Source: Streptomyces sp. NBC_01476
GTDB lineage: Bacteria > Actinomycetota > Actinomycetes > Streptomycetales > Streptomycetaceae
DNA length: 64,000 bases
NCBI RefSeq assembly: GCF_036227265.1
Contig: NZ_CP109446.1
Coordinates: 248,001-312,000 of the forward strand
Direction: 5' to 3'
Positions within the stretch are counted from its first letter, which is position 1. Every line of letters starts with the position of its first letter. Both the position numbers and the translations under genes were made by a program. The notes below the pieces were generated by a model. It had not been told where the DNA came from and did not search any database. It worked only from the letters and a program-made list of their open reading frames with translations. Shown piece by piece: positions 1-64,000 of the stretch.

Positions 1-782
1 CCGGGGAGTCGGCCACCCACCGCATCCTGGACAACCTGACGGAGCTCACGCCCGCCTCGGCGCGGGAGATCATCACCCATGCGGTGGAGCAGTTGCAGGA
101 CACCGGGGGCACCGGGTCGGTGCTGGCCGTGGTGGGCCTGCTGGGTGCGGTGTGGTCCTCCTCCGGCTATGTGGGGGCGTTCATCAGGGCGTCCAACACG
201 GTGTACGACATCCCGGAGGGGCGGCCGGTCTGGAAGGTCACCCCGCTCCGGCTGCTGCTGACCGTGGTGCTGATGGTGCTGGCCTGCGCGAGTGCGCTGA
301 TCGTGGTGTTCACCGGTGCGCTCGCCGACCAGGCGGGCACACTGCTGGGCATCGGCCATGCGGGGCTGACGGCGTGGTCGATCGCCAAGTGGCCGGTGCT
401 GGTGGTGCTGGTCGTGGTGATGATCGCGATCCTCTACTGGGCCGCGCCCAACGCCAAGGGGCGGGGCTTTCGCTGGATCACGCCCGGCAGCCTGCTGGCG
501 CTCTCGGTATGGCTGCTGGCCTCGGCCGGCTTCGCGCTCTACGTGGCCAACTTCGCCTCGTACAACCGGACATACGGCACGCTGGCGGGTGTCATCGTCT
601 TTCTGGTGTGGCTGTGGCTGACGAATGTGGCGATGCTGCTCGGGCTGGAGTTCGACGCCGAACTGGCCCGGCAGCGGGCGATAGCCGGCGGCCTGCCCGC
701 GGACGCGGAGCCGTACGTCAGGCCGCGGGACACCCGTTCGTGGAGCGAGGAGCAGCGGGAGGAGCTGGCGGATCCGGAGTAG
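1..782 (+). CDS. YihY/BrkB-family inner-membrane protein, 5'-truncated by window edge
   Basis: The reading frame is already open at base 3 and has no start in the window, so this is the C-terminal ~260 residues. The visible part has about five hydrophobic segments and a polar C-terminal tail. Residues shortly after the window start (GTGSVLAVVGLLGAVWSSSG) and the late membrane segment ending in LGLEFDAEL match the YihY/virulence factor BrkB family, whose members are integral membrane proteins of uncertain function (the old ribonuclease BN assignment was withdrawn). A hairpin follows the stop. Family call is fairly secure; the physiological role is unknown. Confidence 0.8.
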   Translation, partial: GESATHRILDNLTELTPASAREIITHAVEQLQDTGGTGSVLAVVGLLGAVWSSSGYVGAFIRASNTVYDIPEGRPVWKVTPLRLLLTVVLMVLACASALIVVFTGALADQAGTLLGIGHAGLTAWSIAKWPVLVVLVVVMIAILYWAAPNAKGRGFRWITPGSLLALSVWLLASAGFALYVANFASYNRTYGTLAGVIVFLVWLWLTNVAMLLGLEFDAELARQRAIAGGLPADAEPYVRPRDTRSWSEEQREELADPE

Positions 783-797
783 CGCTCCCGGACGCGG

Positions 798-823
798 CGG
801 CCCCGGCGCCGTCGCCGGGGCCG
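798..823. terminator. Hairpin between convergent genes
   Basis: Perfect 11-bp arms CGGCCCCGGCG / CGCCGGGGCCG (798-808 and 813-823) with a 4-nt loop lie between the stop of the YihY gene and the stop of the minus-strand oxidoreductase. There is no clear U-tract, as is common in GC-rich actinomycetes. It could serve both genes. Confidence 0.65.
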
Positions 824-845
824 GGTCGGATCGGGTCGAGGTGGT

Positions 846-1925
846 TTACAGGGTCGGCTGGATGACGACCTTGCCGGTGATTCCCCCGGACTCGGCGTGC
901 CGCAGGGCGGCGGCCGCCTGGTCCAGCGGGAAGACCCGGTCGATCTGCGCGGTCAGGGCGCCCTGGGCGAGCAGAGCGAAGACCTGGCCGAGGTCGTCAC
1001 GGAGTTCGGCGCGGTAGCGGTCGGGCCGGCGGGACTTCCCGGCCCACAGATTGAAGAAGTAGGCGTGGCGGCCGTTGGGCAGGTAGTTCCACAGCATGAG
1101 GCGGGCCACCAGCTTGAGCACGGGAAGCGCCGCGTTGCCGGGGACGTCGCGGGTGGAGGCGCTGCCGTACGAGACCAGCGTGCCGCCGGGGGCGAGCATC
1201 CGCCAGGAGTCCTTGATGCCCGGGCCGCCCACGTGGTCGAAGACGGCGGCCACGCCGCCGGGGGCGAGCGCCCGCACCCTGGCGGGAACGTCGTCGTGGT
1301 AGTCGACCGGTTCCGCGCCGAGTTCCCGCAGCCGGTCGTGGCTGCGCGGCGACGCGGTGCCGATCACCCGGATGCCGGCGTGCACCGCGAGCTGGACCAG
1401 AGTGCTGCCGACGCCCCCGGCGGCGCCGAGGACGACGACGGTCTGCCCGGCGCGCACCTTCGCGGTGCGGTGCAGCATCCGCCAGGCCGTGACACCGTTG
1501 ACCACGACCGTCTCGGCGTCGGCGGCCGGCACCGCGTCGGGGACGGGCACCAGGTCGGCGGTGTCCAGCAGGACCCGGTCGGCCCAGCCGCCGGTCTTGG
1601 TCAGCGCGGCGACCCGCTGCCCGCTGCGGATCGCGCCGGCACCACCGGTGTTCCCGGCGGCTCCATCGGCCGCGGCGCCCGTGTTGTCCGCGGTGTCCGC
1701 GGCGGTCGCCTCGACCACGCCCACCAGGTCGTAGCCGGGGACGAACGGGAAGGCGGGCTGGTCGTAGTACTTGCCACGGCGCATCTGCTGCTCGGCGAAG
1801 GAGACGCCGGTGGCCTCCACCCGGACGACGGCCTGGCCGGGGCCGGGCTCGGGCAGGGAGCGGGTGCGCAGTTGCAGGGTCTCCGGCTCGCCGACGGCAG
1901 GCAGCACGATCTCGGTTGCTTCCAT
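846..1925 (-). CDS. Medium-chain NADPH:quinone reductase-like zinc-less dehydrogenase
   Basis: A 359-residue MDR-superfamily protein. The GroES-like half is followed by a Rossmann nucleotide-binding motif GAAGGVG at about residues 167-173 and a conserved C-terminal GITGKVVIQP. The cysteine/histidine zinc ligands of alcohol dehydrogenases are not apparent, which fits quinone-reductase-type members that reduce quinones or enones with NADPH. An Ala/Gly/Thr-rich insertion (about residues 73-98) is unusual. The ATG at 1925 was chosen because GAAGGTGGAG lies just upstream; longer in-frame starts run through the operator. Substrate unknown. Confidence 0.8.
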   Translation of the reverse strand: MEATEIVLPAVGEPETLQLRTRSLPEPGPGQAVVRVEATGVSFAEQQMRRGKYYDQPAFPFVPGYDLVGVVEATAADTADNTGAAADGAAGNTGGAGAIRSGQRVAALTKTGGWADRVLLDTADLVPVPDAVPAADAETVVVNGVTAWRMLHRTAKVRAGQTVVVLGAAGGVGSTLVQLAVHAGIRVIGTASPRSHDRLRELGAEPVDYHDDVPARVRALAPGGVAAVFDHVGGPGIKDSWRMLAPGGTLVSYGSASTRDVPGNAALPVLKLVARLMLWNYLPNGRHAYFFNLWAGKSRRPDRYRAELRDDLGQVFALLAQGALTAQIDRVFPLDQAAAALRHAESGGITGKVVIQPTL

Positions 1926-1951
1926 CACTCCACCTTCGCTAGTCCATCTTG

Positions 1952-1991
1952 CTTCAGTTATAGCATATAACAGAAGCGATGGCATGGTCAT
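1952..1991 (-). promoter_or_regulatory. Promoter with 25-bp operator palindrome
   Basis: On the plus strand 1952-1962 CTTCAGTTATA and 1966-1976 TATAACAGAAG form 11-bp arms (10 of 11 matched) around GCA. Read on the minus strand, TATGCT (1962-1967) is a plausible -10 and ATGACC (1986-1991) a -35 with an 18-bp spacer, so the palindrome covers the -10. This is the layout expected for repression by a MarR-, HxlR- or TetR-type dimer. No regulator gene of these types lies next to it. Confidence 0.6.
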
Positions 1992-2026
1992 TCCCCGGGT
2001 GCTCCCCGGGCTCTCCCCGGACATAC

Positions 2027-2065
2027 CGAAGGGCCCGCCCGACGTGTCGTCGGACGGGCCCTTCG
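2027..2065 (-). terminator. Rho-independent-type hairpin
   Basis: Arms CGAAGGGCCCG (2027-2037) and CGGGCCCTTCG (2055-2065) are perfectly complementary and enclose a second stem, CCGACG / CGTCGG. It sits downstream of the minus-strand gene ending at 2113 and so probably ends the von Willebrand A transcript. GAAGGGCCCG-type hairpins are common actinomycete terminators. Confidence 0.75.
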
Positions 2066-2112
2066 CGATGGATGAGCCGGTGGAACGAGCAGGGAGCCGG
2101 CGTCCCGGTCGC

Positions 2113-2955
2113 TCAGCCGGAGTAGTACCCCTGCCCCGGATCCCGCGGGTGTTCCACCCGCTCCGGCCGCCGGTAGGCGGAACTGAGCCGGACCGGGCCG
2201 CGGGCCAGCCGGTGCGCCCCGACGGCGATCAGGACGGCGAGCAGCCCGCCCCCACCGGTCCACAGCCAGCGCGGCGACCACCAGGTGCCGGCCCAGCCGT
2301 CGGCCGGCCGGACGTCGGGCGCGTTCTCGGACACCACGGGCGCCACCGAGCCGTCCACCGCCTGCTCCCCCGCCGTACCGGTGGAGGTGGCCTTCACGGC
2401 CGCCTTGACCGGCAGGCCCAGGTCGGTCTGCGGCAGGTCGAGCACGGTGAGCCGCAGGTAGTACGCACCGCGCAGCGGGTCGTTGGACCAGGGCTCAGCC
2501 CAGGACCGCACGGTCCGCAGGTTGCAGGCCAGTTGGACCGTCGTGGCGTCGGCCGCGGCGGTCTCGGTCGTCGTGCCGTAACGGCAGGACTGGTGGCGGC
2601 GCAGCCCGTCGTAGACGTCGAGCTGCCAGGTGGAGGCGCCGTGCCGGGCGGTGGATTCCGGGAAGGTGACTGTGGCGGTCACCTTGACGTGCTGCCCGGA
2701 GTCGGCCGGGAACACCCAGTACAGGTAGTCGCCGGTGGACGCGTCGGCGGTGGCCTGAACGCCCTGCTGGATGACGGTGGCGGTACGGAAGTTGGTACCC
2801 GCGACGGTGGGCGGCGCGTCACTCGGGGTGGCGGTGCCGCTGGGCGACGCGGAGTCGCCGGGTGACGGGGTGTCGGCCACCGCGGGCCCGGTCAGTACGG
2901 CGAGGGCCGTACCGGCGAGCAGTGCGGCGCAGCCGAGCAGTTTGGCGGCACGCAT
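2113..2955 (-). CDS. Secreted/membrane-anchored protein paired with the VWA protein
   Basis: A 280-residue protein with an N-terminal signal peptide (hydrophobic LLGCAALLAGTALAVLTG ending near AVADT), a Ser/Thr/Pro-rich segment, an extracellular region with a few cysteines and a C-terminal transmembrane helix (GGGLLAVLIAVGAHRL) followed by a basic tail. It therefore sits on the outer face of the membrane with one anchor. Its ATG at 2955 overlaps the VWA stop codon (ATGA), so the two are translationally coupled and probably act together. I do not recognise a named domain in the extracellular part. Confidence 0.7.
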   Translation of the reverse strand: MRAAKLLGCAALLAGTALAVLTGPAVADTPSPGDSASPSGTATPSDAPPTVAGTNFRTATVIQQGVQATADASTGDYLYWVFPADSGQHVKVTATVTFPESTARHGASTWQLDVYDGLRRHQSCRYGTTTETAAADATTVQLACNLRTVRSWAEPWSNDPLRGAYYLRLTVLDLPQTDLGLPVKAAVKATSTGTAGEQAVDGSVAPVVSENAPDVRPADGWAGTWWSPRWLWTGGGGLLAVLIAVGAHRLARGPVRLSSAYRRPERVEHPRDPGQGYYSG

Positions 2956-4220
2956 CAGTCGGTCCTCCCGGTGTTGAGGCGCCAGCGGGAGATCCAGCCG
3001 GTCAGCAGACCGCCGACCGCGCCGACGACCGCGAGCAGGCCGAGCAGCCACCATCCGCTGCCGAGGCCGTAGAACGCCACGTCGTCGGCGTTGTCCGGGC
3101 CGTGGGTGAAGTCGATGGAGAGCTCGACGGGCAGCCCGGGGGTGGTCTTGACACCGGCCGGGGCCGAGAAGGAGTTGCCCACCTGCAGGCAGACGGTCTC
3201 CGGCGGGGTGTCGTCGTCCCCCTTCGGCTTCGGGTAGCGGATACCGGCCGACACCGCGTCGGTGCGTCCGGTGCCGCCCTCGTCGTCGCGGACGATCTCC
3301 CGTCCGTGCTGGGTGACGCCGCGCAGCAGCACGCCGTAGTCGGCGTTGACGGTCCGGTCGTCGAACACACTGACCGCCGCCCGCAGTTCCTGCCCCGGCT
3401 TGACCACCACCCGGTACCAGCGGTTCTGCGAGAAGGTCTCCCGGTCGGTGTACAGGCCCTCCTTCAGCAGCGGAGCGTCCGTACAGGTGGCGCCGCCCTG
3501 GGTGGCGACCGGGACGACCGCCGTGTCGTCGCTGCGGTCGACCAGTTGCCGCACCTTGGTGGTGAGCTGGTCGCGGTGCTGCACGGTGGTGTACGTGCCA
3601 CCGGTGGCCTCGGCTATGCAGCTGAGCTGGGTGCGGGTCTTGGAGTCCGGTATCAGGCCGAGGGTGTCGATGACCAGGTGGATGCCCTGGGCGGCGATGT
3701 CACGGGCGACATCGCAGGGGTTGATCTTGCAGGTGTCCTCTCCGTCGGTGATCAGAACGAGCCGGCGGCTGCCGTCGCCGCCTTTGATGTCGTTGGCGGC
3801 GGCGGTCAGCGCCGGGCCGATCGGGGTCCAGCCGGTGGGCTGCAGGGTGGCCACCGCGGCCTTGGCCTCGGTCCGGTCCAGCGGGCCGACCGGGTAGAGC
3901 TGCTTGGTGTCCTTGCAGCCGGTCGCCACGTTGTTGCCCGGGTAGGTGGCCCCGAGGGTGCGGATACCGAGCTGGACACCGTCCGGCACCGAGTCCAGGA
4001 CGTCGTCGAACGCCTGCTTGGCGGCCGACATCCGCGACTCGCCGTCGATGTCGCGGGCCCGCATCGAGCCGCTGACGTCGAGCACCAGCTCGACCTTGGG
4101 GGGCGGTGCCGGGGAGGGTTGGTCGGCGTCGGCGGACGCGCTCGTGGGCAGCAGACCGACGGACAGCGCGGCGAAGAGGCCGCAGACCAGTCCGGCGGTC
4201 AGTACCTTTCTGGTGATCAT
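2955..4220 (-). CDS. Secreted von Willebrand factor A domain protein with C-terminal membrane anchor
   Basis: A 421-residue protein. A signal peptide (residues 1-30, ending SASA) is followed directly by a VWA domain with an intact MIDAS motif DVSGS (residues 48-52), a downstream threonine segment (TGWTPIGPAL) and LITDGED. A beta-rich region follows, then a C-terminal helix near GWWLLGLLAVVGAVGGLLTGW. MIDAS-type VWA domains bind a divalent metal and protein ligands. The ATG at 4220 is preferred because the signal peptide begins there and a -10 element lies at the right distance for a leaderless message. It heads a two-gene unit with the following membrane protein. Confidence 0.85.
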   Translation of the reverse strand: MITRKVLTAGLVCGLFAALSVGLLPTSASADADQPSPAPPPKVELVLDVSGSMRARDIDGESRMSAAKQAFDDVLDSVPDGVQLGIRTLGATYPGNNVATGCKDTKQLYPVGPLDRTEAKAAVATLQPTGWTPIGPALTAAANDIKGGDGSRRLVLITDGEDTCKINPCDVARDIAAQGIHLVIDTLGLIPDSKTRTQLSCIAEATGGTYTTVQHRDQLTTKVRQLVDRSDDTAVVPVATQGGATCTDAPLLKEGLYTDRETFSQNRWYRVVVKPGQELRAAVSVFDDRTVNADYGVLLRGVTQHGREIVRDDEGGTGRTDAVSAGIRYPKPKGDDDTPPETVCLQVGNSFSAPAGVKTTPGLPVELSIDFTHGPDNADDVAFYGLGSGWWLLGLLAVVGAVGGLLTGWISRWRLNTGRTD

Positions 4221-4226
4221 CGCAGG

Positions 4227-4255
4227 ATCGTATTGAAGGCTTGGCGAATCCCGAA
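4227..4255 (-). promoter_or_regulatory. Leaderless promoter of the VWA gene
   Basis: On the minus strand TACGAT ends six bases before the ATG, so transcription would begin at the A of the start codon; no Shine-Dalgarno sequence is present. A weak TTCGGG lies 17 bp further upstream as a possible -35. TANNNT placed this way is the usual signature of leaderless actinomycete genes. Confidence 0.5.
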
Positions 4256-4322
4256 GTCGGCTGGTCAGCACGGTGCGTTGGCCCGGGCACGGTCCGGGAC
4301 GTAGGCGACATGCCCCACATGG

Positions 4323-4544
4323 TCAGGTGTGGCCGGGGCTCGGTGACGGCGACCAGGTGGGGTTGCCGGTCTGCGGCGCGCGGCTGGGCGGCATCGGCGG
4401 GGAGGTGACCAGCACGCGGCCGTAGAGGGTGACGGCCGCCACCATCAGGACCGCGATCACCAGCCAGCGCAGGTGCAGCCGGGCCGGCAGGCTCAGCAGC
4501 CGGTGCAGCGGACTTCCGGCCTGCGGACGGCCACGGCGGCTCAC
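4323..4544 (-). CDS. Small single-pass membrane protein of the ferric-reductase operon
   Basis: A 73-residue protein starting at GTG 4544, which has GAAGGAGG five bases upstream and overlaps the stop of the preceding flavoprotein gene (GTGA). It has a basic N-terminus, one membrane helix (WLVIAVLMVAAVTLYG) and a Pro/Ser-rich tail. I do not recognise a family. Tight coupling to the ferredoxin-reductase gene suggests an accessory subunit or anchor for that complex, which is inference only. Confidence 0.65.
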   Translation of the reverse strand: MSRRGRPQAGSPLHRLLSLPARLHLRWLVIAVLMVAAVTLYGRVLVTSPPMPPSRAPQTGNPTWSPSPSPGHT

Positions 4545-6220
4545 CGGCGCCTCCTTCGGCCGCCGGTTCCGGCACTGCCGGCGGCGCCGGTCAGTTCGGT
4601 GCGCCCGGCGATGCGGGACTGCGGCCTGGCCCGGCCGATCTGGTCCCGGTACTCCAGCAGCCGCAGCGGCATGTCGAAGGCGACCGCCGCGACCACCTGG
4701 GAGCCGTAAGGGGTGGGCCTGGTGTAGCGGGCGATGAACCGCTCGGTCCGCAGCGAGCCCTCGACGATCTCCACCTCGGTGCCGAGGGCGGGCAGTCCCG
4801 CCGCCTGGATGCGGGTGCCGTGCTGCTCCGACCAGAAGCGCGGGACGGGTGTGAAGCGCCTGGCGCGGTCCGGTCCGCGCAGCAGGGCGTCGGCGGCGTG
4901 CTGTCCCATCTCGACGGCGTGGATGAGGTGTTCCACGCGCCGCGGCCGGTCGTCGAAGCGCGGGTTGGGCCAGCAGGCCACGTCCCCGGCGGCGACGATG
5001 TGCGGCGCGGTGTGTCCCCACAGATCGCGGGCGTGGCAGGTGGGGCCGCACTGGACGCCGTCGGAGATGTCGAGACCGCTGCCGCGCAGCCACTCGGTGC
5101 GCGGGGTGCCACCCAGACCGAGTACGACGAAGTCGCAGGTGAGCACCGATCCGTCGTCCAGGACCAGGCGCAGGATGTCGCCGTGGTCCTGCCAGTCGGT
5201 GATGTTCCGGCCCAGCCGCAGGTCGACCCCTGCCCGGTGCTGGATCCTTCCCACCACCTCGCCGACGCGGGCGCCCAGCACCCGTCCCAGCAGCGGCGCC
5301 TGACGGGCCACCACGGTGACGTCCATGCCGTGCTCGCGGGCGGTGCAGGCCAGTTCGCAGCCGACGAAGCCGCCGCCGAGGATCACCACGTGGTGCGCCT
5401 TGGCGGCCGCCATGGCCTGCCGGACGGCGACCGCGTCGGCGAGCGTGCGGACGGTACGGATCCGGTCGGTGAACAGCGGGGCCTCGGGCAGGCGTTTGGC
5501 GTCGACTCCGGTGGCGATGACCAGGCCGTCGAAGGGCAGCTTCTCGCCGCCGCGCAGTTCGAGGGTGCGTTCGCGCGGGTCGAGGCCGGTGACCGGGGCG
5601 TCGAGCAGCCAGTGGGCGTCGAGGGTGTCGTCGGCGCGGAAGGCGAGGTCGGCGGCGCCGAGCGCGCCGGTCAGGAACTGTTTGGACAGCGGCGGGCGGC
5701 TGTAGGGGCGGTGCGGCTCGTCGCCGACCAGCACCAGTTCGCCCTCGAAGCCGCGTTCCCTGAGCCGGGTCGCCGCGCTGAGCCCGGCAAGGCCCGCGCC
5801 GGCCACGACGATACGGCGGCGTCCCGCGCGTGCCCCGGAGCCGCTGCGCAGGGGCCGCCCGGTGTACTGGCCGGAGGGCGCGCCGCCGGGTGCCTGTCCG
5901 CCGCTGACCGCGATGGCCTGCATGGGGCAGCAGCGGGCCGCCTGCCGGGTCTTGGCGGCGTACGCGGCGGGCACGCCGGGCGTGTAGTGCAGTGAGCCGC
6001 CTTCGGAGATCCGGAAGACCTCGGGGGCCTCCTGCTGGCAGATGCCGTAGATGTGGCAGCGGTTGTTGTCGACGCTGATCCTGACCGGTTCGGCCTCGGG
6101 CACCAGGACCGGCCGGGCCGGGTCGAAGGAGCCGGCGCTGACCGCGCCGGGTACAGCGGGGGTCTGGCGTCCTGGGGAGGTACGGGGCAGCGGCGCCGGC
6201 AGCGGGCGGGAGGTCGTCAC
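4541..6220 (-). CDS. Ferredoxin-domain/FAD-dependent pyridine nucleotide reductase fusion
   Basis: A 559-residue protein. The N-terminal ~110 residues are a small ferredoxin with Cys55, Cys61 and a CCP at 97-99, the C-x5-C...CP spacing of actinomycete 3Fe-4S-type ferredoxins. The rest is a ferredoxin/putidaredoxin-reductase-like flavoprotein: FAD motif GAGLAG (about 141-146), an NAD(P) motif in ILGGGFVGCELA, and AAGDVACWPNP before the C-terminal domain. Donor (NAD(P)H), FAD and acceptor cluster are thus in one chain. The GTG start at 6220 overlaps the stop of the membrane gene upstream, pointing to electron delivery to that membrane protein. Confidence 0.85.
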   Translation of the reverse strand: MTTSRPLPAPLPRTSPGRQTPAVPGAVSAGSFDPARPVLVPEAEPVRISVDNNRCHIYGICQQEAPEVFRISEGGSLHYTPGVPAAYAAKTRQAARCCPMQAIAVSGGQAPGGAPSGQYTGRPLRSGSGARAGRRRIVVAGAGLAGLSAATRLRERGFEGELVLVGDEPHRPYSRPPLSKQFLTGALGAADLAFRADDTLDAHWLLDAPVTGLDPRERTLELRGGEKLPFDGLVIATGVDAKRLPEAPLFTDRIRTVRTLADAVAVRQAMAAAKAHHVVILGGGFVGCELACTAREHGMDVTVVARQAPLLGRVLGARVGEVVGRIQHRAGVDLRLGRNITDWQDHGDILRLVLDDGSVLTCDFVVLGLGGTPRTEWLRGSGLDISDGVQCGPTCHARDLWGHTAPHIVAAGDVACWPNPRFDDRPRRVEHLIHAVEMGQHAADALLRGPDRARRFTPVPRFWSEQHGTRIQAAGLPALGTEVEIVEGSLRTERFIARYTRPTPYGSQVVAAVAFDMPLRLLEYRDQIGRARPQSRIAGRTELTGAAGSAGTGGRRRRR

Positions 6221-6966
6221 TCGGCGGCCTCCGTCCGGCCGGGAAAGGCCCGCTGTCTCAGCCTGGAACGCGACGGGAGCAGCCGTACCAGGAACGCCAG
6301 CAGGACGGTCACCGCGCCGGCCCCGATGCCGACCGAGACGAGGTTCACATGGCGCGGTTCCGGGTGGACCAGGAACACGTGCAGCCAGATCAGCCCGAAT
6401 GCGGCATAGGCGAATTGATGCACTCTCAGCCACCGGCGGTAACCGAGTCGTCGCTGAAGCCACACGGCGCAGGCGACAGCGATGGCGAGCTCCGTCCCCA
6501 GAATTCCGAATCCCACCGGAATACGCTGCAGTCCGCCGCTGAACGGCACGATGAGGCGTGCCGTATCGATCTTCCAGACCGGCTGGTAGAGAAATGTCAG
6601 GCCATGAATACCGCCGAAGATCATCGCGGACAGCGCCAGGGTCATGTGGGCGCCGTAGAAAGTGGCCCGGTTGACCGCCTGCTGCATGAACCGCAGCCGC
6701 AGCACCACTCCCAGGCCCACGGTGGCGACCATCAGGACGTAGGCGATGATGGCCGCCACCCGGGCGAGCTTGTGCACGCCCATGTCGTAGGGGACTTGCT
6801 TGTCGTACGCGTCGAGCGGCGACCCGGGGATCGGGGACGCCGCGGCGGGGTGCGCGGCCGGGGCCGCGACGATCAGCAGGGCGAGCAGGAAGAGAAGCAG
6901 GGTGAGAACGCCCGCCAAGAGCAGCGGACGTCGTCCGGAAAAGCCCGACAGCACGGTTTTTGCCAT
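6217..6966 (-). CDS. Ferric-reductase-like transmembrane cytochrome b protein
   Basis: A 249-residue integral membrane protein with about six helices. Histidines in helices (YGAHMTLAL, GGIHGLTF, RVHQFAYAAFGLIWLHVFLVHPE) are suited to bind b-type haem across the membrane, as in the ferric reductase/NOX transmembrane superfamily. It lacks the cytoplasmic FAD/NADPH domain of full ferric reductases; the adjacent coupled gene supplies exactly that. ATG 6966 has AAGGAG eight bases upstream. First gene of a three-gene operon; the terminal acceptor (iron chelate, quinone, sulfoxide or oxygen) is not shown. Confidence 0.75.
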   Translation of the reverse strand: MAKTVLSGFSGRRPLLLAGVLTLLLFLLALLIVAAPAAHPAAASPIPGSPLDAYDKQVPYDMGVHKLARVAAIIAYVLMVATVGLGVVLRLRFMQQAVNRATFYGAHMTLALSAMIFGGIHGLTFLYQPVWKIDTARLIVPFSGGLQRIPVGFGILGTELAIAVACAVWLQRRLGYRRWLRVHQFAYAAFGLIWLHVFLVHPEPRHVNLVSVGIGAGAVTVLLAFLVRLLPSRSRLRQRAFPGRTEAAE

Positions 6967-7426
6967 GGCCTGGACTCCTTGCTGGTGCATTCACGTTCAC
7001 CGTGAATGACTGGCATGAATCTGTCCGGAGTCAACCTGTCCTTATAAGGTCCCACCCCACAGGAGACGCTCCTTTGGCGGGAGACGCTACACCATTCCGT
7101 TCGCCGTGCGGCAGGTAATCCGGCGAGCAGTTCCGGCGGGCAATGGCGGGGTACGCAGGGCGAGTTGACGCGCTGTGATCCCATACGTCCAATCCGTTCC
7201 GGCGGGAAACACATGGCCGCCGACAGTGAACGGCCGCCGGCGGGGGTGCGCGGGCCGGCCGCGGCCGGACCGGCCGGGGAGCGGACGGCCCGCGGCGGCG
7301 CGGAGAACTTTGACATCTCTTTACAACCCGGCCCGGCGCCACGTCGTCTCTGTTCGCGATTCCCGGTCCGGCCCGCCGGAGCTCGCTGCGAGTCCGGCGG
7401 CCGCGGGAGAGACGAGGGAACAGGAC
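6967..7426. promoter_or_regulatory. Divergent intergenic region with inverted repeats
   Basis: No gene seen. CATTCACG (6988-6995) and CGTGAATG (7001-7008) form a perfect 8-bp inverted repeat with a 5-bp spacer in the leader of the ferric-reductase gene. Upstream of it on the minus strand TTGACT (7029-7034) is a good -35 but the matching -10 is weak. CCTTATAAGG (7040-7049) is a second short palindrome. Towards the plus-strand DUF4232 gene, an isolated TTGACA (7310-7315) and an ECF-like ACAACCC (7323-7329) followed 12 bp later by CGTCGTCT (7342-7349) are candidate promoter elements. Confidence 0.45.
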
Positions 7427-8167
7427 ATGCGCAAGCGTTCAGTAGCCGTGGCGGCGGCGGCCGTTGCCGCCGCCGTGTGCACCGCCGTCCCCGCGGCGGC
7501 CTCGACACCGGTCCGCGACGCGTCGGGCACCCCGATGTGCGCGACCTCACAGTTGTCCGTCGCCCAGCGGGGCGGCGACGCGGGGGCCGGCAACCTGTAC
7601 TACTACCTGGTCTTCACCAACACCGGTAAGGCCGCCTGCCATCTGACCGGATACCCGGGTGTGTCCATGCTGGACAGCGGCGGCAAGCAGATAGGGCAGC
7701 CCGCGACGCGCGAGCGGTCCACCTACGGCGCGGTCGTCCTCAAGCCCGGTGCTTCGGCGAGCGACACCATCCACACCGTCAACCACCAGGGCACCTGCCT
7801 GCCCACTTCGGCCCAGCTCCACGTCTACCCGCCGGGGAACACCGCGTCGGTGAACGTCCCGGCCAAGATCACCGAGTGCTACAACACCTTCTCGGTCACC
7901 CCGCTCGCCGCCGGCGCCGGCGGCAGCAGCCCGACCGGCAGCGGGCCGACGTCGGCCCCCACGTCCGCGCCCAGCGGCGCTCCGGCCGGGGGCGGCCCCC
8001 AGGTGAGCACCGTGCCCAGCGGCGCACCCGACACCGGCCTCGCCGCCTCGGCGTCCGGCGGCGGTGACGGCGCCACGGTGGCGGCCGGTACGGCGGCCGG
8101 TGTGCTGGTCGTCGGCGGGCTCGGTGTGCTGGCGGCGCGGCGCCGCAGGTCCCAGGTCCGGGGCTGA
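7427..8167 (+). CDS. Secreted DUF4232 protein with a sorting-signal-like tail
   Basis: A 246-residue protein with a signal peptide (residues 1-26), a DUF4232 domain (about 35-165, four cysteines, core GDAGAGNLYYYLVFTNTG), a Ser/Thr/Pro/Gly linker and a C-terminal APDTG followed by a polar stretch, a hydrophobic helix (GVLVVGGLGVLAA) and RRRR. That tail has the order of a sortase substrate, with APDTG in place of LPxTG/LAxTG. The next gene is a sortase that starts at the base after this stop. GAGGGA precedes ATG 7427. It is most likely displayed on the cell surface; the ligand of DUF4232 is unknown. Confidence 0.8.
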   Translation: MRKRSVAVAAAAVAAAVCTAVPAAASTPVRDASGTPMCATSQLSVAQRGGDAGAGNLYYYLVFTNTGKAACHLTGYPGVSMLDSGGKQIGQPATRERSTYGAVVLKPGASASDTIHTVNHQGTCLPTSAQLHVYPPGNTASVNVPAKITECYNTFSVTPLAAGAGGSSPTGSGPTSAPTSAPSGAPAGGGPQVSTVPSGAPDTGLAASASGGGDGATVAAGTAAGVLVVGGLGVLAARRRRSQVRG

Positions 8168-8872
8168 GTGTTGAGCCGCCTGTTCAGGACAGCCGCGGGC
8201 GGGCGGGCCACGGTCCGCCCGCACCGCCGTCCCCTCACCTGCCTCGCCCTGGCCGCGGCCGGCCTCGCGCTGCTCTGCGGCTGCGCGTCGTCCTCGCCCG
8301 CCCAGGTCCCCACCGACGGCGGGGCGGTGCCGACCGCCACCGGGACCGTACGGCCGGGCGGCGCGCCGGCGACCGGCGAGCCGCCGGGGACCGCGGCGGT
8401 GCGTCCGCTGGCCCGCTCGGAGCCGGCCCGGCTGCGTATTCCGGCCATCGGAGTGGACACCGCCGTGATGTCGCTGGGGCTCGCCGCCGACGGCACGGTG
8501 CGGGTGCCGCCGATCGCCGCGCACGCACCGGCCGGCTGGTACGACGGCTCCCCCACGCCCGGACAGACCGGTCCTTCGGTGATCCTCGGCCATGTGACGG
8601 TCGGGAAGTACGGCGACGGGGTGTTCCTGCACCTCGACCGGATGCACAAGGGTGACACGGTGATGGTCGCCCGGAAGGACGGCACGGTGGCGACCTTCAC
8701 GGTGGACTCGGTGCAGACCGTGGCGAAATCCCACTTCCCCACGTCGGCGGTGTACGGGAACGTCGACCACCCGGCGCTGCGTCTCATCACCTGCGGCGGT
8801 ACCCGGGTGACCGGAGGCGGCGGCTACACCGACAATGTGATCGTCTACGCCTCGCTGGCCACCGGTTCGTGA
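8168..8872 (+). CDS. Class F-like sortase
   Basis: A 234-residue protein. A membrane/signal segment at about 22-40 contains LLCGC, which could also be read as a lipobox. After a Pro/Thr/Gly-rich linker comes a sortase barrel with catalytic His142 (ILGHVTV), Cys209 (LITCGG) and a nearby Arg214, then YTDNVIVYA. Actinomycete sortases of this size and TCGG motif belong to class F. The GTG start directly abuts the stop of the DUF4232 gene, making that protein the obvious candidate substrate. It joins surface proteins to the envelope; the true acceptor is not inferable. Confidence 0.85.
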   Translation: MLSRLFRTAAGGRATVRPHRRPLTCLALAAAGLALLCGCASSSPAQVPTDGGAVPTATGTVRPGGAPATGEPPGTAAVRPLARSEPARLRIPAIGVDTAVMSLGLAADGTVRVPPIAAHAPAGWYDGSPTPGQTGPSVILGHVTVGKYGDGVFLHLDRMHKGDTVMVARKDGTVATFTVDSVQTVAKSHFPTSAVYGNVDHPALRLITCGGTRVTGGGGYTDNVIVYASLATGS

Positions 8873-9498
8873 CCCGGGAACAGGCGACCGTCCGGCGGAT
8901 CGGTCCGGCGGTGGCCGGTACGGTCGGTGGCACCGGTACGGCGCGGCCGGCCGGCGGCAGGGGCGCGGCGGGAAGCGCCGGCAGGGCGAGAAGTGAGGAG
9001 ACGGCGGTCAACCGGTCCCAGGAGCGCGCGGCTTCCGAACTCTTCCAGGCGGTCTACCCGCGGCTGGCCGGCTGGTGCCGCCGGCTGGTGGACGACGACG
9101 GGACCGCGCACGAGATCGCCTCCGAGTCCTTCACCCGGCTGTGGGCCCGCTGGACGAAGGTCGAGGAACCCACCGGCTTCCTCTTCGTGACCGCGGCCAA
9201 CCTGGTGCGCGACCACTGGCGCAAGATGGAGCGCGAGCGGCGTGCCCTGCGCCGGGTCAAGACGGAGGAAGCGGTGAAGCAGCAGCCGGAGTCGGCCGAC
9301 CCGTCGGTACGGATGCTTGTCCAGTCGCTGCCCGAACGGCTGCGCGACCCCGCGCTGCTCTACTACTACGCCGATCTGCCGGTCCGTGAGGTCGCCTCAC
9401 TGCTGGGCCGTAACGAGGGAACCGTCAAAGCCGATCTGCACGCCGCCCGCGAACTGCTGCGCGCCCAACTCAGGGGACACCATGACCGGATTTCCTGA
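8869..9498 (+). CDS. ECF-like RNA polymerase sigma factor
   Basis: A protein of up to 209 residues. Sigma region 2 (ELFQAVYPRLAGWCRRLV through ESFTRLWARW) and region 4 (LPERLRDPALLYYYADLP, then VASLLGRNEGTVKADLHAAR) are clear; there is no SnoaL or other C-terminal extension. The start is uncertain: GTG 8869 overlaps the sortase stop (GTGA), and a second in-frame GTG is at 8911; the first ~45 residues are low-complexity and poorly sigma-like. The gene overlaps the next by 17 bases. It probably directs transcription of a small regulon including this operon. Confidence 0.8.
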   Translation: MTREQATVRRIGPAVAGTVGGTGTARPAGGRGAAGSAGRARSEETAVNRSQERAASELFQAVYPRLAGWCRRLVDDDGTAHEIASESFTRLWARWTKVEEPTGFLFVTAANLVRDHWRKMERERRALRRVKTEEAVKQQPESADPSVRMLVQSLPERLRDPALLYYYADLPVREVASLLGRNEGTVKADLHAARELLRAQLRGHHDRIS

Positions 9499-10447
9499 CG
9501 ACCGCCCCGGCGGCGTCCCCGATGGTCCCGGCGCCCCTCGTGTTCCGGACGGCACCGGCAGCCCCGGCGGTCCCGGCGGTCCCGGCGCGGCCGGCAGCCC
9601 CGAAGTGCCGGGTTCCCTGGACGGCGCCGGCTCCCCCGACCCGCTGGAGCCGCTGCTGCGCCACCCGGCGCCCTTCCTGCCCGCGCCGCCCGGCTCCTTC
9701 GAGCGGATCCGGCGCAAGGCCGCACGCCGCCGCCGGGCCAGGGCCGCGGTGGGCGGGTCCGCCGCCGTGGCGGTGATCGCCGGCGCGTTCTACCTGGCCG
9801 GGTCCTTGCACACCGGGGGCGGCGACGAGGTGGTGGGGCCGCCCGCGAGCAGCCTGCGGAGCACGTCCGCGCCCGCGCCCACCCGCACCACGACCGCGCC
9901 GCAGGCCCCCGAGTCCGGTACCACCGGTTCACCGCAGACCCGGCCCACTCCGCTCGCCCCCGCACCGACCACCACCGCCGGCCCGACCAGCACCGGATCC
10001 ACACCCTCCGCCGGCGCCACCGCCCCGCCGGCCGGCACCCCGATGTGCACGGCCGGCCAGCTCAGCGCGGAGCTCAGCGGCGGCGACGCGGGAGCCGGGA
10101 ACCTCTACTCCTATCTGGTCTTCACCAACACCAGTAAGACCGCCTGCCACCTGGCCGGTTTCCCCGGACTGTCGCTGCTGGACGCCGACGGCAAGCAGAT
10201 CGGCGATCCCGCGACCCGCGAGCCCGTCGATTACAGCGTGGTGGTGCTGAAGCCCGGCGGGAACGCAAGCGACACGGTGCACACCATCAATCACCAGGGC
10301 ACCTGCCTGCCGACCTCTGCCCAGGTACGGGTCTATCCGCCGGGCAGCAGGGCGTCACTGGTCTTCCCCGGGCAGCTCACCAACTGCGACAACCTGCTCG
10401 CGATCACCCCGCTGACCGCCGGCCGGACGGGCAACCCGCCTTCGTGA
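9482..10447 (+). CDS. Single-pass membrane protein with extracellular DUF4232 domain, candidate anti-sigma factor
   Basis: A 321-residue protein. A Gly/Pro-rich N-terminus and a basic stretch (about residues 74-87) precede one transmembrane helix (about 88-109), a long Thr/Pro-rich linker and a DUF4232 domain (about 187-315) closely similar to that of the secreted protein at 7427-8167 (shared HQGTCLPTSAQ, PATRE, VLKPG). By position, directly overlapping a sigma gene, and by topology, it fits a membrane anti-sigma factor. It has no zinc-binding HxxxCxxC motif, so the sigma-binding part would be non-standard. ATG 9482 has AGGGG upstream. Confidence 0.7.
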   Translation: MTGFPDDRPGGVPDGPGAPRVPDGTGSPGGPGGPGAAGSPEVPGSLDGAGSPDPLEPLLRHPAPFLPAPPGSFERIRRKAARRRRARAAVGGSAAVAVIAGAFYLAGSLHTGGGDEVVGPPASSLRSTSAPAPTRTTTAPQAPESGTTGSPQTRPTPLAPAPTTTAGPTSTGSTPSAGATAPPAGTPMCTAGQLSAELSGGDAGAGNLYSYLVFTNTSKTACHLAGFPGLSLLDADGKQIGDPATREPVDYSVVVLKPGGNASDTVHTINHQGTCLPTSAQVRVYPPGSRASLVFPGQLTNCDNLLAITPLTAGRTGNPPS

Positions 10448-10472
10448 GCGGTTCGCAGGCCGTTCGTGGGCG

Positions 10473-10507
10473 GTGACGGCCGGGCCCGTCCCCGGTCGTG
10501 CCGTCAC
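10473..10507. terminator. Hairpin between convergent genes
   Basis: GTGACGGC (10473-10480) pairs with GCCGTCAC (10500-10507), with a GC-rich loop. It lies between the DUF4232 membrane gene and the minus-strand ligase gene. Three copies of TCGTGCCGTC (10496, 10511, 10527) overlap it. Confidence 0.45.
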
Positions 10508-10534
10508 GGGTCGTGCCGTCGGGCTGTCGTGCCG

Positions 10535-12073
10535 TCAGGCCGGGGACGCGCCCGGGAGCAGCGCGGCCAGCGCCTTCTTGTCGGGCTTGCCGCCGGGCGC
10601 CACCGGTACGGCGTCGAGGACCGTGATGGTGGCGGGGACGGCCGGCTCGCCGAGCGCGGTGCGGACGGCGGTACGCAGGGCGTCCTCGTCGGGCTTGCGG
10701 CCGTCGGCCGGGACGACGAAGGCGTGCGCGGCCTCGCCGGTCCGGTCGTCGGGTGCGCTGATCACATAGGCCTGGTCCACATCGGGGTGGGCGGCCAGTG
10801 CCGTCTCGATCGCCCCGGCGTAGTAGAGGATGGCGTTGACGAAGACGACGTCCCTGGCCCGGCCCACGAGCCGGAGGAAGCCGTCGGTGCCGAGGGCGCC
10901 GAGGTCCCGGGTCCGGAACCAGCCGTCGCGCACCACCTCGCGGGTCTGCTCGTCGTCGTACCAGTAGCCGGTCGCCTGACCGCCGGTCCTGACCCAGATC
11001 TCGCCCGCGGTGCCGGCCGGTACGGGCTGCCCCTGCGGGTCGCGGATCTCCAGCGCGATGCCCGGCATCGGCCGGCCCACCGAGTCCCGTACGCGGTCCC
11101 GGTGTTCAGCGAGGTCCGCCGGGGTGAGCAGCGCGAGCATGCCGGTCTCGGTGAGGCCGTAGCCCTGGTGCAGGGCGTGCCCGAGCCGGTCCGCGGCCTC
11201 CGCGAGCCGGTGCGGGGGCAGGGGTGAGCCGGCCACGAGCAGTACCCGCAGGCTGCTCAGGTCCGTCGGGGTCCCCTGCTCGCCGCGCAGGGTGTCCAGC
11301 ACCTGGTAGAGGCGGGGGACAGTGCACAGGCAGGCGGTGATGGCGTGGCGTTCCCAGACCCGCGGGAACTCCAGCGGCTCTTCCGGGATGACCGCGGTGC
11401 CGCCGTTGAGCAGGCAGAGGGCGAGGTGTTCCAGCATCACCGCGCTGGTGAGGGTCCCGAAGACCAGGAACCGGCCGTAGCCGGACGCCAGTTGATCGAT
11501 GACAGGGTTGCGGCGGGCGGGCTGCCAGCTCCAGGCCTCGGTCAGTGAGCGGTAGGTCTGGGCGGCGCCCTTGGGGCGGCCGGTGCTGCCGCTGGTGAGC
11601 GTGATCAGGGCGAGGTCGTCGGGCCGGCCGCGGGGGACGAGTTCGTCCCCGGCGAGGGGGGCGGCGGCCTCAAGGTCCCGTTCGGTGGTGAGGACCCGCA
11701 GACCCGCGGCGGCCCCGGCCAGCTCCGGTGTCAGGGTCGACTCGTCGGCGATCACCACCTCGATGTCCTCGGCCAGTACGGCGGCGAGTTGCGGCGGGGT
11801 GAGTCCCGGGCGCAGGCCGGTGACCCGGCAGCCGAGCAGGTGGGCGGCGATCTGGGCGGCGAAGCCGGCCGGGGTGACGGCGGTGGTGACGGCGACTCCG
11901 GTGCCCCGGCCGAGGCCGGCCGCCCGCAGGCCGGCGACGCTGTGCCGTACCAGGTCGAGGACCTCGCCGCGGGTCACCGGGCGGGTCCGGAATTCGAAGG
12001 CCGGGAGGTCCGGCCGGTGGCGGAACGCGTCCACCAGCGCCTGCGGAAATACCGATTCGGCCGGATTGCTCAT
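10535..12073 (-). CDS. Adenylate-forming acyl ligase (AMP-binding enzyme)
   Basis: A 512-residue ANL-superfamily enzyme. It has the AMP/phosphate loop TSGSTGRPKG (about residues 160-169), the YGLTETG motif, GWFRTRDLG with a hinge, and the C-terminal lysine motif PGGKPDKKAL. Such enzymes activate a carboxylic acid with ATP as an acyl-adenylate and pass it to CoA, a carrier protein or an amine. The short N-terminal domain resembles aryl/fatty-acid ligases, but the substrate cannot be read. ATG 12073 has GGAGG five bases upstream. It is transcribed away from the flavoenzyme/P450 genes across a shared regulatory region and probably belongs to the same pathway. Confidence 0.85.
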   Translation of the reverse strand: MSNPAESVFPQALVDAFRHRPDLPAFEFRTRPVTRGEVLDLVRHSVAGLRAAGLGRGTGVAVTTAVTPAGFAAQIAAHLLGCRVTGLRPGLTPPQLAAVLAEDIEVVIADESTLTPELAGAAAGLRVLTTERDLEAAAPLAGDELVPRGRPDDLALITLTSGSTGRPKGAAQTYRSLTEAWSWQPARRNPVIDQLASGYGRFLVFGTLTSAVMLEHLALCLLNGGTAVIPEEPLEFPRVWERHAITACLCTVPRLYQVLDTLRGEQGTPTDLSSLRVLLVAGSPLPPHRLAEAADRLGHALHQGYGLTETGMLALLTPADLAEHRDRVRDSVGRPMPGIALEIRDPQGQPVPAGTAGEIWVRTGGQATGYWYDDEQTREVVRDGWFRTRDLGALGTDGFLRLVGRARDVVFVNAILYYAGAIETALAAHPDVDQAYVISAPDDRTGEAAHAFVVPADGRKPDEDALRTAVRTALGEPAVPATITVLDAVPVAPGGKPDKKALAALLPGASPA

Positions 12074-12234
12074 GGCTTCCTCCGATCCGGGACGGATGAT
12101 CACGGGGTCGATTTCGGCCACACAGAAAACTCTTGGGAAACGCCCGCGCGCCGCCCCGGCGGCGGGTGCCCGCAGGTGCGGCCTACCGACGCCGAAGCTA
12201 TCCGCCCGTAGTGAATCATGACCTCTCGATCCGG

Positions 12235-12250
12235 TGTGATATGGATCACA
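12235..12250. promoter_or_regulatory. Crp/FNR-type palindrome in divergent promoter region
   Basis: TGTGA-TATGGA-TCACA is a perfect match to the TGTGA-N6-TCACA consensus of Crp-family regulators. It lies in the 248-bp region between the ligase gene (minus) and the flavoenzyme gene (plus). GACCTC (12220) and GAGGTC (12255) flank it. A possible plus-strand promoter (TTGCGA at 12251, TTAACT 16 bp on) abuts it. Streptomyces has a Crp protein that influences secondary metabolism; binding here is inferred. Confidence 0.55.
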
Positions 12251-12321
12251 TTGCGAGGTCTGGATACCTCCTTTAACTCTCAACTACGGTGGGCGCACTA
12301 CCTTCGGAACCGGGAGGGCAC

Positions 12322-13941
12322 ATGTCCGGAGAAGAGCGGTTCGATTATCTCGTCGTGGGCGCGGGACCGGCCGGAATCCAGGCGGCATATTTCCTGGAGC
12401 AGGCCGGACGCGACTATCTGGTGGTGGAGGCGGGCGAGGCCCCCGGCACCTTTTTCACCAGATTCCCCCGGCACCGGACACTGATATCCATCAACAAGGT
12501 GCACACCGGCTGGGACGACCCGGAGCTCAATCTCCGCACCGACTGGAACTCACTGCTCTCGGCCGGCAACGCCCCACTGTTCACCGCGGTCACCCCCCGG
12601 TACTTCCCCGCTGCCGACGACCTCGTCGGCTACCTCGCGGACTTCGCCGAGACCCACAAGCTGAACATCCGGCACAACACGCGCATCACCGCCATCACCC
12701 GGCCGCCCGCCGAAGACGGCGGCGCCCGCGGTGACTTCCGGGCCGCCGCCGAGGACGGCACGGTCTTCCGGGCCCGGCGGCTGATCGTGGCCACCGGCCT
12801 GACCCGGCCGTACATCCCGCCCATCGAGGGCGCCGAACTGGCCGACAGCTACCACGACGTGTCCGTCGACCCGGCCGACTTCACCGACCAGCGGGTGCTG
12901 ATCATCGGCCGCGGGAATTCCGCCTTCGAGACCGCGGACAATCTCGTGGAGACCGCCGCGGTGATTCATGTGGCGGGACCTGGCGCGCTGCGGCTGGCCT
13001 GGCAGACCCACTTCGTAGGACATCTGCGGGCGGTGAACAACAACTTCCTTGACACCTATCAGCTCAAATCGCAGAACGCGCTCCTCGACGGCGAGATCAT
13101 GAGCATCAAGCGGGACGGGGAAAACGGTCCTTACCGGGTCGCGGTGAAGTTCGTACGGGTGGAAGAAATCATCAAGGAGATACCGTACGACCGGGTGATC
13201 CTGGCCACCGGCTTCCGTTTCGACGCCTCCCTTTTCGGCCCGGAATGCCGGCCGGAACTCACCATAAAGGACCGCTTTCCGGCCCAGACCGCGGCCTGGG
13301 AATCCCCCAACGTGCCCGATCTGTATTTCGCCGGGACCATCACCCAGGTACGTGACTTCAAGAAGTCCACCAGCGGATTCATCCACGGTTTCCGGTACGG
13401 GGTACGGGCGCTCCACCGCATTCTGGAGCAGCGTTACCACGACGAGCCCTGGCCCCGGCGTGAGCTGGCCGCCGGCCCGGAGGCGGTCGCCGACGCGATC
13501 ATCACCCGGATCAACCGCACCTCGGCGCTGTGGCAGCTCTTCGGCTTCCTCGCCGACACCGTGACCGTCGCCCCCGGCGGAGCAGCGGCCTACCACGAGG
13601 AAGTGCCGCTCGCCCATCTCCACCAGGCCGTCGCCGAGGGCGATTTCGGCCCTGTCGACCGCTACTGCGCGATCACGCTGGAATACGGCGCCGACCACGA
13701 CAAGGTGAATCCCTTCGACATCTCGGTGGGCCGGGTGGCGCAGGCCGACACCGGCGGCCTCGACGGCCGCTATCTCCATCCGGTGGTCCGGCTCTTCCGG
13801 GCCGGGGAACTCCTCGCCGAACACCACCTCACGGAGAACCTGGAGAACGAATGGGACCGTGAAGAAGTCCACCGTGTACCACTGGTGCGCTTTCTGACCG
13901 AGCACCTCCAGCCGGAAACCGCAGCTTCGAGCCCGTCGTGA
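12322..13941 (+). CDS. FAD-dependent NAD(P)H oxidoreductase/monooxygenase, FOXRED2-like
   Basis: A 539-residue flavoprotein. GAGPAG near residue 12 binds FAD; a second dinucleotide motif IIGRGNSAFETADN lies near residue 195, and LILATGF-type sequence (RVILATGFRFD) follows. The order, and motifs such as PRHRTLISINK and YFPAADDLVGYLADF, resemble the FOXRED2/class B monooxygenase-like group rather than thioredoxin reductases. The C-terminal ~130 residues carry no motif I recognise. GGGAGG precedes ATG 12322. It probably oxidises or reduces the ligase-derived intermediate; the reaction is unassigned. First gene of a coupled oxidative operon. Confidence 0.8.
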   Translation: MSGEERFDYLVVGAGPAGIQAAYFLEQAGRDYLVVEAGEAPGTFFTRFPRHRTLISINKVHTGWDDPELNLRTDWNSLLSAGNAPLFTAVTPRYFPAADDLVGYLADFAETHKLNIRHNTRITAITRPPAEDGGARGDFRAAAEDGTVFRARRLIVATGLTRPYIPPIEGAELADSYHDVSVDPADFTDQRVLIIGRGNSAFETADNLVETAAVIHVAGPGALRLAWQTHFVGHLRAVNNNFLDTYQLKSQNALLDGEIMSIKRDGENGPYRVAVKFVRVEEIIKEIPYDRVILATGFRFDASLFGPECRPELTIKDRFPAQTAAWESPNVPDLYFAGTITQVRDFKKSTSGFIHGFRYGVRALHRILEQRYHDEPWPRRELAAGPEAVADAIITRINRTSALWQLFGFLADTVTVAPGGAAAYHEEVPLAHLHQAVAEGDFGPVDRYCAITLEYGADHDKVNPFDISVGRVAQADTGGLDGRYLHPVVRLFRAGELLAEHHLTENLENEWDREEVHRVPLVRFLTEHLQPETAASSPS

Positions 13942-15044
13942 CCCCCGGCCGCGACCGCCCGCCCACCGTCCTTTCTGAGCTGCGCGAGAAGGCACGCACC
14001 CGGCTCGACCCGGTGCACTGGGACTTCTTCGAGGGCGGCGCGGGCACCGAGACCGCCCTGGCGGAGAACGAACGGGCGTTCCGCCGGCTCGCCCTGCTCC
14101 CCCGGGTGCTGCGCGGCGCGGGCCCGGCCGACACCGCCGTCACGCTGCTCGGCGACCGGGCCGAGCTGCCGGTCGTGGTCTCCCCCACCGCCTTCCACCG
14201 GCTGGCCCACCCCGACGGCGAACTGGCCACCGCCCGCGCCACCGCCGCGGCCGGCACCGTACTGATCACCTCGATGGCGGCCACCACGGCGGTGGCCGAG
14301 GTGACCGCCGCGGCCCGGTCGGTACGGGCCGACGCGGCGGTCTGGTTCCAGCTCTACCTCCAGCCGGCACCGGGAGTGACCGAGGAACTGGTCCGGCGGG
14401 CAGAACAGGCGGGCTGCGGCGCGCTGGTGGTGACGGCCGACTCGCCGGTCTTCGGCCGCAGGGCCCGGGACGACCACAACGGCTTCCACGACCTGCCCGC
14501 CGGCCTCACCGCCGCGAACATGCGCGATCTGCCCGGTGCGCCGCCGGGCGGAACCCGGGACATCGCGATGTCCCCGGCGCTCTCCTGGGACGACCTGCGC
14601 CGCCTGCGGGCGGGCACCCGGCTGCCGATCGTGCTCAAGGGCGTGCTCCACCCGGACGACGCCCGGCGGGCCGCCGACGAGGGCGTGGCCGCGCTGCTCG
14701 TCTCCAACCACGGAGGCCGCCAGCTCGACGCGGCCCCGGCGACGGTCGACGCGCTGCCGGCGGTCGTCGCGGCGGTCGGCGACCGGCTGCCGGTCCTGCT
14801 CGACGGCGGGGTACGGACCGGCTCCGACGTGGTGATCGCGCTGGCCCTGGGCGCCGCCGCGGTGGGCATCGGCCGTCCGGCGCTGTGGGGCCTGGCCGCC
14901 GAGGGCGAGGACGGGGTGGCCCAGGTGCTCGCGGAGTTGCGGGCCGACGTGGCGCAGGTGATGACCCTGTGCGGCGCCCGCGACCGCGGTGACCTGAGCC
15001 GCGGCCAGGTGGTCGTGCGCGGGCAGGGGACAGCGCCGTGCTGA
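13938..15044 (+). CDS. FMN-dependent alpha-hydroxy-acid oxidase/dehydrogenase
   Basis: A 368-residue member of the glycolate oxidase/lactate oxidase/mandelate dehydrogenase family. The active-site SNHGGRQLD (catalytic His and Arg) and the FMN phosphate segment LLDGGVRTGSDVVIALALGA plus VGIGRP are intact. These enzymes oxidise an alpha-hydroxy acid to an alpha-keto acid, with oxygen or a carrier as acceptor. The GTG start overlaps the stop of the flavoenzyme gene (GTGA), so both are made together. This suggests the pathway forms or consumes a 2-hydroxy acid. Confidence 0.85.
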   Translation: MTPGRDRPPTVLSELREKARTRLDPVHWDFFEGGAGTETALAENERAFRRLALLPRVLRGAGPADTAVTLLGDRAELPVVVSPTAFHRLAHPDGELATARATAAAGTVLITSMAATTAVAEVTAAARSVRADAAVWFQLYLQPAPGVTEELVRRAEQAGCGALVVTADSPVFGRRARDDHNGFHDLPAGLTAANMRDLPGAPPGGTRDIAMSPALSWDDLRRLRAGTRLPIVLKGVLHPDDARRAADEGVAALLVSNHGGRQLDAAPATVDALPAVVAAVGDRLPVLLDGGVRTGSDVVIALALGAAAVGIGRPALWGLAAEGEDGVAQVLAELRADVAQVMTLCGARDRGDLSRGQVVVRGQGTAPC

Positions 15045-15078
15045 GACCCGCCGCCACGAGGGAAACCGGCAGGACCGT

Positions 15079-16509
15079 ATGCCGACTGTGAAAGGTGACC
15101 GGATGCTGAAGCGACTCGCCGTCACCGCGGTGGCGCTGTCCACCCCCTACTGGCTGCCGAAGGCCGTCGTCGGGCTGCGGGTCAAGGTCTTCGCCAAGGT
15201 GAACGGACCCGAAGGCGTCGTGGTGCCCAACGAGCAGGTGTCCCCTGAGCGGTTCGCCGAGCTGTACGGGCACCCGGCGGCGAACGGCCGCAGCCGCGGG
15301 GCGGGCCTGTCCGACCTCTTCTGGTACTGGCTGGCCCCCGGCCCCGAGGTCCACCAGGAGCATCTGGAACCCGGCCCGCGCTACGACGCGGTGGCCCGCA
15401 CCACCAGCGCGATCCTGGCCGGCGGCAGCGCCGAACTGTCCGCTGCCGCCACCCGCTGCGCCGCCGCCGTCCTGGACGAACTCGTGCCCGGGGAGGTCGC
15501 CCTGGTCCGGCTGCGCGACCTGATGATGCCCGTCTGGGCGGAGTTCTTCTACGAGCTGGTGTTCCGCGAGCCGTGTCCGCCGCAGGCCCGCCGGCTCATC
15601 GTGGACAACGCCGAGGACGTCATCAACTCCCTGAAGAACACCAGGCTGCGGCACATGGACCGGCGGGCGAAGCTCACCCGCTACCTGGTGCGCCGGCTGG
15701 CCGCAGGCGAGGTGCCGCACGAACTCCCCGCCGAACTGGCCACCTTGCGCGACCGGGCCCACTACCTCCAGGGCGCCTTCTTCAACACCGCCGTGGTGCA
15801 GATGTCGGAGGCGATGGCCCATCTGCTGCTGGTACTGGCCGCCCGGCCCGGCATCCAGCAGCGGCTGGCCGAACACCCTGACGACGACCACGAGTTGGGC
15901 AATGTGATGAACGAGACGCTGCGGATGTATCCGCTCTTCGGCATCGCGCACCGCATCACCACCGCGGACATCGATCTGGGCGAGGGCATCAGTTACCCGG
16001 CGGGCACCGTCCTCTGCTTCGACTACCCCGCCTACCACGCGACCGGCTACACCGACCCGGAGCGGTTCGACCCCGGGCGGTGGGACCGCCTGTCGGTCAA
16101 GGAGGCCCACCACATCCCCTTCGGCGTCGCCACGAACCGGCCGTGCCCGGCGTGGCGGCTGGCCCCGCTGGTGATGCGGGCGGTCACCCGTGAGGTGCTG
16201 CGCCGCTTCACCCTGCACTCCACGGTGTCCCACACCCGGTCCATCCCGCACCGCGCGCCCTGTCTGCTGGTGGCCAGCGACCATCCGCTGCCGCGCCACC
16301 GGATCGCGGCGACGCTGGCCTTCCTGCGGCTGCGCGACCGCTGGGAGGACGTCGGCCGCAGCCTGCTGCAGTTCGGGCTCGGCGGCGCGATGGTGCTCGA
16401 CGCGCGCCGGTCCCGGCCGGCCGAGCGGTACTTCGCACGGCACGACACCCAGGGCCGGCCGCTGGAGAGCACCCCCGCCACGCCACCGGGCTGCCCGTAC
16501 CACCCCTGA
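15079..16509 (+). CDS. Atypical cytochrome P450-like protein
   Basis: A 476-residue protein with the P450 K-helix ETLR (279-282), a PERF/DPGRW region (328-335) and a haem-loop cysteine (Cys356) in PFGVATNRPCPAW. Two hallmarks deviate: the loop has Pro-Ala after Cys in place of x-Gly, and the I-helix region (about 231-250, QGAFFNTAVVQMSEAMAHLL) has no A/G-G-x-D/E-T oxygen-activation motif. That suggests a peroxide-using, isomerase-like or otherwise unusual P450. The N-terminus (residues 10-32) is hydrophobic. About 110 residues follow the haem loop, ending GCPYHP. ATG 15103 with AAAGGTGA upstream is an alternative start. Confidence 0.8.
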   Translation: MPTVKGDRMLKRLAVTAVALSTPYWLPKAVVGLRVKVFAKVNGPEGVVVPNEQVSPERFAELYGHPAANGRSRGAGLSDLFWYWLAPGPEVHQEHLEPGPRYDAVARTTSAILAGGSAELSAAATRCAAAVLDELVPGEVALVRLRDLMMPVWAEFFYELVFREPCPPQARRLIVDNAEDVINSLKNTRLRHMDRRAKLTRYLVRRLAAGEVPHELPAELATLRDRAHYLQGAFFNTAVVQMSEAMAHLLLVLAARPGIQQRLAEHPDDDHELGNVMNETLRMYPLFGIAHRITTADIDLGEGISYPAGTVLCFDYPAYHATGYTDPERFDPGRWDRLSVKEAHHIPFGVATNRPCPAWRLAPLVMRAVTREVLRRFTLHSTVSHTRSIPHRAPCLLVASDHPLPRHRIAATLAFLRLRDRWEDVGRSLLQFGLGGAMVLDARRSRPAERYFARHDTQGRPLESTPATPPGCPYHP

Positions 16510-16582
16510 CAGCACCTCCGGGTCCCCGCGTCCCCCGCTTCTCTCTCCCCCCGCACGCCCACCGCCGAAGGGCCATCCCGTC

Positions 16583-17899
16583 ATGTCCGCGACTTCGCTC
16601 GGTACCGCCTTCCTGCTCGCCGCCGTCGTGATCCTGGTCGTCTGCCGGATCGTCACCTGGGCGCTGCGGCCGCTGCTGCAGCCCCCGGTGGTCGCGGAGA
16701 TGGTGGCCGGTGTGCTGCTCGGACCGTCCGTCCTCGGGCTGATCGCCCCCGGCGTGGAGCACTCGCTCTTCCCGGCCGAGCTGCGACCGGTGCTGTATGT
16801 GGCAGGTCAGCTGGGTCTTGCCCTGTTCATGTTCCATGCGGGGTACGAGTTCCGCGTCGACCGGATCCGGCCGGTGGCCCGGCAGGCGGGGGCCATCTCA
16901 CTGGCCGGCATCGCGGTGCCGCTGGCGCTGGGCAGCGGGCTCACCTGGGCCGTCCACAGCTCGGTGCACACCTCACCGCCGGGTGTCCCGGTGCACATCA
17001 CGGCGATCTTCGTGGGCGTCACCCTGTCCATCACCGCGTTTCCCATGCTGGCCCGGATCATCACCGAACGCGGCCTGACCGGCACGGTGTTCGGTACCGT
17101 CTCGCTGGCCGCGGGCGCGCTGGACGACGTGGTGGCGTGGGTGCTGCTGGCCGGTGTGCTCAGTTTGTCGCGGGGCAGTTCCGGCCCGGTGCTGCTGGCG
17201 GTCATCGGGGGGCTCGGCCTGGTGGTGGTGCTCGCGGTGCTTCTGCGGGTGCGGGACCGGGTGGCGCGGGCGGTGAGCGGGCTGCCGCCGCAGCAACTGG
17301 TGCTCGGTGTCGTGCTGCTGCTCTGCCTGGCCGCCTGGTACACCGACCGGATCGGCCTCTACGCGGTCTTCGGCGCCTTCAGCCTCGGGGTCGCCTTCCC
17401 GCGCTCCCCCGCCATCGAGCGGGCGGTGCAGGCGACGGCCCCGCTGAGCAACGCCCTGCTGGTGCCGCTCTTCTTCACCTACTCCGGTCTCAACACCGAC
17501 ACCGGGCTGCTGGGTGATCCCGCCCTGCTGGCCTTCGCCGCGGGCTGCATCCTGTGCGCGATCGCCGGCAAGTTCGCGGCGTGCTGGCTGGCCGCCCGGG
17601 CAGTGGGGCAGAGCGGTCCGGTGGCCCTGCGGATCGGCACCCTGATGAACGCCCGCGGGCTGATGCAGCTGATCGCGATCAATGTGGGGCTGGCGGAGGG
17701 AATCGTGACGCGCTCGATGTTCACCGTGCTGGTGCTGGTCGCGCTGGTCACCACGATGATGGCCACCCCGCTGCTGGCCCTGTGGGACCGGCTGGACGGC
17801 GGCCTGAAGGCGGTGGACGACCCGCCCCCGGCCGCTCCGCGGCCGGCGGTGGAGGCCGCGGTGGACAGCCGGGCCGGCGCGGACGGTGCGCGCGGGTGA
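16583..17899 (+). CDS. CPA2-type cation/proton antiporter
   Basis: A 438-residue membrane protein with about 12 to 13 helices, matching the Na+/H+ exchanger (CPA2, KefB/NapA-like) family. Recognisable elements are PVVAEMVAGVLLGPSVLG in the second helix, ALFMFHAGYEF, ITAFPMLARI, and AGALDDVVAWVLL with the transport aspartates (DD). There is no RCK/TrkA-N regulatory domain; the C-terminus is a short acidic/proline tail. It exchanges monovalent cations for protons. GAAGGG precedes ATG 16583. Co-directional placement after the P450 suggests a role in the same locus, perhaps ion homeostasis or resistance. Confidence 0.85.
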   Translation: MSATSLGTAFLLAAVVILVVCRIVTWALRPLLQPPVVAEMVAGVLLGPSVLGLIAPGVEHSLFPAELRPVLYVAGQLGLALFMFHAGYEFRVDRIRPVARQAGAISLAGIAVPLALGSGLTWAVHSSVHTSPPGVPVHITAIFVGVTLSITAFPMLARIITERGLTGTVFGTVSLAAGALDDVVAWVLLAGVLSLSRGSSGPVLLAVIGGLGLVVVLAVLLRVRDRVARAVSGLPPQQLVLGVVLLLCLAAWYTDRIGLYAVFGAFSLGVAFPRSPAIERAVQATAPLSNALLVPLFFTYSGLNTDTGLLGDPALLAFAAGCILCAIAGKFAACWLAARAVGQSGPVALRIGTLMNARGLMQLIAINVGLAEGIVTRSMFTVLVLVALVTTMMATPLLALWDRLDGGLKAVDDPPPAAPRPAVEAAVDSRAGADGARG

Positions 17900-17906
17900 C
17901 CGGCCA

Positions 17907-17961
17907 CCCCTGATCAGGGGATTTCCCGGGTTCTTTGCCTCTGGGGCAAGCCTTTTGCCTC
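17907..17961 (+). promoter_or_regulatory. Perfect palindrome and two operator repeats upstream of the XRE-cupin gene
   Basis: CCCCTGATCAGGGG (17907-17920) is a perfect 14-bp palindrome just after the antiporter stop. Further on, TTTGCCTC occurs at 17934 and again at 17954, exactly 20 bp (two helical turns) apart. The first copy lies in TTGCC-N5-GGCAA; the second is followed by AGAGGCA, making TGCCTC-A-GAGGCA (17956-17968). Tandem sites on one face of the helix upstream of a regulator gene suggest autoregulation. Confidence 0.6.
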
Positions 17962-17989
17962 AGAGGCACAAACGGTGTTCCATGGACTC

Positions 17990-18622
17990 ATGGAAGCGAT
18001 CCGAACCGCGGCTCAGGCCCCCGACGAGGAACTCGTCCTGGCCCCCCGCCTGCGTGAGCGGCGGCGCGCCAGCGGACTGACCCTGGAGGCCGCGGCCCAC
18101 CGGCTCGAACTGTCGGCGGCGCATCTGTCCCGGCTGGAATCGGGACTGCGGCAGCCGTCGCTGCCGGTGCTCCTGGGGCTCGCCCGGTTGTACGGAACCA
18201 CCGTCTCCGACCTGCTCGGGGAGACGTCCGCCGAACCCGACCCCATCGTACGCGGCGACCGGATGGCACCGGTACCGGCCGGCGGCTGGACGTACTGGCG
18301 GGCCGGCGGCACCGGCCGGGCCATGCAGGCGCTGCGGGTGCACGTGCCGGCGCGGGCCCAGCAGGAACTCGTGCGGGTGCACCCCGGCGAGGAGTGGCTC
18401 TATGTCACCGCGGGCGAACTGCAACTGACCCTCGGGGAGCGCACCCACCGGCTGCACGTCGGGGACGCGGCCCACTTCGACTCACTGGTGCCGCACCGGC
18501 TGGCCGCGGCCGGCTCCGGCGGGGTCGACCTGCTTTTCGTCCACACCCTGATGCAGAGCGAGACCTCGGCTCTGTGCATCGGACCGCAGGACGCCACCGA
18601 CCACCGAGGAGAACGGCGATGA
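17990..18622 (+). CDS. XRE-type HTH regulator with C-terminal cupin domain
   Basis: A 210-residue protein. The HTH (about residues 19-75) includes LREREEASGLTLE-like sequence and LSAAHLSRLESGLRQPSL. A linker leads to a cupin_2 domain (about 110-190) with VHPGEEWLYVTAGELQLTLGE and HVGDAAHFDSLVPHRL, whose His/Glu residues can bind a metal or small ligand. Such proteins sense a metabolite and control adjacent genes. ATG 17990 is taken as start; GTG 17975 is also in frame. The stop overlaps the DUF6126 gene (ATGA). Its likely targets are itself and the neighbouring antiporter/oxidative genes. Confidence 0.85.
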   Translation: MEAIRTAAQAPDEELVLAPRLRERRRASGLTLEAAAHRLELSAAHLSRLESGLRQPSLPVLLGLARLYGTTVSDLLGETSAEPDPIVRGDRMAPVPAGGWTYWRAGGTGRAMQALRVHVPARAQQELVRVHPGEEWLYVTAGELQLTLGERTHRLHVGDAAHFDSLVPHRLAAAGSGGVDLLFVHTLMQSETSALCIGPQDATDHRGERR

Positions 18623-18810
18623 CCATGAGCGAGACCGAACCCACCGTCGATGCCACAGAGGCCGTCGAGCCGGTGGTCGCCCGCACCACCAACGGCACCG
18701 AGCGCCGCAAGGAGCGCGGCGTCGTCATCCGGGTACTCGTCTACGTCGCCGTCGCCCACCTCATGGCCTTCTACCTGTGGCTGATGTTCGCGGTGATCGG
18801 CAAGCACTGA
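18619..18810 (+). CDS. DUF6126-family small membrane peptide
   Basis: A 63-residue peptide with an acidic N-terminus, a basic patch (ERRKERGVVIR) and one membrane helix (VLVYVAVAHLMAFYLWLMFAVI) at the C-terminus. The sequence pattern matches small proteins annotated DUF6126 in streptomycetes, which recur beside XRE-cupin regulators. Its start overlaps the regulator stop, so the pair is co-translated. Function unknown; it may tether or modulate the regulator or a transporter. Confidence 0.75.
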   Translation: MTMSETEPTVDATEAVEPVVARTTNGTERRKERGVVIRVLVYVAVAHLMAFYLWLMFAVIGKH

Positions 18811-18830
18811 CCGGACACCGCCGCCTCCGG

Positions 18831-18886
18831 ACGCGGCATGGAGCGGCCGGCCCCCGAAACGGGGGGCCGGCCGCTCCATGCCGCGT
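18831..18886 (+). terminator. Very strong hairpin terminator
   Basis: About 25 bp of stem: left arm 18831-18855 beginning ACGCGGCATGGAGC and right arm 18861-18886 ending GCTCCATGCCGCGT, with a GAAAC-type loop. It follows the DUF6126 stop by 20 bases and closes the 12.3-18.8 kb transcription unit(s). Confidence 0.85.
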
Positions 18887-18974
18887 CCGCCGCGGGTTCC
18901 GCCGAGACCCGTATGGCGCACAGCCGGGCGTGATCGAATGGGCGGCACGCCAGAGCAGATGAAAGAAGGCACCG

Positions 18975-20222
18975 ATGTCGCTGCCCCCCGACGCGTGGCC
19001 CCCCGGCCTCCTCGACCGCCTGCACGCGCTGTACGAGGACCTGCACCGGCATCCCGAACTCTCCGGCCACGAGCACCGCACCGCGGGAAAGGCCGCGCGG
19101 GCACTGGCCGACGCGGGGTACGAGGTCACCGAGGGCGTCGGCGGCACCGGCGTGGTGGGCGTACTGGCCAACGGCGCCGGTCCTGTCGTGATGCTGCGCG
19201 CCGACATGGACGCGCTGCCCGTAGCGGAGGAGACCGGTCTGCCGTACGCCTCGCAGGTGTACGCCGACGGGCCGGACGGGGGGCCGGTACCGGTGGCGCA
19301 CGCCTGCGGCCATGACATGCACGTCACCTGCCTGGCCGGGGCAGCGACGCTGCTCGCCGCGGTCCGCGCGAGCTGGTCGGGCACGCTGCTGGTGGTCTTC
19401 CAGCCGGCCGAGGAGCTGGCGACGGGTGCCAGGGCGATGATCGACGACGGGCTCTTCGAACGTTTCCCGCGCCCGGACATCGTCCTCGGCCAGCATGTCG
19501 GGCCGCTGCCGGCCGGAATGATCGGGCACCGCGAGGGCGCGGTGATGGCGGGCGCCGACGCCGCCTCGGTGGAGCTGTACGGCCGCGGGGGCCACGGTTC
19601 ACGGCCCGAGGCGACGGTCGACCCGGTGCTGATGGCCGCCTCGGTCGTGGTGCGGCTCCAGGGTGTGGTCGCCCGTGAGGTGCCGCCGCAGGAGACCGCC
19701 GTGCTCACCGTGGGCCGCCTCCAGGCCGGCACCGTCAGCAATGTCATCCCGGAGACCGCCCAGCTGGGCATAAGCCTGCGCTCCTACACCCCCGAGGTCC
19801 GTCAACTGCTGCGGACCGCGGTGGAACGGATAGTGACCGCGGAGGCCACCGCGAGCGGGTCGCCCAAACCGCCGGTGATCGACTGGCTGCCGGCGGCTCC
19901 GGTACTGGTCAGTGACCCGGAGCAGACCCGGGCGGTGGTCGCCGACCTGGCCGCGCACTTCGGGCAGGACAAGATGCTCCCGCTGCCGCAGATCGCCGCC
20001 AGCGAGGACGTCGGCCACCTGGGCGAGGCGGCGGGGGTGCCCACCGTGTTCTGGTTCTGGGGCGGGCCCGACGCCGAGACGGTGGTCACCGCCTTCCTGG
20101 AAGGCCGGTTCGACGAACTTCCCTCGAACCATTCCGCGCGATTCGCGCCGGTCGCCGAGCCCACCATCACCACCGGGGTCGAAGCGCTGGCAGTGGCCGC
20201 GCTCGGCCGGTTCGGTCGCTGA
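18975..20222 (+). CDS. M20 family amidohydrolase
   Basis: A 415-residue metal-dependent hydrolase of the M20/aminoacylase-hippurate hydrolase type. Metal and catalytic residues are present: HPELSGHE, RADMDALP (catalytic Asp), HACGHDMH (metal), QPAEE (catalytic Glu) and EDVGH. The dimerisation domain occupies the middle (GRGGHGSRP). Such enzymes cleave N-acyl amino acids or similar amides; the exact substrate is not readable. AAGAAGG precedes ATG 18975. It is a single gene between a strong terminator and a phosphatase gene. Confidence 0.9.
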   Translation: MSLPPDAWPPGLLDRLHALYEDLHRHPELSGHEHRTAGKAARALADAGYEVTEGVGGTGVVGVLANGAGPVVMLRADMDALPVAEETGLPYASQVYADGPDGGPVPVAHACGHDMHVTCLAGAATLLAAVRASWSGTLLVVFQPAEELATGARAMIDDGLFERFPRPDIVLGQHVGPLPAGMIGHREGAVMAGADAASVELYGRGGHGSRPEATVDPVLMAASVVVRLQGVVAREVPPQETAVLTVGRLQAGTVSNVIPETAQLGISLRSYTPEVRQLLRTAVERIVTAEATASGSPKPPVIDWLPAAPVLVSDPEQTRAVVADLAAHFGQDKMLPLPQIAASEDVGHLGEAAGVPTVFWFWGGPDAETVVTAFLEGRFDELPSNHSARFAPVAEPTITTGVEALAVAALGRFGR

Positions 20223-20314
20223 GGGCCTCAAAGAGGTAACGGAAGGTCAAGTCCGAACAGGCGCGTTACGGCGACAGCCCTAGCCTGGAAGGAACGGGGG
20301 AAGGAGAGGTCACC

Positions 20315-21580
20315 GTGCTGAGACGAGTCCCGGACGGCCCGCGCCCCCCGAGCCGGGTGAAGGCGCTCTTCACCACGCCCGGGGCACCCGGGCCGGACGG
20401 CCGGCAGCCGATACCGCTGCCGCTGACCGTGCTGCCGTACGCGGTGATGGCACTGGTCGCGGTGGTCGACGGGGTGGTGGGGGCGAGCGTCGGCCTGCTG
20501 CCGCTGGTGTCGCTGGGCCCGGCCTTCGCCGGTCTGGTCGGGACCTGGGTACGTACCGCGGTCATCGGGGCCCTGGCGGTCGCGGTGGTGTGCGCGCTCG
20601 GTGTGGTGGACGGGCTCTTCTCCGAACGGCGCGGTTTCGCCGCGATCGGCGCCGTGGTCGGTGTGACGGTGGCCGGGGTGATCGCCGCGGTCACCCGGCA
20701 GCGGCGTGAGGCGGAGCTGGCGAACGTACGGTCGATCGCCGAGGTGGCCCAGCGGGTGCTGCTGCGGCCGGTACCGCGCAGCGCCGGGCATCTGCGGGCG
20801 GCCGTGTCGTACACCTCGGCGGTCGCGGAGGCCAGGATCGGCGGTGACCTCTACGAGGTGGTGGCCTCGCCCGCCGGGGTCCGGGTGATCATCGGCGATG
20901 TGCAGGGGAAGGGCCTGGAGGCGGTCGAGACGGCCGCGGTGGTGCTGGGCGCCTTCCGGGAAGCCGCGTACGACGAGAAGACGCTGGAGGGCGTCGGCGA
21001 GCGGGTGCAGCGGGCCGCGGACCGTACCGTCAGCGGGGAGAAGTTCGTGACCGCGCTGATGGCCGAGATCAGCCCGGAGAACGGGACGACGCTGCTGAAC
21101 TTCGGGCATCCGCCGCCGATGGTGGTCTCCCCCGACGGGAGCGTGGTCTTCCCGGAGCCGCCGGCGTACGCGCTGCCGCTGGGGCTTGGCATCCCGCGCA
21201 GCGAACCCCCGGTGCCGTTCGAGGTGTCGTTCCAGCCGGGTGACCAGTTGCTGCTCTACACCGACGGCGTGACCGAGGCCAGGGACCCGGCCGGGACGTT
21301 CTATCCGCTGGGACAGCGGGCCTGGCTGCTCTCCGAGGCGGATCCGCAGAGCGCGCTGGAGGCGCTGCGCGCGGACCTGATCCTGCACACCCGCGGCCCG
21401 CTGCACGACGACGCGGCGATGCTGCTGCTGCGCTACCGCGAGCCGGCGGAGCCCGCCGAAGGCGGCGCACACCGCGCGGACGCGGACGACACCGACATCA
21501 CCTCCGACGCCCCCGACGCCTCCGGCCCCGCCGCCGCCGAAGACCCGCGGGACGACGGCCCGCGCCAAACCACCCCCTGA
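20315..21580 (+). CDS. Membrane PP2C-type (SpoIIE/RsbU-like) serine phosphatase
   Basis: A 421-residue protein. Three to four membrane helices (about residues 32-130) precede a PP2C/SpoIIE catalytic domain with GGDLYEVV, GDVQGKG, GHPPP and TDGVTEARD, which hold the Mg/Mn-binding aspartates. The acidic/proline tail is low complexity. These phosphatases usually dephosphorylate STAS-domain anti-sigma antagonists in partner-switching pathways. GTG 20315 has AAGGAGAGG upstream. A STAS protein lies 6 kb away at 26427-26771, but that one lacks the phosphorylatable serine. Confidence 0.85.
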   Translation: MLRRVPDGPRPPSRVKALFTTPGAPGPDGRQPIPLPLTVLPYAVMALVAVVDGVVGASVGLLPLVSLGPAFAGLVGTWVRTAVIGALAVAVVCALGVVDGLFSERRGFAAIGAVVGVTVAGVIAAVTRQRREAELANVRSIAEVAQRVLLRPVPRSAGHLRAAVSYTSAVAEARIGGDLYEVVASPAGVRVIIGDVQGKGLEAVETAAVVLGAFREAAYDEKTLEGVGERVQRAADRTVSGEKFVTALMAEISPENGTTLLNFGHPPPMVVSPDGSVVFPEPPAYALPLGLGIPRSEPPVPFEVSFQPGDQLLLYTDGVTEARDPAGTFYPLGQRAWLLSEADPQSALEALRADLILHTRGPLHDDAAMLLLRYREPAEPAEGGAHRADADDTDITSDAPDASGPAAAEDPRDDGPRQTTP

Positions 21581-21769
21581 GGCGAGCCCGGGGCCACCGG
21601 CTCGACAAGCCGCGGCCTTCCCCCGGCAACGGGGTGACGCGGGGCCCGCGTGAAGCGCGCCGGGATCCGCATGGTGCACCTCATCGGGCGGCGCACGGCC
21701 ACGGCGGTGACCACAGGGCCGCTCGCCGCGGGGAACGGCCTCGCCTCCGGGTCACGCGGGGCCCGGGGT

Positions 21770-22453
21770 TCAGCAGCCGGGGTGGCCCCAGCCGTCGTCG
21801 TTGCGGGTGATCTCCTCGCCCGCGGCGTAGGCGCGGCCGCAGCGGCACGTGCCCGGGTACTTGGCCTTGAGGGTGCGGGCGGACTGTCCGGACCCGGTGG
21901 CGGTCCTCTTCGCCGCGGTCTTCCCGGCGGCGGTCTTCCGCGCCGGGGAGGCAGCGCTGGTGGGCGACCGCGGCGGGGCCGGTGAGCCGAGGTCGCTGCC
22001 GGCCGGCTCCTGGGTGACGGCGGCCTGGCTGGCGGCGCGGTCGGCGAAGTCGTTCAGCTTGTCGCCGCCCACCTGGTGCGCGGGCACATAGCGGAATTCG
22101 ACCGGGCGGCCGGTGAGCAGTTCGTCGATGCCGACCACGAGGTCCTGGTTGGCCACCGGCTTGCCGGCCGAGGTCTTCCAGCCCTTGCGCTTCCAGCCGG
22201 GCAGCCAGGTGGTGACCGCCTTCATGGCGTACTGGGAGTCCATCCGGACCTCCAGTGGCGTCCGCGGGTCCGTGGCGGCGAGCAGCCGCTGCAGCGCGGT
22301 CAGCTCGGCCACATTGTTGGTGGCGGTGCCCAGCGGCCCCGCCTCCCAGCGGACCGGTTCGCCCGCCTCGTCGGCGATGACCCATGCCCAGCCGGCCGGT
22401 CCCGGATTGCTCTTCGATGCCCCGTCACACGCGGCGATGATGCGCTCGACCAC
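21770..22453 (-). CDS. rnhA: Ribonuclease HI with C-terminal zinc-ribbon-like tail
   Basis: A 227-residue protein. The N-terminal ~140 residues are RNase HI with the four acidic catalytic residues in ACDGASKSNPG, NNVAELTAL, VRMDSQY and LNDFAD. It cleaves RNA in RNA/DNA hybrids. A Lys/Ala/Thr-rich linker follows, then a Cys-containing end (YPGTCRCGRAYAAGEEIT, ending GHPGC) that could bind zinc or nucleic acid and is common in actinomycete homologues. GTG 22453 was chosen because the family begins at VERIIAACDG; a G-rich stretch precedes it. Confidence 0.85.
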   Translation of the reverse strand: MVERIIAACDGASKSNPGPAGWAWVIADEAGEPVRWEAGPLGTATNNVAELTALQRLLAATDPRTPLEVRMDSQYAMKAVTTWLPGWKRKGWKTSAGKPVANQDLVVGIDELLTGRPVEFRYVPAHQVGGDKLNDFADRAASQAAVTQEPAGSDLGSPAPPRSPTSAASPARKTAAGKTAAKRTATGSGQSARTLKAKYPGTCRCGRAYAAGEEITRNDDGWGHPGC

Positions 22454-22613
22454 CCCCCGATCATGCCAGCTCGCCGGGGGCCGCCGGTACACCGCCCCTG
22501 ACCGGTCCCACGCCACCGGCGGGCTACGGCGTTCGCGCGTCCCGGACTGCGCGGAACGCGGCGCGGACGGAGCATGGGGATGACGGCACGCGAACCGGAC
22601 GAAAGGGCGTCGG

Positions 22614-24605
22614 ATGGGCGGTGGACGGGACGAGCCCACGCCGGACCGGGACCTGCCGGACCGGGATGCCGCCGGTGACACCTCCCGGCAGGGCCCGTCC
22701 GGAACCGACGAGGACGCCGCGGATGCCGCGGGCACGGACACCCCGGACACCCCGGACGGCCCCGACCGGGACGGCCGTGACCCGGGCCAGGACCGCTCCG
22801 ATCGCTCCGATCAGGAATCCGTCGAACTGCGCCAGATCGACGAGCTCAACCGGCTGGATCCGCTGCCGACTGCGCACCTGCGCCCGGACCGGCCGCCACC
22901 ACGCGACGACAGGCCCCCGGGCCAGGACGCCGACGCCCGGCTGCGGGACGCGGTCCTGCTCACCACCGGTCACGAGGTCGCCGAGGCGGACTCGCTCGCC
23001 GACGTGCTCCGGGTGCTGTCGCGGCTGCGCGCTCCGGGCTTCGAGCTGGACGGCATGGTGGTCTTCGGGGTGACCGAGAAGTTCCTCAACGGGCTCGGCC
23101 AGTACGGTTTCCAGCCGTTCGGCTCCGAGCGGACCGTCCGGATCCCGGTGACGACCCACTATCCGGCGGTCGACGTGCTCAGGACGGGACGGCCGGTGTA
23201 CCTGTCGTCGCCCGACGAGTACCGGGCCCGTTATCCGACGATGTGGCCGCTGACCGAGTCCAAGGACCGCAAGTCGTGGGCGTTCATGCCCCTGGTCGCC
23301 ACCGGGCGGATCACCGCGGTGTGGCTGGCAGCCTTCGCGGAACCGGTCACGTTCACCCCCGAGCAGCGGAGCCTGCTGACGGCGGCCGCGCGGCTGGTGG
23401 CGCAGTCGCTGGAACGCACCAGGACCGGCGAGGCGGAGCTCGCGCTCTCCCGCGGGCTGCGGCGCAGCATGGGCTCGGCGGAACCGGCGTACCCGGGACT
23501 CAGTGTGGCCACCCGCTACGTTCCGACCGGCGGCGGACTGATGGTGGGGGGCGACTGGTACGACATCATCAACCTGCCGACCGGCCGGGTGGCGCTGGTC
23601 ATCGGCGACGTGCAGGGCCACGATGTGCACGCGGCCGGTCTGATGACCCAGTTGCGTACGGCGGTCCACGCCTACGCCGCCGAGGGCCACGGTCCCGACG
23701 CGGTCATGTCGCGTGCCTCGCACTTCCTGACCGCCCTGGACGAGGACCGCTTCGCCACCTGCATCTACATCGAGGCCGATCCGGCGACCGGGGTGCTGCA
23801 GATCGCCCGGGCCGGCCATCCGCACCCGGTGCTGCGGATTCCGGACGGCACCTGCATGATCAAGCACATCCGCGGTGGGCTGCCGCTGGGACTGATGCCG
23901 GACTCGGACGACTATCCGGTCAATGTGCTGGAGCTGCGCCCCGACGAGGTGATGCTGCTGTGCACCGACGGGCTGATCGAGACCGGTGGCCACGATATGT
24001 ACACCGGCTGGGTGCGGGTGCGCGACGCCCTCTCCCCCGGGCCCGCCACCGACATCGAGGGCATGGCGGACCGGCTGATCGCGGCCGTCGGCACCCCGCA
24101 GCCGGACGCCGAGGACATCAGGCTGTCACCGCGGAACGAGGACGACATCGCGCTGCTCCTGCTGCGCCGGGACGGCGGGGTGCCGCAGCCGGGCGTGCCG
24201 GAGCGGCGGCTGGTGCTGACCATCGAGCAGGACCAGGCGGAGGGCCTGGCCGAGGCGCGGACCGAGCTGAGGGCGCTGCTGCACGACTGGGCGCGGCCGG
24301 ACCAGGTGGACACCGCTGTGCTGCTGGCCTCCGAGGTGCTGGGCAACGTACTGGTGCACACCGAGCAGCCGGCGGCGCTGGTCGCGATCGTCACCGGCAA
24401 CCCCGGCCGGCGCACCCTGCGGGTCGAGGTCACCGACACCGGCGACGAACTGCCGCACCAGCGGGCACCGGGGGAACTCGCCTCGTCCGGGCGGGGTCTG
24501 GTACTGCTCGACCTGCTCTCCGACCAGTGGGGCGTCAGGCCGGAACCGGCCGGCAAGACGGTGTGGTTCGCGCTGCACGAGGCGGGAGGGCCGGACGGCG
24601 AATAG
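22614..24605 (+). CDS. GAF-PP2C phosphatase with C-terminal anti-sigma-type ATPase domain
   Basis: A 663-residue cytosolic protein. After a disordered acidic N-terminus (about 1-100) come a GAF-like sensor (about 110-270), a SpoIIE/PP2C domain (GGDWYDII, GDVQGHDVHAAG, AGHPHP, TDGLIETGG) and an HATPase_c domain related to RsbW/SpoIIAB (LASEVLGNVLVHTE, VEVTDTGDELP, SGRGLVLLDLLSDQWG). It thus joins phosphatase and kinase activities of partner-switching in one chain, a layout frequent in Streptomyces. GAAAGGGCG precedes ATG 22614. Partners are probably STAS proteins, not identified here. Confidence 0.9.
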   Translation: MGGGRDEPTPDRDLPDRDAAGDTSRQGPSGTDEDAADAAGTDTPDTPDGPDRDGRDPGQDRSDRSDQESVELRQIDELNRLDPLPTAHLRPDRPPPRDDRPPGQDADARLRDAVLLTTGHEVAEADSLADVLRVLSRLRAPGFELDGMVVFGVTEKFLNGLGQYGFQPFGSERTVRIPVTTHYPAVDVLRTGRPVYLSSPDEYRARYPTMWPLTESKDRKSWAFMPLVATGRITAVWLAAFAEPVTFTPEQRSLLTAAARLVAQSLERTRTGEAELALSRGLRRSMGSAEPAYPGLSVATRYVPTGGGLMVGGDWYDIINLPTGRVALVIGDVQGHDVHAAGLMTQLRTAVHAYAAEGHGPDAVMSRASHFLTALDEDRFATCIYIEADPATGVLQIARAGHPHPVLRIPDGTCMIKHIRGGLPLGLMPDSDDYPVNVLELRPDEVMLLCTDGLIETGGHDMYTGWVRVRDALSPGPATDIEGMADRLIAAVGTPQPDAEDIRLSPRNEDDIALLLLRRDGGVPQPGVPERRLVLTIEQDQAEGLAEARTELRALLHDWARPDQVDTAVLLASEVLGNVLVHTEQPAALVAIVTGNPGRRTLRVEVTDTGDELPHQRAPGELASSGRGLVLLDLLSDQWGVRPEPAGKTVWFALHEAGGPDGE

Positions 24606-24629
24606 CCGGGCGGCCGGTGTGCCGCCGCG

Positions 24630-25739
24630 TCACGACGTCTCCTCGGCGTACGGCAGCCGGTCGGTGGGCACGGCGGGCAGGTCCGGGACCCAGAACTCGA
24701 CGGTGGTTCCGGCGCCGGACCCGCTGTGCATGGTCCACCAGCCGCCGGCCGTCTCGGCCCGCTCCCGCATCTCCATCACCCCGAAGTGCGGATGGACCGC
24801 GGGCCACGCCAGCGCGTCGCCGCTGCCGTCGTCGGTCACCCGGGTCAGCAGTCCGCCGTCCACCGAGGTGATCTCCAGCCGGACGGTCCTGGCCCTGGCG
24901 TGTTTGTGGACGTTGAGCAGCGCCTCCTGGACGATCCGGAAAATGGTGATGGCGGTCTCCGGCGCCGGTTCGCGCCGCAGGTCGTGGCTGAACTCGGTGG
25001 CCAGTCCCCAGCCGCGGACCACGTCGTCCAGGTGCAGGGTGAGCGACTCGGCCAGGCCGTGCCGGTCGATGCCGGGAGGGTGCAGCCGGAAGCTCAGATT
25101 GCGCAGCCGTCCGACGGCCTCGCGGACGGCGGTGTCCAGCGCGGCGAGTTCGGCCGCGACGGGTTCCGGTACCTGGCGGGACAGGAGCTGCAGCCGCATG
25201 CCGACGGCGACCATGGCCTGGATGGAGTCGTCGTGGACGTCCCAGGCGATGCGCTGCCGCTCGGCCTCCTGGGCCCGTACCAGGTGGGCGAAGAGCCCGC
25301 GGCGTTCGCTGAGCGCCTGCTCGGCGGCCCGGCGTTCGGTCATGTCGCGGGTGACCTTGCCGAAGCCGTGCAGTTTCCCTGTCTCGTCGAAGAGGGCGGT
25401 GATCACCACGTTCGCCCAGAACCGGGAGCCGTCCTTGCGGATCCGCCAGCCCTCGTCCTCAAGCCTGCCCTCGGCGACCGCGATCTCCAGCTCCCGGTGC
25501 GGTTTGCCGGCCGCGATCTCCTCGGGCGGATAGAAGACCGAGAAGTGCCGGCCGGTGATCTCGTCGGCGCGGTAGCCCTTGATGCGTTCGGCGCCGGCGT
25601 TCCAGCTGGTGACGTGGCCCTCGGGGTCGAGCATGAAGATGCCGTAGTCCAGGACGCCCTGGACCAGCAGGCCGAACGCGGTCTCGGACTGCGGGGCGAC
25701 CGGCCGGCGCGGTCCCGGGTCCGGTGGCCGGGCGGTCAT
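24630..25739 (-). CDS. PAS-domain sensor histidine kinase
   Basis: A 369-residue soluble kinase. A PAS domain (about residues 20-135; GIFMLDPEGHVTSWNAGAER, then FWANVVITALFDETG) precedes a dimerisation/phosphoacceptor region with ERQRIAWDVHDDSIQAM (His in VHDD) and an HATPase_c domain (TIFRIVQEALLNVHKHA, VTDDGSG, GVMEMRERAE). It has no membrane helix and likely senses a cytosolic or redox signal. It lies 22 bases after the response-regulator gene, which is the natural partner. Confidence 0.9.
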   Translation of the reverse strand: MTARPPDPGPRRPVAPQSETAFGLLVQGVLDYGIFMLDPEGHVTSWNAGAERIKGYRADEITGRHFSVFYPPEEIAAGKPHRELEIAVAEGRLEDEGWRIRKDGSRFWANVVITALFDETGKLHGFGKVTRDMTERRAAEQALSERRGLFAHLVRAQEAERQRIAWDVHDDSIQAMVAVGMRLQLLSRQVPEPVAAELAALDTAVREAVGRLRNLSFRLHPPGIDRHGLAESLTLHLDDVVRGWGLATEFSHDLRREPAPETAITIFRIVQEALLNVHKHARARTVRLEITSVDGGLLTRVTDDGSGDALAWPAVHPHFGVMEMRERAETAGGWWTMHSGSGAGTTVEFWVPDLPAVPTDRLPYAEETS

Positions 25740-25761
25740 CGCAGGCTTCCGCGACGGCCGG

Positions 25762-26427
25762 TCACCGCAGCAGCCCGTCGCGGCGGGCGGTGGTGACGGC
25801 CTCCAGCTGGGTGCGGGCGCCCAGTTTCTCCAGCACCCGCTGGATGTGGTTGCGGGCGGTGTTGACCGCCACCCCGAGCCGCCGGCTGATCTCGGCGCTG
25901 CCGAGTCCTTCGCCGAGCAGGTCGAGCGTCTCGCGCTCACGGGGGGTGAGGGTGGCACCGCGGTCGGGAGTGCGGCCGGTCAGCCGGTCCAGTACATCGC
26001 TGAGCAGGCCCTTGCTGAAGGCCACCTCGCCGGCCGCCACCCGCCGTACCGCGTCCTGGAGTTCGGTCAGGTTGTCGGTCTTCAGAAGCAGTCCTGCGCC
26101 GCCGGCCTCGGCGACCCGGGTCGCCACCGAGGCGGTCGCCTCACCGGCCAGGACCAGCACCCGGCAGTGCGGTGCGGCGGCCTTGAGACCGGCGATGCCG
26201 CCGATGCCGTCGCCGTCGGGCAGCCGCCGGTCGAGCAGCACCACATCGGGGCTCAGCCGGGCGGCGTCCGCGAGCCCCGCCCCGATGGAGGCGCTGCGGC
26301 CGACGACCTCCAGGTCGGTAGCGCGGTCCAGTGCCATCCGGATCGCCTCGGCCACCATGTCGTGGTCCTCGACCAGCAGGATCCTGATGGCCGCCCCGGG
26401 GGTGGCGGCCGGTGGGGACGGGGGCAT
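25762..26427 (-). CDS. LuxR/NarL-family response regulator
   Basis: A 221-residue protein with a receiver domain (acidic VEDHD near residue 20, phosphoacceptor Asp in VVLLDRRLP, Lys in LLLKTDN) and a C-terminal LuxR HTH (LTPRERETLDLLGEGLGSAEISRRL, read as two parts, then NTARNHIQRVLEKLGA). It is phosphorylated by the adjacent PAS kinase and binds DNA. The ATG overlaps the STAS gene stop (ATGA), so STAS, regulator and kinase form one operon. Confidence 0.9.
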   Translation of the reverse strand: MPPSPPAATPGAAIRILLVEDHDMVAEAIRMALDRATDLEVVGRSASIGAGLADAARLSPDVVLLDRRLPDGDGIGGIAGLKAAAPHCRVLVLAGEATASVATRVAEAGGAGLLLKTDNLTELQDAVRRVAAGEVAFSKGLLSDVLDRLTGRTPDRGATLTPRERETLDLLGEGLGSAEISRRLGVAVNTARNHIQRVLEKLGARTQLEAVTTARRDGLLR

Positions 26428-26771
26428 CAGACGATCCTGGGCGGGACGCGCCGTGCGTCGGCGGCGAACTCCATGTCGACCCGGGCGAGCGTGAACAGCC
26501 GTGCCACTTGCGGGCGTACGCCTTCCACCAGGACGTCAACGCCGCGTTCGCGGCCGGTGATCCGGGCCTCCAGCAGGACATTGAGGCCGGCGCAGTCACA
26601 GAACCGCAGGTCCCACAGGTCGAGGACGAGCAGTTGGGGGTGTGCGGCGAAACACTCGGCGAGCGCGGCGCGCAGCGCCTGCGTCCCGTCCAGGTCGAGC
26701 TCTCCGTCGAGGGCCAGCGTCGCCCGGACGTCATGGATGTCCGCCCTGACCTGGAGGGCCGGGGCGGTCAT
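26427..26771 (-). CDS. STAS-domain protein with cysteine replacing the regulatory serine
   Basis: A 114-residue single STAS domain (anti-sigma factor antagonist fold). The conserved loop reads FCDCAGLNVLL. In SpoIIAA/RsbV the residue after Asp is the phosphorylated Ser; here it is Cys, and the next is Ala, so no serine or threonine is available. It may be locked in the unphosphorylated form or respond to redox. GAGAGGG precedes ATG 26771. First gene of an operon with the response regulator and PAS kinase, so it may link partner-switching to two-component signalling. Confidence 0.85.
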   Translation of the reverse strand: MTAPALQVRADIHDVRATLALDGELDLDGTQALRAALAECFAAHPQLLVLDLWDLRFCDCAGLNVLLEARITGRERGVDVLVEGVRPQVARLFTLARVDMEFAADARRVPPRIV

Positions 26772-26815
26772 CGTACGATCCCTCTCACTGCCTGTACCGC
26801 GGACACCACACCAGA

Positions 26816-26833
26816 CTAGTGAATCTGCACTAG
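26816..26833 (-). promoter_or_regulatory. Inverted repeat upstream of the STAS operon
   Basis: CTAGTG (26816-26821) and CACTAG (26828-26833) flank AATCTG, about 45 bases upstream of the STAS start codon. The position suits an operator near the promoter of the STAS/response regulator/kinase operon, possibly the response-regulator binding site. CTAG is otherwise rare in this GC-rich DNA. Confidence 0.45.
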
Positions 26834-26870
26834 AAGCGGAACCGCTCCCGGCCCCGGGAATGCGCGGCCG

Positions 26871-28238
26871 TCACTCCTGACGGGCGTTCAGTGCCACGGT
26901 GTGCTCGCGGACCTGTTCAGGGGTGAGGTAGCTGTCGGTGTACTCGAAGTCACGCAGAGCGGCCGGGGTGCGGGAGAGGAAGCCGGTGCGCACGAAGTCG
27001 TCGCCGGCCGCCGCGTTGAGTACCCAGTTGGTCAGCACCCGGGTCTTGGCCACATTGGTGCGCAGCGCCGACCAGTGGTAGCCGCGGGCCACCACCTGGG
27101 CGGGCAGGCCGCGCAGCTCGATGCCGAGCGGCTTGGAGACCGCGTCCTTGCCCCCGAGGTCCACCACCAGGCCGAGGTCCTTGTGGGTGTAGGGCTGGAG
27201 CGGCTGCCGGCGCAGGGTGGCGATGACGTTGTCCGCGACCTTGCGGCCCTGGCGCATGGCGTGCTGCGCGGTGGGCGGGCAGTAGGCGCCTTCCTCGCCC
27301 TTGGCGAGATCCGGCACGGCCGCCGCGTCGCCGAGGCCGAACACCCCGTCGACGCCGGGCAGGTTCATCTCCGCGGTGACCGCGAGCCGGCCGCGGTCGG
27401 TCTCCGCGTCCAGGGTGGCGATCAGCGGGCTGGCGACGACGCCCGCGGTCCAGATGAGGGTGCGGCAGGGCAGTACCCGCCCGTCGGTGAAGGTGACCTC
27501 CTCGGGGCCGGCCTTCGCGATGGAGACGCCCAGCGAGACCTCGATGCCGCGCCGGCGCAGGATCTTCAGCGCGCTCATGCCCAGCTTGTCGCCGAGTTCC
27601 GGCATCAGCTTCGGGGCGATGTCGATCAGGTGCCACTTGATCAGGCCCGGGTCGAGCCGCGGGTAGCGCTTGACGGCGGTGGCGGTCAGCCGCTGGAGGT
27701 ATGCGGCGGTCTCGGTGCCCGCGTAGCCGCCGCCGACCACCACGAACTGCAGCCGCGAGGCGCGCTCCGCCTGGTCCTGGCTGGCGTCGGCGAGGTCGAG
27801 CTGGGCGATGACGTGGTCGCGGATGAAGGCGGCCTCGGCGAGGGTCTTCATACCGCGGGCGTTGTCGGCCAGGCCCGGGATGTCGAAGGTGCGGGTGACG
27901 CTGCCGGGGGCCAGCACGATCTGGTCGTACGGCTCGTCGACGATCTCGCCCGTTATCTTGCGGATCACGCAGACCTTGGCCTTGGTGTCCACCCCGATGG
28001 CACCGCCGGGGATGATCCGGGTGCGGAACTTCTTGCTCCGGCGCAGGGAGACGGCGATCGACTGCGGGGTGAGGATCCCGGAGGCGACTTGCGGCAGCAG
28101 CGGCAGGTAGAGCTGGTACGAGAACGGCGTCACCAAGGAGACGTCGGCCTCGTCGGGTCCGAGCCGGCGCTCCAGCCGCCGGACACACCCCACACCTGCG
28201 AATCCGGCGCCCACCACAAGGATTTTCGGTCGTGCCAC
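26871..28238 (-). CDS. Type II NADH dehydrogenase (NDH-2-like FAD oxidoreductase)
   Basis: A 455-residue flavoprotein with FAD motif GAGFAGVGCVRRL near the N-terminus, NAD(P)H motif VVVGGGYAGTETAAYL mid-protein and FGLGDAAAV near the end. The layout and C-terminal region match single-subunit, non-proton-pumping NADH:quinone oxidoreductases that sit on the inner face of the membrane and feed electrons to menaquinone. The GTG at 28238 is chosen because the FAD motif follows within 12 residues. Monocistronic by context. About 260 bases upstream hold no recognised gene. Confidence 0.85.
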   Translation of the reverse strand: MARPKILVVGAGFAGVGCVRRLERRLGPDEADVSLVTPFSYQLYLPLLPQVASGILTPQSIAVSLRRSKKFRTRIIPGGAIGVDTKAKVCVIRKITGEIVDEPYDQIVLAPGSVTRTFDIPGLADNARGMKTLAEAAFIRDHVIAQLDLADASQDQAERASRLQFVVVGGGYAGTETAAYLQRLTATAVKRYPRLDPGLIKWHLIDIAPKLMPELGDKLGMSALKILRRRGIEVSLGVSIAKAGPEEVTFTDGRVLPCRTLIWTAGVVASPLIATLDAETDRGRLAVTAEMNLPGVDGVFGLGDAAAVPDLAKGEEGAYCPPTAQHAMRQGRKVADNVIATLRRQPLQPYTHKDLGLVVDLGGKDAVSKPLGIELRGLPAQVVARGYHWSALRTNVAKTRVLTNWVLNAAAGDDFVRTGFLSRTPAALRDFEYTDSYLTPEQVREHTVALNARQE

Positions 28239-28499
28239 GGTATCCGTCCCTTCTTGGCCCAGGCGGTCGTACGCACACCTGCCCCGCGGAGCGCGGCCTC
28301 GCACCTCAAGTCCTACCCCGGCAGGGGGTGGCCCGCCAGCGGGCGCCGTCCGGGCCGGGGGTCAGCGCTGCGCGGGCGGCGGCGTGCAGGCTGCCGGGCA
28401 GCGCCGTGCAGGAGGCCGGGACCCCGGCGCGGATCGGGCGGTGGGCGAGCCGGCGACCGCCGCGGCCAGGGCGGTCGGTCGCCGGCCGGCGTCCCGGGT

Positions 28500-29492
28500 T
28501 CAGCCGGTGGTGAGGATGATCTTGCCGCGGTTGGTGCGGTCCTCCAGGCGCTCGTGGGCGCGGGCGGCGTCCTGGAGCGGGAAGGACGCCTCGATGGGCA
28601 CCCGGTAGTCGCCGGCCGCCACCCGGTCGGCGAGGGCGCGCAGATCGGGGCGGGGGTCGTAGCCGTGTTCCAGCAGGGCGGTGAGCTGGAAGCCGTGGAT
28701 GCTCACGTTCTTCGGGTAGAAGTCACGGGTGTCCACGGTGCTGGGCCGCAGTGCCACATTGGCCAGGGCGACGACCCGGCCGGCGAACGCGGCCTCCCGC
28801 AGGCTCTGTGCGAAGACATCGCCGCCGACCGTGTCGAGCACGATGTCCGCGCCGCGGCCCCCGGTCAGCCGCAGGACCTCGTCCACCGCCGCTTCGCCGG
28901 GGAACGCGGAGGTGTCGACGGTGTGCTCCGCGCCCAGTTCCGCCGCCCACCCGGTCTTGGCGGACGAGCTCGCGACGGCGATGACGTGCGCGCCGGCCAC
29001 CGCGGCGATCTGGACCGCGGCGCTGCCGACCCCGCTCGCCGCCGCCTGGACGACGACGGTGTCCCCCGCGGCCAGCCGGCCGAGACGGTTCAGGCAGTAC
29101 CAGGCCGTGAGCCAGGCGACGGGCAGCGCGGCGGCCGACCTCAGGTCGATCCCGTCGGGGAGCACGGTCACCCGGGTGGCGGGCACCGCGGCGGCCTCGG
29201 CGTAGAAACCGGGGGCGTTGGCGGCGCCCATGGCGATGACCTTCTGGCCCGCGGTGATGCCCTCGACGCCCGCGCCCACTCCGGTCACGGTACCGGCCGC
29301 CTCCAGACCGGGGATCAGCGGCGGCTTGCCGGCGCGGTGGTAGGTGCCCGCGCGGGTCAGCGCGTCCGCCCGGTTCACCCCGGCAGCGGCGACCCGGATC
29401 AGCACCTCACCGGGGCCGGGCACCGGGTCGGGCACCTCCACCGGCACCAGGACCTCCGGTCCGCCGAACGTGTCGATCCGTACTGCTCGCAT
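28500..29492 (-). CDS. Zinc-independent MDR quinone reductase
   Basis: A 330-residue medium-chain dehydrogenase/reductase of the zeta-crystallin/NADPH:quinone reductase type. AAAGVNRADALTRAG, PGLEAAGTVTGVG and the nucleotide loop QAAASGVGSAAVQIA are typical, and it ends with the usual RGKIILTTG. It reduces quinones or activated alkenes with NADPH. It is transcribed divergently from a CGNR zinc-finger regulator across two inverted repeats, so that regulator probably controls it. Confidence 0.85.
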   Translation of the reverse strand: MRAVRIDTFGGPEVLVPVEVPDPVPGPGEVLIRVAAAGVNRADALTRAGTYHRAGKPPLIPGLEAAGTVTGVGAGVEGITAGQKVIAMGAANAPGFYAEAAAVPATRVTVLPDGIDLRSAAALPVAWLTAWYCLNRLGRLAAGDTVVVQAAASGVGSAAVQIAAVAGAHVIAVASSSAKTGWAAELGAEHTVDTSAFPGEAAVDEVLRLTGGRGADIVLDTVGGDVFAQSLREAAFAGRVVALANVALRPSTVDTRDFYPKNVSIHGFQLTALLEHGYDPRPDLRALADRVAAGDYRVPIEASFPLQDAARAHERLEDRTNRGKIILTTG

Positions 29493-29522
29493 ACCGCCAC
29501 CTGCTCCGCTGTCGTCATCTGT

Positions 29523-29573
29523 TGTCACCTGTTGAACAGGTGACACCTTCTGACACCCCATGAACCGGTGTCA
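29523..29573. promoter_or_regulatory. Twin 23-bp operators between quinone reductase and CGNR regulator
   Basis: Site 1 has perfect 11-bp arms TGTCACCTGTT (29523-29533) and AACAGGTGACA (29535-29545) around one G. Site 2 has TGACACC (29551-29557) and GGTGTCA (29567-29573) with a 9-bp centre. Both span 23 bp, and their centres are 28 bp apart. Site 2 overlaps the promoter of the CGNR gene and a minus-strand TTGACA (29569-29574). The shared GGTGTCA/GGTGACA half-sites imply one dimeric regulator at both. Confidence 0.75.
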
Positions 29574-29578
29574 AGTGC

Positions 29579-29590
29579 TACGGTCCTCCC
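29579..29590 (+). promoter_or_regulatory. Leaderless -10 of the CGNR gene
   Basis: TACGGT (29579-29584) is followed by CCTCCC and then the ATG, placing the transcription start on the start codon. There is no Shine-Dalgarno sequence. The operator at 29551-29573 lies just upstream, over the -35 position. Confidence 0.5.
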
Positions 29591-30199
29591 ATGAGCCCCG
29601 ACACGAGCAGCGAGGACAGCCCGGCCGGCTTCCGGTTCATCGGCGGCCGGCCGTGCCTGGATTTCGTCGCGACCCTGGGCAAGCGTCACACCACCCCGGT
29701 CGAGAAGCTGCCGGAACCGGCGGCGCTGGCCCGCTGGTTCGAACTGGCCGGCCTGCACGACCCCGGCGCGGGCGGATCCCCGCTCACCGCCCGGGACCTG
29801 CGGGGGGCGCTGGCTCTGCGGGAGGCGCTCTACCGGGTGGTGCGCACCGCGATGGCCGGCGGCGCCCCGGCGCCTACCGACATCGAGGTGGTGAACGAAG
29901 CCGCCGCCCGGCCGGATCTGGTGCCCCGCCTCGCCCCGGACGGCGGTGGTCTCTCGCTGCGCCGGCCGGCCGCCGGCGGCGCCGGTGCCGCACTGGCCAC
30001 GGTGGCCCGCGACGCGGTCACGCTGGTCGGCAGTCCGCTGGTCGGCCGGGTGAAGGAGTGCCAGAACCCGGAGTGCTCACTGCTCTTCCTCGATGATTCG
30101 CAGGCACGGCGCCGGCGCTGGTGCTCAATGGACCGCTGCGGGAATCTGGCCAAGGTCGCGGGATACCGCTCCCGCGGCCGGCGCACAGGCGAAAGCTGA
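29591..30199 (+). CDS. CGNR zinc-finger (ABATE-domain) transcriptional regulator
   Basis: A 202-residue protein. The N-terminal ABATE domain begins FRFIGGRPCLDFVATLG; the C-terminal CGNR zinc finger reads ECQNPECSLLFLDDS followed by RRRRWCSMDRCGN, with four cysteines. This family is thought to be stress-responsive DNA-binding regulators, with the ABATE domain sensing a ligand. It is divergent from the quinone reductase and very likely binds the twin operators between them, regulating both. A leaderless start is supported by TACGGT six bases before the ATG. Confidence 0.85.
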   Translation: MSPDTSSEDSPAGFRFIGGRPCLDFVATLGKRHTTPVEKLPEPAALARWFELAGLHDPGAGGSPLTARDLRGALALREALYRVVRTAMAGGAPAPTDIEVVNEAAARPDLVPRLAPDGGGLSLRRPAAGGAGAALATVARDAVTLVGSPLVGRVKECQNPECSLLFLDDSQARRRRWCSMDRCGNLAKVAGYRSRGRRTGES

Positions 30200-30259
30200 G
30201 TTCAGGGAGGTAACCCCGCGCTCCTCCTTCCCCGCGATCCGCTCGGCCGTGCACCGTTC

Positions 30260-30318
30260 TTGACAGGCGCCGACCGGTACTGGTTCTTTGGGTCTGATCT
30301 CTGACCGAACGGTCGGTC
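30260..30318 (+). promoter_or_regulatory. paaK promoter with TetR-type operator
   Basis: A consensus TTGACA (30260-30265) is followed 18 bp later by TTCTTT (30284-30289), a weak -10. Just downstream GACCGA (30303-30308) and TCGGTC (30313-30318) form a perfect inverted repeat around ACGG. ACCGA/TCGGT repeats are typical TetR-family operators, and PaaR-type TetR regulators control phenylacetate genes. No tetR gene is adjacent. Confidence 0.6.
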
Positions 30319-30349
30319 GGCCCAGGGAGCGAGCACGAGGGAGAGCGTC

Positions 30350-31654
30350 ATGGACGACGAGCTGCTGCTTGATCCGGCGGAGCGGCTGGACCGCGACGAG
30401 CTGCTGGCCCTCCAACTCGACCGTCTCAAGAGCACCTTGCGGCTCGCCTACGACCATGTGGAGCTGTACCGGCGGAAGTTCGACGCGGCGGGCGTGACGC
30501 CGGCGGACTGCCGGAGCCTGGCCGATCTGGCCAGGTTCCCGTTCACCACCAAGGAGGACCTGCGGGAGGCCTACCCCTTCGGGATGTTCGCGGTCCCGAT
30601 GTCCGAGGTGCGGCGGCTGCACGCCTCCAGCGGGACCACCGGGCTTCCCACCGTGGTGGGGTACACCGAGGACGACCTGTCCATGTGGGCGGACGTGGTG
30701 GCCCGCTCCATCCGGGCGGCCGGCGGGCGCCCCGGGCACAAGGTCCATGTCGCCTACGGCTACGGGCTGTTCACCGGCGGCCTCGGCGCGCACTACGGTG
30801 CGGAGCGGGCCGGCTGCACGGTGATCCCCGCGTCGGGCGGGATGACGGCGCGGCAGGTGCGGCTCATCCAGGACTTCCGGCCCGAGATCATCATGGTCAC
30901 CCCGTCGTACATGCTCACGCTGCTGGACGAGTTCGAACGGCAGGGCGTCGACCCGCGGGGCACCTCGCTGCGGGTGGGGATCTTCGGGGCGGAGCCGTGG
31001 ACCGAGGGGATGCGGTCCGAGATCGAGCAGCGGTTCGGCATCGACGCGGTGGACATCTACGGCCTGTCCGAGGTGATCGGCCCTGGGGTGGCGCAGGAGT
31101 GCGTGGAGACCAAGGACGGGCTGCACATCTGGGAGGACCACTTCTATCCGGAGGTGGTCGATCCGTTCACCGACGAGGTGCTGGCGGAGGGCGACAGCGG
31201 GGAGCTGGTCTTCACCTCGCTGACGAAGCAGGCGATGCCGGTGGTCCGCTACCGCACCCGGGATCTGACCAGGCTGCTGCCGGGCACCGCGCGGCCGGCC
31301 TTCCGGCGGATGGAGAAGGTCACCGGGCGCTGCGACGACATGATCATCCTGCGGGGGGTCAACGTCTTCCCGAGCCAGATCGAGGAGATCGTGCTGCGGA
31401 CGCCGGGGGTGGCACCCCACTTCCGCATCGAGCTCACCCGCCGCGGACGGCTCGACCACATGGCCGTCTTCGCCGAGGCGGACCGCTCCGCCGCGGCCGG
31501 CCCGGACCACCGGCCCGCCGCGGCGGCGGCCATCGCCCAGGGCATCAAGGACGGCGTGGGCCTCACAGTGGACGTCACCGTCGTCGACCCGGAGACCCTG
31601 GAGCGGTCGGTCGGCAAGATCCAGCGCGTACGGGACCTGCGCGCGAAGAACTGA
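30350..31654 (+). CDS. paaK: Phenylacetate--CoA ligase
   Basis: A 434-residue adenylate-forming enzyme with the PaaK pattern: RLHASSGTTGLPTVVGYT phosphate loop near residue 90, AYGYGLFTGGLGAHYG, IYGLSEVIGPG, and YRTRDL followed by GRCDDMIILRGVNVFPSQIEE. It converts phenylacetate, ATP and CoA to phenylacetyl-CoA, the first step of phenylacetate catabolism. No paaABCDE epoxidase or other paa genes are in the window, so it is an orphan here. It ends at a shared terminator. Confidence 0.9.
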   Translation: MDDELLLDPAERLDRDELLALQLDRLKSTLRLAYDHVELYRRKFDAAGVTPADCRSLADLARFPFTTKEDLREAYPFGMFAVPMSEVRRLHASSGTTGLPTVVGYTEDDLSMWADVVARSIRAAGGRPGHKVHVAYGYGLFTGGLGAHYGAERAGCTVIPASGGMTARQVRLIQDFRPEIIMVTPSYMLTLLDEFERQGVDPRGTSLRVGIFGAEPWTEGMRSEIEQRFGIDAVDIYGLSEVIGPGVAQECVETKDGLHIWEDHFYPEVVDPFTDEVLAEGDSGELVFTSLTKQAMPVVRYRTRDLTRLLPGTARPAFRRMEKVTGRCDDMIILRGVNVFPSQIEEIVLRTPGVAPHFRIELTRRGRLDHMAVFAEADRSAAAGPDHRPAAAAAIAQGIKDGVGLTVDVTVVDPETLERSVGKIQRVRDLRAKN

Positions 31655-31663
31655 CCGGTCAGG

Positions 31664-31706
31664 CCCGCGGGGGCGGGGGCGGGCCGGCCGGTCCCGCCCC
31701 CGCGGG
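31664..31706. terminator. Bidirectional GC hairpin between paaK and flotillin genes
   Basis: CCCGCGGGGGCGGG (31664-31677) pairs perfectly with CCCGCCCCCGCGGG (31693-31706). It begins 10 bases after the paaK stop and ends two bases before the minus-strand flotillin stop, so it can serve both convergent genes. Confidence 0.75.
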
Positions 31707-31708
31707 GG

Positions 31709-32890
31709 TCACTGGATGTCGATCGGGCCGTCCGCGGACTTGCCGGGGCGGCCGTTCGGGGACCCGGGGTCGTTGCGCAGGGCGACCTCGGCCCGCGCTT
31801 CCGCGCCCTCGCCGTTGCCGAGGTTCTTGCGGACCGAGTCCAGGATGGTGAGCCCCTGGCTGACCAGACCCGCGGCGATCTCGCTCAGGCCGTCCGCCCC
31901 GTTGAGCACGTTGACATTGGCGCCGGACAGCCCGCCCGCCGCCTCCTTGACGATCAGCGGCAGCTGGTCGATCAGCATCCGGTCCAGCGCGACCCGGTCG
32001 TGCGACGCGGCGGCGGCCGCCTGGATCCGCATCCGCTCCGCCTCGGCGACGGCCAGCACCCGGATCCGCTCGGCCTCCGCCTCGGCCGGCTTGACGATCT
32101 CCGCGACCAGCTGCTGCTGGCGCAGTTCCGCCGCGCGCAGCGCCAGTTCGGTCTGGGCGGCCAGCACCTCCTGCTGGGCGTGCGCCTGGGCCAGCGGTCC
32201 GGCCTGCGCGGACTGCGCCTGGGCCCGGTCCACCTCGGCGTTGTACTGCGCCTGGACGACCGCGGTCTGCCGGGCGTACTCCGCCTGGTTGCGGGCCGCG
32301 GCCTGCTGCGCCTCGGCGGACGCCTGGGTGGCCTGCGCCTGGGCGATCTGCGCCTGCCGCTGGATGGCCGCCTTGTGCGGCGCGGACATCGCCTCGATGT
32401 AACCGGTGGCTCCGTCGTCGATGGACTGGATCTGCAGCGAGTCGACGGTCAGGCCGATCTTGCCCATCTCCGTCTTCGAGGTCTCCAGCACTTCGGTGGC
32501 GAGCTTCTGCCGCTCGGTGACGATCTCCTCGACCGTCATCGAGCCGATGATCGACCGCAGGTGGCCGGCGAAGATCCGGCCGGTGAGCACCGACATCTGG
32601 TCCTGGTCCGACAGGAAGCGCTGGCCGGCGTTGACGATGCTCTCGTGGTCGTTGCCGACCTTGAACGCGATGACGGCGGTGACGGTCAGTGCGATGCCCT
32701 GCTTGGTGACACAGGTCTCCGACACCTCGGCCTCGCACATCGCGAGGGTGAGGAAACGGGTCTTGCGGAACACCGGCGGAACGAACTTGCCGTGTCCGGT
32801 GACCACCCGGAACGGCGCACCCCCAAGACCTCGCCGACCGCCCGAGATCAGCATCGCCTCATCGGGTGCGGGAACGCGGTAACCGAACAT
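31709..32890 (-). CDS. Flotillin-like SPFH-domain protein
   Basis: A 393-residue protein. An SPFH/band-7 domain in the N-terminal half (RKTRFLTLAMCEAEVSETCVT..., FLSDQDQMSVLTGRIFAGHLRSII) is followed by a long Ala/Gln/Glu-rich coiled coil (about 190-330) and a C-terminal region with LPLIVKEAAGG and GLSEIAAGLVSQGL. Flotillins scaffold membrane microdomains. There is no strong N-terminal membrane helix, so association may be peripheral. GAAGGAGA precedes ATG 32890. An NfeD-like gene lies immediately upstream, the usual partner. Confidence 0.85.
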   Translation of the reverse strand: MFGYRVPAPDEAMLISGGRRGLGGAPFRVVTGHGKFVPPVFRKTRFLTLAMCEAEVSETCVTKQGIALTVTAVIAFKVGNDHESIVNAGQRFLSDQDQMSVLTGRIFAGHLRSIIGSMTVEEIVTERQKLATEVLETSKTEMGKIGLTVDSLQIQSIDDGATGYIEAMSAPHKAAIQRQAQIAQAQATQASAEAQQAAARNQAEYARQTAVVQAQYNAEVDRAQAQSAQAGPLAQAHAQQEVLAAQTELALRAAELRQQQLVAEIVKPAEAEAERIRVLAVAEAERMRIQAAAAASHDRVALDRMLIDQLPLIVKEAAGGLSGANVNVLNGADGLSEIAAGLVSQGLTILDSVRKNLGNGEGAEARAEVALRNDPGSPNGRPGKSADGPIDIQ

Positions 32891-32915
32891 CCTTTGTCTC
32901 CTTCATTGGCACGGC

Positions 32916-33176
32916 TCAGCCGGCCGGCGCTTCCAGGGGGTCGGCCCATGCGATGACATCCACCTGCCGGGTGCCCCGGGAGTCCACCACGAGCACCGTG
33001 GATCCCCGTGGCAGCGGCTGCTCCGACCAGGCGAGGAACGCCTCGGAGCCGCCCCTGACCCGTACCAGGACCTCGCCGGGCCCGGCCGCTCCCCGGGTGC
33101 CGATCAGCAGCTCCCCGGTGCGGCCGATCACCGCCTCGTCCCGTGTCATCGACGGCCGCCCCCTTGTCGTCGTCAC
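32916..33176 (-). CDS. NfeD C-terminal-domain-like small protein
   Basis: An 86-residue protein resembling the OB-fold C-terminal domain of NfeD: IGRTGELLIGTRGAAGPGEVLVRV, SEAFLAW, LPRGSTVLVVDSRGTRQVDVI. It lacks the protease and membrane parts. NfeD proteins pair with flotillin-type SPFH proteins, which fits the next gene 25 bases downstream. GTG 33176 is preferred because GGAG lies eight bases before it; ATG 33149 is an alternative without a clear ribosome site. GTCACG (33172) and CGTGAC (33191) could fold the start region. Confidence 0.7.
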   Translation of the reverse strand: MTTTRGRPSMTRDEAVIGRTGELLIGTRGAAGPGEVLVRVRGGSEAFLAWSEQPLPRGSTVLVVDSRGTRQVDVIAWADPLEAPAG

Positions 33177-33448
33177 GCTGAATTCTCCGACGTGACCATC
33201 CTCCCACCAGGAGTCGTCCCCCGACCGGCGGCGGTCCTTACGGAATACGCGCTGTGCGCGTGTCCGGTTCCCGTCAAGGGGCGCCGTCGCAGAAGGCGGT
33301 GGTTCGGGCGCCGGGTCCGATGCCGCGACCGGCGGGGCGTCCGGCTGGGCGTCCGGCGGCGCGCACGGGATCATGCCACCGGTTGGACACCTCTGCGGCG
33401 CCCGCTCGTGCCAGAGTGTGGGCAGGAATTGTACTGGTGGGAGGCTGG

Positions 33449-35338
33449 ATGTTCCGGGGCCTTACTGCGTCCTTGACGGGGCGGGGCGACAACGACCGCA
33501 CGACGGCGGCATCGGCCTGGGCGTACATCCGCACCGAGACCGGCAGCGCCGCGGTGCTGCTGGCGGCGACGGTGGCGGCGCTCATCTGGGTGAACGCCGC
33601 CCCCGGCGCCTACGAGACGGTGTGGGACACGCATCTGATGCTGCGGCTGGGCAACCACGGGATCGATCTCGATCTGCGGGAGTGGGTGAACAGCGGGCTG
33701 ATGACGCTCTTCTTCCTGGTGGTCGGTCTTGAGGCGCGGCGCGAGTTCGACCTGGGGGAACTGCGTGACCGGCGGCGTATCCCGCTGCCGTTGCTGGCCG
33801 GGGTGTGCGGCATGGTCGTCCCGGTCGGGATCTTCCTGGCGGTGAACGCCGGCCGGTCCTCGGCGCACGGCTGGGGCACCGCGATGTCGACCGACACCGC
33901 GTTCGCGCTGGGGATGCTGGCGCTGCTGGGCTCGCGTTTTCCGCCCCGGCTGCACACCTTCATCCTCACCGTGGCGGTGGTCGACGACCTGCTCGCGCTC
34001 GGGGTGATCGCGGTCGCCTACAGCGACCACATCTCGGTGACGCCGCTGCTGATCGGAATCGGGCTGCTGGTGGTCGCGGCGGTCGCGCGCAGCGCGGGAC
34101 TGCGGCGCGGCCTGGTGTACGCGGTGCTGGCGGTCGTCGCCTGGGTGGCGTTCCTGCACTCCGGGGTGGACCCGCTGGTGGTGGGCCTGATCCTGGGCCT
34201 GATGTCGTACGCCTACCCGGCGCAGCGGGACGCGCTGGAGCGGGCCAGCGGCCTCTTCCGGTCCTTCCGGGAGCAGCCGACGGCCGAACTGGAGCGGGAG
34301 GCACGGCTCGGTATCGCCTCGGCGCTGTCGCCCAACGACCGGCTGCAGCGGATCTGGCATCCGTGGAGCAGCTATCTGATCGTGCCGCTCTTCGCACTGG
34401 CCAACGCCGGCATCCAGATCAACGGAGCGCTGCTGAAGGACGCGTTCACCTCGCCGATCACGCTGGGCATCCTGCTCGGCTACGGGCTGGGCAAGCCGAT
34501 CGGCATCGTCGGTGCCTCGGCGCTGAGCACCAGGCTGAGCCGGGGGCGGCTGCGGCCGCCAGTGGGCTGGGGCTCGGTCCTGGGCGGCGGCACCATCGCC
34601 GGCATCGGCTTCACGGTCTCGCTGCTGATCGCCACGCTCGCCTTCGACGGCCGGCAGCTGGAGCAGGCGAAGATCGGGGTGCTGAGCGCGGTGATCTTCG
34701 CGATGCTCGCCACCACGGGGGTGGCCCTGGTCACCAACCGGCTGCCGGAGGTGCGCCGGGCGCGGGCCCTGCTGGGAACCGCGCAGTCACTGGTGGACCT
34801 GACCGATCCGGTGGATCCGCGGCTGGACCACATCCGCGGGCCGATGGCAGCGCCGGTCACCGTGGTGGAGTACGGCGACTTCGAGTGTCCGTACTGCGGG
34901 CAGGCCGAGGACGTGGTGCGCGAACTGCTCTCCGACTTCGGTGATGTGCGGTACGTCTGGCGGCACCTGCCGCTGTCCGATGTGCATCCGCACGCCGAAC
35001 TCGCCGCGGAGGCTTCGGAAGCGGCCGGGGCGCAGGGGAAGTTCTGGGAGATGCGCGATCTGCTGATGACGCGTCAGGACGCGCTGCGGATCGTCGACCT
35101 GATGGCGTACGCCAAGGAACTCGGGCTGGACACGGTGGCCTTCCACAGTGCGCTGAAGTCCCATGAGTTCCGGCCGCGGGTGATGCGGGACGTGGAGTCG
35201 GCCGACAACAGCGGCGTGGCGGGGACACCGACCTTCTTCATCAACGGCCGCCGGCACCACGGGGCCTACGACATCGCCAGTCTGTCGGAGGCGGTGCTGG
35301 CGGCGCGGGACCGGGCGATCCTGAAACAGCGGGCCTGA
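33449..35338 (+). CDS. nhaA: NhaA Na+/H+ antiporter fused to a DsbA-like thioredoxin domain
   Basis: A 629-residue fusion. Residues about 20-430 are NhaA, with about 12 helices, [26 protein letters not shown], the paired aspartates in [16 protein letters not shown], and [21 protein letters not shown]. The C-terminal ~180 residues are a DsbA-family thioredoxin fold with active site FECPYCGQ and cis-Pro loop [14 protein letters not shown]. NhaA exports Na+ using protons; the thiol domain may act on redox state or use oxidised substrates. This fusion recurs in actinomycetes. GGGAGG precedes ATG 33449. Confidence 0.9.
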
Positions 35339-35344
35339 CATACC

Positions 35345-35382
35345 GCGGGCGGGCCGGAACCGCACAGGTCCGGTCCGCCCGC
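35345..35382. terminator. Hairpin between nhaA and DUF6296 gene
   Basis: GCGGGCGGGCCGGA (35345-35358) pairs with TCCGGTCCGCCCGC (35369-35382), with one G-T position. It starts seven bases after the nhaA stop and lies between convergent genes. Confidence 0.7.
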
Positions 35383-35419
35383 TGTTCAGGCCGCCCGCAG
35401 CGCCGCGGACGGGATGTCC

Positions 35420-35650
35420 TCAGGGATGCAGGGTGCGTACCGCCCGGGGCACCACAGGTGCCTGGTGGCCGCCGCTGGCCAGCATCCGTACCTCGTCGTC
35501 CGCGCTGATCTCGGCGCGGACGATCCCCGTCTCGTCCTCGTAGATCGGGTACCCGCCCGACCCCTTCTGCTCGGTGCGGTGGACGGACACGACGTCGTCC
35601 CCGTCCGCAGCCGAATGGAAGACGAGTTCATAGCTTTCCGGGTTTTCCAT
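35420..35650 (-). CDS. Small DUF6296-like protein
   Basis: A 76-residue soluble protein: ESYELVFHSAADGDDVVSV, then GGYPIYEDETGIVRAEIS and EVRMLASGGHQAPV. The sequence resembles small proteins annotated DUF6296 in streptomycetes. GGGAGG lies seven bases before ATG 35650. Function unknown. It stands alone between nhaA and a pseudogene region. Confidence 0.65.
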   Translation of the reverse strand: MENPESYELVFHSAADGDDVVSVHRTEQKGSGGYPIYEDETGIVRAEISADDEVRMLASGGHQAPVVPRAVRTLHP

Positions 35651-35799
35651 GCGTGCCTCCCGCCAGGTGGTGCGGGCCTTCGCCCCACCGCCCGTTCCGC
35701 TGGGCTTTCGCCGGACCTCTACATGATGCCCCGGGCGGGACGATGTCGCCCGTCCGGAGCAATGGTCACATAAGGTGAAGATTACGGAACGGACTGTGT

Positions 35800-35930
35800 T
35801 CAGTCCAGTGGTCCGGCCTTGTACGCCCCCGCGACCGCGGCGGCGCGGTCCCGTACCCCCAGTTTGGCGTACAGGTGCAGCAGGTGCGTCTTGACGGTGT
35901 CCTCCCTGATGAAAAGCCGCCGGGCCGAGG
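35800..35930 (-). pseudogene. Remnant of a LuxR-family regulator C-terminus
   Basis: About 42 codons read ARRLFIREDTVKTHLLHLYAKLGVRDRAAAVAGAYKAG and end at a proper stop (35800-35802). This is the second half of a LuxR-type HTH: recognition helix TVKTHLLHLYAKLGV. The first half of the HTH and the whole receiver/sensor part are missing. Directly upstream, in another frame, lies an ABC ATPase remnant, so this is a deletion junction rather than a working gene. Confidence 0.75.
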
Positions 35931-35934
35931 CCGG

Positions 35935-36067
35935 CGAGGCGCTGCCGCCGGCCGCCGGAGAGGTTCTTGTGGCGGGCGCCGGCCTTCTCCCGCAGGCCGA
36001 GCCGGTACAGCAGCGTGCCGGGGTCGGCGGGGCGGGCGTAGAAGGAGGCGAAGAGCGCCAGCGTCTC
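35935..36067 (-). pseudogene. Remnant of an ABC transporter ATPase
   Basis: A 44-codon segment beginning ETLALFASFYARPADPG and ending KNLSGGRRQRLAG is the internal region of an ABC-2-type ATP-binding protein with the LSGGQ-like signature. There is no start codon, Walker A or Walker B. The frame differs from the LuxR remnant that follows within a few bases. Two unrelated genes were joined by a deletion and have decayed. Confidence 0.75.
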
Positions 36068-36115
36068 GGGCGCGGGAGCGGTGGATACCGGCGTCCACCG
36101 ATCGGTTGACGGGGG

Positions 36116-36763
36116 TCACTCGGGCCAGGGCGACCCGAGGATCGTGGTGACGAAGTCGCCGCGTTCGAAACCGGGCACGTAGGCGGCCAGCACATCGGCC
36201 TTGACGTTGCCGAAGGTGGTCTCCGGCTTCGGCTTGATGCCGTCGGTGAAGGCGGCCAGGATGCGCCGCTTGAAGTCGGGGCGGGGGTGCAGGGCGGTGA
36301 TCGCCTCCCGGTCGGCTGCCGGGATGTCGGTGTAGCCGATGCCGAGCACGTCGTACTCGACGCCCGCGGTGACCAGGGCAACCTCGGGCTCCATGAACTC
36401 CGGGATGCCCGGGGTGGTGTGCAGCGCGATGGCGGTCCAGACCCGGCGGACGCTGTCCTCGGGCACGTCGTGGGCGCGCAGGAAGCGGCGCGCCTCGTCC
36501 GCGCTGTCCACCTCGAAGCGCCGGCCGCTGCCGTGGAACCGCTCGGACAGGCCGAGGTCGTGGAACATCGCGCCGAGGTAGAGCAGTTCGGGGTCGTGGC
36601 TGAGGTCGCGGTGATGCCCCTGGAGGCTCCCGAAGAGGAAGACGCGCCGCGAATGGTGGTAGATCAGCTCGCTCGTGGTGTCACGCACCAGGGCGGTGGC
36701 CTCGCGGGCCAGCTTGGTGTCGGGCACGGCCACTCCCGCCGCTCCGCTGGGTTCCCTGCTCAT
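36116..36763 (-). CDS. HD-domain phosphohydrolase-like protein
   Basis: A 215-residue protein with HD-superfamily metal ligands: ELIYHHSRRVFLFG near residue 35, LGAMFHDLGL near 68, and downstream histidine/aspartate in AIALHTTPGI. The spacing resembles the cyanamide hydratase-like/HDIG group, which bind divalent metal and hydrolyse or hydrate small molecules. GAAGG lies upstream of ATG 36763. Flanked by gene remnants on both sides; the substrate is unknown. Confidence 0.75.
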   Translation of the reverse strand: MSREPSGAAGVAVPDTKLAREATALVRDTTSELIYHHSRRVFLFGSLQGHHRDLSHDPELLYLGAMFHDLGLSERFHGSGRRFEVDSADEARRFLRAHDVPEDSVRRVWTAIALHTTPGIPEFMEPEVALVTAGVEYDVLGIGYTDIPAADREAITALHPRPDFKRRILAAFTDGIKPKPETTFGNVKADVLAAYVPGFERGDFVTTILGSPWPE

Positions 36764-37193
36764 CGCTGCCGCCTTCGTCCTGGTCCGGGGAGGCGGACCG
36801 TCGGGGCCCGCCGTCTCCCAGCATCGGCGAGTGCTCGGCCGCCCGCCCTGTCCGTACGGCCGGATGTCCCACAGATCCGGCCATGCCGCCGGCGGAGTAC
36901 GAACCGTGTGGTGCGTCTTCGGCCCGCCCGCGGCTTCCGGCAACCCGCGCGGTGGTCGACCCGGCGCGCGCCGCCGGGGTGCCGCCGATCGTCGACACCA
37001 TGGTCCCCACCCCCTTCCTGCCACGGCCGGTCGAGCACGGCGCGGACATCGTGGCGCACTCGGCGCGTGCGGCGGACAGCGGCACGCGGCGACAGGGCGA
37101 GAGCTGGTCAGGGAATCACGCAGCGATGGCAGGCCGGGGCGCGGCGGGAAGGGCGGGTCCCCCGCGCCTCCCCCGCGCCGGGCCCGGCGGTCG
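36764..37193. other. Decayed intergenic stretch
   Basis: 430 bases with no intact gene. It contains the sulfhydrylase fossil listed separately (36910-37071). The rest shows no recognisable protein, repeat or promoter beyond the region just before the HD gene. Confidence 0.6.
36910..37071 (+). pseudogene. Remnant of a PLP-dependent Cys/Met metabolism enzyme
   Basis: In one frame about 36951-37071 reads AAGVPPIVDTMVPTPFLPRP then VEHGADIVAHSA, which aligns with the core of O-acetylhomoserine sulfhydrylase/cystathionine gamma-synthase (AGVPLIVDNT...TPYLCRPIEHGADIVVHSATK). Just upstream in another frame VFGPPAASGNPRG matches the preceding GETxGNPR segment, so a frameshift separates them. The PLP lysine motif and both ends are missing. 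Clearly a dead fragment. Confidence 0.7.
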
Positions 37194-38723
37194 CTACGGG
37201 ATCGGCCGGTCGCCCGGGGTGAGCGGCGGTGCGAGGTAGGCGTGGTAGCCGGGGAAGGCGTGGGAGTCGGGCAGCGGGACGGCGGGCCAGGCGACGGCGT
37301 ACGCGGGCGGGCGGCCGTGCCGGGGCACGAGGACGGCGACCGGCCGGGACCGGGCCGCGGTGAGTACGCCGGCCGGGGTGATGCTGCCGTCCGGGCCGCC
37401 GATCTGCCGGGAGGCGCACCCGGTGTAGTAGGCCATGGGGACGGCGTGGTCGCCGGTGAGCAGGCACGGCGGGCGGACGCCGACGGCGTGCAGCCGGGCG
37501 GCGGTGGCCCGGTAGGCGCTGCTCATCGCGCGATTGTTCCGCAGGTCGGTGAGGGTCACGCTCAGCTGGATCGCCAGATGGCCGATGAGCGCTGCCACGA
37601 CCAGCCCGGTGAGCGCCGGCCGCCACCGGCCGGCCGGGAAGCTGACCAGGGACCACAGGCAGGCGGCGACCGGCAGCGCCAGCAGCGCGTACGACGGGAG
37701 CAGGAAGCGGGGGGCCGCGTAGCCGATCAGAAAGAGGTACGGCACGGCGAGGCAGGACGCGACCAGCACCGGCAGCAGGGCCGTCCCGTGCCGGCGGGCG
37801 CGGGCCGCCGCCACCGCGCCGCCCGCGGCGAGGGGTGGCAGCGCGAACCACCAGGCGGCGGTGGCCCGGTGACGCCACGGCACCTCGCACGGCCGGCAGA
37901 GGGTCCGCCCGTCCAGCGCCCGGATCTGGTCGTCGACAGCGATGTTCCAGGAGGTGCCGCCCTGGATCTCGCTCGCCCGGTCCAGCCGTTCGCTGAGCCC
38001 GCCGTACCGGACGTACGCCTCGATGACCCACTCCCCGCAGCCGAGCGCCGCACCGGCAAGGAGCGCGACCAGCAGTCCGGTGCGCCGGCCGCCCCGGGCG
38101 AAGAGCGCGACCACGGCCAGCGGCAGCACCAGCGCGGCGGCGTCCGGCGGCCGCATCAGCCCGGTCAGCGTGACCGCCAGCACGAGTCCGACGAGTGGCG
38201 AACGGTCCAGCGGGCGTCGCAGCGCCGTCAGGAAGCAGCCGACTGCCGCGAGCGCGCCGTAGGCGCTCCACAGATTGGGCATCACCTCGGGCCCGTAGTA
38301 GAGCGTGATCCACAGGGTCCCGAAGAGGGCGCCCGCCAGCACGAGAACGCGGGTGGGCAGCAGGGTCCGCCAGGCCCACAGCGCCAGGTACAGCCCGATG
38401 CCCGACAGCAGCGCCATCCACACCCGCAACACGGCCGTGGAGGTGGTCAGTTCGGCCACCGGCCAGGCCAGCAGCGAGACGCCGCGGGCCCGGGGGGCAC
38501 TGAAGAAGGCCGCCGGCACCGATCCGCTCACCTGACTGGTGTAGACCGTCTCGTCCCAGCCCAGCCCGCTGCCCGGGACGACCAGCGCCAGCTGGAGGGC
38601 GGTGAAGGAGGCGGCCACGGCCGCGAGCCAGGGAGCCACCGCCGCGGTCCTGGCCGCACGCGGCGGGTCAGGGAGGGCGTACGGGCGTACCGCGGTGGGG
38701 TCTGCTGCTGTCGGTTCTGACAT
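37194..38723 (-). CDS. Polytopic GT-C-like glycosyltransferase or related membrane protein
   Basis: A 509-residue membrane protein with about ten helices. The first loop contains GWDETVYTSQVSG, an acidic DE pair in the place where GT39/GT83-type (protein or arabinan mannosyl-, ArnT-like) enzymes have their catalytic Asp. The C-terminal ~100 residues are extracellular and soluble, with Cys in RPPCLLTGDHAVPMAYYTGC. Such proteins transfer sugars from polyprenyl phosphate donors. The family is suggested, not proven. ATG 38723 has GAGG about eight bases upstream. Confidence 0.65.
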   Translation of the reverse strand: MSEPTAADPTAVRPYALPDPPRAARTAAVAPWLAAVAASFTALQLALVVPGSGLGWDETVYTSQVSGSVPAAFFSAPRARGVSLLAWPVAELTTSTAVLRVWMALLSGIGLYLALWAWRTLLPTRVLVLAGALFGTLWITLYYGPEVMPNLWSAYGALAAVGCFLTALRRPLDRSPLVGLVLAVTLTGLMRPPDAAALVLPLAVVALFARGGRRTGLLVALLAGAALGCGEWVIEAYVRYGGLSERLDRASEIQGGTSWNIAVDDQIRALDGRTLCRPCEVPWRHRATAAWWFALPPLAAGGAVAAARARRHGTALLPVLVASCLAVPYLFLIGYAAPRFLLPSYALLALPVAACLWSLVSFPAGRWRPALTGLVVAALIGHLAIQLSVTLTDLRNNRAMSSAYRATAARLHAVGVRPPCLLTGDHAVPMAYYTGCASRQIGGPDGSITPAGVLTAARSRPVAVLVPRHGRPPAYAVAWPAVPLPDSHAFPGYHAYLAPPLTPGDRPIP

Positions 38724-38995
38724 ACCGCGGGCCTCGCAGAGTGGGACGGTTCCGGCAGGGGCGGATGGCGGACGCGGGGGGCCGCCCGCGGCGCGGGGGC
38801 ACCCCGGCGCGACAGCGGCCACCGATCATCTGCATGACCGTAGGCAGAACAGGGCGTTCTTCCCAAATCACCCGGCGCGTCCGCAGGACACGCACGCGGG
38901 GGGGGGTGGCTCGGTGCCGACGCCCTTTCATCAGCGGGGCACCCGGGGCACATCGCGGCGCCGGTGCCCATCCCCGAGGTCTCAGACGCGAGGTC

Positions 38996-39733
38996 TCAGG
39001 CGCGGCCGGCGAGCCAGCTGAGCGCCTCCTCCGGCGAGGCCACCGACGGGACGCCGGCCGGCGGCGCGGGCCGGCGGACGAGGACGACCGGCAGGCCGGC
39101 CTCCCGGGCGGCAGTCAGCTTGGGGGCGGTGGCAGGCCCGCCGCTGTCCTTGGTGACCAGGACGTCGATGCGGTGGTCGCGGAGCAGCGCGCGTTCACCT
39201 TCGAGAGTGAACGGGCCCCGGTCGAGGAGCAGGCGGAAGCCGCGCGGCAGCGGCGGCTCAGGGGGCCGCACCATGCGGGCCACGACGGGCAGTTCCACCT
39301 CGGCGAAGGCCGCGAATCCCTGGCGGCCGGTGGTGACCAGGGCCCGGGTGCCCAGGGCCGCGAGGAGGCCGGCGGCCTCCCGGAGGGTCGCCGCGGAGTG
39401 CCAGCGGTCGCCGGGGCCCGCGCTCCAGCCGGGCCTGCGCAGGGCCAGCAGCGGGACACCGGCCGTGCCGGACGCCTCGGCGGCGTGCCGGCTGATGCCG
39501 GCCGCGAACGGGTGGGTGGCGTCCACGATCGCGTCCACGCGCTCCGCGCGCAGCCACGCGGCGAGCCCGGCCGCACCGCCGAAGCCGCCGCTGCGGACCT
39601 CGCCTTCCGGGAGCCGGGGTTCCGCGGTACGGCCGGCCAGCGAACTGGTCACCCGCCAGGCGGGGTCGGCGGCCAGCGCGGCGGCCAGCGTCCTGGCCTC
39701 CGCGGTGCCGCCGAGCACGAGCACCCGCCGCAT
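38996..39733 (-). CDS. cobK: Precorrin-6A reductase
   Basis: A 245-residue protein with the CobK/CbiJ pattern: VLVLGGTAEARTLAAAL at the N-terminus, DATHPFAAGISRHAAEA, RALVTTGRQGFAAFA and LVTKDSGGPATAPKL. It reduces precorrin-6A to dihydro-precorrin-6B with NADPH in aerobic cobalamin synthesis. Its ATG overlaps the cobF stop (ATGA). Last gene of the riboswitch operon. A 14-bp direct duplication (GAGGTCTCAG repeat, 38975-39004) overlaps the stop codon. Confidence 0.9.
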   Translation of the reverse strand: MRRVLVLGGTAEARTLAAALAADPAWRVTSSLAGRTAEPRLPEGEVRSGGFGGAAGLAAWLRAERVDAIVDATHPFAAGISRHAAEASGTAGVPLLALRRPGWSAGPGDRWHSAATLREAAGLLAALGTRALVTTGRQGFAAFAEVELPVVARMVRPPEPPLPRGFRLLLDRGPFTLEGERALLRDHRIDVLVTKDSGGPATAPKLTAAREAGLPVVLVRRPAPPAGVPSVASPEEALSWLAGRA

Positions 39734-40506
39734 CAGCGCTCGTCGGCCCTGCGCAGCAGATACGTGTCCATGATCCATCCCTTGCGGGCCCGGGCGGCGG
39801 CGCGGACGCCGCGGATCCGGTCGGCCAGTTCCCCGTCCAGCGGACCGGAGAGCAGGATCTCGTCGGGGGTGCCGAGGTAGGCGCCCCAGTAGATGTGCAG
39901 TCCCTCGCCGATGAGGTCCCCGAACGCCTGCCGCGCGTCCAGCATCACCACGACGTCGTCCACCCCGCCCGGCAGGCCCTCTTCGGAGAGCCGGCGGCCG
40001 GTGGTGATCTGCACGGGGCGGCCGACCTGGTTGAGGCCCGTGCGGTGCTTGGCGGCGAGCGACGACACACTGCTGATACCGGGTACGACCGTCCAGTCGA
40101 ACTCCGCGCCGCCTCGCGCGTGCACCTCTTCCAGGATGCCGAGCGTGCTGTCGTAGAGCGCCGGGTCGCCCCAGACCAGGAAGGCCCCGCAGGACCCGTC
40201 GGGGAGTTCTTCGGCGATCAGCCGCTGGTACACCTCGGCGCGCCGGGTGCGCCAGTCGCCGACGGCGGGCGCGTAGCCGGCGGTGGACGCGCCGCGGTCC
40301 CGTTCCGGGTCGCGGGCGACGACCACCCGGTGCGGCCGGGTCGCGTGGCGCTGGAGGAGCTGCTCGCGCAGGCCCACCAGGTCGGCCTTCTCCTCGCCCT
40401 TGTCCAGCAGGAAGAACACATCGGTACGGCCGAGGGCATCCACCGCCTGCAGGGTGAGCTGCTGCGGGTCGCCCGCGCCGATGCCGATGACGTAGATCTG
40501 CTTCAC
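39733..40506 (-). CDS. cobF: Precorrin-6A synthase (deacetylating)
   Basis: A 257-residue SAM-dependent tetrapyrrole methylase. IGIGAGDPQQLTLQA at the N-terminus, LVWGDPALYDSTLGIL and VPGISSVSSLAA are the SAM/precorrin-binding motifs, and the overall pattern is CobF-like. It methylates C1 of precorrin-5 with loss of the acetyl group, giving precorrin-6A, the substrate of the next enzyme cobK. Presence of CobF marks the oxygen-dependent pathway. The GTG start overlaps the stop of the FhuF-like gene. Confidence 0.9.
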   Translation of the reverse strand: MKQIYVIGIGAGDPQQLTLQAVDALGRTDVFFLLDKGEEKADLVGLREQLLQRHATRPHRVVVARDPERDRGASTAGYAPAVGDWRTRRAEVYQRLIAEELPDGSCGAFLVWGDPALYDSTLGILEEVHARGGAEFDWTVVPGISSVSSLAAKHRTGLNQVGRPVQITTGRRLSEEGLPGGVDDVVVMLDARQAFGDLIGEGLHIYWGAYLGTPDEILLSGPLDGELADRIRGVRAAARARKGWIMDTYLLRRADER

Positions 40507-41276
40507 GACGCGGAGTCTGGCACACGGCCGGTGGCGGGCCGCAGGTCAAGGGCGCAGTCCCCGCAGAGCGCGCCCTTGCCGCCGGGCCCGGCCCGGTAGA
40601 TCAGACAGCAGCTACGGCGGCGGAAGACGCCCTCCTCTGCCGTGCTCTCACCGGCCAGTGGCGGCCGGTCAAGCAGCAGGCCGGTGAACGCCCGGGTGCG
40701 GACGGCCAGTTCGGGCCGTGCTCGGACGAGGCTCACCGCGGCGCCGTTCACCGCCGAGGCGGTGTTGCCGCGCAGGATGTGCCGGGAGACCCCGAACGTG
40801 CCGAAGACGGCTGCCAGTTCCTCCAGCGGGCCGGCCAGCAGCCGTGCCGCCAGCAGGCCGGCGAGCGCTTCCAGGCCGGCCAGGGGCGCTCCGAGCGCGC
40901 CGGCGGGAAGTGCCAGCGGTACGGGACCGCCGAGCACCGGCTGCCAGCGCACCTCGTGCAGCGCGAACAGGAGCGGGCGCCCGAACAGTACGGCGGCGGC
41001 GAGCGCGGGCGAGACCAGCCGTGCGGCGAGTCCGAGATGCGCGACGGACGCGGCCACCCGTGGTTCGACGGCCCCGGCCGGCTGCCCGCCGGCGGCGGCG
41101 AGCCATTGCCGTACCCCGGTGACCCGGTCGCCGAGGAGCGCCGCGGACATCGGCTGCCAGCCGGCGGGCGGCGCGGCCCCGGTCTCCTCCAGGGCGAAGA
41201 ACGCGCCGAGCGCGGTGATCGCGGAGATCACCGCGGTCGGCTCCGCGTCGCCCGGCGGCGGCACGGGTGCGTTCAC
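40503..41276 (-). CDS. FhuF-like (2Fe-2S) protein in cobalt/cobalamin operon
   Basis: A 257-residue soluble protein. The C-terminus has RRSCCLIYRA followed by LCGDC, the C-C...C-x2-C pattern of the FhuF ferric-iron reductase 2Fe-2S site; the upstream part (NTASAVNGA, RAFTGLLLDRPPL) also matches FhuF-type reductases. FhuF reduces ferric siderophores. Here the gene overlaps both cbtA (GTGA) and cobF (GTGA) inside a B12-riboswitch operon, so its job is more likely reduction of cobalt or a corrinoid. That function is inference. Confidence 0.75.
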   Translation of the reverse strand: MNAPVPPPGDAEPTAVISAITALGAFFALEETGAAPPAGWQPMSAALLGDRVTGVRQWLAAAGGQPAGAVEPRVAASVAHLGLAARLVSPALAAAVLFGRPLLFALHEVRWQPVLGGPVPLALPAGALGAPLAGLEALAGLLAARLLAGPLEELAAVFGTFGVSRHILRGNTASAVNGAAVSLVRARPELAVRTRAFTGLLLDRPPLAGESTAEEGVFRRRSCCLIYRAGPGGKGALCGDCALDLRPATGRVPDSAS

Positions 41277-42133
41277 GCGGGGACCGGTGCCGGCTCCCGC
41301 GCGGCGGCGGTGCCGGGGCGGGGCTGCAGGAGGCGTTCGGCCAGCGGGGCGAAGACCAGGCCGATGGCCGTCCAGAGCAGCAACTGGGCGGCGACCGAGT
41401 AGAAGCGGAAGGAGAAGAGCACGTCCGCCGGGAAGCCCGGATAGACGATGGTGCCCTTGCCGTCGGTCAGCGGCAGCGGAGTCTCGGTGGCGTGGTCGCC
41501 GAAGTGCTCCCTGTTGTAGCCGAGGTGGCCGAATGACGGCAGGAGGAGCATGACGACGCCGATGGCGACGACGAAGGCGGCGCCGGCCAGCAGCACCGCG
41601 TTCCAGTTCCCGAAGCGCGCCTGGAGACGCTTGCCGAGCCAGGCGGCGCCGATCAGGAAGACCACCGAGCAGACCACCATGGTCAGGTAGAGGCCGCTGC
41701 GGGCCTTGATGGTCTCCTCGTGCCCGATGGCCGGCGGGTTGGCCGGGTACTTCAGGAACGGCACCAGATACATGCCGAGGAAGCCGCCGGCCGCGACGAC
41801 CAGCGCCAGGTTGCGGGCGCGCAGCGCACCGACCCGGCCGAGGCAGATCGCGTACGCGACGGCGAAGAGCGCGCCCATCGCCATACCGAAGACGATCATG
41901 CCGACGCCGATGCCGACGTCCGCCTGGATGGTGCGGCTGAACAGATCGGGGCCGGCCGCCTCGGCCGGGATGCCCGCCGCCTTGTCGAGCGCGGCCTGGG
42001 CCGCGTCCCGGCCGCTCTCGTAGTCGATCGCCCTGCCGATCTGCGGCTCGGCGAAGATCCGGGCGAAGAGGAAGGCGAGCAGCCCGCCGACTGCGCCGGC
42101 CAGCAGGCCGCGCAGGATGAGCTTCTTTTCCAT
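41273..42133 (-). CDS. cbtA: CbtA family cobalt transporter subunit
   Basis: A 286-residue membrane protein with about six helices, beginning KLILRGLLAGAVGGLLAFLFARIFAEP, which is typical of CbtA (predicted cobalt transporter). Central motifs PPAIGHEETIKARSGLY and GFPADVLFSFRFYSVAAQ carry conserved polar residues. CbtA works with the small CbtB protein encoded just upstream. Expression is under the cobalamin riboswitch 5' of cbtB, so uptake is shut off when B12 is abundant. Confidence 0.85.
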   Translation of the reverse strand: MEKKLILRGLLAGAVGGLLAFLFARIFAEPQIGRAIDYESGRDAAQAALDKAAGIPAEAAGPDLFSRTIQADVGIGVGMIVFGMAMGALFAVAYAICLGRVGALRARNLALVVAAGGFLGMYLVPFLKYPANPPAIGHEETIKARSGLYLTMVVCSVVFLIGAAWLGKRLQARFGNWNAVLLAGAAFVVAIGVVMLLLPSFGHLGYNREHFGDHATETPLPLTDGKGTIVYPGFPADVLFSFRFYSVAAQLLLWTAIGLVFAPLAERLLQPRPGTAAAREPAPVPA

Positions 42134-42195
42134 GTCGAGTTGTCCGTACGTCTCAGGTGACGGGGGTGACGTGCGTCAGTGGCGCCCGGGGGCGC

Positions 42196-42411
42196 TCAGT
42201 GGCAGGGGAAGCCGAGGAAATGACGCGCGTCGTGGACGAACTCGTGGATGTGCGTGTCCTTGCCGAAGACGGAGACGGCGCCCTGGTCGACGCCGATGAA
42301 GTAGTAGGCGGCGAGCGCCACAAGTGCGGTGCCGACGAGCCACAGTACGGCTTTGGAGACCGGCAGGACGACCGGCGTCGCGGCCGGGCGGGGAGCGGAA
42401 ATGCTGCTCAA
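42196..42411 (-). CDS. cbtB: CbtB-like cobalt transporter subunit
   Basis: A small protein of 71 residues from TTG 42411 (GAAGGAGG is seven bases upstream) or 84 from ATG 42450. One helix (AVLWLVGTALVALAAYYFIG) is followed by the diagnostic histidine-rich end IHEFVHDARHFLGFPCH, thought to bind cobalt. The TTG start is preferred because the ribosome site is strong and the ATG lies within the riboswitch expression platform. First gene of the B12-controlled operon. Confidence 0.85.
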   Translation of the reverse strand: MSSISAPRPAATPVVLPVSKAVLWLVGTALVALAAYYFIGVDQGAVSVFGKDTHIHEFVHDARHFLGFPCH

Positions 42412-42457
42412 GGTGAGCCCTCCTTCGGGGATCGTGCGTCCCTCTTCCATGGGCGTC

Positions 42458-42554
42458 GTGATGAGCGGCTGTCTGACTCACCTGCCGTCCTGGGACGGCG
42501 GGCTCACAGTGGCGCGACCGTGCTGGAGTTCCACCAGCTTCCCCGCGTCATCAC
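42458..42554 (-). ncRNA. Cobalamin (B12) riboswitch aptamer
   Basis: Read on the minus strand, the closing helix pairs GTGATGA (42548-42554) with TCATCAC (42458-42464). Between them are the conserved elements GGGAAGCTGGTG, AACTCCAGCACGGT, the B12 box GCGCCACTGTGAGC, and GTGAGTCAGAC. It lies directly upstream of cbtB and switches off the cobalt uptake/cobF-cobK operon when adenosylcobalamin is bound, probably by hiding the GAAGGAGG ribosome site about 35 bases downstream. Confidence 0.9.
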
Positions 42555-42594
42555 TACACCCAGGAGCGTAGGGGGCGGTTCTGTCATGCGTCAA

Positions 42595-44589
42595 TCAGGA
42601 CGAACGCAGCTCTGACGGGCTTTCCTGGCCGTTGTGAGCAAGCTCTCCCGGGCCCGCGGAGGTGCGGTCGGACCACGCCGCCCACAGGCGCGCGTACCGG
42701 CCGCCGGCCGCGACGAGTTCGAGGTGGCCGCCCTCCTCCACGATGCGGCCTGCCTCCATGACGACCACCCGGTCCGCGGTGGCCGCCTGCGAGAGGCGGT
42801 GCGCGACGACCAGCGCGGTGCGTCCGCGCAGCACGCGGCGGGCGGCGGCCTCCAGCGTGCGGGCGCCGTCGCTGCCGGCCTCCGCGGCGGACTCGTCGAG
42901 CACCGCGACCGGCGGATCGGCCAGTGCCAGCCGGGCCAGGGCGAGTTGCTGGGCCTGGACGGGGGTGAGTTCGGTGGCGCCGGAGCCGATCGGGGTGTCG
43001 AGCCGCTGCGGCAGGGCGCGTACCCACGGCCACGCGCCGGCCGCCTCCAGCGCGGCGGTCATGGCGGCCGCGCCGGCGTCCGGGCGCGCCAGCCGGAGGT
43101 TGCCCGCGACGGTGTCCGCGAAGACGTGGGTGTCCTGGTCGAGCAGCAGGACAGCGGGCCGTTCCTCGCCCTGGCCGTGCACGGTGACCCGGCCCGCGGT
43201 GGGCGGATGGACGCCCGCCACGATCCGGGCGAGGGTGCTCTTGCCGGCGCCGCTGGCCCCGACGAGCGTCACGTGCTCGCCGCGGGCCAGCCGCAGGCTG
43301 ACGCCGTGGAGTACGGGGTCACCGGGGACGTAGGCGTGGTGGACGTCGCGGACGGTCACCTGGGCGGGGGCGTCCGGCTCGCGGGCGGCGGGGAGCCGTC
43401 CCGGGGCCGACGCGGTGGGGAGCCGTCCCGGTGCGTCCGCGGCGGGAAGCCGTCCCGGTGCGTCCGCGGCGGGGAGCCGTCCCGGCGCCGACGCGGCGGG
43501 AAGCCGTCCCGCTGCGGACGCGGCGGCACCGGCGCTGTGGGGGCCGGACGCCTGCTGACCGTCGTCGGGGCCGGGGGCCGGGCCGCCGCGGTCGGGGCCG
43601 GGCACCAGGTCGGCGGCGCCGACGAGGCGGGCCAGGCCGGCCGCGGCCTCCTGGACCGTGGCGGCCAGGCCCAGCAGGATGTTCACCGGGTCGAAGAGGC
43701 GGATGAAGAGCAGCGCCGCCGCGGTGGCCTCGCCGACGTTCGCGCGGCCGGTGTGCACCAGCAGCCAGCCCACGGTGAGGATCAGCGCGAGACCGGTGAA
43801 CTCGGCGGCGTTGAGGCGGCCGTAGAAGCGTGACCGCAGGGTGACCGCGCGCAGGGCGAAGTCCTTGGCGACGGCGGAGCGCTGGGCGATCCGCCGGGTG
43901 TGGTCGGCGGTGAGCCGGAAGGCGCGGACGGTCTCGGCGCCGGAGACCGACTCCAGGATCTGCCGGGACCGCTCGCCGCCCGCGACCCGCTGGGCCGCGT
44001 ACAGCGGTCCGGAGTGCCGCAGGTACCAGCGCAGGGCGGCGGTCTGGATGGGCAGCGCGCAGAGTCCGGCGAGCGCGAACCGCCAGTCCAGGGCGGTGAG
44101 TCCGAGCACGGTGAAGCAGATGGTCAGCGCGGCGCCCGTGACGCTCGGCAGGACCCCGCGGACGGCGGTGCCGACCAGCGCGGCGTCGTCCCCGATCCGG
44201 GCGGCGAGGTCGCCCGCCCCGACCTGTTCGATCCGCTGCGCGGGCAGTGCGAAGGCGCGGGCGATGACCCGTTCGCGCAGCCGGGCCAGCGCGGTCTCGC
44301 CGACCTGCGCGGTGAGCGCGGCGCCCAGCGCGGTGAGCGCGGCCTGGGCCAGCGCCGCGCCGAGCAGCACGAGCGCCGCGGCGGTCACCTGCCCGCCGCC
44401 GCTCCTGCCCTGCACGGCCTCGACGATCCGCCCGAGCGCGAGCGGCCCGACCAGGCCGGTCACGGCCGCGGCCACGAAGACCGCCGCGGTCAGCCAGGCA
44501 CGTGCCCTTTGCGGGCGGATGAGTTCGGCCGCCACCCGGCCGGTCCTGCGGGCGGTGGCGGTGGGCAGCAGCTCGCGGTCGGCGCTCAT
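42595..44589 (-). CDS. ABC exporter half-transporter with intact Walker A and degenerate signature
   Basis: A 664-residue protein: six-helix membrane domain (about 20-320), a linker with five 9-residue repeats (APGRLPAAD type, about 360-405) and an ATPase domain. Walker A GASGAGKST is intact, but the LSGGQ signature is replaced by ELTPVQAQQLALAR and the Walker B is followed by DESAAEAG. Alone it cannot form a standard ATP site, but its partner encoded upstream has the opposite defects. Its ATG overlaps that partner's stop. Likely a heterodimeric efflux pump, perhaps for a siderophore given the iron genes next door. Confidence 0.85.
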   Translation of the reverse strand: MSADRELLPTATARRTGRVAAELIRPQRARAWLTAAVFVAAAVTGLVGPLALGRIVEAVQGRSGGGQVTAAALVLLGAALAQAALTALGAALTAQVGETALARLRERVIARAFALPAQRIEQVGAGDLAARIGDDAALVGTAVRGVLPSVTGAALTICFTVLGLTALDWRFALAGLCALPIQTAALRWYLRHSGPLYAAQRVAGGERSRQILESVSGAETVRAFRLTADHTRRIAQRSAVAKDFALRAVTLRSRFYGRLNAAEFTGLALILTVGWLLVHTGRANVGEATAAALLFIRLFDPVNILLGLAATVQEAAAGLARLVGAADLVPGPDRGGPAPGPDDGQQASGPHSAGAAASAAGRLPAASAPGRLPAADAPGRLPAADAPGRLPTASAPGRLPAAREPDAPAQVTVRDVHHAYVPGDPVLHGVSLRLARGEHVTLVGASGAGKSTLARIVAGVHPPTAGRVTVHGQGEERPAVLLLDQDTHVFADTVAGNLRLARPDAGAAAMTAALEAAGAWPWVRALPQRLDTPIGSGATELTPVQAQQLALARLALADPPVAVLDESAAEAGSDGARTLEAAARRVLRGRTALVVAHRLSQAATADRVVVMEAGRIVEEGGHLELVAAGGRYARLWAAWSDRTSAGPGELAHNGQESPSELRSS
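43386..43520 (-). repeat. Five in-frame 27-bp repeats in ABC linker
   Basis: AGCCGTCCC recurs at 43394, 43421, 43448, 43475 and 43502, exactly 27 bp apart. Each unit encodes nine residues of the form APGRLPAA[D/S]. The array lengthens the flexible segment between membrane and ATPase domains and is the kind of tandem repeat that can change copy number. Confidence 0.9.
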
Positions 44590-46340
44590 CCGAACACCGC
44601 CGCGCGGTAGGCCGGTTCGGTGGCGGCGAGGACGGCGTGCGGCCCCGCGGCGGCGACCGCGCCCGACATGATCAGCACCACCCGGTCACAACTGCCCAGC
44701 AGGATCGGCGAGGAGGTCAGCACGAATGTCGTACGGCCCCGCCGGGCGAGCCTGAGCGTGCGGGCCATCCGCGATTCGGTCACCGGGTCGACGGCGGTGG
44801 TCGGCTCGTCCAGTACGAGGACGGGCGGGTCGGCGTGCAACGCCCGTGCCAGCAGGACGCGTTGGCGCTGGCCGCCGGAGAGGAAGGCGCCGCGCTCGCC
44901 GACCCGGGTGCCGGGCGGCGCGGGCAGCAGCCCGGCGAGCGCCCCTGCCGGGCCGGGGTCGGTGGCCCACCCGGAGCGCACGTTGTCCAGGACGGTGCCG
45001 TCGAAGAGGAACGGCTGGTGCGGGACGACGAGCACGGCGGCGCGTTTCCCGTCCTCGCTCCACGACCGCAACGGCGCCCCGTCGAGCCGCACGTCGCCGG
45101 TGTCCGGCAGGAGGTCGCCGCGCAGGCAGCCGAGCAGTTCCGCGGCGGCGCCGGGGTCGGGGACCACCAGCCCCACCTGCTCCCCCGCCCCGGCCGCCAG
45201 CGTCACGCCGCGCAGCCGCCCGTACGACAGCCGGTCGATCTCCAGTGCGCCGGTCACCGGCCCACTGGCGGGACGCGGTACGTCCGGCACCGCGGACGAC
45301 TCCCGCTCCGGGGGCTCCTGTTCCAGCAGTGCGGCCACCCGGCCGGCCGAGGCGCGGGCGCGGGCGGCGTCGGGGGGTACGGACATCAGGGACTGGGTGG
45401 GGCCGATGAGGAACTGGCACAGGCCGGTGCAGGCGACGAGGTCGCCGAGGCCGATGCGGCCGTCCATGGCGAGGTGGCCGGCGACGAAGGCGACGGCGGT
45501 GACCAGGACTCCGCCGAGCAGGACCGCGGCGCCGTCCAGCAGCGCCTCGAAGCGGGCCGCGGTGACGGTGGCCCGCAGGCTGGCCCGGTTGGCCTGCGCG
45601 TAACGGGCGTAGGCGGGGGCTTCGGCCCGCAGTCCCTTGAGGACGCGCAGGCCGGCCACGTAGTCGACAGCGGTGCCGGCCGCCCGGGCTGCGGCGGCCT
45701 GTTCGGCGGCGCCCCGGCGTTCCAGCGGGCGGCCGAGCCGGTTCATGGCGACCAGCACCGCGGGGGTGCCGAGCAGCACCAGCAGGCCGAGCGGCACCGA
45801 CATCCGCAGCAGCAGCGCGGCGCCGAGCGCGAGTGCGACCACGGCGGACACTCCCTGGACGGCGAAGGCCGCGAAGCGGCCGATCTGCTGGGTGTCCGAG
45901 ACGGCGACGGACATCAGCTCGCCGGGCAGCCGGTCCCGGCCGGCCGTGTGACCGGGTGCCAGCAGCCGGCCGGAGAGGCGTACCCGCAGGGCGTGCGCCG
46001 CCTCCTCGGCGGCGGCGACGGTGGCCCGCGAGCCGAAGCGGAAGCAGAGCGAGAGGGCGAGGAAGTCGGCGACGAGCACCGCGATCCAGCCGCCCAGCGC
46101 CGTCGCGCTGCCGCCGTCCACCGCCCGGTCCACCACCACGCCGACCAGCACCGGCACGAACGCCTCGAAGACCTGGTGTCCGCTGCGCAGCAGCATGGCG
46201 GCCGCCAGGGGCCGGCGCACTCCGGCGGCGGCTTCCCTGAGCACCGACCGGGGCGGCCGGCCCGCGGCGGGCGCCGCGCCGGGCGGAGGTGCGCCGAGCC
46301 CGCCGGCGGGGGCGGGCGGGGCGTCCGTGGCTTCGGACAT
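44586..46340 (-). CDS. ABC exporter half-transporter with intact signature and lost Walker A
   Basis: A 584-residue protein: membrane domain (about 35-310) then an ATPase domain. The signature FLSGGQRQRVLLARAL and Walker B LVLDEPTTAVD are canonical, but the Walker A position reads GLVVPDPGAAAELL, with no Gly-Lys-Ser/Thr. ATP binding at its own P-loop is therefore unlikely. Paired with the coupled downstream subunit it completes one good composite site (partner P-loop plus this LSGGQ). GGTGACG-rich leader with 10-bp repeats precedes ATG 46340; divergent from an AraC regulator. Confidence 0.85.
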   Translation of the reverse strand: MSEATDAPPAPAGGLGAPPPGAAPAAGRPPRSVLREAAAGVRRPLAAAMLLRSGHQVFEAFVPVLVGVVVDRAVDGGSATALGGWIAVLVADFLALSLCFRFGSRATVAAAEEAAHALRVRLSGRLLAPGHTAGRDRLPGELMSVAVSDTQQIGRFAAFAVQGVSAVVALALGAALLLRMSVPLGLLVLLGTPAVLVAMNRLGRPLERRGAAEQAAAARAAGTAVDYVAGLRVLKGLRAEAPAYARYAQANRASLRATVTAARFEALLDGAAVLLGGVLVTAVAFVAGHLAMDGRIGLGDLVACTGLCQFLIGPTQSLMSVPPDAARARASAGRVAALLEQEPPERESSAVPDVPRPASGPVTGALEIDRLSYGRLRGVTLAAGAGEQVGLVVPDPGAAAELLGCLRGDLLPDTGDVRLDGAPLRSWSEDGKRAAVLVVPHQPFLFDGTVLDNVRSGWATDPGPAGALAGLLPAPPGTRVGERGAFLSGGQRQRVLLARALHADPPVLVLDEPTTAVDPVTESRMARTLRLARRGRTTFVLTSSPILLGSCDRVVLIMSGAVAAAGPHAVLAATEPAYRAAVFG

Positions 46341-46360
46341 GGTGACGGGCGACCTTTCTG

Positions 46361-46390
46361 GCCTGGACGGGCCTGGACGGGCCTGGACGG
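46361..46390. repeat. Three tandem 10-bp repeats in the ABC/AraC divergent region
   Basis: GCCTGGACGG occurs three times head to tail (46361, 46371, 46381), followed by a diverged GCCCGGGTGG. The 10-bp period equals about one helical turn, so it could present a binding site repeatedly on one face. It starts 20 bases upstream of the ABC start codon. Confidence 0.8.
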
Positions 46391-46538
46391 GCCCGGGTGG
46401 GTCCCGCTGAACCGGGTCGGAGCGTGGCAGGCGGCGCCTACCAGCGGTTTCACCGTCCGGTGCGGGACAGCGGCCGCGCGGTCCCCGGCCGAGGCTATGC
46501 CGTGGCCGGTTGGCACGGATGCGCTATCTTGCAGACTC

Positions 46539-47381
46539 ATGTCGCTCAACAGCCAGACCGATCCGGTGCCGCCGCCCGTCGAGGCGCTGCGTGTCGTCAA
46601 CTTCGACATGGTGCGCGGCCAGCACTTCGGGGAGCACGAACACGACACGCACCAACTGGTGTGGGCCCCGGTCGGCGTGCTGACCGTGGACGTCGCCGAC
46701 CACTCCTGGGTGCTGCCGCCGTCCCTCGCGCTGTGGATTCCGGCCGGGGTGCCGCACACCACCGGCGCGACTCGGCACGCGCAGATGCGCAGCGTGTACG
46801 TGCGCCCGCAGGCCTGCCCGGTGCGGTGGGCGCAGCCGACGGTGGTCGCCGTCGGGCCGCTGCTGCGCGAGCTGGTGACGCATCTGGCCGTACCGGACCT
46901 GGACCCGGGCGCGAAAGCCCGGGCAGAGGCGGTGATGTTCGACCTGCTCCGGCCGGTCGGGGTGATGACCATCGAACTGCCGATGCCGTCGGACGACCGG
47001 GCCCGGCAGGTCGCCGAGGCACTGCTGGCCATGCCGTCCGACCAGCGGCCGCTGGAGGAGTGGGGGCGGGCGGTGGGCGCCAGCGCCCGCACTCTTGCCC
47101 GGCTCTTCGGCGCGGAGACCGGCATGTCGTTCGGCCGCTGGCGGACCAGGGCGCGGCTGCGGGCGAGCCTTGAGCACATGGCGGCCCACCGGCCGCTGGC
47201 CGCGGTCGCCCACCAGGTGGGGTACACCAGCTCCAGCTCGTTCATCGCCGCCTTCCGGCAGGAGACCGGCCGGACTCCCGGGTCCTACTTCGCCGCCGTT
47301 CCGCAACCGGGCGGCCCGCACCGTCACAGTGACCGCAGCGCCTTCTCGAAGTCGTCGAGCGCGGCGAGCGCGTCCTCGTAA
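46539..47381 (+). CDS. AraC-family transcriptional regulator
   Basis: A 280-residue protein. An N-terminal cupin-like sensor (HEHDTHQLVWAPVGVLTV, WIPAGVPHTT) precedes two AraC helix-turn-helices (VGASARTLARLFGAETGMSF and LAAVAHQVGYTSSSSFIAAF, then RQETGRTPGSYF). Divergent from the ABC exporter pair and convergent with the siderophore-binding protein gene, it likely regulates one or both, perhaps with a siderophore as coinducer. TATCTT (46525-46530) ends eight bases before the ATG, so the message has little or no leader. Its 3' end overlaps the facing gene by 58 bases. Confidence 0.85.
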   Translation: MSLNSQTDPVPPPVEALRVVNFDMVRGQHFGEHEHDTHQLVWAPVGVLTVDVADHSWVLPPSLALWIPAGVPHTTGATRHAQMRSVYVRPQACPVRWAQPTVVAVGPLLRELVTHLAVPDLDPGAKARAEAVMFDLLRPVGVMTIELPMPSDDRARQVAEALLAMPSDQRPLEEWGRAVGASARTLARLFGAETGMSFGRWRTRARLRASLEHMAAHRPLAAVAHQVGYTSSSSFIAAFRQETGRTPGSYFAAVPQPGGPHRHSDRSAFSKSSSAASASS

Positions 47382-48331
47382 CCGCCGGGCAGGAAGTAGA
47401 TGCTGCCGAAGAGGTGCTTCGAGCGGGTCGCGGGCAGCTGCTGGAAGGACTTCTGGGCGAAGAGCTTCGGGCCGAGGTTGGCGGGCTTCCCGTCGTTGGT
47501 CGTGTAGTAGAAGACCGCGTCCGCGTCGGCGAGTCTGCCGGTGACCAGCTCGTAGGAGACGGACTGCTGCACGCCGAGGCGCGCACTGGCGGTGGCGAAG
47601 CGCGCGCCCGCGTCGCCGAGGATGCCGCCGATCGGCGAACCGTGGCCGTAGAGCCACCAGTTGCCCTCGTCGAAGCCGCCCTGGAGCAGGTCCCACCGGG
47701 TGCGGGCGAGGACCGTGGCGTACTCCTTGCGGAGCTGGGCGGTCCGCTCGGTGTAGCGCTGCTTGAGCCGGTCAAGCGCGTTCGGCACGCCGAGTACGGC
47801 GGCGGTCTGATCGGCCATGTCGCGCCAGGGCGCGGTGGACTTGGTGAACGGCAGCAGCACGGTCGGGGCCAGGGCGCTCAACTGGTCGTAGGGCAGGTTC
47901 GCCTGGGCGTCGATGCCGATGATGAGGTCGGGACGCAGCGCGGCGACCTTCTCGACCTGGATGGCGCCGCCCACGCCGTCGGAGACCTTGGGGATCGGCT
48001 TCCACTTGGCGAGGTCGCGCTGCGGGACGTACTCCTCACCGGCGTTGAAGACGCCGGCCGGGGTGAGTCCGAGGTCGAACATGGCGGCCATCGGGAAGTC
48101 GTTGATGGCCACCACGCGCTGGGGCGCGGCCGGTATCGTGAGCGGTCCCTTGGCGCTGTCGACGGTCCGGGTGGTCGCCTTGGGGCTGCCGCCGCTGGTG
48201 GCGCCGGTGTGCGATGTCCCGGAACCGCAGGCCGCCAGGCCGAAGAGCGCGGCGCCGGCGGCGCCGGCCCCGAGCAGACCGCGGCGGGTCGGGCCCGAGA
48301 GCCGGGAGGAGGGTGCGGGCGGCATGGGCAT
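47324..48331 (-). CDS. Iron-siderophore ABC transporter substrate-binding lipoprotein
   Basis: A 335-residue protein. The N-terminus has a twin-arginine RRGLLGAG motif and the lipobox LAACGSG (Cys near 35), so it is a Tat- or Sec-exported lipoprotein. The mature part is a FecB/FepB-type periplasmic-binding fold: RVVAINDFPMAAMFDLGLTPAGV, LRPDLIIGID, LFAQKSFQQLPA. It captures ferric siderophores for the FecCD permeases encoded divergently. GGAG lies before ATG 48331. An iron box lies in its promoter. Confidence 0.85.
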   Translation of the reverse strand: MPMPPAPSSRLSGPTRRGLLGAGAAGAALFGLAACGSGTSHTGATSGGSPKATTRTVDSAKGPLTIPAAPQRVVAINDFPMAAMFDLGLTPAGVFNAGEEYVPQRDLAKWKPIPKVSDGVGGAIQVEKVAALRPDLIIGIDAQANLPYDQLSALAPTVLLPFTKSTAPWRDMADQTAAVLGVPNALDRLKQRYTERTAQLRKEYATVLARTRWDLLQGGFDEGNWWLYGHGSPIGGILGDAGARFATASARLGVQQSVSYELVTGRLADADAVFYYTTNDGKPANLGPKLFAQKSFQQLPATRSKHLFGSIYFLPGGYEDALAALDDFEKALRSL

Positions 48332-48781
48332 GTGGATCTCCGGGAGACGTGGCGGGACAGGAGGGCGCGGAGGCGCTCACTGGGGTACGGCGGCGGGAGC
48401 CGGACTTAGGCTCGCCTAACTTTGGATACCCTAAGTCGCTGTTCGCGCCGGAGAATCAGCCCACGGACAAGCGGTGTCGGCAGCCCGCCACGCGGGGCTT
48501 CCGCACCCCCCGGCCGCCCACCCGGCACCGCGCCGGCCAACTCCCCCGCCGGCGGCGTCACTTCCGGCGCCCGCCTGGGCCGGGCGGGTCCGGCGCCACC
48601 CCGCAGGGCCGCCGTGGGGACCCGCGGGGGCGTGTCCGTCCAGCGATACAGGTCGTCGCTCTGCCGATCGCCGGACGGATGCCGGGCGGGCGATTGCGCT
48701 CAGGGCACGGCAAATCGCCGCCGATCCATGGGTTAGGGTCCCCTTACTTCCCTCCCCGGGGGAGTCCGCCGAGGAGAGCCC
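48332..48781. promoter_or_regulatory. Divergent iron-regulated promoter region
   Basis: 450 bases without a gene between the binding protein (minus) and the permease (plus). TTAGGCTCGCCTAA (48406-48419), within ACTTAGGC-TC-GCCTAACT, is a near-perfect IdeR/DmdR-type iron box on the binding-protein side. TTAGGGTCCCCTTA (48733-48746) is a weaker half-conserved box on the permease side, 35 bases before the ATG. Between them the sequence is GC-rich and shows nothing else I can name. Confidence 0.7.
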
Positions 48782-49936
48782 ATGAACGTCATGCGAGCCG
48801 GGGGCGGACCCGCGCGCGCCGCCGCCGGGCCCGTGCCGCCCGGCCGTCCGGCGCCCGACCCCGCCCCATCGGACGCCGCCGCTCCCGCTGCCGCCCTGCC
48901 GGCCGCCGCCGTACCCCCGCGCGCGCCCGGCCGCCACCGCACCGCCGCGCTCACCACCGGTCTCCTGGTGGCAGTGCTCGTCCTCGCGCTCGCGGTCGCC
49001 GCCAGCCTCGCGGTCGGCGCCAAGTCCGTACCCCCGCACACCGTGCTGGACACCGTCTTCCACCATGACGCGGACGACCCCGATCAGGTCATCGTCACCT
49101 CGCTGCGGCTGCCGCGGACCGTCATCGGCCTGCTGGCCGGCGCCGCCCTCGGGCTGGCCGGGACGGTGATGCAGGGGCTGACCCGCAACCCGCTGGCCGA
49201 CCCGGGACTGCTCGGCGTCAACGCCGGGGCGTCCTTCGCCGTGGTGACCGCGATCGGTGTCTTCGGCGTCACCTCCTTCACCGGATACGTGTGGTTCGGC
49301 TTCCTCGGCGCCGCAGCCGCCGCGCTGCTGGTGTACCTCGTCGGTTCGCTCGGCCGGGAGGGCGCCACACCGGTGAAACTGGCGCTGGCGGGCGCGGCGG
49401 TCAGCGCCGGGCTCTCCTCGCTGACCACGGCGGTACTGCTCGGCGACACCGCCACCTTCGACCGGTTCAGGTTCTGGCAGGTCGGCTCGCTGGCCGGCCG
49501 GGACCTGTCGGTGGCCTATCAGGCCGGCCCGTTCGTCCTGCTCGGTGTCGTCTGCGCGCTGGGCTGCGGCCGGCTGCTCAACGCGCTCGCGCTGGGCGAC
49601 GACACCGCCAGAGGGCTGGGCCAGAACGTCACCGCGGCCCGGATCTTCTGCGGGGTCTGCGTGGTGCTGCTCTGCGGGTCCGCCACCGCGCTGGCCGGAC
49701 CGATCGGCTTCGTCGGGCTGACCGTTCCGCACGCGGTCCGCTTCTTCACCGGTCCCGACCACCGCTGGATCCTGCCGTACGCGATGCTGCTGGCGCCCGC
49801 GCTGCTGCTGGTCTCGGACGTGGTCGGCCGGATCGCGGCCCGCCCGGGGGAGATCCAGGTCGGAATCGTCACCGCGCTGATCGGCGCCCCGGTGCTGATC
49901 GTGCTGGTCCGCCGCAGCAGGCGGGCGGGACTCTAG
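48782..49936 (+). CDS. FecCD-family iron-siderophore permease
   Basis: A 384-residue membrane protein. An Ala/Pro-rich cytoplasmic N-terminus (about 1-55) precedes about ten helices with the FecCD pattern: RLPRTVIGLLAGAALGLAG, MQGLTRNPLADPGLLGVNAG, ALAGPIGFVGLTVPHAVR and DVVGRIAARPGEIQVGIVTA. It forms the channel with the next permease for ferric siderophore import. GGAGAG precedes ATG 48782. The second permease begins at the base after its stop. Confidence 0.9.
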   Translation: MNVMRAGGGPARAAAGPVPPGRPAPDPAPSDAAAPAAALPAAAVPPRAPGRHRTAALTTGLLVAVLVLALAVAASLAVGAKSVPPHTVLDTVFHHDADDPDQVIVTSLRLPRTVIGLLAGAALGLAGTVMQGLTRNPLADPGLLGVNAGASFAVVTAIGVFGVTSFTGYVWFGFLGAAAAALLVYLVGSLGREGATPVKLALAGAAVSAGLSSLTTAVLLGDTATFDRFRFWQVGSLAGRDLSVAYQAGPFVLLGVVCALGCGRLLNALALGDDTARGLGQNVTAARIFCGVCVVLLCGSATALAGPIGFVGLTVPHAVRFFTGPDHRWILPYAMLLAPALLLVSDVVGRIAARPGEIQVGIVTALIGAPVLIVLVRRSRRAGL

Positions 49937-51013
49937 ATGACCACCGCGCCACCTGCCCGTACCTCCCCCGCACCGGTGTCCGCGCAGACGCTGCGGACGC
50001 TGCGCGCCGCCCGGGTCCGCGGCCGGGCCCGCACCTGGTCGGTCGCCGCCGCGCTGCTGGCGGCGGTCGTCGTGCTGCTCTGCGCGTCGCTGTCCGTCGG
50101 GGACTTCGCCATCCCGCTGCCCGATGTGCTGCGGACGCTGGCCGGCGGCGGGGACGCGAGCACCGGCTTCATCGTGCTGCGGGTACGGCTGCCGAGGGCC
50201 GTCACCGCGATCGGTGCCGGGGCCGCTTTCGGGCTGTCCGGCTCGATCTTCCAGACCCTCATCCGCAACCCGCTGGCCAGCCCCGATGTCATCGGCATCA
50301 CCGCGGGCGCCAGTGCGGCGGCGGTGATCGCCATCGTCGCCCTCGGGCTGGGCGGCGCCGCGGTGCCCGGGATGGCGGTGGCCGGCGCGCTGATCACCGC
50401 GCTGGCGATCTACCTGCTGGCGTGGCGGCGCGGGGTCACCGGGAACCGGCTGGTGCTGGTCGGTATCGGGGTGGCCGCGGCGCTGTCGAGCGTCGTCTCC
50501 TTCCTGCTGACCCGCGCCGACGTCTACACCGCCCAGCAGGCGCTGCTCTGGCTGACCGGCAGCCTCGACGGGGCGGACTGGCCGCGGGCCCGAGTGCTGC
50601 TGTACTGCCTCGCGCCGCTGCTGCCGGCCACGGTCGCCGCCGCCCGGACGCTGCCGGCGCTGAGCCTGGGCGACGACACCGCCAAGGGGCTGGGGGTCAG
50701 GGTGGAGCGCGGCCGGCTGCTGCTGATCCTGGTCGGGGTCTGCCTGGCCGCGGTCGCGACGGCGGCGACCGGGCCGGTGGCCTTCGTCGCCTTCCTGGCC
50801 GGCCCGCTGGCCCGGCGTCTGGTGCACGGCCGCGGGCCCGCGCTCGGGCTGTCCGCGCTGACCGGCGCCGTCGTCATGCTCGGCGCCGACTTCGCCGGCC
50901 AGCACCTGTTCGGCCCGACCGCCTTCCCGGTCGGTGTGATCACCGGGGTGCTCGGCGCCCCCGTACTGCTGTGGCTGCTGGCCCGGACCAACCGGGTCGG
51001 GCAGGGAGGCTGA
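49937..51013 (+). CDS. FecCD-family iron-siderophore permease, second subunit
   Basis: A 358-residue membrane protein with about ten helices: RLPRAVTAIGAGAAFGLSG, IFQTLIRNPLASPDVIGITAG, ATGPVAFVAFLAGPLARRLV, and an ending FPVGVITGVLGAPVLLWLL. It is the heterodimer partner of the preceding permease. The ATG follows the TAG of the first gene with no gap, so translation is coupled. A short repeat-rich spacer separates it from the ATPase gene. Confidence 0.9.
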   Translation: MTTAPPARTSPAPVSAQTLRTLRAARVRGRARTWSVAAALLAAVVVLLCASLSVGDFAIPLPDVLRTLAGGGDASTGFIVLRVRLPRAVTAIGAGAAFGLSGSIFQTLIRNPLASPDVIGITAGASAAAVIAIVALGLGGAAVPGMAVAGALITALAIYLLAWRRGVTGNRLVLVGIGVAAALSSVVSFLLTRADVYTAQQALLWLTGSLDGADWPRARVLLYCLAPLLPATVAAARTLPALSLGDDTAKGLGVRVERGRLLLILVGVCLAAVATAATGPVAFVAFLAGPLARRLVHGRGPALGLSALTGAVVMLGADFAGQHLFGPTAFPVGVITGVLGAPVLLWLLARTNRVGQGG

Positions 51014-51065
51014 GAAAGCTGAGAAAGATGGCAAGGATCACAAGGATCACAAGGATGACAAGGAT
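51010..51065 (+). repeat. Two sets of 9-bp tandem repeats before the ATPase gene
   Basis: CTGAGAAAG occurs twice (51010, 51019) and is followed by four copies of a 9-bp unit ending in AAGGAT, with C/G-A-C before the last three (about 51030-51065). The AAGGA cores resemble weak ribosome sites but the last is more than 15 bases from the ATPase start. Function unclear; probably slipped-strand expansions. Confidence 0.8.
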
Positions 51066-51086
51066 GGGGAGGACGGGAACCACCCG

Positions 51087-51998
51087 ATGACCGAAACGAC
51101 ACCCGGCACCGCCGCGCCGAAGCGGCCGGAGATCTCCGTCGGGCCCCGGCGCCCGCCACCGCAGGGCCGCGCGCCCGCTGCCGCGGAAGGCGGCCCGCCG
51201 AGCACGCTCGCCGCCCGCGACCTGCATCTCGGGTACGAGCAGCGGCGGGTGGTCGCCGGGATCAGCACCGAAATCCCGGCCGGACAGGTGACGATGATCG
51301 TCGGCCCCAACGCCTGCGGGAAGTCCACGCTGCTGCGCGGGCTCGCCCGTCTGCTCGTACCGGCCGAGGGCCAGGTGCTGCTGGACGGCGAGGACATCCA
51401 CGCCCTGCCCACCCGGCACGTGGCGGCCCGGCTCGGCATCCTGCCGCAGACCCCGGTCGCACCGGACGGCATCCGGGTCATCGACCTGGTCGGCCGGGGC
51501 CGTTACCCGCACCAGGGCTGGTTCCGGCGCTGGACGCAGGAGGACGATCTGGCGGTGGCCGAGGCGCTGACCGCCACCGACACCCTCGAACTGGCCGAGC
51601 GCTGTGTCGACGAACTCTCCGGCGGCCAGCGCCAACGCGTCTGGATCGCGGTCGCGCTGGCCCAGCGGACCGGGGTGCTGCTGCTCGACGAGCCGACCAC
51701 GTATCTGGACCTGCCGCACCAGGTGGAGGTGCTCGACCTGGTCACCGATCTCAACCGGGACCGCGGTGCCACCGTGGTCACGGTGCTGCACGACCTCAAC
51801 CTGGCCTGCCGTTACGGCGACCACCTGATCGCGATGAAGGACGGCCGGATAGCCGCCGAAGGGCCGCCCGCCGACGTGCTCACCGAAGCGACGGTCCGCG
51901 ACATCTTCGGCATGGAGTGCCGGATCATCACCGACGACGTCTCCGGTACGCCGCTGGTGCTGCCGGTCGGCCGCCACCATGTGCGGGAGGCCGGCTGA
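51087..51998 (+). CDS. Iron-siderophore ABC transporter ATP-binding protein
   Basis: A 303-residue ATPase of the FecE/FepC type. Walker A GPNACGKSTLLRGL (about residue 74), signature LSGGQRQRVWIA, Walker B VLLLDEPTTYLD and the switch His in TVLHDLN are all intact. It powers the two FecCD permeases. A Pro-rich N-terminus (about 1-30) precedes the domain. The ATG has only a weak, distant purine tract, so it may depend on translation of the upstream gene. Ends the uptake operon. Confidence 0.9.
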   Translation: MTETTPGTAAPKRPEISVGPRRPPPQGRAPAAAEGGPPSTLAARDLHLGYEQRRVVAGISTEIPAGQVTMIVGPNACGKSTLLRGLARLLVPAEGQVLLDGEDIHALPTRHVAARLGILPQTPVAPDGIRVIDLVGRGRYPHQGWFRRWTQEDDLAVAEALTATDTLELAERCVDELSGGQRQRVWIAVALAQRTGVLLLDEPTTYLDLPHQVEVLDLVTDLNRDRGATVVTVLHDLNLACRYGDHLIAMKDGRIAAEGPPADVLTEATVRDIFGMECRIITDDVSGTPLVLPVGRHHVREAG

Positions 51999-52055
51999 GA
52001 CGGACAGCCCGGGGCATACCACCAACGGACCGGCCCCAATCGCCGGGGGCCCACT

Positions 52056-52098
52056 ATTGCGACTGGCTTGCAACTAGTAACCTGCTGCGAGTAGCCGC
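52056..52098 (+). promoter_or_regulatory. Repeat-containing leader of the nickel/cobalt permease gene
   Basis: TTGCGACTGG and TTGCAACTAG are near-identical 10-mers placed one helical turn apart (about 52058-52078), followed by TAACCTGCTGCGAGTAG. The AT-rich patch stands out and may hold the promoter and a metal-regulator site (Nur/Zur/NikR type). I cannot assign the regulator. Confidence 0.35.
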
Positions 52099-52127
52099 TC
52101 GAACCGCCGCCCCCGGAGGACGCCATC

Positions 52128-53264
52128 ATGACCACCACCACCGAGGCCCCGGTCCCCACCGGGTCCCGCTGGCGCCGGATGTCCGGCTCGATGACCCGGG
52201 CGGAGTGGACGCGGCTCGGCGGGATGGCCGCCTTCATCGTGGCGCTCCATGTCATCGGATGGTTCACCCTGGCGGCGATCGTGGCACCCAACCACTACAG
52301 CCTGGGCACCAAGTCCTTCGGCATCGGCATCGGGGTGACCGCCTACACCCTCGGCATGCGGCACGCCTTCGACGCCGACCACATCGCGGCCATCGACAAC
52401 ACCACCCGGAAGCTGATGGGCGAGGGCAAGCGCCCGCTCTCGGTGGGTTTCTGGTTCTCGCTCGGCCACTCCAGCATCGTCTTCGCACTGGCCTTCCTGC
52501 TCTCACTGGGCATCAAGTCGCTGGCCGGCCCGGTGCAGGACGACGACTCCCAGCTGCACAACGTCACCGGCTGGGTCGGCACCACGGTCTCCGGCACGTT
52601 CCTGTACGTGATCGCGTTCATCAACCTGGTGATCCTGGCCGGCATCTGGAAGGTCTTCCGGCAGATGCGCGAGGGCCACTTCGACGAGGCCGCCCTCGAA
52701 GAGCAGCTGAACAACCGGGGCTTCATGAACCGGCTGCTCGGCCGGGTGATGAAGTCGATCACCAAGCCGTGGCAGATGTACCCGCTGGGCCTGCTCTTCG
52801 GCCTCGGCTTCGACACCGCGACCGAGATCGCGCTGCTGGTGCTGGCCGGCTCAGGCGCGGCGTCCGGGCTGCCCTGGTACGCGATCCTCTGCCTGCCGGT
52901 GCTCTTCGCCGCCGGCATGTCCCTGCTGGACACCATCGACGGCTCCTTCATGAACTTCGCCTACGAGTGGGCGTTCTCCAAGCCGGTCCGCAAGGTGTAC
53001 TACAACCTCACCATCACCGGTCTGTCGGTGGCGGTGGCGCTGATCATCGGCACCGTCGAACTCCTCGGCCTGGTCGCCGACAAGGCGAAGCTGCACGGCG
53101 CCTTCTGGGACTGGGTCGGCGGTCTCGACCTCAACATCATCGGTTACGTCATCGTCGGACTGTTCTTCGTCACCTGGGCGGTCGCCTTCGCGGTGTGGCG
53201 GTTCGGCAACATCGAGGAGAAGTGGTCGGCGGGCCTGCGGACCGCCGAGCAGCCGTCCGACTGA
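52128..53264 (+). CDS. NiCoT-family nickel/cobalt permease
   Basis: A 378-residue membrane protein with about eight helices. The family signature RHAFDADHIAAIDNTTRKL (H-x4-DH) in helix II binds the metal; LGFDTATEIALL and GMSLLDTIDGSFM are the other NiCoT motifs. It imports Ni2+ and/or Co2+ by secondary transport. Its position 10 kb from the cobalamin operon and next to iron uptake suggests trace-metal supply. No riboswitch precedes it, unlike cbtB. Confidence 0.9.
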   Translation: MTTTTEAPVPTGSRWRRMSGSMTRAEWTRLGGMAAFIVALHVIGWFTLAAIVAPNHYSLGTKSFGIGIGVTAYTLGMRHAFDADHIAAIDNTTRKLMGEGKRPLSVGFWFSLGHSSIVFALAFLLSLGIKSLAGPVQDDDSQLHNVTGWVGTTVSGTFLYVIAFINLVILAGIWKVFRQMREGHFDEAALEEQLNNRGFMNRLLGRVMKSITKPWQMYPLGLLFGLGFDTATEIALLVLAGSGAASGLPWYAILCLPVLFAAGMSLLDTIDGSFMNFAYEWAFSKPVRKVYYNLTITGLSVAVALIIGTVELLGLVADKAKLHGAFWDWVGGLDLNIIGYVIVGLFFVTWAVAFAVWRFGNIEEKWSAGLRTAEQPSD

Positions 53265-53274
53265 GCCGCACCGA

Positions 53275-53311
53275 GGGCGGCTCTCCCCCGCTGCGGAGGG
53301 GAGGGCCGCCC
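53275..53311. terminator. Hairpin between NiCoT and methyltransferase genes
   Basis: GGGCGGCTCTCCCC (53275-53288) pairs with GGGGAGGGCCGCCC (53298-53311), with a single G-U type mismatch. It follows the permease stop by ten bases and lies between convergent genes. Confidence 0.75.
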
Positions 53312-53327
53312 CGGCCGGTCCGCCCGG

Positions 53328-54176
53328 CTACCCGGCCCGTTTCGTGCCGATCAGCACGGTCGCGTACTGGTCCTCGTCGGTGACCGACCGGGCGTCGAGG
53401 CCGCCGGCCGTGACGATCTCCAGGGCCTGCGGCGCCTGTTGCCGGCTGCTCTCGAAGAGCAGTACGCCGCCGGGAGCCAGCCAGTACCGTGCCTCCGCGG
53501 CGACCCGGCGCATCGTGTCCAGGCCGTCCGGGCCGCCGTCGAGGGCGATGAGCGCTTCGTGGTCGCGGGCCTCGGCGGGCAGCAGGGCGACCGAACCGGT
53601 GGGCACATAGGGGACGTTGGCCGCCAGGACGTCGATCCGTCCGCGCAGATCCGGCGGGAGCGCCGCGAAGAGGTCGCCCTCGTACACCCGGCCGCCGAGC
53701 GGCAGTACGTTGCGGCGGGCGCAGCGGACCGCGGCCGGGTCGAGGTCGGCGGCGTGGAGTTCGGCCGCGCCCAGGGCCTCGGCGAGCACGACCCCGAGGG
53801 CGCCGGAGCCGCAGCACAGATCGACCACCACCGCGCCGGGCCGGCCGTGCGCGACGGCCTGGCCGGCCAGGAATTCGGTACGGCGCCTGGGCACGAAGAC
53901 GCCCGGGTCCACGGCGATCCGCCGGCCGGCGAACTCGGCCCAGCCGACGACGTGTTCCAGCGGGAGTCCGCCGGCCCGCCGTTCCACCATGTCCCGCAGC
54001 TCGCCCGCACCGGCGGCGGCGGAGATCAGCAGCCGTGCCTCGTCCTCGGCGAAGACGCAGCCGGCCGCCCGCAGCCGGTCGGCCACCGCCGACTCCGAGA
54101 GCGACGGCGGCGGTGGCGGCTGCTCGGCGGAGGCGGGTGACGCGGGGCGCGGCGGGGTCGAGAAGGAATCCTGCAT
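53328..54176 (-). CDS. PrmC/HemK-related protein N5-glutamine methyltransferase homologue
   Basis: A 282-residue SAM methyltransferase. The SAM motif VVDLCCGSGALGVVLAEAL (about residue 115) and an N-terminal helical domain with PLEHVVGWAEFAGRRIAVD resemble PrmC. The substrate motif NPPY of true PrmC is NVPY here (AANVPYVPTG), typical of a PrmC-related actinobacterial group of unknown target. AAAGG precedes ATG 54176. It probably methylates a glutamine in some protein; whether the target is a release factor is open. Confidence 0.8.
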   Translation of the reverse strand: MQDSFSTPPRPASPASAEQPPPPPSLSESAVADRLRAAGCVFAEDEARLLISAAAGAGELRDMVERRAGGLPLEHVVGWAEFAGRRIAVDPGVFVPRRRTEFLAGQAVAHGRPGAVVVDLCCGSGALGVVLAEALGAAELHAADLDPAAVRCARRNVLPLGGRVYEGDLFAALPPDLRGRIDVLAANVPYVPTGSVALLPAEARDHEALIALDGGPDGLDTMRRVAAEARYWLAPGGVLLFESSRQQAPQALEIVTAGGLDARSVTDEDQYATVLIGTKRAG

Positions 54177-54357
54177 GTGAGCCTTTCCGGAAACCGGTGA
54201 GTGCTCCCCGGCTCCGCGGCGGCGACACGTCAGGTCGCGCGGCCGTACGGCGGGAAGACCCGTCCTGAACTGGCGGTGATCGGTCCCACCTCCTCGGCGT
54301 TTGCGGCGGCGCGGTGTCCGCCCGCGCCGCCCCAACCTACCGCATACGCTGACCGGC

Positions 54358-56853
54358 TCACGGCGTCCGCACTGCCGCGTTGACGCTGTACAGGGCCGCC
54401 GCGGCGGCCTCGGGGGTGGGATGCTCCCAGCCCCGTACGGTGATCGTCACGCTCTCGCCGGGCAGCAGCGTGGTGAGCCCGCGGTCGGCGGTCGCGGCCG
54501 GGGCGAGCCGGTCGGCCTGCAGCAGCAGGTCACGCAGCAGGGTGCGGGCGGTGACGGTGACCTCCACCGTGTCGCCGCCCGCCGGGGAAGCCGATGACGC
54601 CGAGGACCCCGATGCCCCCGAGGGAACTGTCACCGCGACGTCCCAGCGCGGCGCGGGATAGCCGAAGTCCTTGTCACGGGCGGCGAACCACCAGGCGCGC
54701 AGCCCGTCCGCCTCGAAGGTGAGCAGTTCCTTGTCGCTGCCGTCGGCCGGCCGCAGCTCCGGCGGTACGGAGACGGTGGCCACACCGCGGGCGGGCGCGC
54801 TGAACGGCAGCCGTGCCTCGGCGAGCACCGCCCCGTCCACCGCGACCCTGCGCACGACCGCGGTGCCCGACCAGTCCTGGGCGGTCTGGTTGACCAGCGC
54901 CCCGGCGAGGCCGCCGTCACGCGGTTGCACGGTGACGAGCCGGTCGGCGTAGAGCCGCTTCAGCTCGTGGTAGAGCGGTTTCTCCCGCTCGTCGCCGTCG
55001 ATGGCGGCCCAGGAGGTGACCGGCCAGCAATCGTTGAGCTGCCAGACGATGGTGCCGGCGCAGACCGGCCAGTGCGAGCGCCAGTGCTCGATGCCGGTGG
55101 CGATGGCGCGGGCCTGGTTCACCTGGGTGAGGTAGTGCCAGGTGTCGAAGTCGGCCGGGACCGGGAAGTGCCGCGCCAGCCCGCGGGCGAGCTTGCCGTT
55201 GCCGTCGCCGGCCTTCTGGTGGTGCAGCATGCCGGGCGAGTCGGGGGTGAGCGGCTGGTCGCTGAGCGCGCGGCGGGCGGTGGCGTACGCGGGCGGTGCC
55301 TGCCAGCCGAACTCGGCGACGAACCGCGGCACGCTGTCGAGGTAGTCGGTGTAGTCGGTGCGGTTCCACACGTCCCAGGAGTGGGCGGTGCCGTGGGCGG
55401 GGTCGTTGGGGTGGTGGTCCCAGGAACCGGACCACGGGCTGCCGGCCCAGTACGGCCGGGTGGGGTCGGTCTCGGCGACCACCCGGGGCAGCAGCCCGAG
55501 GTAGTAGCCCTCCCCCCAGGAGTCGCCGGCCAGTTCCTCCTCCCACTCCCAGTCGCGGAAGCCCCAGAGGTTCTCGTTGTTGCCGTTCCACAGCGCGAGG
55601 CTGGGGTGCGGGGCGAGCCGGGCCACGTTCTCCCGCGCCTCGGCCTCGATCTCCCCGCGCAGCGGCTGCTCCTCGGGGTAGGCGGCGCAGGCGAAGAGGA
55701 AGTCCTGCCAGACCAGCAGGCCGAGTTCGTCGCAGGCGTCGTAGAACTCGTCGCTCTCGTAGAGTCCGCCGCCCCAGACCCGGATCAGGTCCACGCCCGC
55801 CGCGACCGCCTGGCCGAGCCGGCGGCGGTAGCGGGCGGCGTCGATCCGGGTGGGCAGCACGTCGTCCGGGATCCAGTTGACGCCGCGGGCGAAGACCGGC
55901 GTGCCGTTGACGACCAGCGTGAAGGCGCTGCCCCGCGCGTCGCGTGCGGTGTCCAGGACGATGGTGCGAAAGCCGATCCGGCGCCGCCAGGTGTCGAGCG
56001 GTGCGGAGCCGTCGAGCAGGGTGATCTCGCAGTCGTAGAGCGGCTGTTCGCCGTAGCCGCGGGGCCACCACAAGGCGGGGCCGGGTATCTCGGCGGTGAC
56101 GGTGAACCGGTCCGCGCCGGCCGGCGCCGCGGTCTCGACGAGGGTCTCGCCCACCTGGAGCCGTACGGTCAGCGGGCGGCCGGCGCCGGCCGCGGTACGT
56201 TCCAGCTCCACCCGGACCTCGACCCGGCCGGCGCCGTCGGCGACCGTGACCAGCGGCGTCACGGCGGCGAGCCGGGCGGTGGACCAGTGCTCGATCCTGA
56301 CCTGCTTCCAGATGCCCGCGGTGACCAGGGTCGGGCCCCAGTCCCAGCCGAAGGAGCAGGCCATCTTGCGGATGTACTGGAAGGGCTCGGGGTACGCGTT
56401 CGGCCGGTCGCCGAGCAGCGCGCGGACCCGTTCGGCCTCGGTGTAGGCGGAGGTGAAGGCGACGGTCAGCGGGGCGCCGGCGGCCGGGTACCGCCCGGTG
56501 ACGTCGAAGCGGTGGCCGCGGTGCATGTTCCGGGTGGTCCCCAGCGGGGTGTCGCCGAGCCGGATGTCGGCGACGGTGTCCAGCCCGTCGAAGACCAGGT
56601 CGGTCCGTTCGTGGCCGGTCCGCCGGGGCGGCAGGACGGTCTCGTAAGTCCAGTCGGTCCGTCCGACCCAGGCGGCGTCGGTCTCGTTCCGGTCCAGGAA
56701 CGGGTCCGCGAGCAGGCCGGCGGCCATCAGGTCGGTGTGCACACAGCCCGGTACGGCGGCGGGCACGCTGCTGCCTGCGCCCTCAGGGTGACCTGGCAGG
56801 CTGTCGGGAAGGCGCAGCCTCCAGCCGTCGGCGACCGGCGTGACGTCCTTCAT
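54358..56853 (-). CDS. Glycoside hydrolase family 2 beta-mannosidase
   Basis: An 831-residue enzyme with the GH2 layout: sugar-binding jelly roll, immunoglobulin-like domain, TIM barrel and C-terminal beta domains. PYPEPFQYIRKMACSFGWDWGP is the beta-mannosidase-type region (given here only in part: IRKMACSFGWDWGP). The acid/base Glu is in WNGNNEN (about residue 428) and the nucleophile Glu in FVAEFGWQ (about 514). It cleaves terminal beta-mannose from oligosaccharides; with no signal peptide it acts in the cytosol on imported substrates. GGGAG precedes ATG 56853. No sugar transporter is adjacent. Confidence 0.9.
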   Translation of the reverse strand: MKDVTPVADGWRLRLPDSLPGHPEGAGSSVPAAVPGCVHTDLMAAGLLADPFLDRNETDAAWVGRTDWTYETVLPPRRTGHERTDLVFDGLDTVADIRLGDTPLGTTRNMHRGHRFDVTGRYPAAGAPLTVAFTSAYTEAERVRALLGDRPNAYPEPFQYIRKMACSFGWDWGPTLVTAGIWKQVRIEHWSTARLAAVTPLVTVADGAGRVEVRVELERTAAGAGRPLTVRLQVGETLVETAAPAGADRFTVTAEIPGPALWWPRGYGEQPLYDCEITLLDGSAPLDTWRRRIGFRTIVLDTARDARGSAFTLVVNGTPVFARGVNWIPDDVLPTRIDAARYRRRLGQAVAAGVDLIRVWGGGLYESDEFYDACDELGLLVWQDFLFACAAYPEEQPLRGEIEAEARENVARLAPHPSLALWNGNNENLWGFRDWEWEEELAGDSWGEGYYLGLLPRVVAETDPTRPYWAGSPWSGSWDHHPNDPAHGTAHSWDVWNRTDYTDYLDSVPRFVAEFGWQAPPAYATARRALSDQPLTPDSPGMLHHQKAGDGNGKLARGLARHFPVPADFDTWHYLTQVNQARAIATGIEHWRSHWPVCAGTIVWQLNDCWPVTSWAAIDGDEREKPLYHELKRLYADRLVTVQPRDGGLAGALVNQTAQDWSGTAVVRRVAVDGAVLAEARLPFSAPARGVATVSVPPELRPADGSDKELLTFEADGLRAWWFAARDKDFGYPAPRWDVAVTVPSGASGSSASSASPAGGDTVEVTVTARTLLRDLLLQADRLAPAATADRGLTTLLPGESVTITVRGWEHPTPEAAAAALYSVNAAVRTP

Positions 56854-57021
56854 TCCCGCTCCCTGCCTGCTCCGTTCGTGGCGGGCCGGGACCGGCCGCC
56901 GCTGATCATTAAACGGTAAAGCACCGCAAGTGACGAGGGGAAGCGGCATGTTCGGGACGGTGCGGCCGGTCCCGCTGAACCGGTCCAGCAGGCCGGCGCG
57001 GAACCGGGAGCCGTCCGGCGG

Positions 57022-57552
57022 TCACCGCGGTCCGCTACGCCGTCGCAGCGCGAGCCCCAGGCAGACCGCGGTGGCGCCGAGGGCGAGCGCCGCCGGAAGG
57101 CGGGACCAGGAGGTGCCGTCGAGGGGGGCCTGGGCGATGAGGAAGACGAGCGCGCAGGCCGCGGCGGCGATCAGGGCCGGGCCCGGCCGGTTCGCCCCGG
57201 GCGGGGCGATGACGCCGCCCGTCCAGGCGTCGGTGACGACCAGGTAGGCGATCAGGAGCGCCGTGACGCAGGCCGCCGTCCACACCGACGGGCCGGTCAG
57301 GGCGGCGAGTACGACCGCGCCGGCCGCGAGCCCCGTCGACCGGCGGCGGACCGCGAGCGCCTTCCAGCGCAGGGCGTTGTGCAGCGGGCGTTCGTCCGTC
57401 ATCGGGGCGGCCCACCAGCCGGCCGCCGCTGCGGCCACCAGACCCGCCACCGCGATGCCGGGGCCGTGCAGGGCGGCCGGCGGGTCGCAGGCGGCGACCG
57501 CGAGCGCGGTACCGAGCACCCGGGCGGTCAGCGGGCCGACGGCGGCGTTCAT
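57022..57552 (-). CDS. Membrane protein ending the MoxR/DUF58 operon
   Basis: A 176-residue protein with about five hydrophobic helices and a basic end (LALRRRSGPR). No catalytic motif seen and no family recognised. Its ATG overlaps the DUF58 stop (ATGA), so it is the fifth and last gene of the operon and probably part of the same membrane complex. Confidence 0.65.
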   Translation of the reverse strand: MNAAVGPLTARVLGTALAVAACDPPAALHGPGIAVAGLVAAAAAGWWAAPMTDERPLHNALRWKALAVRRRSTGLAAGAVVLAALTGPSVWTAACVTALLIAYLVVTDAWTGGVIAPPGANRPGPALIAAAACALVFLIAQAPLDGTSWSRLPAALALGATAVCLGLALRRRSGPR

Positions 57553-58885
57553 CGGCTTCCTCCGCGGATCCGGGTGCGCAGCAGGGGCGCGAGCGGCAGG
57601 TCGAGGGTCTCCCCTGGCTGGTGCCTGATCACCGCGATGCCCCGCTCGGTGAGCGCGAACCGCAGGGCGTCGCGGTCGGCCCGCCACAGCCGCAGCGCCA
57701 GTTCCGCGGTGGGGTCGCCGGGTTCGGTCCGCGGGACGCCGGCCACGATCTCCACCACCACCAGCGGGTTGGCCCGGCCGCGTATCTGGTGCAGCACGTC
57801 GAGGATGCGCGGATCGGTGAGCGGCGTGAAGACGTAGACCAGGGCGCCTTCGGGCAGCGCGGGCGGCGGCAGCCGTCTGATCCCGGGGCTGCGGTAGGCG
57901 AGGTCCTTGCGGACCTCCAGCACGCTCTCCACGATCCGGTAGAAGTACGTGCTGCCGCTGCCGGCCCGCAGCCACCGGGTGGCGCCGCCGACCGAGACGA
58001 CGCCGACCCGGTCATGGGTGCGCAGGTAGGCGCGGACCAGGCCGGCGGCGGCGCGGAACGTCTCGTCCAGCGAGGACACGCCGGTCTCCGGATCCCGGAC
58101 ATCGGCGAGCACGTCGAGCAGTACCACGGTGTCGGCGGCGCGTTCGGCCGCGAACTGGTGCAGCTGGAGGGAGCCGCGCCGGGTGGTGGCCGGCCAGTTG
58201 ATGCGCCGCTGCCGCTCGCCGCGTACGTACGGGTGCACGCCGGTGACCTCGACGCCTTCACCGCGCTGGGTGGAGGTGTGCTCCCCGAGGCGCTGCGGCA
58301 GCCGGACCGGGATCGGGGTGAGGCCGGCCGCGGAGGGCACCGGGAAGACGGAGACCTCGCCGAGGTCGGCGCGCACGGTGCGGCGGGCGGTGCCGCCCGC
58401 GTCGTAGAGGTCGGCGTCCACGGTGCCGAGGCTCCAGCGGCCCCAGCGCTGGACGGTCATCCGCAGTTCGATGCTCGTGGGGCCGAGCGTGAGGTGGTCG
58501 AGGCGTACGCCGGGCCCGAGCGTGACACCGGGGTCAAGGCGTCCCGGGCCGCCGTCGTGCGCGACGGTGATCCGGGCGGTCACCTGCTCCCCTTCGAAGC
58601 AGCGCCGCCCCTGGACGTCCACGGTGACGGCCACCTGCCGGGCGCGCGGCTGGTGGGGCAGGGCGAGGGCGAGCAGCGTCAGCGGGCCGGCGGCGAGCGC
58701 CAGCAGCCAGGGGCGGCCGGTGACGAGGGCGGCGGCGAGGGCCACGGCGGCCACCGTGCCGTACCGCAGGGTGCGTTCGCCGGCCCGCCAGCCGGTGGGC
58801 GGCGCCGGCGGGGGCTCGGCCGGAGTGCCGGTGCCGGACTGCGGTCCGCCCAGCGCGCGTTCGACGGCGTTCGCGGGCCGCTGCG

Positions 58886-58889
<4 letters not shown>
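57549..58889 (-). CDS. DUF58-domain protein
   Basis: A 446-residue protein. Two helices (about 43-80) precede an extracellular/cytosolic beta region and the DUF58 motif YVRGERQRRINWPATTRRGSL, then a VWA-like fold (DTVVLLDVLADV). DUF58 proteins work with MoxR AAA+ ATPases, thought to act as chaperones in metal insertion or complex assembly. The ATG overlaps the MoxR stop. The typical pairing supports both calls. Confidence 0.85.
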
Positions 58890-59910
<1,021 letters not shown>

Positions 59911-59914
<4 letters not shown>

Positions 59915-60471
59915 TGGGGTCGGTACGTGGTGGCGCGGTCCGCCGCGGCGGGTCCCGCCGGGGTGTCCAGCGCTTCGAGCCGGTCGAGGAGCGCGCGCAG
60001 GACCGCTTCGGGGAGGACCGCGGCGGGCGGCGGTTCCGCCGGGTCGATCCACGGCCACAGCTCCGGGCCGACCAGGGCGCGGGCCCGCTGCGGGGTTCGG
60101 TACAGGTCGATGCCGTGCCGTTCGGCGATCCGGGCGGTGAAGAGCCGTTGCAGCTGCGGGCGGAGCGAGGTGGCGAAGTGGACGTCGCCGTTGGCGCCCA
60201 GCGCGTTGTGGACGATCCACTCCCACTCGCCGAGCACCGGCGCCCGGCTGCCGAGCAGCCGTACCGACCGGCGGTAGCCGCTGTCCTGGGCGCCGCCGCC
60301 TGCCACGTACCGGGCGATGACCAGGCCGGCCGCGGTGAACAGGCCGAGCCCGGCGGCGGCGACCGCGACGCCGTCGGTCAGCGCGAGCAGGACCACGGCC
60401 GCGGCACCGGTACCGGCCAGCAGGACGGCGGAGTGCCGGACGGACCCGGGCGCGCTCCTTGAGGGCTTCAC
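59911..60471 (-). CDS. Uncharacterised two-helix membrane protein of the MoxR operon
   Basis: A 186-residue protein: two adjacent helices near residues 14-56 and a cytosolic C-terminal domain containing LLGSRAPVLGEWEWIVHNAL, RPQLQRLFTARIAERHGIDL and LVGPELWPWIDP. I do not recognise the family. GTG 60471 overlaps the DUF4129 stop. Overlaps on both sides place it firmly in the operon, in the slot where other actinomycetes often have a DUF4350-type protein. Confidence 0.65.
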
Positions 60472-61439
60472 GAGGCGGTCTCCGCTCCGGCTGCCGTGGC
60501 CGCCCGGTGCGCTTCGAGACCGGCCGCGATGCCGGTGAGGGCGGCGGCGGCCCGGTCGCGGTGGCTGCTGTCCATCGGGTGGGTGGAGTAGCGGGCCTCG
60601 CGGAAGAGCGCGGTGAGGGCGGCCTGCTGACCGGCAGCGGTGCCGGTCAGCAGGCCGCCCGCGGTGGCCCGTCGCAGCAGGTCCTGCGGGCTGTCCGAGG
60701 CTTTCCTGGCCACCCCGGAGGCGGCCAGCGACTCCTCCATCGCGGCGTAACAGGCGATGACGGCGGCGCGTGCGTCGTCCCCGCCGAGCAGGGCGCGCCG
60801 CCCGGAGGCGACGGCGTCGGCGAGGCGCTCCTCCTCGTCGTCGGCGGCGGCGTACGTGCCGTGCGGCTCTGCCCCGGGCGGCCGGTACAGGTGCCGCCAC
60901 AGGTAGACGGCGGCGGCCACCGCGGCGGCGACGAGCAGGGCGATGCCGAGGCCGGCCAGGATGTGCAGCAGCAGGCTCGCGTCCCAGCCGTGCTTCGCCT
61001 TTGGCGCCTCTGTCGGCGGTGGCAGGCGCGCCGGTGGCGGCGGCTGCACGAACCGCGGCCGCACGAGTTCGCTGCGCGTGCCGTGCTCGTGCGGGCTGAA
61101 CCGGTGGAGGCTGAGCAGCAGGACCGGTACCCCGAACGCCAGGACGACCAGTGCCCACCGCACGGTGTCGGCGAGCCGCTGCTCCACCGGGTTCAGTTCC
61201 TGGTCGTAGCCCACGCGGCCGCGGTAGCGGCTGTTCACCGCCAGCAGGCCGGCGGCCCACGCGACGGCCAGCAGCACCACGAGGGCGGAGCTCCCGCCGA
61301 GCGGTCCTCTCCCTCTGCTGAAGCCCCCGCCGCCGGGACGCAGCGCCAGCGCTCCCAGCGCGACCCCCGCGACCACGACCACGGCGAGTGCTGCCTGCGC
61401 GGCACCGACCCCCGCGCGTGTTCCCCGTACCCGCCCCAC
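60468..61439 (-). CDS. DUF4129-domain membrane protein
   Basis: About 323 residues. Two N-terminal helices, a third mid-protein and one near ALLVAAAVAAAVYLW precede a cytosolic C-terminal DUF4129 region (ACYAAMEESLAASGVARKASDSPQDLLRRA, here split; then LTALFREARYSTH). The start is uncertain: GTG 61439 has GAGG eight bases upstream; GTG 61445 and 61478 are also in frame. DUF4129 proteins recur in MoxR/DUF58 operons and resemble transglutaminase-associated domains. First gene of the operon. Confidence 0.75.
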   Translation of the reverse strand: MGRVRGTRAGVGAAQAALAVVVVAGVALGALALRPGGGGFSRGRGPLGGSSALVVLLAVAWAAGLLAVNSRYRGRVGYDQELNPVEQRLADTVRWALVVLAFGVPVLLLSLHRFSPHEHGTRSELVRPRFVQPPPPARLPPPTEAPKAKHGWDASLLLHILAGLGIALLVAAAVAAAVYLWRHLYRPPGAEPHGTYAAADDEEERLADAVASGRRALLGGDDARAAVIACYAAMEESLAASGVARKASDSPQDLLRRATAGGLLTGTAAGQQAALTALFREARYSTHPMDSSHRDRAAAALTGIAAGLEAHRAATAAGAETAS

Positions 61440-62099
61440 CGCCACACCCTCTTCTTCCGGCGTCCGGCAGCTTCGCACACCATGCTGTGGCTGTCAGCAG
61501 GCCCCCTGCGGATTCCGGCGGGGGCGCCACGGGACGGCCGCCCCGCGCACCGGCCGGCCGGAATCCGGTATGGCGGCCCTCCCGCGTTGCGGCGGGCTTG
61601 CGGCGCGTCAACCATGGACGCATGATCGGCTCCGCCGGGTTCGACGTGATCAGCGAGGGTCTCGCCGATGCGCACCGGCAACGGCTCCCGCTGACCGACG
61701 GCGCGGTGGCCTCGTACGTTCCGCAGCTCGCGCGGGCGGATCCGGACGACTTCGGCATCGCTGCTGGTCAGCGCGGACGGCCACCGCGGGTCCGGCGGGC
61801 AGCGCGCGGGATCGGCGCCGCGGGGCACCGGATCGGCGCGGTGGGCGCCGGCGCTGGCGGATCCGACCGGGTCCGCCGGGGTATCGCAGCCCTCCCGGAC
61901 CGGGGCGCCGGCCTGGCCGGAGGACGAACTGCTGGACGAGCCGCGGCGGCCCGGACAGGCCCACGGACAAGGCTCCCCCGGCTGCGGACCGCCGCGGATT
62001 GAGCTATGCAGGAAAGGACTGTTCTCCTCGGGGGTCGCCTCGGGGCCTCCCCGGGGGGCACCCCGGGTCTCCTCGGGGGCTTCGCCGGAAAGGTCAGCC
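61440..62099. other. 660-bp stretch with a decayed gene
   Basis: No intact gene. It holds the glutaminase fossil (61622-61800, listed separately). Towards 62099, CTCGGGG/CCCCGGG-rich sequence (about 62025-62085) may fold but shows no clean terminator. The promoter of the baeRF gene must lie in the last 100 bases; none is obvious. Confidence 0.55.
61622..61800 (+). pseudogene. Remnant of the N-terminus of a glutaminase
   Basis: From ATG 61622 the frame reads HRQRLPLTDGAVASYVPQLA then RADPDDFGIA, matching glutaminase A (GxVADYIPxLAxADPDxFGIA). After FGI the match continues one frame away as SLLVSADGHRGS, the next piece of the family (VTVDGxxxxxGD). Beyond that no serine active-site motif is present. 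The gene is frameshifted and truncated to its first ~60 codons. Confidence 0.7.
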
Positions 62100-63218
62100 A
62101 TGCCGTCCACGCACCAGCCGCTCACCCCTGCCGTGCTCGCCGAACTGCGCCGTCCCCGCAAGTACCCCGCGGTGTCCGTGCTGCTCCCCACGCACCGGCG
62201 CGAGCCGGACAGCACCCAGGACGCCGTACGGCTGCGCAACCTCCTGGAGGAGGCGAAGGAGGCCGTGCACAACGATCCGGAGGTGTCCAGGGCCGACCGG
62301 ATCGACGTGATCGGGCAGCTGGACCAGGCGCTGGCGGAGGTCGACCTGGTGCACGCCGAGGACGGGCTGGCCATCTTCGCCGCGCCCGGCGAGCACCAGG
62401 TGTGGTCGCTCGGCCGTTCGGTACCGGCCCGGGTGCTGCTCGCGCAGACCTTCCTGACCCGCAATCTGGTGGCCGCGCACACCGCGAACCAGCCGTACTG
62501 GGTGCTGGCCCTGGACTCCCGGCTGGCCACCTTGTGGAGCGGCGGGCGGAGCCATGTACCGGAGCCGGTGTCGGACCAGGTGTCCCCGGCCTTCCCGGTC
62601 CGCCGGCCGGAGACGGACTTCGACCCGGAGCGGCAGGAGCGGATCGGCGACACGCCGGGCACCTTCGACGACGAGGGGACCCGGCGCTTCCTGCGGGAGG
62701 TCAGCGAGGCGGTGGCGGCCGTCCAGGCGGTCGATCCGCGCCCGCTGTACGCGGTGGGCGAGGCGGAGGTGCTGACCGCGCTGGACGACGCGGGTCCGGT
62801 GGTGCGCGAGGCGGTGGCCCGGGTGACGCAGGGCGGTCTCGCCGAGGGTCCCGGTGAGGCGCTGGGCAGGGCGGTACGGGACGCCGACCGGGCTCAGGAC
62901 GAGGAGACGGTCGCCGGGGTGCTGGCGGACCTGGACCGGGCCAGGGGCCGCAAGGAGTTCGCCGGCGGCGTGGACGAGGTGTGGCAGTCGGTGTCGGAAG
63001 GCCGGGCGGGGCTGGTCGCCATCGAGGACGGTTACCGTACGACGGTCCGCGACGACGGCGACCATCTGGTGCCGGCCGGGTCCGGCGACCGGGGCGCCCG
63101 CGACGACATCGTGGACGAGATCGCCGAACAGGCCCTGGACACCGGCGCCCGGGTCCAGTTCGTGCCGGACGACGCCCTGGCCGACGTCGGACGGATCGCC
63201 GCGGTGCTGCGGTACTGA
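62100..63218 (+). CDS. baeRF-domain (bacterial archaeo-eukaryotic release factor-like) protein
   Basis: A 372-residue soluble protein: LRRPRKYPAVSVLLPTHRREP at the N-terminus, FLTRNLVAAHTANQPYWVLAL, and a C-terminal eRF1 domain 3-like half ending VDEIAEQALDTGARVQFVPDDAL and GRIAAVLRY. This matches the baeRF2/3-type families, distant relatives of eRF1/Vms1 peptidyl-tRNA hydrolases, proposed to act on ribosomes in stress or conflict. AAAGG precedes ATG 62100. No companion hibernation factor is in the window. Confidence 0.75.
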   Translation: MPSTHQPLTPAVLAELRRPRKYPAVSVLLPTHRREPDSTQDAVRLRNLLEEAKEAVHNDPEVSRADRIDVIGQLDQALAEVDLVHAEDGLAIFAAPGEHQVWSLGRSVPARVLLAQTFLTRNLVAAHTANQPYWVLALDSRLATLWSGGRSHVPEPVSDQVSPAFPVRRPETDFDPERQERIGDTPGTFDDEGTRRFLREVSEAVAAVQAVDPRPLYAVGEAEVLTALDDAGPVVREAVARVTQGGLAEGPGEALGRAVRDADRAQDEETVAGVLADLDRARGRKEFAGGVDEVWQSVSEGRAGLVAIEDGYRTTVRDDGDHLVPAGSGDRGARDDIVDEIAEQALDTGARVQFVPDDALADVGRIAAVLRY

Positions 63219-63294
63219 GCAACGCGCCGTACGGCCGCCGGCGCCGGCGGCGAGCCGGCAGTGCCCCGCCGGAGGGCGGGACACCGCGTCAAGA

Positions 63295-64000
63295 TCAGCC
63301 GCCGACCGCCGCGGGCAGCGCGCGGGCCGCGGACTGGCGGGCCCCGTGGCGGACGAACGCTCTGACGTGACGGAGCATCCGGTACTCGTAGCGCGGCCCG
63401 CGGCGCACCTGGAGCAGCGAGGCGTCCGCCAGTTCCGCGAGCAGGCGCACCGCCTCGGTGCTGCCGAACTCCGGCTCCAGGAGGGCGTCTTCGAGCCCGT
63501 CGCCGACCACGGGACCGGGCCGTTCGGCGAGCTGGTCCATGAACTCCCGCTGGCGCGGGGTGAGCATCCGCCAGCTCCAGTCCAGGCTGCCGCGCATCGA
63601 CCGCTGGTGCGGCAGCGCGGCGACGTCGGGGACGCCGAGCAGTTCCAGGACGTGTTCCGGCCGGAGCAGCGCGGAGACCGGCACGCTGCGCAGCCAGTAC
63701 GCGGCGAACTCGATCAGCCGCGGGACGCAGTCCAGTTCGCGGCACAGCTCGCGCGCCTGCTCCGGCGACCCGGTGAGGCCGTCGGTGAGCGGGCCGCCGG
63801 CCAGCCGGCGGGACATCAGCTCCAGTGCGCTCTCCTCCGCCAGGGGCGCGGTCTCCCAGATCCGCGCCTCGGCCAGTACCGGGGGCCGCCGGGTGGTCAC
63901 CATGATGCGCAGGCCGGGCCAGGCGCCGCGGAGCCGGTCGACCAGCAGGGTCGTGGTCTGCGGCAGGTGCTCGGCGGTGTCGAGCACGAGCAGGGCCGGC
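63295..64000 (-). CDS. STAND/AAA-type ATPase regulator, partial (5' end outside window)
   Basis: The frame is open to the window edge; the visible ~235 residues are the C-terminal part of an NTPase: Walker-B-like ALLVLDTAEHLP, the sensor MVTTRRPP, then the winged-helix region LRGSLDWSWRMLTPRQREFM and a small domain ending in AVRLLAELADASLLQV. This pattern is seen in AfsR/SARP- or LuxR-associated NB-ARC-type ATPases. Walker A and the likely N- and C-terminal effector parts are not visible; the protein ends soon after the winged helix, which is short for the family. Confidence 0.75.
   Translation of the reverse strand, partial: PALLVLDTAEHLPQTTTLLVDRLRGAWPGLRIMVTTRRPPVLAEARIWETAPLAEESALELMSRRLAGGPLTDGLTGSPEQARELCRELDCVPRLIEFAAYWLRSVPVSALLRPEHVLELLGVPDVAALPHQRSMRGSLDWSWRMLTPRQREFMDQLAERPGPVVGDGLEDALLEPEFGSTEAVRLLAELADASLLQVRRGPRYEYRMLRHVRAFVRHGARQSAARALPAAVGG

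What the first reader, a model, noticed from the sequence alone, without database searches (positions are those of the whole stretch)
40503..42554. FhuF-like 2Fe-2S protein embedded in a B12-riboswitch cobalt/corrin operon
The riboswitch is followed by cbtB, cbtA, an FhuF-like gene, cobF and cobK, with stop-start overlaps binding the FhuF-like gene to cbtA on one side and cobF on the other. FhuF proteins are siderophore reductases, so a role in cobalt or corrinoid reduction is suggested. Reduction of Co(II) to Co(I) before adenosylation is a step whose enzyme is often unassigned in actinomycetes.
Basis: partly seen in the sequence, partly recalled or inferred. Interest (0 to 1): 0.75.

Follow-up and report, generated by a model that had tools for sequence, protein, structure and literature searches.

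The report
FhuF-fold corrinoid reductase of actinomycetes
A gene for a protein predicted to have the fold of the iron-siderophore reductase FhuF sits behind a predicted vitamin-B12 riboswitch, between a predicted cobalt-transport gene and corrin-ring genes; about half of its sampled actinobacterial relatives also lie near B12 genes or predicted B12 switches, so it likely is an electron-transfer enzyme that would reduce the cobalt of B12 or its precursors, a step that seems often to lack an assigned enzyme in this group.

Summary

The B12 link is a family trait. Of 76 FhuF-like loci sampled across the class without regard to context, 37 have a B12 riboswitch or B12 gene within 7 kb, against 0 of 40 control stretches (p 3e-9). 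Contexts vary: cbtBA, cobN, cobT/U/S, B12-switched FecBCD operons and, in named loci, diol dehydratase and methylmalonyl-CoA mutase. Three genomes without a CbtA match keep the gene behind a riboswitch. cobN occurs in 92 of 99 genomes with the family and 74 of 196 without.

Best reading: a corrinoid (cobalt) reductase. Activity is untested, half of the loci show no B12 context, and reduction of Co(III) chelates during cobalt uptake is the main rival.

The parts
42446..42567 (-). cobalamin riboswitch aptamer (RF00174-like, short actinobacterial form)
   Evidence: cmscan E 4.5e-6, 31.0 bits, gathering 31.5; model R1 116 bits, but this sequence was in R1's training set; 31.0 bits again in the genome-wide search
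42196..42411 (-). cbtB, with the likely TTG start at 42411 (ORF as listed begins ATG 42450)
   Evidence: PF09489 32.8 bits; start inferred from GGAGG and frame in the sequence
41273..42133 (-). cbtA, predicted cobalt transporter subunit
   Evidence: PF09490 259.3 bits; TIGR02458 only 22.3 bits against a cut-off of 182.9
40503..41276 (-). FhuF-like gene, 257 aa, GTG start; overlaps cbtA and cobF by 4 nt each
40554..40610 (-). CC-x13-C-x2-C predicted [2Fe-2S] motif, residues 223-241
   Evidence: translation; the four cysteines are invariant in the 25 aligned sequences
39733..40506 (-). cobF, precorrin-6A synthase
   Evidence: TIGR02434 341.4 bits, cut-off 195.8
38996..39733 (-). cobK, precorrin-6A reductase
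   Evidence: PF02571 243.9 bits; NF005968 315.2 bits

Best explanation
The 257-residue protein has the FhuF cysteine motif and a predicted FhuF fold, and it likely is a corrinoid reductase that would pass single electrons from a predicted [2Fe-2S] cluster to the cobalt of B12 or of a B12 precursor. Proposed cycle (inferred): when B12 is low the riboswitch would let the operon be expressed; CbtAB would bring in cobalt; CobF and CobK act on the ring before cobalt insertion; after CobNST inserts Co(II), the FhuF-like protein would keep the corrin cobalt reduced and, with the corrin four-coordinate on the adenosyltransferase, could deliver Co(I) for adenosylation. Relatives beside importers, diol dehydratase or methylmalonyl-CoA mutase would do the same for imported or inactivated cobalamin. 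In a few loci a small cysteine-rich, ferredoxin-like gene next door is a possible electron donor. Shown: gene order, overlaps, motif, predicted fold, and the association with predicted riboswitches and B12 genes, with controls. Inferred: cluster, substrate, direction and partner.
Against: 39 of 76 class-sample loci show neither riboswitch nor panel gene within 7 kb, among them a Nocardiopsis-like group and a Streptomyces group (L155-L159). No activity has been tested. E. coli FhuF, the only FhuF among the solved structures listed, acts on ferric siderophores. In the window's own subgroup the commonest partner is the cobalt transporter, and cobN recurs, which fits cobalt supply as well. No riboswitch was found near the diol dehydratase loci, L064 or L077, and G407, a class genome with the mycobacterial-type diol dehydratase, has no FhuF-like hit at E 1e-10. 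The cobN association is not corrected for kinship. CobR itself is called a possibly non-specific flavoenzyme (PMC8123684, passage), so a dedicated reductase may not be needed.
Confidence: 0.5

Rival explanations
1. It reduces Co(III) bound to a chelator or siderophore after uptake, so that labile Co(II) reaches the cobaltochelatase; the analogue of ferric-siderophore reduction for cobalt.
For: cbtA co-directional and directly upstream in 42 of 80 close relatives; CobN near the gene in L129 and L028 and within 7 kb in L119, L125, L126, L132, L137; FecBCD-type operons ending in the gene lie behind B12 riboswitches (L096, L126, L130, L132-L134, L136, L137, L139, L142, L146); the predicted fold is that of a siderophore reductase.
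Against: Contexts with no cobalt-supply step: diol dehydratase, mutAB, cobT/U/S, bluB; retention in nine genomes without a CbtA match, though other cobalt transporters were not searched for; two genomes of one genus (G386, G392) have the gene but no CobN match, one with a CobQ-like gene nearby.
Confidence: 0.25
2. It is an ordinary ferric-siderophore or general iron reductase that has come under B12 control by chance or for iron sparing.
For: Motif and fold of FhuF; the FecBCD transporters also match iron-siderophore models; in S. coelicolor SCO6158, with an FhuF-type C-terminal motif, is divergent to a gene with a putative site of the iron regulator DmdR1 (PMC12161575, passage); two ABC exporter-type genes and an AraC-type regulator lie upstream of the window operon.
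Against: Misses the FhuF equivalog cut-off (12.9 against 63.85 bits); repeated B12 contexts against none in 40 controls. The permease in L136 scores better with BtuC models (264.7 bits) than with FhuB models (222.4 at most), though best with an F420-0 transporter model (307.6), and all are under their cut-offs.
Confidence: 0.13
3. It is a one-electron carrier or repair factor for B12 enzymes, for example removing an upper ligand from cobalamin, rather than the reductase that feeds adenosylation.
For: Placement by diol dehydratase reactivase and, in L068, PduO and in importer-like operons.
Against: Does not explain placement with cobF/cobK, cobN and cbtBA.
Confidence: 0.1

Closest known systems
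E. coli FhuF, ferric-siderophore reductase (7qp5)
   Different: about 14-16% identity; cysteine spacing x13 not x10; B12 rather than siderophore neighbours; TIGR03951 cut-off not reached
[quoted passage not shown]
   Same: proposed step, Co(II) to Co(I) before CobO
   Different: CobR is a flavoprotein (PMC8123684 passage); the only Pfam match here up to E 1 is FhuF_C
PduS, cobalamin reductase of the propanediol operon (recalled)
   Same: relatives sit by diol dehydratase and, in L068, a PduO-type adenosyltransferase
   Different: no Pfam or NCBIfam match other than FhuF-type ones
CbtAB predicted cobalt transporter operons
   Same: cbtB-cbtA behind a B12 riboswitch
   Different: PMC2667541 discusses CbtAB; the term FhuF does not occur in its main text (find)

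Membership tests
FhuF siderophore-iron reductase | C-terminal 2Fe-2S motif PF11575 | tested here: met
   23.1 bits, cut-off 20.5
FhuF siderophore-iron reductase | FhuF fold | tested here: met
FhuF siderophore-iron reductase | TIGR03951 equivalog score | tested here: not met
   12.9 bits against 63.85
FhuF siderophore-iron reductase | CC-x10-C-x2-C spacing | tested here: not met
   x13 in the window; x10 in E. coli FhuF
FhuF siderophore-iron reductase | reduction of ferric siderophores | not testable with these tools
   needs protein
CobR | flavin-binding reductase domain | tested here: not met
   Pfam and NCBIfam scans show only FhuF-type matches
Cobalamin riboswitch RF00174 | gathering score 31.5 | tested here: inconclusive
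   31.0 bits, E 4.5e-6, full-length match to model positions 1-189
CbtAB cobalt transporter | PF09490 and PF09489 | tested here: met
   259.3 and 32.8 bits; the TIGR02458/02459 cut-offs are not reached
corrinoid reductase (function) | reduction of corrinoid cobalt | not testable with these tools
   inferred from context only

The most novel reading that the evidence does not exclude
Actinobacteria use an FhuF-fold iron-sulfur protein, B12-switched in many of them, as their corrinoid reductase: one family that serves de novo synthesis, salvage and repair, and that fills the Co(II) to Co(I) gap left by the absence of CobR.
Probability: 0.38. Interest if true: 0.82.

Novelty: new variant of a known kind. 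Interest (0 to 1): 0.72.

Why it matters
The reduction of corrin cobalt before adenosylation has few named enzymes in aerobic B12 makers (recalled), and the cobR row is blank in the table parts seen of one mycobacterial survey (PMC8192938, passages). A family that recurs beside B12 synthesis, import-like operons and B12-dependent enzymes gives a single candidate that can be tested with one purified protein. If right, a fold known for iron release would have a second metal chemistry, and genes now named ferric reductase in actinobacteria would need a new look.

Tried and rejected
Reading the FecBCD operons as siderophore loci and so as counter-examples: dropped after B12 riboswitches were found before eleven of them. 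L147 and L125 have the transporter genes with only a weak or divergent riboswitch hit.

Cysteine spacing x13 as a marker of B12 linkage: rejected, since cbt-linked L086, L087, L090, L093 have x10.

Sequence searches against the PDB: phmmer found nothing; the A1 profile listed 7qp5 only at E 0.83 over the C-terminus, below unrelated hydrolases. So the FhuF assignment rests on the motif and the fold comparison. The ferredoxin-like neighbour (cluster 47) matches no Pfam family in L002, L003 or L108, no NCBIfam family in the four tried and in the PDB only a hydrogenase subunit at E 0.42, then dehaloperoxidases; its name is by eye.

The Rfam gathering scan found no riboswitch; resolved with the E-value mode. 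A strict regular expression found one and was loosened.

Diol dehydratase across the class: 16 of 295 genomes have it. Two of them (G171, G311) also have an FhuF-like hit, on another contig, and G407 has none. So the diol dehydratase link rests on six named mycobacterial loci of one clade.

Plasmid search: four records, all under 60% identity, two of them covering 92% of the query.

The tree used FastTree; L060 and L069 are not in it because rows under 150 residues were skipped. E. coli FhuF is a very long branch, so the root is unsure.

Full report

Spread of the operon. A scan of genome contigs gave 216 relatives, of which the best 80 were fetched. cbtA is co-directional and less than 300 bp upstream in 42 of 80 (two are remnants), and adjacent on the other strand in 2 more. 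Beyond cbtB-cbtA-fhuF the neighbourhood is largely not shared: apart from clusters 0 to 2 (the gene itself, cbtA, cbtB), the largest gene cluster spans only 9 loci. cobF and cobK follow in only a few Actinacidiphila and Streptomyces loci (L004, L013, L026, L058, L060). A co-directional riboswitch lies upstream in 44 of 80; this figure is partly circular, since the model was trained on 28 such elements from these loci plus the window. In the order sample, 121 of 147 genomes have a relative, of which 14 score 223 bits or more and the rest 150 or less. cbtA is adjacent in 10 of those 14 (by eye).

Wider sample. To escape that bias, 295 genomes of the class were searched: 99 have a relative at E 1e-10. 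From them 76 loci in 75 genomes were fetched with 7 kb on each side where the contig allowed (L084-L159): 68 of the 74 matches outside the window's family and, of the 26 genomes in it, the 8 with the best scores after the window's own. Left out were six low-scoring matches outside the family and 18 genomes of the family. Context played no part in the choice. The riboswitch model, trained on none of them, gives a hit of at least 28 bits in 26 of 76 (25 at 30 bits); the 28-bit line was set after the hits were seen. 40 control stretches of similar length, taken at arbitrary offsets in some of the same genomes (six used twice; one, G052, from the order sample), give none; their best hit is 23.7 bits, and all three weak hits are in one locus. 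A panel of cbt, cob, diol dehydratase, adenosyltransferase and mutase proteins hits 24 of 76 and 0 of 40. Either kind of evidence: 37 of 76 against 0 of 40, p 2.7e-9 (the control figure entered there is the panel count, which is 0, like the riboswitch count at 28 bits). Only 1 of the 76 has cbtA directly upstream and co-directional. BluB was not in the panel; it lies near the gene in L130, and the same cluster includes L131, which is counted as negative.

Kinds of context. (a) cbtBA. (b) CobN close by: L129 (gene, riboswitch, cobN, cobF) and L028 (cbtB, cbtA, gene, cobK, cobN). (c) cobT, cobU or cobS within 7 kb in seven loci of one clade: L085, L088, L089, L091, L095, L099, L101. (d) FecBCD-type ABC operons ending in the gene, with a B12 riboswitch at their head: L096, L126, L130, L132, L133, L134, L136, L137, L139, L142, L146 (Pfam on L136, L137, L139). 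In L126 and L134 the FhuF-like part lies in one open frame with the upstream ATPase gene. In L126, L132 and L137 a cobN lies on the far side of the operon. (e) Riboswitch directly before the gene: L140, L144, L103, L108, L152, L153, L025; in L103 and L108 a small cysteine-rich gene follows. (f) Diol dehydratase with its reactivase in six mycobacterial loci, and a PduO-type adenosyltransferase in L068; no riboswitch hit there. (g) mutAB beside it in L064 and L152. (h) A cobS-cobU-cobD and cobK cluster in L077.

Losses. In L008, L014 and L038 riboswitch and gene remain while cbtB and cbtA are gone or down to fragments (those of L038 by eye only), and L001 keeps a cbtA remnant. In 24 hand-picked genomes reached by handle, PF09490 has no match at E 1e-8 in those of L001, L014, L025, L027, L035, L037, L038, L044 and L065 (nine with the window-type gene), while L008's genome has another CbtA elsewhere. 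Completeness is not told for these drafts. All 24 have cobN. In the class sample cobN is found in 92 of 99 genomes with the family and 74 of 196 without; this is not corrected for kinship. The seven exceptions are G171, G233, G241, G257, G320, G386, G392; four of them have only weak FhuF-like hits (48-67 bits).

Tree. In 160 rows the window falls in a clade of 93 (local support 97). Of its 21 class-sample rows 16 have B12 context; of the other 55 class-sample rows 21 do (counted from the labels). The B12 label needs 29 changes on the tree; cbt 19, riboswitch 22, cob genes 15, mutAB 4, diol dehydratase 1. So contexts were gained or lost many times around one protein family.

Own genome. The window is 248001-312000 of an 8.397 Mb contig. 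RF00174 finds five places: before metE (by eye, L164), before a cobD gene (by eye, L165) near cobN at 1.739-1.745 Mb, the window operon, and two weaker ones with no clear B12 gene. A second FhuF_C protein lies at 504164-504226, with no B12 gene seen by eye in the 3 kb fetched.

How it likely works. The pieces fit a corrinoid reductase. Among the B12-linked loci, the neighbours make a corrinoid, import cobalt or probably a corrinoid, or use adenosylcobalamin. The common need is reduction of cobalt: Co(II) to Co(I) on the adenosyltransferase, or Co(III) to Co(II) for imported and oxidised forms. The E. coli FhuF potential, -0.36 V at pH 7.4 (PMC8068687, passages), would suit the second easily and the first only for a four-coordinate corrin (recalled chemistry). 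In aerobic makers the step is given to CobR, a flavoenzyme that may be non-specific (PMC8123684, passage); the cobR row is blank in the table parts seen of PMC8192938.

What remains open. The main rival is reduction of Co(III) chelates for cobalt supply. It fits (a), (b) and (d) but not (c), (f), (g). About half of the sampled loci show no B12 context, so the family may hold more than one function.

In print. Searches of the held open-access library for FhuF with cobalamin, CbtA/CbtB with cobF, CbtA with cobalt transporter, FhuF with 2Fe-2S, siderophore and Streptomyces, CobR with adenosyltransferase in actinobacteria, FhuF with riboswitch and mycobacteria with cobalamin riboswitch showed no listing that proposes this link; three more, cobalamin reductase with siderophore reductase, corrinoid reductase with iron-sulfur and adenosyltransferase and ferric iron reductase with cobalamin, returned no paper. 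Passages, not whole papers, were seen in PMC7689651, PMC2667541, PMC12161575, PMC8123684, PMC8068687, PMC4531530, PMC12713380, PMC8088520 and PMC8192938. Most subscription papers are not covered.

Noticed in passing
window 42595-46340 (-) and 46437-47378 (+): Two half-size ABC exporter-type genes upstream of the riboswitch and an AraC-type regulator beyond them; by recall such sets occur with siderophores. In one search no fetched relative shows this pair directly before cbtB.
   Followed up: partly
L130:8373-9038 and its cluster in L131, L133, L136, L142: BluB (dimethylbenzimidazole synthase, 240.6 bits in L130) lies near the FhuF-like gene, close to a LamB/YcsF-like gene (by eye) and metal ABC genes.
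   Followed up: partly
L126:5882-7714 and L134:5969-7726: The FhuF-like part is in one open frame with the ABC transporter ATPase, which looks like a fusion of importer ATPase and reductase.
   Followed up: no
L002:8780-9178, L003:6797-7240, L103:6594-6929, L108:6499-6876: A small cysteine-rich protein family, ferredoxin-like by eye, recurs beside the FhuF-like gene or behind a B12 riboswitch; no NCBIfam match in the four, no Pfam match in the three tried; alignment.
   Followed up: partly
L112, L115, L118, L121, L122, L124, L127, L072: A clade of FhuF-like proteins with a conserved neighbourhood but no panel B12 gene or riboswitch found in the seven class-sample loci; function there may differ.
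   Followed up: no
window 40503-41276: The protein database holds a 175-residue frameshifted version of this same gene from a 10,081-base contig (P0049), probably an assembly difference.
   Followed up: no
L061:3244-7883 and similar mycobacterial loci: Diol dehydratase operon with reactivase (large subunit 992 bits); G311 and G407 carry a copy scoring about 977 bits while the other 15 copies in the class sample score 572-786, so two types seem to exist.
   Followed up: no
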